DNA of 33,337 bases from Paracoccaceae bacterium (GTDB taxonomy: Bacteria > Pseudomonadota > Alphaproteobacteria > Rhodobacterales > Rhodobacteraceae): contig JAIXZY010000013.1 in assembly GCA_027489355.1 (NCBI GenBank), forward strand, positions 1-33,337. The letters run 5' to 3'. Shown in pieces: positions 1 to 33,337 of the stretch. The position numbers and the translations under genes are program-made. Below the pieces are notes generated by a model that worked only from the letters and a program-made list of their open reading frames with translations, was not told the DNA's origin and searched no databases. Position 1 is the first letter of the stretch. Every line of letters begins with the position of its first letter.

Positions 1-8
1 GACCGGGT

Positions 9-33
9 GCGGGTTTCAGCACCTGAAACCCGC
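9..33 (-). terminator. Perfect hairpin downstream of the small duplicated protein gene
   Basis: An 11-base arm (9-19) pairs perfectly with 23-33 around a 3-base loop. It lies about 16 bases beyond the stop codon of the leftward gene at 50-298, so it is well placed as its terminator. There is no T-run after it on the minus strand, so a factor-independent mechanism is uncertain. Confidence 0.45.
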
Positions 34-49
34 GCCGAAATTGAAGCGG

Positions 50-298
50 TCAACGCGCCTTGTTGGCTTGCGACAGGACCGACCCGGCCAAAGCTCTGGT
101 GCGCGCGCCGTATTTGGAGCTCGAAAGGACCTGTGACGCCCGGTCTTCCATGCGCGCGCCGGTTTGCCTGCCCGGCTTTGCCTGCGACAGTGCCGACCCG
201 GCGAGGCTTTTCGCCGTGGCTGAGGCCTTCGGGTTCAAGAGCGTCTTGGCCGCCCGCGATGCCATCTTGTCTGAGGTCTGCTTAGTATTACGTGCCAT
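50..298 (-). CDS. Small basic protein with an internal duplication, function unknown
   Basis: An 82-residue, strongly basic protein built from two related halves. Residues about 13-39 end in SLAGSALSQ and residues about 54-77 end in ALAGSVLSQ, each preceded by an alanine/serine/lysine-rich helix-like stretch. I chose the ATG at 298 because GGAG lies 6 bases upstream of it and a plausible promoter (328-356) would start transcription downstream of the alternative ATG at 337. No membrane segment, signal peptide or catalytic motif is visible. Proteins ending in A-G-S-x-L-S-Q units look familiar to me from proteobacterial genomic islands, but I cannot assign a role. It is transcribed divergently from the zinc-finger/TIR-like gene at 544, so the two could share regulation. 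A small nucleic-acid-binding or regulatory protein is possible from charge alone, which is weak evidence. Confidence 0.6.
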   Translation of the reverse strand: MARNTKQTSDKMASRAAKTLLNPKASATAKSLAGSALSQAKPGRQTGARMEDRASQVLSSSKYGARTRALAGSVLSQANKAR

Positions 299-327
299 GT
301 GAGACTCCGTAGATTGCCCTGACACAA

Positions 328-356
328 AATCTAGCATGGGTTCTCTTTTCGTTCAA
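328..356 (-). promoter_or_regulatory. Candidate sigma-70 promoter for the 82-residue protein
   Basis: On the minus strand, TTGAAC (351-356) and TAGATT (328-333) are separated by 17 bases, two mismatches each from the -35 and -10 consensus. The predicted start near 321 leaves a short leader before the ATG at 298. Inferred from sequence pattern only. Confidence 0.3.
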
Positions 357-488
357 AAGAAATCCGCAATACCTAGATGCGCGCTCGCTGGGCTACCGCA
401 TACCGACAAGCAAGGCCGCGAACCCCACCACCCACGTCAAGACGACACACCAGCCGATAAGCCTCATCATGATGCCCGTTCCGTCACC

Positions 489-516
489 TTGCACCTTGAA
501 CATAGCAACGTAGACT
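489..516 (+). promoter_or_regulatory. Weak candidate promoter for the zinc-finger/TIR-like gene
   Basis: TTGCAC (489-494) and TAGACT (511-516) are separated by 16 bases, about 28 bases before the ATG at 544. The match is imperfect and this is the only reasonable pair I see in the 245-base divergent intergenic stretch (299-543), which otherwise holds no convincing gene. Confidence 0.22.
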
Positions 517-543
517 GGCTGAACTGTCAGGAAAAGTAGGGCA

Positions 544-1965
544 ATGCCGTCAGAATTCTACAAAGGCGTTGAGTTAACCAGCCGACATGAGCTAGCTCAT
601 GAAATCAGCAAGATGCGGCAGATCGTTGACGGCATCGGGGTCCTTTCGAGCTGTATTGAAAGCATATGGTGCGACTCTAAGGCTGGTGCCAGCTACTCAG
701 TCGCGGTTAAGCCGGGAAAATGGCGGGACGCGCTGCCCGACGCTATCGCCGCTTCCACCTACGCGACAGGCGGTTACAATGCCATCTACATCGAAGCAGA
801 AGACGACAGAAGTCGCATCCTTGATGCCGATTGGCCCGGGGACGCAATGGAAATGGAACTTCTCGACGCGGCGGAAGTGGTGGAGGCAGAAAGAGTGAGT
901 CAGTTGCAGAAGGGGCTGTTACCGAACGGTTTCCTTGACCGCCTTCGGGCAGCCATACCTCTTTCAGAAGTCGTGGGCCGGTGGGTAAAATGGGACGCCC
1001 GAAAGAGCAATTTCTCAAAGGGCGACTACTGGGCGGCATGCCCATTCCACGATGAAACGACGACGAGTTTCCACGTCGATGACCAGAAGGGATTTTACTA
1101 TTGTTTTGGATGTCATGCGAAAGGGGACATCATAACGTTTGTGAAAGACAAGCAAAACCTTTCAATGATACAGGCGGTCAGGCGACTCGCCTTCGCAGCC
1201 GGATTGGATCACGAATTGTTACCCGCCACCCCCGCACCTCCGACTATACTTCAACTCAAGGAAGTGATCGTTGAGAACTTCACGAAAGAGCACTTCTTAG
1301 AGGTCGGCATCGTCACGGGCTGGACGAACTACATACGGTCGCACGACCGCTTGCTTCGTAGCCTGAGTTGGAACGACCCCGACTACGCGGGGAATGTTCT
1401 TGAGATGCTGGCAGCGATGGAGGCCCGTGGTGATGGATCGTTCGCCAAGCTCCAAGAATACATAGCTACAACCTTCTCTGAACAGGCCCACGTCGTGACA
1501 CAAACCGCCGTCTTTTCTGCAGCCAAGTCGGTACTCGGCTACCAGTACACGACCCCACGCAACGATATAATTGGGGTCATGATGCCGTTTCAGCCAAGCT
1601 TCGGTCCGGTGTACGACGCAATCAGGGAAGCCTGCGGGGATACCCCGCTTCCGGCAAAACGTGCCGATGAGGTGTGGACGCACTCGACCGTGATCAGCGA
1701 CATTCTGGAGCTAATCAACCATTCTGCCGTTGTCATTTGCGACCTGACGGGGCGCAATGAGAATGTGTTCTATGAACTGGGAATTGCTCATGCATGGGGA
1801 AAGACCGTAATCCCGATCACTCAGAACGCTGCGGACGTCCCGTTCGATCTGCGGCACCACCGGTATCTGTCGTATCTGAACAATGGCGAGGGCCTAAAGG
1901 CGATGCGCAGGGAACTGGGTAAGCGGTTGACGGGGCTGCTGGGTCATAGCCCGGACGAATTCTGA
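544..1965 (+). CDS. CHC2 zinc-finger / TIR-like (deoxyribosyltransferase-like) fusion protein
   Basis: A 473-residue protein with two recognisable parts. Residues about 128-220 match the N-terminal zinc-binding domain of DnaG primase: a helix with IPLSEVVGRWVK, then zinc ligands C166, H169, C187 and C190 (C-x2-H-x17-C-x2-C, with CPFH and CFGC) and the following A-V-R-R-L-A-F-A-A-G helix. No TOPRIM or primase catalytic core follows, so it should not make primers. Residues about 340-465 resemble TIR-like and nucleoside 2-deoxyribosyltransferase-like domains: IIGVMMPF, a helix with DILELINHSAVVICDLTGR, then NVFYELGIAHAWGK. E411 in YELG is the likely catalytic glutamate by family analogy. Residues 1-125 and 235-335 are unassigned; the latter contain a LLRSLSW segment. 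Such C-terminal domains in bacteria often belong to NAD-degrading defence effectors; a nucleic-acid-triggered effector is inference. GC content and codon use differ from the core genes. Confidence 0.75.
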   Translation: MPSEFYKGVELTSRHELAHEISKMRQIVDGIGVLSSCIESIWCDSKAGASYSVAVKPGKWRDALPDAIAASTYATGGYNAIYIEAEDDRSRILDADWPGDAMEMELLDAAEVVEAERVSQLQKGLLPNGFLDRLRAAIPLSEVVGRWVKWDARKSNFSKGDYWAACPFHDETTTSFHVDDQKGFYYCFGCHAKGDIITFVKDKQNLSMIQAVRRLAFAAGLDHELLPATPAPPTILQLKEVIVENFTKEHFLEVGIVTGWTNYIRSHDRLLRSLSWNDPDYAGNVLEMLAAMEARGDGSFAKLQEYIATTFSEQAHVVTQTAVFSAAKSVLGYQYTTPRNDIIGVMMPFQPSFGPVYDAIREACGDTPLPAKRADEVWTHSTVISDILELINHSAVVICDLTGRNENVFYELGIAHAWGKTVIPITQNAADVPFDLRHHRYLSYLNNGEGLKAMRRELGKRLTGLLGHSPDEF

Positions 1966-2005
1966 CTAATCAGCCGCCGTCGACCGAAGAAGCAGCAACT
2001 CTTCT

Positions 2006-2019
2006 TATACGGTTGTATA
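2006..2019. repeat. Small inverted repeat upstream of the recombinase
   Basis: TATAC and GTATA flank GGTT in the 176-base gap between the fusion gene and the recombinase. It could be an operator or part of a recombinase crossover site, but a 5-base palindrome is weak evidence. Confidence 0.25.
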
Positions 2020-2141
2020 GCATTTTGTCCGGCGTCCGAAGGCCGCTATTTCCATTCAAGGTCTTGAAGGGTCTCGCGAATCGTGCATGCTCAGACTATA
2101 AAGATCACAACGAACGTTGCACCGATTGAAAGGCCCGACAG

Positions 2142-2822
2142 ATGACCCGCGAACCCTTGAAATACGTCCTCTATTACCGGGTATCGACCAAGCAACAGGG
2201 CCGGTCCGGGCTGGGCTTGGATGCTCAGAAGCGCGATGTGGAGCTGTACCTCGCGAACTACAGCGACGCGCCCTATGAGGTGCTGGCCAGCTTCACGGAC
2301 ATAGAATCCGGGAAGCATGACGAACCCCGCCGCCGCCCCGGCCTTGCCGAAGCACTGGCCCTCTGCCGGAAGTCGAAAGCAATCCTGCTAGTGTCCAAGC
2401 TGGACCGCCTCTCGCGCCGCGTCAGCCATATCTCCGCACTGATGGAAGACAAGACCATCAACTTCAAGGTCGCTAGCCTGCCGAACGCTGACAACTTCCA
2501 ACTGCATATCTATGCGGCTCTAGCTGAGAAAGAGCGGGAATTCATTAGCTTACGGACCAAGCAGGCTCTTGCCGAGACCCGCTCACGCGGGACCGTATTA
2601 GGTGGGCTACGCACCAACACCGCCGCCCGGAATAAGGCGTCTAAGGCCATTGCCGACGCCAAGGCCCAAGACGTCGCTGGCATCATCCTACCAATGCGCG
2701 AGGCCAAAGCGACGCTGCAACAGATCGCAGACGCTTTGAACGCCGCCAATGTACCGACCCCGCGCGGGGCCACGTGGAAGCCTATGTCGGTCAAGAATGC
2801 CCTAGACAGACTCGCGGGGTGA
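2142..2822 (+). CDS. Serine recombinase of resolvase/invertase size
   Basis: A 226-residue site-specific recombinase. The resolvase catalytic domain spans about residues 6-145: YYRVSTKQQ supplies the nucleophile S15, and VSKLDRLSRR (about residues 85-94) carries the conserved arginines. A long helix with EKEREFISLRTKQAL follows, as in the family's dimer-forming E helix. The C-terminal part (about 180-226) has the TLQQIADALNAANVPTPRG helix-turn-helix typical of these proteins. At this length it lacks the large C-terminal domains of phage-type large serine integrases, so it fits a resolvase, invertase or small-element recombinase. A Shine-Dalgarno GAAAGG sits 8 bases before the ATG. It follows the zinc-finger/TIR-like gene by 176 bases and is followed by a hairpin and a cluster of short repeats that may be its sites. 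It marks this segment as mobile or formerly mobile. Confidence 0.88.
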   Translation: MTREPLKYVLYYRVSTKQQGRSGLGLDAQKRDVELYLANYSDAPYEVLASFTDIESGKHDEPRRRPGLAEALALCRKSKAILLVSKLDRLSRRVSHISALMEDKTINFKVASLPNADNFQLHIYAALAEKEREFISLRTKQALAETRSRGTVLGGLRTNTAARNKASKAIADAKAQDVAGIILPMREAKATLQQIADALNAANVPTPRGATWKPMSVKNALDRLAG

Positions 2823-2911
2823 GAGGCTGAGTACCCGCGTAAGCGGGGCGAAAGCCAACCGTCTCACACACCGAAACGACAAGTCATTGTCTTGCTACCG
2901 AATATAGTGGC

Positions 2912-2933
2912 GGGGACCCGTGACGGGTACCCC
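2912..2933 (+). terminator. Strong hairpin after the recombinase gene
   Basis: GGGG-ACCCG (2912-2920) pairs with CGGGT-CCCC (2924-2933) around a TGA loop with one bulged A at 2929. It lies 90 bases past the recombinase stop. No T-tract follows, so it may be a terminator or a structured site. Confidence 0.35.
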
Positions 2934-2971
2934 CTGTAGGGGTCCAAACCGGCGTAGTAGCCGCATGGACA

Positions 2972-3166
2972 GGTTGCAGCAACTGCACCCGTTCACCGGC
3001 AGGAAATCCAAGCCTTCATTGCGGCTTCAAGCGCAACTTGGTTACACGACCGGTTGCATTCACCCCCAGAATGGTTGCGCCCGGGGACCCGCCAGAGCAA
3101 CCCCACCCCTTCCTGAATCTCCATTCCGGCCTCCACATTTTTCGCCGGATTTTCCCAAATGGTTGC
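2972..3166. repeat. Cluster of GGTTGC / GCAAC motifs in the gap after the recombinase
   Basis: The gap from 2823 to 3379 holds no convincing gene. It contains GGTTGC at 2972, 3052, 3073 and 3161 and GCAAC at 2979, 3033 and 3097. These form an 11-base palindrome (2973-2983), an inverted pair 3033-3057 and an inverted pair 3073-3102. The direct copies at 3052 and 3073 are 21 bases apart, two helical turns. Seven hits of one 5-mer in about 200 bases is far above chance. Recombinase or regulator binding sites are plausible by position. Confidence 0.4.
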
Positions 3167-3383
3167 CCATGGACGTGTGAGCCGTTCTTCTCGGAAGTTT
3201 GGAGAATTCCAGCTTCTGATGTACAATTCAGGGGTCGAAGTGGAAGAGCGTCCGGGGGCGGGTCTAGTCTTCATCCCGCCCCCGGATATCAACTTCCCCG
3301 ACCTTCGGCATTCCCTCCACAGACAAGCGCCCGCGCTAACAGCGCACCCCCGACAGGGCCAAGCGCGAAAGCTCTCCCATTGA
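3159..3383 (+). CDS. Doubtful 74-residue open frame coupled to the tape-measure gene
   Basis: The frame is open from 3117, with an ATG at 3159, and its TGA (3381-3383) overlaps the TTG start proposed for the tape-measure gene at 3380. That arrangement is typical of translationally coupled phage genes. The product is rich in proline and arginine, contains FIPPPDINFPDLRH, and matches no family I recognise. It could be a remnant of a phage tail gene, since tail-assembly chaperone genes normally precede a tape measure. It could equally be non-coding sequence left open by base composition. No clear ribosome binding site precedes the ATG at 3159. Confidence 0.2.
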   Translation: MVAHGRVSRSSRKFGEFQLLMYNSGVEVEERPGAGLVFIPPPDINFPDLRHSLHRQAPALTAHPRQGQARKLSH

Positions 3384-6300
3384 CCCAGACTCACGAACTT
3401 CGACTAAAGATCGACGCCGCTTCCGCCGAATCCGGCGCGAAGCGATTCACCGCCGCCATTGCCGCCGTCAAGAAGGCGGTTTCAGAACTGGACCGACAGG
3501 CGGACGGAACGTTTGCCAAGCTGGCAAACCACAAACCGCAATTTGACGTTCCCAGCCTCACCCGCGCGACCACAGAAGCCAACCGCCTGTCCACCGCAAT
3601 CAACGGAACCGCGTCCGCGTCCGACCGCGCCGCCGCAGATATCCGGAAGCTCGCCCTACAGTCCGCGAACGCCTTGCGCGTCTCGACCGATCAGGCCAGC
3701 CGACTTCGCGACCGTCTGCTTTCGGTCGGAGATACTGCCGGACTCGACCGCCTAGAAGCTGGCCTGTCTCGCCTGCGCTCCAACCTGATCGCTGCTACGT
3801 CTGGACTCGACGTCCGCGAGGCACGTGCCGGGTACGCGGACCTTGCCAGCGAACTCAATCGGACCGCCCGCGAAGCTGAAAGACTCCGGGCCGCTGCTAT
3901 CTCGGAAGAGCGGGCCCTAGAAGAGGCCAGCCGTGCCGCCGCCACACATGCAGACGCGCTGCAACGCCTTCGCGCAGCACATGACCCGATCTTTGCGTCA
4001 AGTCAGCGCTACGCCGTCGCTTTGTCCGAGATTGACACGCTAGTGTCTGCGAACGTCGTGAGCGAAGCCCAAGCCGCCGCTATGCGCGACCGCGCCGCGC
4101 AGTCCTACCTGACCGCCGGTAACGCAGCAGACATGTACGCCGGACAGGCCCGCATGGCCCAAATGGCGACGCAGCAAGTCGGCTTCCAACTGAATGACAT
4201 TGGCGTCATGCTGACGGGCGGAATGTCTCCCCTGTCCATCGCCGTGGGACAGGGTACGCAGCTCGCACAGACGTTCCAGAGTTTCGGAAAAGGGACGTCT
4301 GTTCTGTCCACCCTTGCCGGTGGGTTCACTGCCCTGTTCTCGCCCGTCTCGCTGATCACGATTGGCGTAATCGGACTCGGGGCGGCAATCGTTCAGTGGA
4401 TGATGAGTGGCAGCGACGAAACCCGATCATTCGCAGACGCTCTGGGAGACGCTAACAGCGCGATTTCCAGCGTGCGGCAGGCAACCGACCTGCTAGCCGG
4501 GGCCTCTCTCGGAAGCCTTGCAGACGGCTATGGGCGGGTAAATGCGGAGCTACAGACCCACCTCGAAAAGCTGCAAGAGATCGCCCGTATCGAAGCCACA
4601 CAGAAGACCTCTGCGGCTTTGTCCGCCGTGGGTGACGAATTCCTTGGCGGGTGGTTGACGTCCGATGTTGACGACATGCGGATTGCGTTCAGCACGACGA
4701 ACGACCAAGCCCGAGTCCTTCTTGGCATGCTTGAGCAGATCAAGGCCGCGCGGACTTTCGAAGAACAGCTAGCGTCAGTCACCGCCATGCGTACCGAAGT
4801 CGAAAGCGTAACCGGTGGCATCAAGCGAGCAGAAGGTGGGGCCCTCGCGTTCCTGACCCAACTCCTGAAAGCGGAAGACGCAGGCCTGCGTCTCAACGCT
4901 GCCACCGAAGGGACCGCCGGAGCTGCAAGCCACGCCGCAGGGAATGCTTCTAGCCTCTCCTACACCATCGGAACCGCAGCCGACGAAGCCGCGCGTCTGC
5001 TAGCCAACCTGAACAGCGTCCCGGGCGCGCTGGCAGCGATGGGCCGCAGCGTTCAAGGCCAGATCGAAAGCATCCGGGCACAGAATGCCGCCCTCAACCT
5101 TGAGCTAACCGAAGGCCTTTCCAGCGCCGCCGCTAACCGCCGCGTCCAGCTTGATACGATGATCACGACCGCTGGAACGCGCGGGCAGAAACTCAACTTC
5201 GATCAGATCGCTAGCGAGTACGCCGCTATTGCCGAACTGGACGCCGCGTCGAAGGAAACGGACCGACTCCGGGCGGAAATCAGTGAGAAGAACAGGCCCG
5301 CCAAAGGCGCGGGCGGCGGTGGAGGCCGGGCCAGATCGTTGAGCGAAGAGGCGAAGGCAACAGAAGAGCTCAACAAGTCGCTGAAAGAGCGTCTGACCAG
5401 CCTTGAAGCCGAACGGGTGCAGCTCGCGGTGCTGGCCAGTGGTCAGTTTGAAACGGCGGAAGCTGCCCAGTTGTTCGCGGAAGCCATGGTAGCAGGAGGC
5501 GGGGCCGTCGACTCCCAGACTGCCGCCATGATTCAACAGATCGACGCCGCGACCAAGCTCAACGCAGAACTGCAGAAGCTGGCACGCGACCCGGTCAAGG
5601 AATGGATGGACTCCGTTCCGAACTGGATCGAAGCCGGTAAGCAGATCGAAATGGGGGCAATCGACTCCCTGAAGACCGCGATTGCTGACTTCATTAAGAC
5701 TGGCAAATTCGACCTAGAGTCGCTTGGCGAGGCCATTCTAGGAACGTTCGCTGACGTTATCGCGGATAAAGCCACGAAAGAGCTTATGACCCTGCTAGGT
5801 CGGGGCGAAACGGGGTCGCAGGGTTGGCTTGGCGGGCTCTTCGGTGACCTCTTCCAATCGGCAGGCGATACGCCAATGCCGGGCGCGGGCGCAGATATGC
5901 TGGCAGGTAGTCAGCAAGCTGGGACAACCATCGCCACCAGCATGACCACGGCGGGCCAGCAAGTCGCCATGGACATTCAGGCCGCAATGACGTCCGGCGG
6001 ATCACAGGCAGGCGCATCTGTCCAAACCGGACTCGCTACAGGGTCCGCGAGTGTGCGTACCGCCGCCCATACCGGCCTCGCCACGGGGTCCAACAATATC
6101 CGCCTTGCCTCCACCACAGGTGGGGCCGAGCTAGGACGTGGCGTCGTTACCGGGGCACAGCAAGGGGCTCCGATCCTATCCGCCGCCGTAGCAGGTGGCG
6201 GCATGAGTGGCGGCGGTATGTTCAGCTTCGAGTCCATCCTAGGCATGGCTCTGGGGGCGTTCTCTGAAGGTGGTTATTCGACTGCGCCAGTCGGCTTCGC

Positions 6301-6586
6301 GTCCATGCCGCCTTCCGCGTTCCGACACGCCCCACACTTCGCGCAAGGCACCCCGAACACTTCCGGCATCCCCGCCGTCCTACACCCGAACGAAGCCGTT
6401 ATCCCTCTCTCACGAGGGCGCAAGATTCCGGTGGAGATGGGCGAGGCCGGGGGCAGCACGATCATCAACGCGCCGCAGAGCATTACCATCAACACGCCAG
6501 ACGCGGACTCCTTCCGCCGGTCCCGGAAACAGGTCGCCGCAGACATGGCGCGGGCCGGGCAAACCGCAGTCAGGCAGAACGGGTGA
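3380..6586 (+). CDS. Phage tail length tape-measure protein
   Basis: About 1,068 residues from a TTG start at 3380. An upstream TTG at 3038 keeps the frame open, but the extra 114 residues are proline/arginine-rich and unlike protein, while LTQTHELRLKIDA is a typical tape-measure N-terminus and its TTGA overlaps the stop of the preceding frame. Residues about 10-260 are long alanine/arginine-rich coiled coil. Residues about 263-280 carry QVGFQLNDIGVMLTGG, the conserved TMP_2-type motif, followed by a hydrophobic stretch (about 306-343) as expected for a protein that threads the membrane during DNA entry. The C-terminus has HPNEAVIPLSRG (about 1003-1014), a hallmark of tape-measure ends. Family role: sets tail length in siphovirus-like tails and acts in DNA injection. 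No tail tube, terminase, capsid or tail-fibre gene is recognisable on either side, so it looks orphaned. Confidence 0.85.
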   Translation: MTQTHELRLKIDAASAESGAKRFTAAIAAVKKAVSELDRQADGTFAKLANHKPQFDVPSLTRATTEANRLSTAINGTASASDRAAADIRKLALQSANALRVSTDQASRLRDRLLSVGDTAGLDRLEAGLSRLRSNLIAATSGLDVREARAGYADLASELNRTAREAERLRAAAISEERALEEASRAAATHADALQRLRAAHDPIFASSQRYAVALSEIDTLVSANVVSEAQAAAMRDRAAQSYLTAGNAADMYAGQARMAQMATQQVGFQLNDIGVMLTGGMSPLSIAVGQGTQLAQTFQSFGKGTSVLSTLAGGFTALFSPVSLITIGVIGLGAAIVQWMMSGSDETRSFADALGDANSAISSVRQATDLLAGASLGSLADGYGRVNAELQTHLEKLQEIARIEATQKTSAALSAVGDEFLGGWLTSDVDDMRIAFSTTNDQARVLLGMLEQIKAARTFEEQLASVTAMRTEVESVTGGIKRAEGGALAFLTQLLKAEDAGLRLNAATEGTAGAASHAAGNASSLSYTIGTAADEAARLLANLNSVPGALAAMGRSVQGQIESIRAQNAALNLELTEGLSSAAANRRVQLDTMITTAGTRGQKLNFDQIASEYAAIAELDAASKETDRLRAEISEKNRPAKGAGGGGGRARSLSEEAKATEELNKSLKERLTSLEAERVQLAVLASGQFETAEAAQLFAEAMVAGGGAVDSQTAAMIQQIDAATKLNAELQKLARDPVKEWMDSVPNWIEAGKQIEMGAIDSLKTAIADFIKTGKFDLESLGEAILGTFADVIADKATKELMTLLGRGETGSQGWLGGLFGDLFQSAGDTPMPGAGADMLAGSQQAGTTIATSMTTAGQQVAMDIQAAMTSGGSQAGASVQTGLATGSASVRTAAHTGLATGSNNIRLASTTGGAELGRGVVTGAQQGAPILSAAVAGGGMSGGGMFSFESILGMALGAFSEGGYSTAPVGFASMPPSAFRHAPHFAQGTPNTSGIPAVLHPNEAVIPLSRGRKIPVEMGEAGGSTIINAPQSITINTPDADSFRRSRKQVAADMARAGQTAVRQNG

Positions 6587-6590
6587 CGCC

Positions 6591-6755
6591 ATGACCCACC
6601 CTACAGGCCACTGGTACCAGATCATTGAACCAACCGCCGCGAAGCTACGCGCGTACTTCGAAGCTGGAATTCCCGTAATCGTCAGCCCGGACGGGCTGAC
6701 CTTCCGAGCTGAGCGACGCTTGCCCGCTGATGCGGGCCACCAGCAAGAAAGCTAG
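6591..6755 (+). CDS. 54-residue hypothetical protein after the tape measure
   Basis: Begins with an ATG 5 bases after the tape-measure stop and on the same strand, which suggests one transcript. The product starts MTHPTGHWYQI and has a compact fold-like pattern (AKLRAYFEAGIPVIVSPDGLTFRAE) with a short charged tail. No family is recognised. Small genes following tape-measure genes in phages often encode tail components, but nothing in the sequence proves that here. The frame is open farther upstream inside the tape-measure gene, but that part is only a shadow of the larger gene. Confidence 0.45.
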   Translation: MTHPTGHWYQIIEPTAAKLRAYFEAGIPVIVSPDGLTFRAERRLPADAGHQQES

Positions 6756-6820
6756 TCGACTCATGACTGACCGGGAGGGGTCGAATGGCCGCTTTCTCAT
6801 GCCGCCGCCTGTGGCATTTC

Positions 6821-6851
6821 TACCATACAAAAACATACCGCTTACCATACA
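6821..6851. repeat. Direct repeat TACCATACA between the tape-measure region and tRNA-Pro
   Basis: TACCATACA occurs at 6821-6829 and 6843-6851, exactly 22 bases start to start, with a related ACATACCG between. The rest of 6756-6900 is AT-richer than its surroundings and non-coding. Two helical turns of spacing suits a protein-binding pair, for example integrase arm sites or an operator. Confidence 0.35.
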
Positions 6852-6900
6852 CTGGCTTCGGCGATATCGTTTAAGTAGTTGATTTCTTTCGGGATTTTAT

Positions 6901-6977
6901 TGGTCGGAGCGAGAGGATTCGAACCTCCGACCCCCTGCTCCCGAAGCAGGTGCGCTACCAGACTGCGCTACGCTCCG
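6901..6977 (-). tRNA. tRNA-Pro (anticodon CGG)
   Basis: On the minus strand the 77 bases fold as a full tRNA: acceptor arms CGGAGCG (6977-6971) and CGCTCCG (6911-6905), discriminator A, an encoded CCA (6903-6901), a D-arm with GGTAGCGC, an anticodon arm CCTGC-TTCGGGA-GCAGG with CGG at 6943-6941, and a T-arm with GGTTCGAATCC. It resembles bacterial proline tRNA with CGG. It stands at the border between the phage-like segment and core genes, a common position for integrated elements, although no second copy of its 3' end is visible in this window. Confidence 0.97.
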
Positions 6978-7024
6978 ACCTTGGGCGCGGGGTTACCCCG
7001 TCCGGCCAGCTTTGGCAAGGGGCC

Positions 7025-7990
7025 TCACGCCTGATCGCCGCCCCTTTCGAACCGCTTGAGCCAACTGGAAATCCGGGGCAGGGTCCCGATCTCCCAGCGC
7101 GAGCGGTTTTCCAGCACCGGGCGGTTCTGGCTGACCGAGGGTGTGCCTTCCCGCAGGACGATATAGATCCCCGAGGCGATGATCACCGCCGACCCGACGG
7201 CGGTATAGAAATCGACGCCCTCGTTGAAGAACAGCCAGCCGTAGAGAGCGGCCCAGATGATCTGCGAATACTGCATCGGGGCCACGATGACGGCCGGGGC
7301 CACGCGGTAGGCGGCGATGCTGCCCAGGGCGCCCAGTGTCCCCAGGAAGGCCATCACCGCGGTCAGCGCGAGGTCGGTCACCGGCATCGGCCGGTAGACG
7401 AAGGGCATGAGCGCCCCGGTGGCGATGAAGGTCAGGACCATCGGGTACAGCATCAGCACGACCGACCGCTCATCCCGCCCGATCTTCCGCACGACGATGG
7501 AACTCAACGACCCGGTCGTCGCCGCCCCCAGCGCCGCCAGATGCCCCAGCGAGAAGCCCTCGCCGCTGCCCGGACGCAGCACGATGATGACACCCAGCAG
7601 CCCCACGACCACCGCGATGCCGCGGCGCAGGCCCACCTTCTCGCCCAGCATGGGGATCGCCATCAGCGTGATCAGCAACGGCATCGCGAAGAAGATCGCG
7701 TAGCAGGTCGCCATCGGCAGGACCGAGAAGGCATAGAACCCCATCGCCCCGGTGACCACGGCGCTGACCGTGCGGATCGCCGTCCACCAGGGGTGACGCG
7801 GGATCAGCGTCCCGTCGCGCCGGTCGCTGAGCAGCATGATCGTGATCAGCGGAAAGCCCATCAGCCCCGCGAAGAACATCGTCTGGAACGAGGAATAATG
7901 CCCGCCCAGATACTTCACCACGACGTCGTGGGTGGCGTAGGCGGCGAAGGCGGCCAGCGACAGAAGCGCACCGCGAAGCGTAGGGGACAT
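7025..7990 (-). CDS. EamA-family (drug/metabolite superfamily) transporter
   Basis: A 321-residue inner-membrane protein with about ten hydrophobic helices arranged as two EamA repeats. The first repeat has GEKVGLRRGIAVVVGLLGVIIVLRP at its end, and the second ends with a matching pattern (LFFNEGVDFYTAVGSAVIIASGIYIVLRE). A polar cytosolic tail of about 40 residues follows. The family exports or imports small metabolites or amino acids by proton exchange; the substrate cannot be read from the sequence. The start at 7990 has a weak Shine-Dalgarno. It lies between tRNA-Pro and leuB on the same strand as leuB, 139 bases downstream of it, so it may be separately transcribed. Confidence 0.88.
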   Translation of the reverse strand: MSPTLRGALLSLAAFAAYATHDVVVKYLGGHYSSFQTMFFAGLMGFPLITIMLLSDRRDGTLIPRHPWWTAIRTVSAVVTGAMGFYAFSVLPMATCYAIFFAMPLLITLMAIPMLGEKVGLRRGIAVVVGLLGVIIVLRPGSGEGFSLGHLAALGAATTGSLSSIVVRKIGRDERSVVLMLYPMVLTFIATGALMPFVYRPMPVTDLALTAVMAFLGTLGALGSIAAYRVAPAVIVAPMQYSQIIWAALYGWLFFNEGVDFYTAVGSAVIIASGIYIVLREGTPSVSQNRPVLENRSRWEIGTLPRISSWLKRFERGGDQA

Positions 7991-8129
7991 GCGAAAATCC
8001 GGGGCTGTAGCGCGCCTGCACGCGCCGCGTTAGCGGCACCACTGTTGCGCCTTTCGCCTGCAGGATGCAAGGCCGCGCGGGCGTCAGAGGGGAACGGCCG
8101 GGGCGTGCACCGCCCCGGCGTCAGGTCCG

Positions 8130-9236
8130 TCAGAGGCTCGCGTCCAGGACGGCGACGATCGCGTCGCCCATCTGGCTGGTCGAGACCGGGGTGCCGCCTT
8201 CCGGTCCCATCAGGTCGGCGGTGCGGACGCCGTCGGCCAGCACCTTCTCGACCGCCTTCTCGACGCGCGTCGCCTCGTCGCCCAGGTCGAAGCTGTAGCG
8301 CAGCGCCATCGCAAAGCTCAGGATGCAGGCGATCGGGTTGGCCTTGCCCTGGCCCGCGATGTCGGGGGCCGAGCCATGCACGGGCTCGTACAATGCCTTC
8401 GGGCGGCCGTTCGCCATCGGCGCGCCAAGGCTGGCCGAGGGCAGCATCCCCAGCGACCCGGTCAGCATCGCGGCGGCGTCGGACAGAAGGTCGCCGAACA
8501 GGTTGTCGGTGACGATCACGTCGAACTGCTTGGGCCAGCGGCAAAGCTGCATCGCGCCCGCGTCGGCGTACATGTGCGACAGCTCCACATCCGGGTAGTC
8601 GCGGTCATGCACTTCCTGCACCACCTCGCGCCACAGGATGCCCGATTCCATCACGTTGGCCTTCTCCATCGAGCAGACCTTGTTGTTGCGCTTCCGCGCC
8701 AGTTCAAAGGCCGATTTCGCGACGCGGGCGATTTCCGATTCTGTGTAGCGCTGGGTGTTGATCCCCACGCGCTCGTTGCCTTCCTTGAAGATGCCCCGCG
8801 GCTCGCCGAAGTAGACGCCGCTGGTCAGCTCGCGCACGATGACGATGTCCAGGCCCGCCACGACCTCGCGCTTCAGCGACGAGAAGTCGGCCAGCGCGTC
8901 GAAGCACTGCGCCGGGCGCAGGTTCGAGAACAGGTCCATCTCCTTGCGCAGGCGCAGAAGTCCGCGCTCGGGCTTCACCGAGAAGTCCAGCTTGTCGTAT
9001 TTCGGCCCGCCCACGGCGCCCAGCAGCACCGCGTCCACTTCCTGCGCCTTGGCCATCGTGGCGTCGGTGAGTGGGGTGCCGTGCGCGTCATAGGCGCAGC
9101 CGCCGACCAGATCCTCGGAGACGTCGAAGTGGACGCCGCGCCTGGCCCCCATCCAGCCGATGATCTTCTTCACCTCGGCCATGACTTCCGGGCCGATGCC
9201 GTCGCCGGCGAGGATAAGGAGGGACGGGTTCGCCAT
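8130..9236 (-). CDS. leuB: 3-isopropylmalate dehydrogenase
   Basis: A 368-residue cytosolic enzyme that oxidises and decarboxylates (2R,3S)-3-isopropylmalate to 2-oxoisocaproate with NAD+, the third step of leucine synthesis. Visible family marks are [10 protein letters not shown] near the N-terminus, [22 protein letters not shown], the K-A-N-V-M-E-S-G segment, the metal-binding [10 protein letters not shown] and the NAD-loop [18 protein letters not shown]. Length is normal for the family. GGAG lies 8 bases before the ATG. The leuC and leuD genes are not in this window. Confidence 0.97.
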
Positions 9237-9324
9237 GGGATGCTCCGCTGAAATGGGTCGCGGTGGGCCTAGCTTTTCACGGCGTAAACTTCAAGCGGGG
9301 AAGGGTCCCGCAAGGATCGCGGGG

Positions 9325-10376
9325 TCAGGGCAGGGCGATGTCGACCCAGACCGGGAAGTGGTGCGAGGCGGCGGTCAGGTCGGGCCAGAGCGCATCGCCC
9401 GCGTCCGGCCACAGAACCCCTGCGGCCGTGACCCGCAAACCGGCCGAGGGCAGCACCAGGTCCAGCCGCAGCCCGCCCAGATCATCGTACAGCACCGTGT
9501 CCAGCGCCGGGTCGCCGCGCTGTTCCGGCTCGGTCCGGCCGTGGCTACCCTTCGGCAGCGGGTCCCGCAGCGCCGGATGCGCCAGCAGGCCAGCCATCCC
9601 CTCGCGCCGACCGTCGCCATCCAGCGGGTCCAGGTTGCCGTCGCCCAGCAGGACGAACGGCGCCGTGGGCGGTGCCGTCGGCAGGGCGCCGTCCAGGTAA
9701 AGCCGCCAGAACGCCGCCTCGTCATGGTTGCGGCGGCCGTTCCGGTCTTCCGGCCCGTCGAAGACCGGGGGCGTCGCGTGCCAGGCCAGCAGGTGCAGCG
9801 GCCCCGACTCGGTCAGGACCGGCACGTCCCAGAAGCCCGTGGTCGCAAGCCGCTGCACGGCGGCGAGGTCGGGCGGGTCGTCCGACAACCCTCCCGGCAG
9901 GTCGCGCCAGAGGAAATCCGAAAAGTCCCGCGCCCCGGCCGTGTCCACCGGCAGCCGCGACAGGATCGCCATCCCCGCATGGCCCGAGAAAAGCCCGAAC
10001 CCCTGCGCATCGCGCGGGTCGCCGGGCCTTCCGTTGCCATCGAGGTCAAAGCCGGTCTGCCGCCCGGTGTTGGGCCGGAAGGCGAAGCGGTGCGGATAGT
10101 CCAGCCCCGCCGCCGCCAGCCGCTCCGCCAGAAGCCCCAGCGCCACACCCCCGCGGTCGTAGTCGACCGCGGTCAGAAGGATCACATCCGCGTCCAGCGC
10201 GGCCAGAACCCGGACCACCGCCTCCGCCTGCGCGTCACCCTCGGCCAGGTCCTTGACAAGAAGGCCAGGTCCGGCGCGTTCCAGGTCGCGACGCGCAGCG
10301 TCTCGGCCCCAGCGGGGCCAGCTGCCAGCGCCAGCAGCAGGAGAAGCCGCCTAAAGATCGTCGTCCTCATCCTCAT
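9325..10376 (-). pseudogene. Exported endonuclease/exonuclease/phosphatase family gene with a frameshift
   Basis: The first part, starting at 10376 (or the in-frame ATG at 10370), encodes a signal peptide (RRLLLLLALAAGPAGA) and LRVATWNAPDL, the expected first strand of the family. It then runs out of frame. The remainder continues in another frame with GLLVKDLAEGDAQAEA, LDADVILLTAVDYD, LLAWHATPP, a VLLGDGNLDPLDG motif, LDTVLYDDL and a final SHHFPVWVDI. That is the normal strand order, including the Asn/Asp and Ser-His-His catalytic motifs. Joining needs one extra base near 10263-10266. The break falls between two copies of GGACCTGGCC, so slippage or a small deletion is plausible; a sequencing error is also possible. 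If restored it would be a periplasmic phosphodiesterase or nuclease of unknown substrate. Its start overlaps the preceding membrane-protein gene by 26 bases, implying an operon. Confidence 0.7.
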
Positions 10377-11349
10377 CGCGGTCCAGCCGCGAGGGTTCGA
10401 TCGCGCCCAGCACCGCCAGCTTCGCCGCCCGCTTGATGCGGATCATGTCGGCGATGCGCGCCATCGCCACGGCCCGCATGATCAGGGCCGCCGGCAGGTA
10501 GGCCCACAGCGCCATCGCCCAGATCAGCGTCTGCGGCGAGGTCAGCGTCTCTGCCGGGATGCCCGTCGTCAGCAGCGCGACCACCGCCGGGATCACGAAG
10601 GGCAACAGGAAGCCCACCGCCAGGTTCGCATGGGAATCCCGCACCAGCCGGTCCACCACGTCGCCGCCCGCCGTCGGCTCGAAGGTGGGCAGGTTGACCC
10701 AGACGTTGAACGCCGCCTTGGTCGACGGCCAGCCCACCAGCTTCAGCACGATCACGAACAGCGCCAGCGACAAAAGCGAGATCAGGTAGGCCGTCGCCGC
10801 CGCGATCTTGACCTGGGCGATCTGCTCCAGCGTCGCGCTGTCGTCCAGCATGTAGCTGGCAAGCCGCACCGGCGAATAGGGGAAGTCGAGCGAGGCCCCG
10901 ATCAGCAGCCCCACCGCGTGCAGGAAGCGCGACACCGTGGTCGAGGCGTCGATGTCCGCGACGATCGCCGACAGGATGACCACGATCGACAGCATCATCA
11001 GATAGCGCACCCGGTTGTAGGGTGCGCCGTCGCGGAACTCGATCAGGCTGGGATAGACGGCGTTGTACTCGAAGAAGACCAGCGCGCCGCCGAACAGGGC
11101 GACCAGAGCGACGATCTGCTTGGTGTCGGTGCCGATGCCCGGCAGGATGACCGAGGGCATCACGATCAGGATCATCACCAGGAAGGCGCGGACCCCCGCC
11201 GCCATCGCCCGCGACAGCCAGGTCCGCGCCCAGCCGTCTGTCGAAACCACCGCCGTCAGCCGCAGCTTGCTGCGCAGCCCCTCGATCAACGCGGTTCCGT
11301 TTGCCACAATTCCGCCCAATTCCGCACCGTTTCCAGCCGACTCGATCAC
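10351..11349 (-). CDS. Multi-pass membrane protein of unknown function
   Basis: A 332-residue protein with about six to eight hydrophobic segments (for example FLVMILIVMPSVILPGIG, IVALVALFGGALVFFEYNAV, YLISLLSLALFVIVLKLVGW, LLPFVIPAVVALLTTGIP and a pair near residue 280) and a very acidic C-terminus ending EDEDDD. The start at 11349 is GTG with a poor Shine-Dalgarno, so a later start is possible. I do not recognise a named family. The gene overlaps the following endonuclease/phosphatase gene and probably shares its transcript. Confidence 0.7.
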   Translation of the reverse strand: MIESAGNGAELGGIVANGTALIEGLRSKLRLTAVVSTDGWARTWLSRAMAAGVRAFLVMILIVMPSVILPGIGTDTKQIVALVALFGGALVFFEYNAVYPSLIEFRDGAPYNRVRYLMMLSIVVILSAIVADIDASTTVSRFLHAVGLLIGASLDFPYSPVRLASYMLDDSATLEQIAQVKIAAATAYLISLLSLALFVIVLKLVGWPSTKAAFNVWVNLPTFEPTAGGDVVDRLVRDSHANLAVGFLLPFVIPAVVALLTTGIPAETLTSPQTLIWAMALWAYLPAALIMRAVAMARIADMIRIKRAAKLAVLGAIEPSRLDRDEDEDDDL

Positions 11350-11459
11350 CTAGTCCGCATTAGCAGAAAGCTTTGTGGCCATTTCAGGGTCAGTCTGCGC
11401 CCAAGCGCGGCGGGCGTGCGGATTCTTCCTGCAATCTGCGGATGTGTGGCCCGGCTGCG

Positions 11460-12761
11460 TCAGCTTTCGCGGAAGGCCCGGGCGAAATAGTCGGTGAAGG
11501 GCTTGACCAGATAGGCCAGCGGCGTCCGGCGTCCGGTCTGCAGGAAGACCTCGACCGGCATCCCCGGCAAGAGCGCCCGGTCGCCCAGCCGCGCCTCCTC
11601 TCCCGCGTCCAGCTGCAGCTCGGCCGTGTAATAGGTCGCGCCCGTGTTCGAATCGGTCAGCGCATCGGCCGAGACCAGAGTGACCCGGCCCTTCAGATGC
11701 GGCGTGTCGCGCGCCGAAAAGGCCGCGAAGACCACCTCCGCCGGTTGACCGACCGACACCTCGTCGATGTGGATCGGCGCGATCCGCGCCGTGATCACCA
11801 GCGGCCGGTCCTGCGGGATCACGTAAAGCACCGGCTCGGCCGGGCGCAGCACCGCGCGCGGCGTCGTCACCTGCAACCCCAGCACGATCCCCGCCACCGG
11901 AGCGCGGATTTCCAGCCGGTCGATCCGTTCCTCCAGCGCGCGGCGACGTTCGGCCAGTTCCAGCATCATCGGTCCGATCTGGCGCAGCTCGTCCGTCGCC
12001 TCTTCCCGCCGCTTGGTCGCAAGGCTCGAGATCTCGATCTCGATTTCTGTCACCTGCTCCTCGGTCCTGGCCACCTCGGCGTCCAGCTCGCCAAGCTGTC
12101 CCTCCAGCCGCGCCTTCTCGCGTTCCAGCGCCAGCACCGTTCCGGCCTGGGCAAGCCCCTTATCCAAAAGGCTTTTCTGCGAGGCGAGCTCTTGTTCGAT
12201 CAGGTCGAACTGGGTCGCCAGCGCGGCGCGCTGCGCGGTCAGGCCGTCCGACTGCGCAGTGATCTGGTCGATCCGCCGCGCAAGCAGGTCGCGCTGTTCG
12301 GCCAGCGTGGCCCGCCGCGCCTCGAACAGGCGGCGCTGGCCGTCCAGCTGTGCCGCGACGTCATTCGATGTCCCGGACAGCGCCACGAACTCGGCCGGGA
12401 ACTCCACCGTCTCGGCCTCGTCGCGTTCGGCGGCCAGCCGCGCCGCGCGGCCGGTCAGCTCGGACAGCTGGCCTTCGACGATGGTCAGCTCCGACCGCAG
12501 CGCCGCGCCATCCAGGCGCAACAGCGGCTCTCCGGCTTCGACGCGCGCGCCCTCGGCGACCAGGATCTCCTCGACCACCCCGCCGTCCGGATGCTGGACG
12601 ATCTGGCGGTCGCGTTCCACCTCGATCTGACCCTGAGCGACGATGGCGCCCGAGATCCGGGTCGTCGTGGCCCAAAGTCCGAAGCCCAGGATCAGCGCCA
12701 GGCTCGCGACCAGGCCCAGGATCAGCGGGCGTCGGATCGGGAACTGGCTGGACACGCTCAC
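11460..12761 (-). CDS. HlyD-family type I secretion membrane-fusion protein
   Basis: A 433-residue periplasmic adaptor that bridges an inner-membrane ABC exporter and a TolC-like outer-membrane channel. It has one N-terminal membrane segment (about residues 10-32), then a biotinyl-lipoyl-like half (GGVVEEILVAEGARVEAGEPLLRLDG), about 200 residues of paired coiled coils, the second lipoyl half (RAPVAGIVLGLQV), and a C-terminal beta domain ending in a family-typical PLAYLVKPFTDYFARAFRE. I chose GTG at 12761: it overlaps the ABC gene's TGA as GTGA and has GGGAGG 6 bases upstream. The frame stays open to 12887, but that part overlaps the ABC gene. The length and the pairing with a PrtD-type ABC gene place it near PrtE/AprE. 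Confidence 0.93.
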   Translation of the reverse strand: MSVSSQFPIRRPLILGLVASLALILGFGLWATTTRISGAIVAQGQIEVERDRQIVQHPDGGVVEEILVAEGARVEAGEPLLRLDGAALRSELTIVEGQLSELTGRAARLAAERDEAETVEFPAEFVALSGTSNDVAAQLDGQRRLFEARRATLAEQRDLLARRIDQITAQSDGLTAQRAALATQFDLIEQELASQKSLLDKGLAQAGTVLALEREKARLEGQLGELDAEVARTEEQVTEIEIEISSLATKRREEATDELRQIGPMMLELAERRRALEERIDRLEIRAPVAGIVLGLQVTTPRAVLRPAEPVLYVIPQDRPLVITARIAPIHIDEVSVGQPAEVVFAAFSARDTPHLKGRVTLVSADALTDSNTGATYYTAELQLDAGEEARLGDRALLPGMPVEVFLQTGRRTPLAYLVKPFTDYFARAFRES

Positions 12762-14509
12762 ACCACACCTCCCGGCGCGGCGGCGCGCGCAATCTCGCCC
12801 GCGTTGCGCACCGTCTCGCGCAGGACGGCATCGCGCGGCCCGAAGGCTGCCGCCGCCCCATCCTGCATCACCAGAAGCAGGTCGCACTCCTGGATCGCGG
12901 CCGGTCGGTGCGCCATGATCAGGACCGAGGCCCCCCGCGCCTTGGCCCCCCGGATCGCCTGGTTCAGCGCGTTCGAGCCGTCGTTGTCCAGGTTCGAATT
13001 CGGCTCGTCCAGGATCAGCAGCACCGGATCGCCGTACAGCGCGCGGGCCAACCCGATCCGCTGGATCTGCCCGCCCGACAGCCGGCTGCCCATCGTGGCG
13101 ACCTGCGTATCATAGCCGTCCGGCAGCTTCAGGATCATCTCGTGCGCCGCTGCCGCCCGCGCTGCGGCCACGATGCGCGCGGGGTCTGCCCCGGCCTGCA
13201 GGCGGGCGATGTTCTCGGCGATGGTGCCGTCGAACAGCGTCACCCGCTGCGGCAGATAGCCGATGTAGCTGCCCAGCACGTCCGGATCGTACTGGTCCAG
13301 CGTCGCGCCATCCAGCCGGACGCGACCCGCCGCGGGCCGCCAGACACCCGTCAGGGCCCGCGCCAGCGACGACTTGCCCGACCCCGACGGCCCGATCACC
13401 CCCAGCGCCTGGCCGGGCGGCAGCTTGAAGGTCAGCCCGCGCACCACGGGGGCCGATCCCCCGGGCGGGACAACCGTCAGCCCCTGCACGTCCAGCATCG
13501 CCTTCGGGCGCGGCAGTTCCGTCCGCTGCGGCGGGACGGGCGTGCTGGCCAGCAGCCCCGCCAGCCTCCCCGTGGCCTGCCGCGCCTTGGTCACCACCGG
13601 CCATTGACCCACCGCCTGCTCGACCGGCTGCAGCGCCCGGCCCATCAGGATCGAGGCCGCGATCATCGCACCTGCCGACAGTTCTTGCCGCAGGACCAGC
13701 CAGGCGGCCAGACCCAGCATCGCCGATTGCAGGAACAGCCGGAAGGTCTTGATCAGCACCGTGTAGCGTCCCGACGCATCCGACGCGACCAGCCCCGATT
13801 CCAGCGACCGGTCCCGCCGCTGCCGCAGGCGCGCAAAGGCCGCGCTGCCCATGCCCAGGGCCTGGATCAGCTCGGATTCCGACTTCAGGTTCTCGGCCTG
13901 CCGGTCGGCCGCCAGCGCCGCCAGGTTTGCAGCCTGCAGGGGCAGGTCGGTGCTGCGCTGGTTCAGCCAGCTCAGCAGCACGATCACCAGCCCGCCGCCC
14001 AGGGCCAGATAGCCAAGCCACGGATGAAACACGAAGATCGCCGCCGCGAAGAAAGGCGCCCAGGGCGCGTCGAAGATCGCCAGCAGCACGGGCGAGGCCC
14101 AGAACCGCGCGATGGCGTCCAGGTCGCGCTGCGCCGCCAGCGCAGCGGTGTCCTGCGGGGCAACCGTCAGCCGCCGGAACGCCGCAGAGAGGACGCGCGG
14201 GTCCAGCTGCGCCTGCAGCCGCGCCCCCACCCGCGCCATGATCCGCCCGCGCGCGTGGTCCAGCACCCCCATGATCAGGAACAGGAAGGCCATCAGCAGC
14301 GACAGCGCCAGAAGCGTCTCCTGCGACCGCGAGACAAGCACCCGGTCATAGACCTGCAGCATGTACAGCGGCGCGGTCAGCATCAGCACGTTGACCACGG
14401 CCGAGAACAGGAAGGCCGCCAGCACCGCCTTGCGCGATGCCGCCCGCGCCGCCGAAAGCTCGGCCAGACCGGACTTCAGGGACACCGCACTCGTTACCTG
14501 GTCTGCCAT
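12758..14509 (-). CDS. Type I secretion ABC transporter (PrtD-like permease/ATPase)
   Basis: A 583-residue half-transporter. The membrane domain spans about residues 28-320 and opens with VLMLTAPLYMLQVYDRVLVS, characteristic of the PrtD/AprD group. The ATPase domain follows: Walker A GPSGSGKSS (373-381), Q-loop near LPQRVTLFDGT, signature LSGGQ (477-481), Walker B LLILDE (497-502) and switch histidine in MAHRP. There is no N-terminal C39 peptidase or C39-like domain, so the expected cargo carries a C-terminal secretion signal, as in RTX proteins or proteases. The downstream hlyD-type gene overlaps by 4 bases. No outer-membrane TolC-like gene and no RTX substrate is in this window, so those parts must be encoded elsewhere. 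Confidence 0.95.
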   Translation of the reverse strand: MADQVTSAVSLKSGLAELSAARAASRKAVLAAFLFSAVVNVLMLTAPLYMLQVYDRVLVSRSQETLLALSLLMAFLFLIMGVLDHARGRIMARVGARLQAQLDPRVLSAAFRRLTVAPQDTAALAAQRDLDAIARFWASPVLLAIFDAPWAPFFAAAIFVFHPWLGYLALGGGLVIVLLSWLNQRSTDLPLQAANLAALAADRQAENLKSESELIQALGMGSAAFARLRQRRDRSLESGLVASDASGRYTVLIKTFRLFLQSAMLGLAAWLVLRQELSAGAMIAASILMGRALQPVEQAVGQWPVVTKARQATGRLAGLLASTPVPPQRTELPRPKAMLDVQGLTVVPPGGSAPVVRGLTFKLPPGQALGVIGPSGSGKSSLARALTGVWRPAAGRVRLDGATLDQYDPDVLGSYIGYLPQRVTLFDGTIAENIARLQAGADPARIVAAARAAAAHEMILKLPDGYDTQVATMGSRLSGGQIQRIGLARALYGDPVLLILDEPNSNLDNDGSNALNQAIRGAKARGASVLIMAHRPAAIQECDLLLVMQDGAAAAFGPRDAVLRETVRNAGEIARAAAPGGVV

Positions 14510-14649
14510 CGGTCCTTCCTTGGCGTGTTCCTGCCAGCCGCAGCACTTGTGCCACGCTTCGCCGTTGTGTTGGGCAAGTCACGGTCTTATGCCTTGCCAA
14601 CGCCGGCGCAAGACTATGGTTAGCGTCGTATTGGCCGGACAGTAGGAAC

Positions 14650-15507
14650 ATGGGTCTGAACATTCCATTTATTTCAGGGCGGAGCTTGCGGATTTCGGTC
14701 CTGCTTGTTGCGGTCGGCACACTGGCCGCCTGCGGTGCGAAGCCCTCGGCGGATGGCATCAACGACCCGTTCGAACCCACCAACCGCAAGGTCCACGCCT
14801 TCAACAAGGGCGTCGACCGCGCGTTCTTCAGTCCGGCCTCCAAGGGCTATGGCGTCGTGCCCGAGCCTGTGAAACGCGCCGTCGGCAACGTGGCCGACAC
14901 GCTGGACCTGCCCGGCGACATCGCGAACAACCTCCTCCAGCTGCGCATCTTCGCCGCGGCTGAAAACACCTTGCGCCTGGGCGTGAACCTGACCTTCGGC
15001 CTCGCCGGGACCATCGACGTCTCGTCCGAGCTTGGTCTTCAGGGCCGCCCGACCGACTTCGGCGAGACGCTGTACGTCTGGGGTGTCGGCGAAGGCCCTT
15101 ACATGGAACTGCCCTTTGCCGGTCCCTCCACCGCGCGGGACACCGTGGGGTCGGTGGTCGACATCGCGCTCAACCCCGTCCGCCTGGCCCTGCCGAAGAA
15201 GGAGGCGACCGCCGCGACGGTGCTGAAGCTCTTCTCACGCCTTGGTGATCGGGAGCGTTACTCCGATACCGTGGATTCTCTCCTATATGAAAGCGCGGAC
15301 AGCTATGCTCAGGCGCGGCTCCTCTACCTGCAGAACCGGCGCTTCTCGCTGGGGAAGGGAAAGGGTGCCGTCGGGGGTGCGGGTGACGACGACTTCATCG
15401 ACCCCTATGCCGAAGGGGCCAGTGCAGACGGCTTCATCGACCCCTATGCCGACAGCGCCGGCGACGACGCCTTCATCGACCCCTATGAGGACCCCTATGC
15501 CCAGTGA
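14650..15507 (+). CDS. mlaA: MlaA (VacJ) family phospholipid-transport lipoprotein
   Basis: A 285-residue outer-membrane lipoprotein that helps remove misplaced phospholipid from the outer leaflet. The start at 14650 gives a signal peptide with lipobox LAAC (cysteine near residue 28). The MlaA core follows: INDPFEPTNRKVHAFNKGVDR, then NVADTLDLPGDIANNLLQ, LRLGVNLTFGLAGTIDVSSELGL, DFGETLYVWGVGEGPYMELPFAGPSTARDTVG and DSLLYESADSYAQARLLYLQNRR. The C-terminal about 40 residues are unusual: a tandem 13-residue repeat opening with FIDPY three times. The frame is open upstream to 14437, but that part lies in the intergenic region and overlaps the divergent ABC gene. It overlaps mlaC by 11 bases, so the two are translationally coupled. 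Confidence 0.93.
   Translation: MGLNIPFISGRSLRISVLLVAVGTLAACGAKPSADGINDPFEPTNRKVHAFNKGVDRAFFSPASKGYGVVPEPVKRAVGNVADTLDLPGDIANNLLQLRIFAAAENTLRLGVNLTFGLAGTIDVSSELGLQGRPTDFGETLYVWGVGEGPYMELPFAGPSTARDTVGSVVDIALNPVRLALPKKEATAATVLKLFSRLGDRERYSDTVDSLLYESADSYAQARLLYLQNRRFSLGKGKGAVGGAGDDDFIDPYAEGASADGFIDPYADSAGDDAFIDPYEDPYAQ
15394..15504 (+). repeat. 39-base tandem repeat spanning the mlaA end and mlaC start
   Basis: A 16-base unit TTCATCGACCCCTATG recurs unchanged at 15394, 15433 and 15472, a period of exactly 39 bases. A fourth partial copy (GACCCCTATG, ending at 15499) includes the mlaC start codon. In mlaA it encodes FIDPY repeats. Confidence 0.9.
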
Positions 15508-16105
15508 CTTGATCCTTTCCCGCCGCGCCGTCGCGACCGGCCTTGCCGCCACCGCGCTTCTGGCAGCCCTGCCGCGGCCCGCGCAGGCGCTGACGGCGGA
15601 CGCTGCAAAGTCGCTGGTGGACAAGACCGTCGCCGACATCAATTCGATCATCAACTCGGGCAAGTCCGAAGGCGCGATGCTGCGGGACTTTGAAAAGCTC
15701 TTCACCCGCTACGCCGACGTCCCGGCCATCGCCCGCTCGGTCCTCGGCACGGCGGCGCGTTCGGCCTCGAAGGCGCAGCTGTCCGCCTACACCAAGGCCT
15801 TCCAGGGCTACATCAGCCGCAAGTACGGCCGCCGCTTCCGCGAATTCATCGGCGGCCGGATCGAGGTGTCGGACGCCCGCGCGCTGAAAAGCTACTTCGA
15901 GGTGGTCTCGACCGCCTACATGCAGGGCGAGGCCCCGTTCGAGGTGCGCTGGCACGTCTCGGACAAGTCCGGCAAGAGCCTGTTCTTCAACATCATCATC
16001 GAAGGCGTGAACATGCTCGCGTCCGAGCGGACCGAGATGGGCGCCCTGCTTGACCAGCGCGGTGGCGACCTCGACCGGCTGATCGCCGACCTAGCCAAGC
16101 TGTAA
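15497..16105 (+). CDS. mlaC: MlaC family periplasmic phospholipid-binding protein
   Basis: A 202-residue periplasmic shuttle that carries phospholipid between the MlaA complex at the outer membrane and the inner-membrane ABC importer. A signal peptide with paired arginines (SRRAVATGLAATALLAALPRPAQA) may use Sec or Tat. The mature part shows the family pattern: FEKLFTRYADVPAIARSVLG, QLSAYTKAFQGYISRKYGRRF and a C-terminal VRWHVSDKSGKSLFFNIIIEGVNML. I chose the ATG at 15497 because GAGG lies 6 bases before it. An in-frame ATG at 15485 would add four residues, and the frame stays open far upstream because of the repeat. The mlaFED transporter genes are not here. Confidence 0.93.
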   Translation: MPSDLILSRRAVATGLAATALLAALPRPAQALTADAAKSLVDKTVADINSIINSGKSEGAMLRDFEKLFTRYADVPAIARSVLGTAARSASKAQLSAYTKAFQGYISRKYGRRFREFIGGRIEVSDARALKSYFEVVSTAYMQGEAPFEVRWHVSDKSGKSLFFNIIIEGVNMLASERTEMGALLDQRGGDLDRLIADLAKL

Positions 16106-16115
16106 CCGACACGCG

Positions 16116-16141
16116 CCCCGCCCGCCCTCAGGCCGGCGGGG
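16116..16141. terminator. Hairpin between convergent mlaC and sensor-kinase genes
   Basis: CCCCGCC (16116-16122) pairs with GGCGGGG (16135-16141), continuing after one mismatch with GCC/GGC around a CTCA loop. It lies 10 bases past the mlaC stop and overlaps the end of the opposing kinase gene. No T-run follows, but the site suits a two-way terminator. Confidence 0.5.
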
Positions 16142-17114
16142 ACCGCTTCTCGACCGCCAGCGTATAGCGCAGGCCATCCGGCCCGAAAGTCCGGTTGGCA
16201 ACGCCGCCCAGCTGTCCCGGAACAATCGAATCCAGGATCATCGAGCCGAACCCGCTGCGCCCCGAGGGCTTGGCGCCGTCCGTCCCCGATTCGATCCAGC
16301 GGAAGGTGAAGCCCGGCCCGGTCTCGGCCGACCAGGTCACTTCCAGCCGGCCCTTCGCATCCTTCAGCGCCCCGTATTTCAACGAGTTCGTCGTCAGCTC
16401 GTGGATCGCCATCGACAGCATCTGCGCCTCGCGCGCGCCCAGAAGGACCTCGGGTCCGCCGATGGTCATCTGCGCCGCCAGCTCGTCATGGCCATGCTGC
16501 AACTGGCGCGCGATGACCTCGCCCAGCGACATGCGGTCCCAGTTCGTGCCGATCAGGTAGGAATGCGTCCGCGCCATCGACTGCATCCGGCCGTCGAAGC
16601 GTTCCAGGAAGGTCGGCAGAGTCTCCGCACTTCCTGCCGTGCGCCGGGCGACGACCTGAACGAGGCCCAGCAGGTTGGCGACGCGGTGCTGCAACTCCTT
16701 CGCGATGGCGTTCTTCTGCTCTTCGGCCTGGACCAGTTCGGTCACATCCTCGGTGATCTGGACCACATGGCCGATGCTGCCGTCGGGGCTTTTCAGCGGG
16801 TTGTGGCGGCAGCGCCACCAGGATTCCTTCATCCGACTGTGGTCCTGCGGGTCGGGGATGGCATAGGGCAGCCGCTCGATCGCATTCCCCTCGCCGGCAA
16901 GCGCGCGGCGCATGGACTGCTCCAGCGGGCGGCGCCGCTCTTCGCCCTCGGGGAACACCTCGAAGACATTGCGCCCGATCAGGTCCTCAAGCGACCGCCC
17001 CACGGTCGCAAGGTACATGTCGCTGGCGGTGACGAAACACAGGTCCCGGTCCAGGACCATCAGCGAGGCCGGCATGTCGCGCAGTACCGTCAGATCGAGA
17101 GTAGCGTTCGGCAT
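16128..17114 (-). CDS. PAS-domain HWE-family sensor histidine kinase
   Basis: A 328-residue, membrane-segment-free kinase. Residues about 10-125 form a PAS sensor domain (ends VVQITEDVTELVQAEEQKN). Residues about 138-215 are the HWE dimerisation/phosphoacceptor domain, with ELQHRVANLLGLVQ giving H143 as the phosphorylated residue and FDGRMQSMARTHSYLIGTNWD following. The ATP-binding part has the N-box MAIHELTTNSLKYGAL (H238, N243), the RWIES tryptophan-glutamate motif and a G-box GFGSMILDSIV. HWE kinases are frequent in alphaproteobacteria and often act in light, stress or general stress signalling. No response regulator is adjacent, so the partner is unknown. The signal sensed is also unknown; the PAS domain lacks an obvious LOV cysteine motif. 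Confidence 0.92.
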   Translation of the reverse strand: MPNATLDLTVLRDMPASLMVLDRDLCFVTASDMYLATVGRSLEDLIGRNVFEVFPEGEERRRPLEQSMRRALAGEGNAIERLPYAIPDPQDHSRMKESWWRCRHNPLKSPDGSIGHVVQITEDVTELVQAEEQKNAIAKELQHRVANLLGLVQVVARRTAGSAETLPTFLERFDGRMQSMARTHSYLIGTNWDRMSLGEVIARQLQHGHDELAAQMTIGGPEVLLGAREAQMLSMAIHELTTNSLKYGALKDAKGRLEVTWSAETGPGFTFRWIESGTDGAKPSGRSGFGSMILDSIVPGQLGGVANRTFGPDGLRYTLAVEKRSPPA

Positions 17115-17246
17115 CTTCCACAGTTCCCCGATACAATCGCAATCTCAACGCGGGTGGTACACGCGGTCAACAGCCGCCGGACAGGTCCCGGGTGAACTTC
17201 AGACACAGACCTCAAGCCTGCCAGCGGTCCGCCATCGGATCAAGCC

Positions 17247-19577
17247 TCAGTTCCCCAGGACATCGTCCAGAAGCTGCTCCACCAGGTCGCCGCGCCCGCC
17301 CGAGACCGGACCTTCCATCACCGCGCCGTCCGGTGGCGGGCCGTCCAGCACCGGCACGTCTTCGGGCAGCGGCGCGGTATAGGCTTCGGGCAACGGTTCC
17401 TCATAGACCTGACCGTCGAACTGCGGCGCGTTGGGGTCGTCGAAATAGGGCACGTCCTCGGCCGCAATCGCCCCCTCGCTGCCCCCGACCGGAGCGTAGG
17501 TAGAGTCCGGCACCTCCTTGATCAGCGGCTTCGGTTCCACGCCTTCATTGATCCGCACCATGACCTCGTGCCAGATCTCGGCCGGAAGGCCCCCGCCGGT
17601 GACGCCGGTCAGCGGGCTGTTGTCGTCATAGCCCATCCAGACGCCCACAACGTAATCCGCCGTGAAGCCCACGAACCAGGCGTCGCGCGCGCTTTGCGTC
17701 GTGCCGGTCTTGCCCGCCGCCTCGCGGTCGTCCAGCCGCGCCCGGCCACCGGTGCCGGAATTCAGCACCTCGGTCATCATGTAGGTCAGCGCATGCGCCG
17801 CCTTTTCGCTGATCACCCGCTCGCCGATGCCGCCGCCCGCGCCGAACAGGGGCTCGTCCATGCCCTTCAGCTTCAGCGCGTTCAGACCGAAGGGGGTCAC
17901 CGACGACCCCCCGTTCAGGATGCCGGCGAAGGCCCCGGTCATGTCGATCAGCGTCGATTCCGACACGCCCAGCGCCAGCGCCGGGCCGTCCGCGAAGTTC
18001 TGCGCCAGGCCGAAATCGGTGGCCACCTGCTTGACCAGATCGCGGCCCACCGCCTCGGACACGCGGACCGCCGGGATGTTCCGGCTTTCGGCCAGCGCCT
18101 GGGTCAGCGTGATCTGGCCCTTGAACTTCTTGTCATAGTTCTGCGGACACCAGTCGCCCGACCCGGCCGTGTAGATGCACATCGGCGTGTCCTCGACATA
18201 GTCCATCGGGCTGTAGCCCAGGTCCATCGCCACGGCGTAGATGAAGGGCTTGAAGGTCGATCCCGTCTGCCGCAGCGCATGGGTCGCGCGGTTGAAGTCG
18301 CCCGCGTTCGGGATGTTGCGCCCGCCGACCATCGCCCGGACCGCGCCGTCCGCGCTCATGACCACGATGGCGGCCTGCGCCTTCGACCCGTCCTTGACCT
18401 TGTTCTCGAAGATCCAGGCCAGAGCCTCTTCGGACTTCTTCTGGATGTCCTGGTCCAGCGTCGTCTCGATCACCACGTCCTCGGTGGTATCCCGCGCCAG
18501 GTAGTCGGGCGTCGTTTCCATCACCCAGTCCGCGAAATAGCCGCCCGACTTCTGCTTCGCGGCCTTGGACAGCACCGCTGGATTGGCCCGCGCCTCGTCC
18601 GCCTCGGCCTTGGTCAGGTAGCCCTGTTCTTCCATCAGCCCGATCACGACCTCGGCCCGGTTCCGCGCGCGCTCCATGCTCGCCGTCGGCGCATAGGTGG
18701 ACGGAGCCTTCAAGAGCCCCGCCAGCATCGCCGCTTCCGAGACGCTGACATCCTTGGCCGACTTGCCGAAATACCGCTGCGCCGCCGCCTCGAAACCGCG
18801 CGCGCCCGCGCCCAGATAGGCCCGGTTCAGGTAGATCGTCAGGATCTCTTCCTTGGAATACTTGGCCTCCATCGCCATCGCGAAGGGGACCTCCTTCAGC
18901 TTGCGCCAGATGCCCCCGGTGCGGCAGTCCTTCTCGTAGTCGGCCTCGGTCTTCCACTGGGTCGGGTCCCACTTGACCCCCAGGCACAGAAGCTTGGCCG
19001 TCTGCTGGGTGATCGTCGACCCCCCGTTCCCCTCGAACGGGCCGCGGCCTTCCGAAAGGTTGATGCGGATCGCGCTGGCGATGCCGCGCGGGCTGATGCC
19101 GAAGTGCCAGTAGAAGCGCCGGTCCTCGGTCGCGACCACCGCGTCGTGCAGGTAGGGCGAGACGCTCTCGGACGTGACCATGCCCCCGAAGGTCTCGCCT
19201 CGCCAGGCGAAGACCTCGCCGTTGCGGTCCAGCATGGTGACGGACCCGCGGGCGCGGCCGTCCACCACAGCCTCAAGCTCGGGCAGCTGCGCATAGTAGT
19301 ACCAGACGAATCCGCCCAGGATCAGCGCGCCCATCACCGTGCCGCGCCAGGCGATGCCCCAGATCACCCGCCAGATCGCCAGGATAAGCCCCACGACCAG
19401 CCCGTGCTGCCGCCGCGGGCGTGCGGCCCGCAGTCGCTTGCGCGGCGCGCGCGGTGTCTTCGGCGGCGAAGGCTTGCGTCCCCCGCCCCCCGATCCCCCG
19501 CCTGGGCCGTTCGACCGCGCGGCCGAATAGCGTTTGTCCGCGACAAGGGGGCCGCGCCCCCGGTTCCCAGTAGCCAT
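17247..19577 (-). CDS. Bifunctional penicillin-binding protein (PBP1A type)
   Basis: A 776-residue peptidoglycan synthase. A basic, glycine/proline-rich cytosolic tail (about residues 1-57) precedes one membrane anchor (about 75-97). The GT51 glycosyltransferase domain has ATEDRRFYWHFG with catalytic E151 and GGSTITQQTAK. The transpeptidase domain has the three penicillin-binding motifs: S440-T-F-K443, S498-R-N500 and K623-T-G625. The C-terminal about 90 residues are acidic and proline-rich (many DVP and PLPE segments), without a known fold. It polymerises glycan strands from lipid II and cross-links their peptides. It stands alone, convergent on the kinase gene side and divergent from glnK. 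Could be annotated mrcA or pbp1A. Confidence 0.95.
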   Translation of the reverse strand: MATGNRGRGPLVADKRYSAARSNGPGGGSGGGGRKPSPPKTPRAPRKRLRAARPRRQHGLVVGLILAIWRVIWGIAWRGTVMGALILGGFVWYYYAQLPELEAVVDGRARGSVTMLDRNGEVFAWRGETFGGMVTSESVSPYLHDAVVATEDRRFYWHFGISPRGIASAIRINLSEGRGPFEGNGGSTITQQTAKLLCLGVKWDPTQWKTEADYEKDCRTGGIWRKLKEVPFAMAMEAKYSKEEILTIYLNRAYLGAGARGFEAAAQRYFGKSAKDVSVSEAAMLAGLLKAPSTYAPTASMERARNRAEVVIGLMEEQGYLTKAEADEARANPAVLSKAAKQKSGGYFADWVMETTPDYLARDTTEDVVIETTLDQDIQKKSEEALAWIFENKVKDGSKAQAAIVVMSADGAVRAMVGGRNIPNAGDFNRATHALRQTGSTFKPFIYAVAMDLGYSPMDYVEDTPMCIYTAGSGDWCPQNYDKKFKGQITLTQALAESRNIPAVRVSEAVGRDLVKQVATDFGLAQNFADGPALALGVSESTLIDMTGAFAGILNGGSSVTPFGLNALKLKGMDEPLFGAGGGIGERVISEKAAHALTYMMTEVLNSGTGGRARLDDREAAGKTGTTQSARDAWFVGFTADYVVGVWMGYDDNSPLTGVTGGGLPAEIWHEVMVRINEGVEPKPLIKEVPDSTYAPVGGSEGAIAAEDVPYFDDPNAPQFDGQVYEEPLPEAYTAPLPEDVPVLDGPPPDGAVMEGPVSGGRGDLVEQLLDDVLGN

Positions 19578-19718
19578 GCCTGCTCTGCCAGCTTTGGATC
19601 GGGCCGGTTTCCGGCCCCTTTGGCGGCGACCTTATCCCGGATTTCCCGGAAAGCGAAGTCAGGCCATCCACGATTCGCGTCGGTTCGCCGCCCAAGGATT
19701 AGGCAACCGCCCGGAAAA

Positions 19719-19735
19719 GTGCAAAAATTGTGCAC
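19719..19735 (+). promoter_or_regulatory. Possible nitrogen-regulator (NtrC-like) site upstream of glnK
   Basis: GTGCA and TGCAC flank 7 bases in the 277-base divergent region before glnK, about 120 bases upstream of its start. NtrC sites are TGCAC-type palindromes, and in Rhodobacter NtrC activates sigma-70 promoters, so position and sequence are suggestive. The half-site spacing differs from the enteric consensus, so confidence is low. I found no -24/-12 (sigma-54) promoter in the same gap. Confidence 0.25.
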
Positions 19736-19854
19736 GAACGCCCCCCGCCGCCCCCTCCCGTGCCGCCCGCTTCCTTGTGCGACCGCAGCATTCCCCCGCC
19801 TCATGTCGCCTGAAGGTCCACGCTCCTTGGGCCGCGCAAGCAGAGGGGAAAGAC

Positions 19855-20193
19855 GTGAAGCTCATCATTGCAGCAATCAAGCCGTTCAAGCTCGAGGAGG
19901 TCCGCGAGGCGCTGACCGCCATCGGCGTGCGCGGGATGATGGTGACCGAGATCAAGGGCTTCGGCAGCCAGTCCGGCCATACCGAAATCTACCGCGGCGC
20001 CGAATACGCCGTGAACTTCGTCCCGAAGCTCCGGCTCGAGATCGTCGTTTCCGACGCGCTGTCCGACCAGGTCGTCACCACGATCCAGAAGACCGCACGG
20101 ACCGACAAGATCGGCGACGGAAAGATCTTCGTGCTGGACGTTGAACATGCCGTGCGGGTGCGCACCGGCGAAATCGATGACGACGCGCTGTGA
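19855..20193 (+). CDS. glnK: PII-family nitrogen regulatory protein
   Basis: A 112-residue trimeric signal protein that reads 2-oxoglutarate and ATP/ADP and, in this gene pair, blocks the ammonium channel when nitrogen is ample. The T-loop GHTEIYRGAEYAVNF carries Y46 and Y51; Y51 is the residue uridylylated by GlnD. The signature KIGDGKIFV and the final VRVRTGE region are intact. The start is GTG at 19855 with AGGGGA about 7 bases upstream, and the length is standard. It lies 27 bases before amtB on the same strand, the classic glnK-amtB operon. Confidence 0.96.
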   Translation: MKLIIAAIKPFKLEEVREALTAIGVRGMMVTEIKGFGSQSGHTEIYRGAEYAVNFVPKLRLEIVVSDALSDQVVTTIQKTARTDKIGDGKIFVLDVEHAVRVRTGEIDDDAL

Positions 20194-20220
20194 ACGGCGG
20201 GGAAGAGGGGAACACCTGAC

Positions 20221-21585
20221 ATGAAACTCGAAACGAAACTTGGCCTTGGCGCGCTTGCCGCGACGCTCTTCGCCAGCCTGCCCGCCTGGGCGCAGGAGGC
20301 CACCGCCGAGGCGACCGAAGCCGCCGCCGAAGTGGTCGAGGAAGTCGTCCCCGTGATGGACAAGGGCGACGTAAGCTGGATGATGGTCTCGACCGTCCTC
20401 GTCCTCTTCATGACGCTGCCGGGCCTTGCGCTGTTCTACGGCGGCCTCGTGCGGTCGAAGAACATGCTCTCGATCCTGATGCAGACCACCGTCATCGCCT
20501 GCGTGATGATGATCGTCTGGGTCGTCTACGGCTACTCCTTCGCCTTCGGCGGCTCGACCTCGCCCTGGTGGGGCGGCACGGGCAAGCTGTTCCTGTCGGG
20601 CGTGACCGCCGACAGCATGGCCGCGACCTTCAGCGCGGGCTACGTGATCCCGGAATACCTGTTCATCGCCTTCCAGATGACCTTCGCGGCCATCACCCCG
20701 GCGCTGATCATCGGCGCCTTCGCGGAACGGGTGAAGTTCAAGGCCGTCCTCGTCTTCTCGGTCCTCTGGGGCACCTTTTCCTACTTCCCGATCGCCCACA
20801 TGGTCTGGGACGCGAACGGCTACCTGTTCCAGGCCGGCGCCATCGACTTCGCCGGCGGTACCGTGGTCCACATCAACGCCGGCATCGCCGCGCTGGTCGG
20901 CGCCCTGGTGATCGGCAAGCGCGTCGGCTTCGGCAAGGACAACATGGCCCCGCATTCGATGGTGATGACCATGATCGGCGCCTCGATGCTCTGGGTCGGC
21001 TGGTTCGGCTTCAACGTCGGCTCGAACCTCGAAGCCAACGGCGGGGCGACCCTCGCCATGATCAACACCTTCATCTGCACCGCCGCCGCCACCCTGGCCT
21101 GGTGCGCGATCGAGGGTGTGCAGCGCGGCAAGGCCTCGATGCTGGGCGCGGCCTCGGGCATGGTCGCCGGCCTCGTCGCCATCACCCCCGCCTGCGGCAC
21201 CATCGGCCCGATGGGGGCGATCCTGCTTGGCGTGATCGTCTCGGTCGTCTGCTACTTCTTCGTGACCAGCGTAAAGCACAAGATGGGCTATGACGACAGC
21301 CTGGACGTCTTCGGCATCCACGGCATCGGCGGCATCGTCGGCGCGGTACTGACCGGCGTCTTCTCGGCCGCGGCCTTCGGCGGGGTCAAGGGCGACGACT
21401 ACGCCATGATGTCCCAGCTCTGGATCCAGATCGAGGGCGTGATCATCACCATCATCTGGTCCGGCGTCGTGTCCTTCATCGCCTACAAGCTGGTCGACAT
21501 GACCATCGGCCTGCGCGTCGACAACGACACGGAACGTCAGGGCCTCGACCTGATCAGCCACGGCGAGCAGGCCTACCACAGCTAA
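20221..21585 (+). CDS. amtB: Ammonium transporter
   Basis: A 454-residue inner-membrane trimeric ammonium channel. A cleavable signal peptide (LAATLFASLPAWAQ) and an acidic segment precede eleven transmembrane helices. The paired pore histidines are present in GGTVVHINAG and DVFGIHGIGG, and the conserved AHMVWDANG and GFNVGSNLEANG segments are intact. The final cytosolic tail (DNDTERQGLDLISHGEQAYHS) is the part that binds GlnK in this family. AGGGG lies about 9 bases before the ATG. It is followed by two strong hairpins, so transcription likely ends there. Confidence 0.97.
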   Translation: MKLETKLGLGALAATLFASLPAWAQEATAEATEAAAEVVEEVVPVMDKGDVSWMMVSTVLVLFMTLPGLALFYGGLVRSKNMLSILMQTTVIACVMMIVWVVYGYSFAFGGSTSPWWGGTGKLFLSGVTADSMAATFSAGYVIPEYLFIAFQMTFAAITPALIIGAFAERVKFKAVLVFSVLWGTFSYFPIAHMVWDANGYLFQAGAIDFAGGTVVHINAGIAALVGALVIGKRVGFGKDNMAPHSMVMTMIGASMLWVGWFGFNVGSNLEANGGATLAMINTFICTAAATLAWCAIEGVQRGKASMLGAASGMVAGLVAITPACGTIGPMGAILLGVIVSVVCYFFVTSVKHKMGYDDSLDVFGIHGIGGIVGAVLTGVFSAAAFGGVKGDDYAMMSQLWIQIEGVIITIIWSGVVSFIAYKLVDMTIGLRVDNDTERQGLDLISHGEQAYHS

Positions 21586-21597
21586 GCGGAACGACCT

Positions 21598-21629
21598 GGC
21601 GGCAGACCTCCTCCTCCCTGTCTGCCGCC
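21598..21629 (+). terminator. First hairpin after amtB
   Basis: GGCGGCAGAC (21598-21607) pairs perfectly with GTCTGCCGCC (21620-21629) around a 12-base pyrimidine-rich loop, 12 bases past the amtB stop. No T-run follows directly. Confidence 0.55.
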
Positions 21630-21638
21630 AAGACGACG

Positions 21639-21672
21639 ACGGCCCGCGGGATCCTCCCCCCGCGGGCCGTTT
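21639..21672 (+). terminator. Second, stronger hairpin after amtB
   Basis: A perfect 12-base stem, ACGGCCCGCGGG (21639-21650) with CCCGCGGGCCGT (21659-21670), has an 8-base loop and is followed by TT. This is the likely end of the glnK-amtB transcript. Confidence 0.75.
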
Positions 21673-21945
21673 GCCTGCGCCCAAGGGGATGTGAATCTCC
21701 CCATCCCGCCGCCGACCCCGCAAGACGGCGGCAAGCTCACCCGGACCGCGCGCCCCGGCGGCAGGCCCGACCTCGGTTAACGACTCCTGACCGTCCGCGA
21801 CCAACCCCCTGATCTTGCACGCCCCCTTTGCGCTGTCCTGCGTGGACAGCCGGTGCAGACCGCGCCCGGCCCCCATGCGCGTCTTCCACCTCTTCCCTCT
21901 CCGCCCGCAGGCGTCTAGGGTCCGGCCGACGAAGGAACCCCCTGG
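21673..21945. other. Non-coding stretch before the second EamA gene
   Basis: No credible gene. It contains a small perfect hairpin, CTGTCC-TGCGT-GGACAG (21833-21849), and a looser CCGCCG/CGGCGG pair around 21710-21735. A Shine-Dalgarno AAGGA near 21932 belongs to the gene at 21946. I see no clear promoter. Confidence 0.5.
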
Positions 21946-22809
21946 ATGCAGCGCGACGGCAATCCCCTGAAAGGCGTGGCGCTGGTGATCGCCGCGACGC
22001 TCCTCTTCGCCACCGGAGACACGCTCGGCAAGCATCTGTCCATGCTCTATGCCGCGACCCTGATCCTTTCGGCGCGCTACCTGATCAACCTCGTCCTGGT
22101 CCTTGTCACCATGTGGCCCCGCCACCGCAGCGCCGTCTGGGCCACGCACCGGACCGGCCTCGTCCTCCTGCGCGGCCTCCTTCTCGCCGTCGCCACCCTC
22201 ACCATGCTCCTCTCCCTCCGCGTGATGCCCGTGGCCGAGACCGTGGCAATCATCTACATCACCCCGGTCCTCCTGATGCTCGCCTCCGGCCCGATCCTGG
22301 GCGAGCGTGTTCCCCTGCTGGGCTGGCTCTGCGCCGCCCTGGGGTTCATGGGGGTCCTCCTCATCGCCCGCCCCGGCAGCGGCCTCGACCCCTGGGGCGT
22401 CGTCCTCTGTCTGATCAACGCCACGCTCGGCACCGGCTACCACCTCCTGACCCGGATCCTGACCCGGACCGAGACGACCATGTCCCTGCTCTTCCACACC
22501 GCTCTGGTGGGCTCGGTCCTGTCGGTGGGGCTGACGGTGGCCCTTGGGGTGCCCGCCTGGCCCAGCATCCCCGATGCGCTGATGATCCTCATCTACGCCA
22601 CCTGCGCGACGGTCGGGCATCTCCTCTTCACCTCGGCCTACCGGGAAGCCCCGGCCTCGATCCTGGCGCCGGTCAACTACACCCACATCGCCTTCGCCAC
22701 GCTGCTCGGCTGGCTGTTCTTCGCCCAGCTCCCCGGCGCGCTCGGCTTTGCCGGCATGGGCCTGATCGCGACCGCCGGGCTGCTGTCGGCCTGGCGGGCC
22801 AGCCGCTGA
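21946..22809 (+). CDS. EamA-family (drug/metabolite superfamily) transporter
   Basis: A 287-residue inner-membrane protein with about ten helices in two EamA halves. The first half ends with ILGERVPLLGWLCAALGFMGVLLIARPGSG and the second with LLGWLFFAQLPGALGFAGMGLIATAGLL, the usual repeat ends. It resembles the transporter at 7025-7990 in these motifs (same subfamily look), but not so closely as to suggest recent duplication. Substrate unknown. The start at 21946 has AAGGA about 10 bases upstream. Confidence 0.9.
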   Translation: MQRDGNPLKGVALVIAATLLFATGDTLGKHLSMLYAATLILSARYLINLVLVLVTMWPRHRSAVWATHRTGLVLLRGLLLAVATLTMLLSLRVMPVAETVAIIYITPVLLMLASGPILGERVPLLGWLCAALGFMGVLLIARPGSGLDPWGVVLCLINATLGTGYHLLTRILTRTETTMSLLFHTALVGSVLSVGLTVALGVPAWPSIPDALMILIYATCATVGHLLFTSAYREAPASILAPVNYTHIAFATLLGWLFFAQLPGALGFAGMGLIATAGLLSAWRASR

Positions 22810-22948
22810 CAGGGGCGGAAGACGCGGACCTCCGGAACCCAAGGCCGGCGTGAGGCGTTGTCCGGGTCTTCGACCGGGTGCGCAGACCTTTGCAGGAATG
22901 TGGCGCCATCGAAGGTCCTTTGGGTCCAGCTCAGGAAGGACCGAATCC

Positions 22949-23674
22949 ATGACAGCGCGCGACCCTGGTCTGGACGGACACCCCGTCGTATCCGATGAAG
23001 CCTGGCTTTCCGAACGCAAGGCCCTGCTTGCGCGCGAGAAGGAGCTCATGCGTCTGCGGGACGCGCTTGCCCGCGACCGGCGCGCCCTGCCGTGGAGACG
23101 CATGGACACCCGCTATGTCTTCGACACGACCGAAGGTCCGCAGACGCTGGACGCGCTGTTCCGGGGCCGGTCGCAGCTTCTGGTCCAGCATTTCATGTTC
23201 GGCCCCGGCTGGAGGCAAGGATGCCCAAGCTGCTCGTTCATGGCCGATCACATGGACGGCATGCTGGCCCACCTGGCGCATCGCGACGTCACCTTCGTCG
23301 CCGTTTCGCGGGCACCGCTGGCCGACCTCCAGCAATATCGGCAGCGCATGGGGTGGCAGTTCGACTGGGTGTCATCGCACGCAAGCGACTTCAACTTCGA
23401 TTTCGGGGTCAGTGCAAACCCGTCCCGGCAGGGATCGGCTGATACCTACAACTACGGCAGCGAGCCTTTCGAGGGCGAAGAGCTGCCTGGACTCAGCGTC
23501 TTCCTCAGGGACAAGGCGGGGACAGTCTTTCACACCTACTCCACCTATGGCCGTGGGGTCGAGGCGATGATGGGCACCTATGGCCTTCTCGACCTGACGC
23601 CAAAGGGCCGCGACGAGGCGCCGGGTCAGGGCATGGCCTGGTTGCGTCGGCATGATCAGTACGACCCGGAATAG
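22949..23674 (+). CDS. DUF899 thioredoxin-fold protein
   Basis: A 241-residue cytosolic protein of the DUF899/AhpC-like group. Typical segments are WLSERKALLAREKELMRLRDALARDRRALPW near the N-terminus, RSQLLVQHFMFGPGW, then a GCPSCSF cysteine pair followed by ADHMDGMLAHLAHRDVTFVAVSRAP and GWQFDWVSS. The cysteine pair suggests redox or thiol chemistry, but the family has no firmly known reaction. I chose the ATG at 22949 (AAGGA about 9 bases before); an upstream ATG at 22850 would add residues unlike the family. It is 139 bases after the transporter gene on the same strand and probably independent. Confidence 0.9.
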   Translation: MTARDPGLDGHPVVSDEAWLSERKALLAREKELMRLRDALARDRRALPWRRMDTRYVFDTTEGPQTLDALFRGRSQLLVQHFMFGPGWRQGCPSCSFMADHMDGMLAHLAHRDVTFVAVSRAPLADLQQYRQRMGWQFDWVSSHASDFNFDFGVSANPSRQGSADTYNYGSEPFEGEELPGLSVFLRDKAGTVFHTYSTYGRGVEAMMGTYGLLDLTPKGRDEAPGQGMAWLRRHDQYDPE

Positions 23675-23803
23675 CCGCGGTCCGCACCGGACGCCAGCTT
23701 CCCGCAATGCGCCCGTCATCCGATGCGGACGGCCCTTGCGAAAAGCCTAAGAAATCCTTAACGGAAAAATGCAAGTAATTGATTCAAAAAGACTTATGAA
23801 GAT

Positions 23804-23818
23804 TGTCCACCGTGGACA
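23804..23818. repeat. 15-base palindrome just past the CoA-transferase gene
   Basis: TGTCCAC-C-GTGGACA lies 3 bases beyond the end of the leftward acetyl-CoA hydrolase gene, inside an AT-rich convergent gap (23675-23821). It may be a terminator stem or a binding site; the central spacer is only one base. Confidence 0.4.
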
Positions 23819-23821
23819 CGT

Positions 23822-25141
23822 TCAGAAGAACCCTCTCGGAATCAGCCGGTGCTCCCAGGCATCCCGCTCCAGCTCCTCCCGGAAATCCGGGTGGGCAATC
23901 GAGATCAGCGCTCTCGCCCGCTCGGCAATCGACCGCCCCTTCAGGTTCACCATTCCGAACTCGGTCACCACATACATCATGTCCGTCCGGGGCGTCGTCA
24001 CCACGTTCCCCCTCGTCAGAGCCGTCACGATCCGGCTCTTCCGCTCGCCCTTCTTCTCGTAGGTCGAGGCGAGGCACATGAAGCTCTTCCCGCCCCTCGA
24101 CCCATAGGCCCCCCGCACGAACTGCAGCTGCCCCCCGGTGCCGGAGATATGCCGGAACCCGTCCGTCTCCGACGCCGCCTGCCCCTGCAGGTCGACCTGG
24201 GTCGTGTTGTTGATCGACACCACCCGGTCGTTCCGCATGATGGTGTGGGGGAGGTTGGTGTAGTCGACCGGGTGGAACTCCACCTCCGGGTTCCGGTCGA
24301 TGAAGTCGTACAGATACTGCGCGCCGAGGGCGAAGGTGCAGACCATCTTCCCCGGATTGATCTGCTTCCGCGCCCCCGTCACCCGCCCCGCGCGATACAG
24401 GTCCACGATCCCGTCCGTCATCATCTCGGTATGGATGCCGAGGTCCTGCACCGGGCTTTCCGCCAGCAGCGAACAGACCGCGTTCGGCATCCCCCCGATC
24501 CCGATCTGCAGGCAGGACCCGTCCTCCACCTCCGCCGCGATCAGGCGGGCGACGGCCTTGTCGACCTCGGTCGCCGGGGGCTTCGGCAGCTCCGCCATCG
24601 GGCGGTCGAAGCCGGGGATGATGAAGTCCACCTCGGACACGTGAACCCCGGTGCCTTCCCCCATCACATAGGGCAGGGTCGGTGTCTCCTCGACGATCAC
24701 CACCTTGCCCCGCTCCACCAGCGCCCGCATCCACAGCGTGTTCGGGCCGAAGTTGAAATACCCCCGGTCATCCATCGGCGCGGTCTTGAAGACCACGATG
24801 TCCGGCGGGTCGATGAAGCGGCGGTAGTAGTCGGGCACCTCACCCAGGTTCACCGGCAGGTAGTGCGCCATCCCCGCGTCGTGCTTCCGGCGGTCGTAGC
24901 CGGAAAAGTGGGTGGAGAACCAGTGGACATGTTTCGCCTCCGGGTCCGCCTCCAGCACCGCGCGGGGGCGGGCGGTGAGGACCGAGCGGAACCGCAGGTT
25001 CGTCACCTCTCCCAGCCGCTTCGCCAAGGCCTCGTCGAAGGCATCCGGCTGGCCCAGCACTGCCCCGTAGTCGAGCCACATGCCCGACCGCACGAGCCCC
25101 GCCGCTTCCTCGGCCGTGATCCGCTGTGCTGACTTGGCCAT
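23822..25141 (-). CDS. Acetyl-CoA hydrolase/transferase family protein
   Basis: A 439-residue cytosolic CoA-transferase of the Cat1/4-hydroxybutyrate group. The family moves CoA between acyl-CoA and a short carboxylate through a glutamyl-CoA intermediate. Visible marks are LQIGIGGMPNAV (glycine loop, 212-222) and LGIHTEMMTDG, where E239 matches the catalytic glutamate of butyryl-CoA:acetate CoA-transferases. A C-terminal VTEFGMVNLKGRSIAERARALISIAHPDFREEL is also typical. I chose the ATG at 25141, which has a purine-rich GGGGGAT just before it, over one at 25171. The true acyl substrate cannot be told from sequence. It is followed upstream by a transporter gene on the same strand, 57 bases away. 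Confidence 0.92.
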   Translation of the reverse strand: MAKSAQRITAEEAAGLVRSGMWLDYGAVLGQPDAFDEALAKRLGEVTNLRFRSVLTARPRAVLEADPEAKHVHWFSTHFSGYDRRKHDAGMAHYLPVNLGEVPDYYRRFIDPPDIVVFKTAPMDDRGYFNFGPNTLWMRALVERGKVVIVEETPTLPYVMGEGTGVHVSEVDFIIPGFDRPMAELPKPPATEVDKAVARLIAAEVEDGSCLQIGIGGMPNAVCSLLAESPVQDLGIHTEMMTDGIVDLYRAGRVTGARKQINPGKMVCTFALGAQYLYDFIDRNPEVEFHPVDYTNLPHTIMRNDRVVSINNTTQVDLQGQAASETDGFRHISGTGGQLQFVRGAYGSRGGKSFMCLASTYEKKGERKSRIVTALTRGNVVTTPRTDMMYVVTEFGMVNLKGRSIAERARALISIAHPDFREELERDAWEHRLIPRGFF

Positions 25142-25198
25142 CTGATCCCCCCGGATTCTACCCGCAGTCAATCACGGGGGTGGGGGGCGTGCCAAGCC

Positions 25199-26074
25199 TC
25201 AGCTGGTCGCAGAGATCAGCGCGGTTCCCGCCACGGCCAGCGCAGCGCCGACCCAGGCCAATGGGCCGGGGATGCGGCGGTAGACGGCCCAGACCATTGG
25301 CAGGATCAGGATGGGGGTGGTGGAGGACAGCGTCGTGACGATCCCCACATCCCCCCGCGCCAGGGCGGCCATCAGGAAGGACATGCCGATGACCATGCCC
25401 GCCAGCGCCGAGAACGCGATCTGCCGGACCTCGGTGCGAGAGGGCAGGGCGGCGGGGCGGAAGGCGGGGAGCGCAAGGAGCGCGATAAAGAACAGCGCCC
25501 CGGCCCCCGACCGCACCACCATCGCGGCCACTGGATCGGCCCCGGAAAGCATCGCCGGGCGGGCGAGGAGACTGCCCAACGCCTGCGCCAAGGAGGTGAC
25601 GAGGCCAAGACAGATGCCGATCCACAAGGGCTTCGGCGTCCGTGCCCCCTCTTCCTGCCTGGGTCCCATCACGGCCAGGGCGATCCCGGCAACGATCAGG
25701 CCGACACCGGCGGCTTGCACCGGCGTGACCGTTTCGCCCCGGAAGCCGAAGCCAAGGACCAGCGCGAAGGGCGAGGCGGTGGTGAAAAGAAGGGCCGAAA
25801 TGCGCGGACCGGTGTACTGGATCGTCGCGATATAGGTCAGCGAGCCGACCATGATCCCCGAGGCGGAGGAGGCCGTCAGCCACAGGACCATTTCCAGGTC
25901 CAGCGTCCTCCACCCGCCCGTGACCGCGACGATCACAGCGGTCATCAGGAACGCGAGGCTCATCTGCCAGCGCGACAGTTGTAGCGGTCCGACCCGGCCA
26001 GAGACCGAGTCGATGAACATCGCCGAGGCCGCAAAGGCCGTCGCCGCTGCAAGGGAAAGGATTACCGCAAGCAC
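25199..26074 (-). CDS. EamA-family (drug/metabolite superfamily) transporter
   Basis: A 291-residue inner-membrane protein with about ten helices in two EamA halves (first half ends GETVTPVQAAGVGLIVAGIALAVMG; second ends IPGPLAWVGAALAVAGTALI). It starts with GTG at 26074, with a G-rich stretch about 10 bases before. It lies between the CoA-transferase gene and the aminotransferase gene, all on the minus strand, and may be cotranscribed with the former. It is the third family member in the window. Substrate unknown. Confidence 0.9.
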   Translation of the reverse strand: MLAVILSLAAATAFAASAMFIDSVSGRVGPLQLSRWQMSLAFLMTAVIVAVTGGWRTLDLEMVLWLTASSASGIMVGSLTYIATIQYTGPRISALLFTTASPFALVLGFGFRGETVTPVQAAGVGLIVAGIALAVMGPRQEEGARTPKPLWIGICLGLVTSLAQALGSLLARPAMLSGADPVAAMVVRSGAGALFFIALLALPAFRPAALPSRTEVRQIAFSALAGMVIGMSFLMAALARGDVGIVTTLSSTTPILILPMVWAVYRRIPGPLAWVGAALAVAGTALISATS

Positions 26075-26087
26075 AGGCGCGACCCCC

Positions 26088-26115
26088 GTAGGGTGGGCAA
26101 TCTGCCCACCTACCC
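26088..26115. repeat. REP-like 28-base palindrome, copy 1
   Basis: Starts GTAGGGTGGGCAATCTGCCC and is followed by ACCTACCC. GGTGGGCA and TGCCCACC form the arms. The identical 28 bases recur at 29708-29735. Here its end supplies the TAG stop (minus strand, 26112-26110) of the aminotransferase gene and it lies 14 bases upstream of the EamA start. Confidence 0.85.
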
Positions 26116-27288
26116 GATGACAGCCGCGATGGCCGCCGCCAGCACCGGTACGGTCTTCGCGTTCAGCCCCGCGATGTTGATCCGGCTGTCGCCGACCATG
26201 TAGATGCCGTGCTCTTCCCGCAGCCGGTTCACCTGTGCCTCGGTCAGGCCCAACCGGCTGAACATGCCGCGATGCGAGGCCACGAAGTCGAAGCGGTCCG
26301 AGTTCGTCGCCCGGCGCAGCTCATCGGCCAGCTGCTTTCGCAGCCCCAGCATGTTCTGGCGGACCTCTTCCAGCTCGGCTTTCCACTCGGTGGTCAGCGC
26401 CGCATCCTCAAGGATCATCGTCACCAGCCGCGCGCCGTGGTCGGGGGGGAAGCTGTAGTTCTGCCGGTTCAAAAAGTTCAGGTTGCCCTGCACCACGGCC
26501 TTGCGGTCTGGCGAGGTGAGCGCGATCAGGATGCCGGTGCGTTCCCGATAGATGCCGAAGTTCTTCGAGCAGGAGGCCGCGATGAGCACCTCCGGGAAAG
26601 CCGCCGCGATCTTGCGTGTCGCTTCCGCGTCAGCGTCCAGCCCGTCGCCGAAACCCTGGTAGGCAAGGTCGACAAACGGCACCGCGCCCTTCTTCTGCAG
26701 AAGCGCGATCACCTGGTCCCACTGCTCCGCGCTCAGGTTCGCGCCGGTCGGGTTGTGGCAGCAGCCGTGGAGCAGCACCGCGTCCCCGGCGGCCACGCCG
26801 TCCAGGTCGGCCATCAGGCCCGGGAAGTCGACACCCGACGTGGCAACATCGAAGTAACGATACTCCACCCCGGTCATGCCGAGGTACTTCACGATCGACG
26901 GATGGTTCGGCCAGGTCGGCGCGCTCATCCAGACCCGCGCCTTGGGGTTCGCCATCCGGATCAGCTCCAGCGCCTGCCGGATCGCACCGGTCCCGCCGGG
27001 GGTCGCGACCGAGGCCGCGCGGTCGGCGTAGCCCTCGCCCAGGATCATGCCCACCATCGCAGCGTTATAGGCTGGTTCCCCGGCAAGGCCCGTATAGGTC
27101 TTGGTCGTCTCGACCTCCCACAGCTTCTTCTCGGCTGCCTTGACCGCCCGCATGACCGGGGTCAGCCCGGTTGCGTCCTTGTAGACGCCGACGCCAAGGT
27201 CGATCTTCGTGGTCCGCGGGTCCTCGCGGAACATGGCGATGAGTTGCAGGATCTTGTCCTGCGGCTGGGGGTTCAGGGTTTCGAGCAT
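26110..27288 (-). CDS. Aromatic/aspartate aminotransferase (class I)
   Basis: A 392-residue pyridoxal-phosphate enzyme of the bacterial aspartate/aromatic (TyrB/AspC) type that swaps amino groups between an amino acid and 2-oxoglutarate. Key residues are visible: N179-P-T-G, D207-L-A-Y210, the cofactor lysine in SCSKNFGIYRERTG (K242) and a C-terminal SRINIAGLN with the carboxylate-binding arginine. Length is normal. The start MLETLNPQPQDKI at 27288 matches the family; an in-frame ATG at 27345 would add 19 odd residues. Substrate preference (aspartate, tyrosine or phenylalanine) cannot be settled here. Its stop codon lies in a REP-like palindrome. The sulfurtransferase gene lies 63 bases upstream on the same strand. 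Confidence 0.93.
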   Translation of the reverse strand: MLETLNPQPQDKILQLIAMFREDPRTTKIDLGVGVYKDATGLTPVMRAVKAAEKKLWEVETTKTYTGLAGEPAYNAAMVGMILGEGYADRAASVATPGGTGAIRQALELIRMANPKARVWMSAPTWPNHPSIVKYLGMTGVEYRYFDVATSGVDFPGLMADLDGVAAGDAVLLHGCCHNPTGANLSAEQWDQVIALLQKKGAVPFVDLAYQGFGDGLDADAEATRKIAAAFPEVLIAASCSKNFGIYRERTGILIALTSPDRKAVVQGNLNFLNRQNYSFPPDHGARLVTMILEDAALTTEWKAELEEVRQNMLGLRKQLADELRRATNSDRFDFVASHRGMFSRLGLTEAQVNRLREEHGIYMVGDSRINIAGLNAKTVPVLAAAIAAVIG

Positions 27289-27351
27289 GGGTTTTCCCGG
27301 GGTTCTGGACGCCAGCCCAGTGCCACAAGCTGAACCCGGCGGCAAGAAGCC

Positions 27352-28215
27352 TTACGGCCCCGTTGCGACCCGCAGGTCTTCATACATGCCCCATTCGGCC
27401 CAGGACCCGTCGTAGAGCGCATGGTTCCGGTGCCCGATCCGCTCCAGCGCAAGACTAAGGACCGCTGCCGTAACCCCGGACCCGCAAGAGGTGATCGCGG
27501 GCTTCTTCAGGTCCACGCCCGCCGCCTCGAACACCGCCTTCAGCTCGCCGGGGGATTTCATCGTCCCGTCGGGGTTCAGCACCTCGCCAAAGGGGATGTT
27601 CTTCGACCCCGGAATGTGCCCCGACCGCAGACCGGCGCGCGGCTCCGGTGCCTCTCCCCGGAAACGCGCCGCCGCGCGGGCATCGAGGATCTCGGCCTCG
27701 CCCAGCTTTGCCGCATGGGCCACTTGCGTCACGTCCTTCACCAGATGGTTCTGGCGGGAAACGGTCATGTGCCGGTCGCGGATGACCGGAGGCATGTCCT
27801 CGACCTCGCGGCCCTCGGCCTGCCACTTGGGGAACCCGCCGTCCAGCACCGCCACATCGGTCTTGCCCATCAGTCGAAACGTCCACCAGACCCGCGCCGC
27901 CGAGAAGATGCCCACGCCGTCGTAGACCACGACCTGATGTCCGTCGCCCACGCCCATCGCCCTGAGCCGCGAGATGAACTTCTCGGGCGGCGGGGCCATG
28001 TGGGGCAGGGCGGACCGCTGGTCCGAAATCTCGTCGATGTCGAAGAACCGCGCGCCGGGGATATGGGCTGCGGCATATTCCGCCTTGGCATCCCGGTTCA
28101 TCGCGGGCAGGTACCAGCTGGCGTCCAGCACGCGCAGGTCCGGGTCGCGCAGGTGTTTCGCCAGCCAGTCGGTCGAGACCAGCGTCTTCGGGTCATCCTG
28201 CGGCGATGGTGTCAT
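27352..28215 (-). CDS. sseA: 3-mercaptopyruvate sulfurtransferase
   Basis: A 287-residue two-domain rhodanese-type enzyme. The N-terminal inactive domain holds STDWLAKHLRDPDLRVLDASWYLP, HIPGARFFDIDEISD and VVVYDGVGIFSAARVWW. The C-terminal domain has the active-site loop SCGSGVTA with C244, the C-G-S-G-V-T-A form that marks mercaptopyruvate over thiosulfate as donor. It moves sulfur from 3-mercaptopyruvate to a thiol acceptor. The start at 28215 has GGGAGG 7 bases before it; an ATG at 28251 is less likely. It lies upstream of the aminotransferase gene; transamination of cysteine yields 3-mercaptopyruvate, so a shared cysteine-breakdown role is plausible but not shown. Confidence 0.93.
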   Translation of the reverse strand: MTPSPQDDPKTLVSTDWLAKHLRDPDLRVLDASWYLPAMNRDAKAEYAAAHIPGARFFDIDEISDQRSALPHMAPPPEKFISRLRAMGVGDGHQVVVYDGVGIFSAARVWWTFRLMGKTDVAVLDGGFPKWQAEGREVEDMPPVIRDRHMTVSRQNHLVKDVTQVAHAAKLGEAEILDARAAARFRGEAPEPRAGLRSGHIPGSKNIPFGEVLNPDGTMKSPGELKAVFEAAGVDLKKPAITSCGSGVTAAVLSLALERIGHRNHALYDGSWAEWGMYEDLRVATGP

Positions 28216-28305
28216 GTGCGGCCTCCCGGGGGTTGCCCCGGATATATGCACCGCCGCAGGACCCTTGCAAGCGGCGCGGGAGGTCGGCCCCCCGCGCCAA
28301 GGCGT

Positions 28306-28587
28306 TTACTTCACCAGCGCCTTCTTCAGCATGCCCGCGATCACGGTCAGGATCGCCCCGCCGACGCCGCCACCGGCGACCGACTGCACCAGCGCGCCGA
28401 TGTCGAGGTTCGACAGGTCAAGCCCCGTGCCGCCCCCCGCCATCATGCTGGTCAGAAGCCCGCCCAAGAGGCCACCAACGCCGCCCACGACCGAGTTCCC
28501 CGCCGTGCCGAGGCTGGCATTCTTCACCCCCGCCCCCGCCGCGTTGCCGCCGATGAGGCCTGCGATGATCTGGATGATCAGTTCCAT
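28306..28587 (-). CDS. Small glycine-rich, probably membrane-associated protein
   Basis: A 93-residue protein with a repeated small-residue pattern (IIQIIAGLIGGNAAGAG, then VVGGVGGLLGGLLTSMMAGGG, then VQSVAGGGVGGAILTVIAGML) and a short basic end KKALVK. It resembles glycine-zipper helices that pack in or near membranes. The start at 28587 has GGGAG about 9 bases upstream. I recognise similar short alphaproteobacterial proteins of unknown role. It stands between sseA and smpB on the same strand. Confidence 0.7.
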   Translation of the reverse strand: MELIIQIIAGLIGGNAAGAGVKNASLGTAGNSVVGGVGGLLGGLLTSMMAGGGTGLDLSNLDIGALVQSVAGGGVGGAILTVIAGMLKKALVK

Positions 28588-28644
28588 TACCCGTAACTCC
28601 CACTGTCCGCCGGTTCCCGTGACCGGGTTTGCCCGGCCTATCCC

Positions 28645-28661
28645 CCGGACTTGCTGTCCGG
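28645..28661 (-). terminator. Small hairpin between smpB and the glycine-rich gene
   Basis: CCGGAC (28645-28650) pairs with GTCCGG (28656-28661) around a 5-base loop, about 72 bases downstream of the leftward smpB stop. No T-run, so a terminator is only a guess. Confidence 0.3.
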
Positions 28662-28732
28662 CAGGGGAAATTGTGCCAGAAATCGGCAGTTCCGGCAAGA
28701 AATGTTGGAAAAGTGAAAGTTTGGCGGCCGGA

Positions 28733-29212
28733 TCAGTCGCGGCTGTTGTGCTTCAGAAGCCGGGCCTTGTCGCGTTCCCAGTCGCGCTTGGCGCTGGTCT
28801 CACGCTTGTCGGCAAGCTTCTTGCCCTTGGCGATCCCCAGCTTCAGCTTCACGATGCCGCGGTCGTTGAAATACATCTTCATCGGCACGATCGTCATGCC
28901 CTCGCGACCCACCGCCGACCACAGCCGCGACAGTTCCTTCTTCGACACCAGAAGCTTGCGCCGACGGCGTTCCTCATGCCCGAAGGACTTGGCCTGCAGG
29001 TAGGGAGCGATGTAGCCGTTGAGCAGCCACAACTCGCCCCCTTCGACCGAGGCATAGCTCTCCGCAATGTTCGCCCCGCCCTGGCGCAGGCTTTTCACCT
29101 CTGACCCCAAGAGCATGATCCCAGCCTCCAGGTCGCTTTCGATGTGGTAATCGAAACGCGCGCGCCGGTTCTCGGCGATCAGCTTGGAGTTGGGATCGGA
29201 CTTGGCCACCAT
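28733..29212 (-). CDS. smpB: SsrA-binding protein SmpB
   Basis: A 159-residue RNA-binding protein that delivers tmRNA to stalled ribosomes. It has the family core: [56 protein letters not shown], a KLLVSKKEL segment and the basic C-terminal tail ([24 protein letters not shown]) that enters the mRNA channel. Length is standard. It is divergent from the ion-channel-like gene, with a 49-base gap. Confidence 0.96.
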
Positions 29213-29261
29213 GATCCGGTTCAGATAAGGTCTGCGACAGGCTTAGTCCAGAAGGCACGCC

Positions 29262-29711
29262 ATGTTGATGCAAATCGCGCTGGGGTCGGCGGTGCTGGTG
29301 GTGAACGTCCTGGTCATGGCCGTGGCATCCCTGGTGCTGGAGACCGGATTCCGTTCCGTCCATCCCTGGCTGATCGCCCCACCGCAGCGGTTGAAACTGG
29401 TGCTTCTGCTGGTGGCCGTGGGGATCTGGGTGCTTCTTGTCCTGACCCTGAACATCTGGGTCTGGGCCTATGTCCTGTTCGAGACCGGCGTCTTCAAGTC
29501 GATGGAGGAATCGCTCTACTACGCCATTGAGGCCTTCTCGACCCTTGGGCTGGGGGATGTCGTCCCAAACCCTGACTGGCGCATCTTCGCGGCGATGGCG
29601 GCCGTGAATGGCCTGCTCAGCTTCGGTCTGCTCACCGCCCTGCTGGTCGAGGCGCTGCGCCAGGTCCGGTTGGCGCAGTTGGAACGTCGCCACGGTGCGG
29701 AACGCAAGTAG
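29262..29711 (+). CDS. Two-helix ion-channel-like protein with a variant filter
   Basis: A 149-residue inner-membrane protein with hydrophobic segments at about residues 5-27, 45-75 and 107-130. Between the last two is a pore-loop-like STLGLGDVVP (filter T94-L-G-L-G-D99), matching the Ion_trans_2 pore where potassium channels usually have T-V-G-Y-G-D. The substitution of leucine for tyrosine makes potassium selectivity uncertain. The first segment is additional to the two-helix core. GAAGG lies 6 bases before the ATG at 29262. Its TAG stop lies in a REP-like palindrome. No regulatory domain is attached. Confidence 0.75.
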   Translation: MLMQIALGSAVLVVNVLVMAVASLVLETGFRSVHPWLIAPPQRLKLVLLLVAVGIWVLLVLTLNIWVWAYVLFETGVFKSMEESLYYAIEAFSTLGLGDVVPNPDWRIFAAMAAVNGLLSFGLLTALLVEALRQVRLAQLERRHGAERK

Positions 29712-29735
29712 GGTGGGCAATCTGCCCACCTACCC
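29708..29735. repeat. REP-like 28-base palindrome, copy 2
   Basis: Identical over 28 bases to the copy at 26088-26115. Here it supplies both stop codons of two convergent genes: TAG at 29709-29711 for the channel-like gene and TAG (minus strand, 29732-29730) for the lytic transglycosylase gene. Its stem may also act as a two-way terminator. Confidence 0.88.
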
Positions 29736-31664
29736 CTTCAGCTCATCGGTAATCCGCACCGGCCCGACTGCGCCCTTCAGCTTGGCCCGGTAGATCACCA
29801 CGCCTTCGGCCACGCGCATGACATAGGTCCGCGTCTCGCCGAAGGGGATCGTCTCGACCCAGTCGACAACGTCCACATCCGGCCGGCGCGGGTCGCCGAA
29901 TTCGGTCATCCAGCGCTCCGGCCGCCGCGGACCCGCGTTGTAGCCCGAGGCGATGAGCGCGATCGAGGGGCCGAACTTCTCGACCATCTCGGCCAGGTAG
30001 GCCGAGCCCATCGTGACGTTGTAGGCCGGATCGCCCGTCAGCTTGCTCGCGTCGAAGGTCTTGCCCAGCTTGGCCGCCATCAGCTTCGCGGTGCCGGGCA
30101 GGACCTGCATCAGGCCGCGCGCATCGGCGGCGGACCGGGCGGCGGGGTCGAACTCGCTTTCCCGCCGTGCGATCGACAGGGCCAGCGCACGGCTGACCGA
30201 CAACCCGTCGGGGACAAAGTCGGGGATCGGGTAGTAGGCGTGCGACAGGATGATGCCACGCTCGGCCGCGGCCTTGGCGATCAGGACGGCAAGGTGCGGC
30301 TCGTTCCAGGCCAGCGTCATGTCGGCCATCTGCGCCAGCCCGGTCTGATCCTGGCTTTCGCCGAGGTGCAGCAGGAACCGCTTCGCCAAGGTGCGGTCGC
30401 CCGCCTGAAGCAGCACCTCAGCCGCCGCAAGGACCGACGACTGCCGGAACGCCGCGCCTTGCCAGTCGGGCGCCTTGGGGCGGGACAGGAGCCGGTCGTC
30501 CAGCGACAGGCCCAGCCGTTCCGCCGCCAGAAGCCCGTAGAAGGCCGTCTGGTGCGCCGCCGCAGCCTTGTAGCTTGCGGTCCCGTCCTTGCCCGCGGCC
30601 TCTTGCGCCCGCCCGATCCAGTAATGCCCTCGCGCCAGGCTGATCGGGGTCGAGACCCCGGCCAGCAGATGCTGGAAATGCTTCTCGGCGGTGGCGGGAT
30701 CGCCCAACTTCCGCAGGGCGATGAAACCCGCCAGGAATTCCAGGTCGGCATAGGCCGACGCCCCGCCGTTGACGGCGACATGGTGGTTCGCGGCGATCCG
30801 GTAGGCCTCTTTCGCGCGGCCGTTCCGCATCAGGTACCGCGCCAGGACTGCGCGACGCTCGGCCCAGGCTTCGGGTCGGCCCAGGCGTTCGGCGGACTCG
30901 GAGCGGTCGAGGATCAGTTCCGCCGCCTCGTCGTAGAGGTCCCGCTTCATCCGCCAGATGAAACGGTCATAGGCCAGGCCGGCATCGCCCGCCCGCGCCT
31001 TCGGCACCGCCTCGATCAGCGAGGTGACGCCCTTGCTTTCCGTCTGCAACGCGATCCGCGCCCGGGCCAGCGCCTGCAGGTCCTCTGGCACGCGTGCCAG
31101 CATCCGCTCGGCCTCGCGGGTGCGGCCCTCCCACAGCAGGGTGTCGAGCCGCAATTCGTGGACGAAGCTGACCGCCTCGGGCGCAAGGCCGATCATCTCG
31201 GACTCCTGCTCGGCCGAGAAGGCCAGGCTGGACCAGGCCCGCATCGCCTCGGTCTCGGCATCCGCGGGCCGACCGACGGCGAGAAGCGCGCGGACATAGG
31301 CGATGGCGCCGGTGCCGGTTTCGGGCGGACCGGCCTCGAACCAGGCGATGACGCGGGCAGGGTCGGTGGACCGCGCGACGGCCTCTTCACCCTTCTCGCG
31401 CAGAAGCGGCAGGCCGGGCCAGTCGGGACGACGCTGCAGGAACTCTTCGTATTCGCCAAGGCGGCCGTCGCCCGCGCGCAGGCGCTGCCATTCGATCACG
31501 TCGCGCCCCACGCCCGACGGTGCGGTCAACAAGGCGCCGGCCCAATCCTGCTTGGCGGCCAGCTCCAGTGCCGTCCGCATCGCTTGCGTCGTGTCTGCCC
31601 CTGCCGGAAGCGTCTGGAGGCCCAGGGCCAGGACCAGCGCCCGGATCATTGTTCTGCTGCTCAT
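29730..31664 (-). CDS. Soluble lytic murein transglycosylase
   Basis: A 644-residue periplasmic enzyme of the Slt70 type, which cuts peptidoglycan glycan strands to give 1,6-anhydro ends. A signal peptide (RALVLALGLQTLPAGA) is followed by a long helical superstructure (about residues 30-480) with tetratricopeptide-like alpha hairpins. The catalytic domain begins near residue 485: SIARRESEFDPAARS gives E502, then RGLMQVLPGTAKLMA, LDPAYN-type segment TGDPAYNVTMGSAYL, and SGYNAGPRRPERWM. The end has ETIPFGETRTYVMRV, typical of the family. It may be annotated slt. It is divergent from dapA and convergent with the channel-like gene. Confidence 0.94.
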   Translation of the reverse strand: MSSRTMIRALVLALGLQTLPAGADTTQAMRTALELAAKQDWAGALLTAPSGVGRDVIEWQRLRAGDGRLGEYEEFLQRRPDWPGLPLLREKGEEAVARSTDPARVIAWFEAGPPETGTGAIAYVRALLAVGRPADAETEAMRAWSSLAFSAEQESEMIGLAPEAVSFVHELRLDTLLWEGRTREAERMLARVPEDLQALARARIALQTESKGVTSLIEAVPKARAGDAGLAYDRFIWRMKRDLYDEAAELILDRSESAERLGRPEAWAERRAVLARYLMRNGRAKEAYRIAANHHVAVNGGASAYADLEFLAGFIALRKLGDPATAEKHFQHLLAGVSTPISLARGHYWIGRAQEAAGKDGTASYKAAAAHQTAFYGLLAAERLGLSLDDRLLSRPKAPDWQGAAFRQSSVLAAAEVLLQAGDRTLAKRFLLHLGESQDQTGLAQMADMTLAWNEPHLAVLIAKAAAERGIILSHAYYPIPDFVPDGLSVSRALALSIARRESEFDPAARSAADARGLMQVLPGTAKLMAAKLGKTFDASKLTGDPAYNVTMGSAYLAEMVEKFGPSIALIASGYNAGPRRPERWMTEFGDPRRPDVDVVDWVETIPFGETRTYVMRVAEGVVIYRAKLKGAVGPVRITDELKG

Positions 31665-31726
31665 GGCCCTGAATCTGCCTCAGCATGTGCCTGTGGACAA
31701 CCCACAGTTCCGTTAGTGCGCAAGAC

Positions 31727-31755
31727 TTGGCAGCGGGCCTGTCTGCCGCTATGAG
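31727..31755 (+). promoter_or_regulatory. Candidate sigma-70 promoter of dapA
   Basis: TTGGCA (31727-31732) and TATGAG (31750-31755) are separated by 17 bases, 48 bases before the dapA ATG. AAGGAG at 31792-31797 gives a strong ribosome binding site 6 bases before that ATG. The -35 box differs from consensus by one base and the -10 box by two. Confidence 0.45.
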
Positions 31756-31803
31756 AAGCGCGCTTAAACCCGGGCATTTCCGCCCCATCAAAGGAGAAGC
31801 GTC

Positions 31804-32676
31804 ATGATCAGAGGGTCCCTTCCTGCCCTGGTGACGCCGTTCAAGAACGGCGAGCTGGATCTGGTGACGCTGAAGAAACTCGTGGACTGGCACATCGCCG
31901 AGGGCAGCCACGGGATCGTTCCGGTTGGGACCACGGGGGAAAGCCCGACGCTGAGCCATGCCGAGCACCAGAAGGTCATCGAGGAAGTCGTGGCCGCCGC
32001 CGCGGGCCGGGTGCCGGTGATCGCAGGCGCGGGCTCGAACAACACCGTGGAAGGCATCAGCCTGATGCGCCATGCCGAGAAGGTGGGCGCCACCGCCGCG
32101 CTGGTCGTGACGCCCTATTACAACAAGCCGACCCAGGCCGGGATGATCGCGCATTTCACCGCGCTGCACGACTGCTGCCAGCTGCCGATCGTGATCTACA
32201 ACATCCCCGGCCGGTCCGTCGTCGACATGACGCCCGACACGATGGGCACCTTGGCAAAGCTGCCCCGGATCATCGGCGTCAAGGACGCCACCGGCAAGAT
32301 CGAGCGCGTCTCGATGCAGCGCGCGACCTGCGGGGCGGACTTCATCCAGCTCTCGGGCGAGGATGCGACGGCCCTTGGCTTCAACGCGCATGGCGGGGTG
32401 GGTTGCATTTCCGTCACCGCGAACGTGGCACCCCGCCTCTGCGCCGAGTTCCAGGAGGCCACGCTGCGCGGCGATTATGCCAAGGCGCTGGAATACCAGG
32501 ACAAGCTGATGCCGCTGCACGAGGCGATCTTCATCGAGCCGGGCCTTGTCGGCGCGAAATATGCGCTGTCGGTGCTGGGCCTCTGCTCGGACGAAGTGCG
32601 CCTGCCGCTGGTCGGGCTGACCGATGGTACCAAGGCGAAGATCAAGGCCGCGATGAAGCACGCCGGGCTGATCTGA
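31804..32676 (+). CDS. dapA: 4-hydroxy-tetrahydrodipicolinate synthase
   Basis: A 290-residue cytosolic aldolase that condenses pyruvate with aspartate semialdehyde, the first step toward diaminopimelate and lysine. All catalytic residues are visible: G-T-T-G-E-S (T43, T44), a [10 protein letters not shown] segment with Y106, the IYNIPGR strand with Y132 and the Schiff-base lysine in GVKDATG (K160). The length is normal. A strong Shine-Dalgarno precedes the ATG at 31804. Two palindromes and a terminator follow. Confidence 0.96.
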
Positions 32677-32686
32677 GGGCCAAGCC

Positions 32687-32725
32687 AAATTCCTTCGAAG
32701 GAGTTTGCAATTCTTTTCGAAAAGA
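32687..32725. repeat. Pair of TTCGAA-centred palindromes after dapA
   Basis: TCCTTCGAAGGA (32691-32702, flanked by AAA and TTT) and TCTTTTCGAAAAGA (32712-32725) are two palindromes whose centres are 22 bases apart. Both halves are followed by TTTGC. They sit between the dapA stop and a GC-rich terminator. They could be additional terminator stems or regulator sites. Confidence 0.55.
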
Positions 32726-32728
32726 TTT

Positions 32729-32754
32729 GCGCCCCGTCGGATGCGGCGGGGCGC
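32729..32754 (+). terminator. Terminator-like hairpin downstream of dapA
   Basis: GCGCCCCG (32729-32736) pairs perfectly with CGGGGCGC (32747-32754) around a 10-base loop, followed by TT. It lies 52 bases past the dapA stop. Confidence 0.65.
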
Positions 32755-32804
32755 TTGCCATTTCCGCCCCGCCCGCGCACCTTGCCGCCAACCTGGGAGG
32801 CCCC

Positions 32805-33337
32805 ATGCGCAGTTCGAAAACCATCCACGTCATCTCGGCCCATGCCGAAGGCGAAGTCGGCGACGTGATCGTCGGCGGCGTCGCCCCTCCGCCCGGCGAA
32901 ACCCTGTGGGAAATGCGCGAGGCGCTCTGGCGCGACCAGACGCTGCGCAACTTCGTCCTGAACGAACCGCGCGGCGGAGTGTTCCGGCATGTGAACCTGC
33001 TGGTGCCGCCCAAGGACCCCCGCGCGCAGATGGGCTTCATCATCATGGAGCCCGAGGACAACCCGCCGATGTCCGGCTCGAACTCGATCTGCGTGTCCAC
33101 GGTGCTTCTGGACAGCGGGATCATCCCGATGACCGAACCCGTCACCGAAATGGTGCTTGAGGCTCCCGGCGGCCTGGTCACGGTGCGGGCCGACTGCCGC
33201 AACGGCAAGGCCGAGCGGATCCATGTCCGCAACCTGCCTTCCTTCGCCGACCGGCTGGGCGTGCCGCTGGACGTGCCGGGTGTCGGGCGGCTGACGGTGG
33301 ACACGGCCTATGGTGCGGACAGTTTCGTCGTGGTCGA
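32805..33337 (+). CDS. Proline racemase superfamily protein (cut by window edge)
   Basis: The first 177 residues of a proline racemase/hydroxyproline epimerase/dehydratase family protein; the gene runs off the right edge, so no stop is seen. GGGAGG lies 5 bases before the ATG. Family landmarks are the N-terminal [60 protein letters not shown] and a later [14 protein letters not shown]. In true racemases and 4-hydroxyproline epimerases the first catalytic cysteine sits in M-C-G-H-G; here that site reads M-S-G-S-N, with S90 in place of cysteine. Members with this change exist and may be epimerases, dehydratases or different enzymes. The second catalytic cysteine lies beyond the window, so the reaction cannot be settled. 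Possible roles are hydroxyproline or proline use. Confidence 0.88.

Follow-up and report, generated by a model that had tools for sequence, protein, structure and literature searches.

What does a DnaG-type zinc finger do in a protein that has no primase behind it and ends in a TIR-like domain? The question is raised by a gene near the start of contig JAIXZY010000013.1 of a Paracoccaceae bacterium (GCA_027489355.1), the first 33,337 nucleotides of which were analysed as a whole and are called the window here. The CHC2-TIR protein is real and recurrent, and most likely a one-gene abortive-infection protein. Its gene and parts lie as follows:

544..1965, plus strand: gene for the four-part protein (473 aa), an ORF with an ATG start
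544..909, plus strand: N-terminal domain (residues 1-122), alpha+beta, no clear fold match
919..1218, plus strand: DnaG-type CHC2 zinc module (residues 126-225), from Pfam
1039..1113, plus strand: zinc ligands C166 (1039-1041), H169 (1048-1050), C187 (1102-1104) and C190 (1111-1113)
1246..1536, plus strand: AbiJ_NTD5 helical domain (residues 235-331), from Pfam (235-317, E 1.6e-25)
1564..1941, plus strand: TIR/NDT-like domain (residues 341-466), from Pfam, PADLOC and the predicted model, with the codon of E411 at 1774-1776

The initial annotation had described a zinc finger without the primase catalytic core, and this holds. The CHC2 zinc finger exceeds its Pfam cut-off in the 473-residue protein (residues 129-223, E 1.2e-23), and the NCBIfam dnaG model aligns to residues 127-226 only, equivalent to profile positions 3-97 of 414 (88 versus 283.6 bits). 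Since this match stops at position 97, the primase core is absent, with no Toprim or RNA polymerase core found behind the zinc domain by the same model; what the protein has in common with DnaG primase is the zinc-binding domain. PADLOC assigns the CHC2 part to its DRT-associated DnaG-like and RT_UG29 models, with which the protein shares a CHC2 module in a defence setting, though only that part matches. The positions given earlier for the four zinc ligands and E411 agree with the sequence read-out. Of the two segments that had been called unassigned, 1-125 remains so, whereas 235-335 is AbiJ_NTD5, a predicted abortive-infection domain that scores 89.3 bits against a Pfam cut-off of 26.7 over residues 235-317. 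The protein search found relatives with the identical zinc-TIR order elsewhere, and because they share this order and the ligands C166, H169, C187 and C190 are invariant in all 18 aligned CHC2-bearing sequences (window protein included), the layout is not a matter of chance.

The pairing of a DnaG-type finger with a C-terminal TIR or deoxyribosyltransferase-like domain was likewise confirmed, by the Pfam CHC2 match at one end and the PADLOC TIR effector model at the other (residues 377-449, E 5.6e-9), and the predicted structure gives the C-terminal domain a TIR/NDT/DNPH1 fold. Pfam places Nuc_deoxyrib_tr at 359-432 below threshold (E 0.0013; 19.3 versus 28.8 bits), and DUF4062 has no Pfam match in the 473-residue protein. 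E411, kept in 54 of 55 aligned relatives, is by its motif the predicted catalytic glutamate. Comparison of the model with the PDB leaves the DNPH1 and TIR rows tied, within 1 Z of each other. This bears on a role outside defence, as a nucleotide-salvage, DNPH1-like hydrolase or a replication-linked regulator of a mobile island, which we consider most improbable: besides the tie, the gene is also found alone in chromosomes (L187 and L202, amid genes that look by eye like housekeeping genes), and unrelated defence genes fill its slot in two related islands, L248 and L250, described below.

The initial annotation knew of no described protein with this domain order, and in this it was mistaken; its interpretation as a whole is partly supported. 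Under AbiJ-NTD5, Table 2 of Anantharaman 2013 records AbiJ and a TIR nuclease as fusion partners and adds that "some" proteins bear an extra DnaG-like CxxH-CxxC Zn ribbon at the N-terminus (PMC3710099). The window protein has the features of this AbiJ-NTD5 - TIR family, namely AbiJ_NTD5, then a C-terminal TIR-like domain, and the optional ribbon in front, and adds to that table entry the N-terminal domain 1-122; where the entry speaks of a TIR nuclease, we predict an N-glycosidase. The version with the N-domain, the likeness to the primase of the host's group and the cargo slot are additions for which no match was found in print, the domain order being already described. No functional test of this domain order was found in the literature searched, where phrase searches are insensitive.

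How constant are the four parts? The protein search scored 8000 candidates, and the best 120 of 2989 hits were listed, the later ones being DnaG and other proteins. AbiJ_NTD5 is present in all of the best 67 of the 2989 hits (Pfam column) and in 55 of 55 aligned relatives, and the TIR-like part in 54 of the 55 tested out of those 67. Divided by motif and by an N-domain profile, with some entries being fragments, the best 67 comprise six with both N-domain and CHC2 (window protein included), two with the N-domain but no CHC2, 27 with CHC2 but no N-domain (26 by motif and P0027 by Pfam), and 32 with neither, some of which may be fragments. The N-domain and zinc module therefore come and go around a core of AbiJ5 and TIR, to which, given these 32, the zinc module is not essential. 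The same 32 proteins, together with the two that keep the N-domain and lack the zinc module, argue for a merely structural or localising module (directing the protein to replication forks, for example), with the trigger sensed by AbiJ_NTD5 or the N-domain; in line with this, a part of Anantharaman 2013 proposes that Abi-NTDs interact with viral targets and that the C-terminal enzymes are toxins (PMC3710099). We regard such a passive module as possible but somewhat unlikely, as the zinc ligands and K193 are strongly conserved wherever the module is present.

Genome searches with the AbiJ5 + TIR part (E below 1e-90), in overlapping samples whose counts are not additive, matched 4 of 394 genomes of the host family and 3 of 390 in the order sample, own genome included in both; the two new genomes of the latter are both from the host family. 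In the class (1/385) and phylum (1/398) samples only the own genome matched at this threshold, and the best class-level relative outside the host family (G655, 253 aa) is without CHC2. In the member L188, the family N-domain (10586-10861) lies directly upstream of the CHC2-TIR gene and is broken by an in-frame stop, the zinc and effector parts remaining open. Six further hits (P0040, P0042, P0045, P0051, P0066 and P0070) have other N-terminal extensions before AbiJ5-TIR or a lone TIR-like domain, which hint that the range of exchanged N-terminal parts is wider.

The function that we tentatively favour, with rather less than even confidence, is one-protein abortive infection in which the zinc module senses phage replication and, via AbiJ_NTD5, activates an NAD+-cleaving TIR-like domain. 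The module, resembling that of the host DnaG, would bind single-stranded, primable phage DNA; AbiJ_NTD5 would couple it to the TIR-like domain, probably through oligomers; and the activated domain would cleave NAD+, stopping the infected cell. Inferred in this picture are a defensive role, the zinc module as sensor with DNA as its ligand, AbiJ_NTD5 as the coupling part, and catalysis by the TIR-like domain, with NAD+ rather than another nucleotide as the predicted substrate. Many phages have the priming step of DNA replication in common with their host. Were a defence protein to carry a primase zinc domain matched to its host, priming itself would prove to be a step that cells guard, or read. 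As the module is a DnaG domain of known fold with a clear mutation available (the zinc ligands), the question of sensing is directly testable.

The origin of the module was approached through DnaG loci retained from the genome scan and the host's own DnaG, leaving P0035 out of the residue and identity comparisons and one viral row (L140) out of the identity and clade comparison. Over 35 family rows, the mean identity of the CHC2 module is 57.9% to 47 Rhodobacterales DnaG, the host's group, and 45.9% to 21 Hyphomicrobiales DnaG, these two DnaG groups being 53.8% alike over the module. All but one of the rows (34 of 35) are nearer the Rhodobacterales DnaG, and the host's own DnaG is 62-64% identical. 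At ten positions, none of them a zinc ligand, the commonest family residue is that of Rhodobacterales DnaG and differs from Hyphomicrobiales DnaG. P0016 and L188 are one sequence and both were counted. In a quick tree on thin data (101 columns for 127 rows, with P0026, P0027 and P0032 dropped by motif), one group at a weak support of 78 takes in all family rows but one (35 of 36), joined by one viral row and the DnaG of three uncultured alphaproteobacteria. The opposite side (91) holds Hyphomicrobiales, 9 of 10 viral rows, P0035 and one Rhodobacteraceae DnaG, and the own DnaG is placed beside a Tabrizicola DnaG. A single clade of 35 family rows is not rejected by the AU test (p-AU 0.709). These comparisons are best read as a single ancient acquisition of the zinc domain from a DnaG, probably near the base of Rhodobacterales. 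The assembly also has a second DnaG-like gene (L003, G000:C66), perhaps on a contaminant contig, in which all four zinc-ligand positions are replaced (SPFS ... DFSS).

A likeness of this kind would also be expected of a decoy that imitates the host DnaG, where the TIR-like domain is triggered once the module is bound either by a phage protein that would otherwise bind, inhibit or hijack the host primase or by a primase core supplied in trans. Such a decoy requires a lineage-matched surface, which the ten non-ligand positions, the 34 nearer rows and the identity to the own DnaG would provide. Shared descent, however, accounts for the likeness too, and the module differs among family members (60% identity) about as much as from Rhodobacterales DnaG (58%); a phage protein directed against the zinc domain of DnaG is, moreover, not known to us, and on balance we think a decoy unlikely. 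The same low standing applies to the analogy that it invites, with the integrated decoys found in plant immune receptors: the family might be their bacterial equivalent, a DnaG zinc replica serving as bait on an NAD-destroying TIR-like effector and traded in an island defence slot against DarTG and HNH modules. Were the decoy real, a phage would trip the alarm whenever it bound, blocked or recruited the host primase.

For direct sensing of DNA, which we still prefer, the basic residues are informative. K147 of Rhodobacterales DnaG is W in 63% of the 35 family rows, and K172 is T in 49% with K kept in 29%, the window protein having W and T; if these lysines contact DNA, their loss weakens the DNA-sensor reading. 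The module carries a slightly higher net charge than DnaG does (+1.8 versus +0.2), and K193, beside the zinc, is kept in 35 of 35 rows. The two substitutions would thus argue against simple retention of DNA binding, and the charge and K193 for it. Besides these substitutions, the favoured reading has against it the 32 of 67 hits with neither zinc module nor N-domain, the lone genes L187 and L202, the sub-threshold Pfam NDT match, and the zinc-binding domain of DnaG itself, which mediates sequence recognition and whose precise role is called unresolved in a passage of PMC6163395.

Several known systems share parts of the proposed mechanism. The TIR NADase abortive-infection proteins SpbK and SPARTA TIR-APAZ have, as here, a TIR-like domain with a conserved glutamate; to our knowledge neither has a primase zinc module, and SpbK is reportedly carried by a mobile element. 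The NDT-like effector of Retron-Eco1 is said to hydrolyse NAD+ and to need a reverse transcriptase and msDNA. SPARTA differs from the window protein in using guide RNA and target DNA (PDB titles), and SpbK is described in part of PMC12847820 as interacting with the phage protein YonE. The likeness to Retron-Eco1 lies in the NDT-like domain (reference cited in PMC12548924), whereas here there is one protein and no reverse transcriptase among the neighbours scanned. DUF4062 (Swarozyc) is presented in a preprint (PMC13174449) as a family of TIR-like NADases close to both TIR and NDT. The window protein resembles it in having a domain between TIR and NDT with a conserved glutamate, and lacks the DUF4062 Pfam match.

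The surroundings of the gene suggest how it is carried:

50..337, minus strand: small ORF bounding the cargo slot at its other end, with a 65% identical counterpart in L247
2142..2822, plus strand: small serine recombinase (226 aa, Pfam), which goes with the island and not with the CHC2-TIR gene, a 69% relative lying beside another cargo gene
3038..6586, plus strand: gene for a tape-measure-like protein (Pfam TMP_2, Tape_meas_lam_C), true start probably near 3340-3370, with relatives in other islands
6821..6851, plus strand: two TACCATACA copies (6821, 6843), possible integrase arm sites
6899..6924, plus strand: 26-bp att-like block, with an identical copy on contig C44 (L269 10264-10289)
6901..6977, minus strand: tRNA-Pro (CGG), the apparent integration site

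The att-like block sits at the 3' end of the tRNA-Pro, and its copy on C44 is followed by an integrase-type ORF with weak Pfam matches (DUF6538, E 3e-6; Phage_integrase, E 0.0015); TACCATACA is again found twice beside this copy. The G+C content is 59.7% in window 1-6898 and 60.2% in the C44 part, against 67% in the host parts, the CHC2-TIR gene itself having 55.0%. From the att-like block, the integrase-type ORF, the TACCATACA pairs and the G+C contrast, an integrative island of at least about 16 kb most likely carries the gene as cargo, and both this stretch of the window and the C44 part would belong to it. Between the ends of C44 and C42 there is no exact overlap of at least 15 bases, so the island is deduced and not joined, and host sequence left of the C44 copy matches that beyond the tRNA-Pro in 5 of 5 congeners in the att block only, so the classic empty-site proof is missing. 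Also following the copy on C44 is a gene for a 1093-aa protein without a Pfam hit of its own, a relative (31%, E 9e-50) of a DUF927 protein encoded by another island. By Pfam no reverse transcriptase is found among the four window proteins scanned, the upstream sequence stopping at the contig end.

A search of 394 host-family genomes with the tape-measure protein gave 13 with E <= 1e-20 (own included), and five stretches from four of these (L247 to L251) were compared, together with L186:

L186: DUF927-related protein, CHC2-TIR, a different serine recombinase, tape-measure protein (TMP), integrase, tRNA-Thr
L247: the same small ORF as in the window (65%), a 390-aa gene, TMP, the same tRNA-Pro
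L248: DUF927 protein, HNH gene, recombinase 69% identical to that of the window, TMP, tRNA-Phe
L249: DUF927 protein, no clear cargo, TMP, integrase, tRNA-Pro (TGG)
L250: DUF5906 protein, DarG and DarT, TMP, integrase
L251: end of TMP only

The CHC2-TIR gene of the window occupies a cargo slot beside the tape-measure gene, where relatives hold either a DarG (macro) and DarT pair (L250 11696-13530) or an HNH nuclease that resembles PADLOC PDC-M68A and CBASS-type HNH effectors (L248 8778-9539). The comparison thereby yields a concrete place, upstream of the tape-measure gene, in which to seek further defence genes. The 390-aa protein of L247 (1137-2309), in the same slot and at the same tRNA-Pro and without a Pfam or PADLOC match, is a candidate defence gene.

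The setting beside a recombinase in a mobile segment had been taken as added support; the apparent tRNA-Pro island agrees with a mobile segment, but a functional partnership between the recombinase and the CHC2-TIR gene was rejected. Little similarity links the window's serine recombinase to that of L186 (21%, E 0.44), and the 69% relative in L248 adjoins the HNH gene. With both as queries, no relatives were found in L247, L249, L250 or L251, so a recombinase is not a fixture of the slot either.

Window 1-6924, L186 and L247-L250 are tRNA-linked islands of the host family with a DUF927/DUF5906-type protein or a relative, mostly with a tyrosine integrase, and with a single tail tape-measure-like gene at one end, no other tail gene being recognised among the proteins scanned. 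Such islands are possibly phage satellites. Elsewhere, the member L188 lies in a tRNA-Ser island with an integrase and a Prim-Pol, and L203 on a contig that carries an integrase.

Relatives also occur on plasmids: of 37 records, three match the AbiJ5 + TIR query over at least 80% of its length, and a search of the 18.7-18.8 kb surrounding these three copies gave no CHC2 motif. The copy on pCB3060_2 is near ThiF/multiubiquitin, 7-deazaguanine synthase, dGTPase and HipA genes, and may be broken since its match falls in three pieces over two annotated genes. On pAtCG920 the match begins ahead of the annotated gene and lies between DUF262 and caspase/TIR/CHAT genes, and the Sphingorhabdus plasmid copy is one gene after Dcm, Vsr and a type II restriction enzyme.
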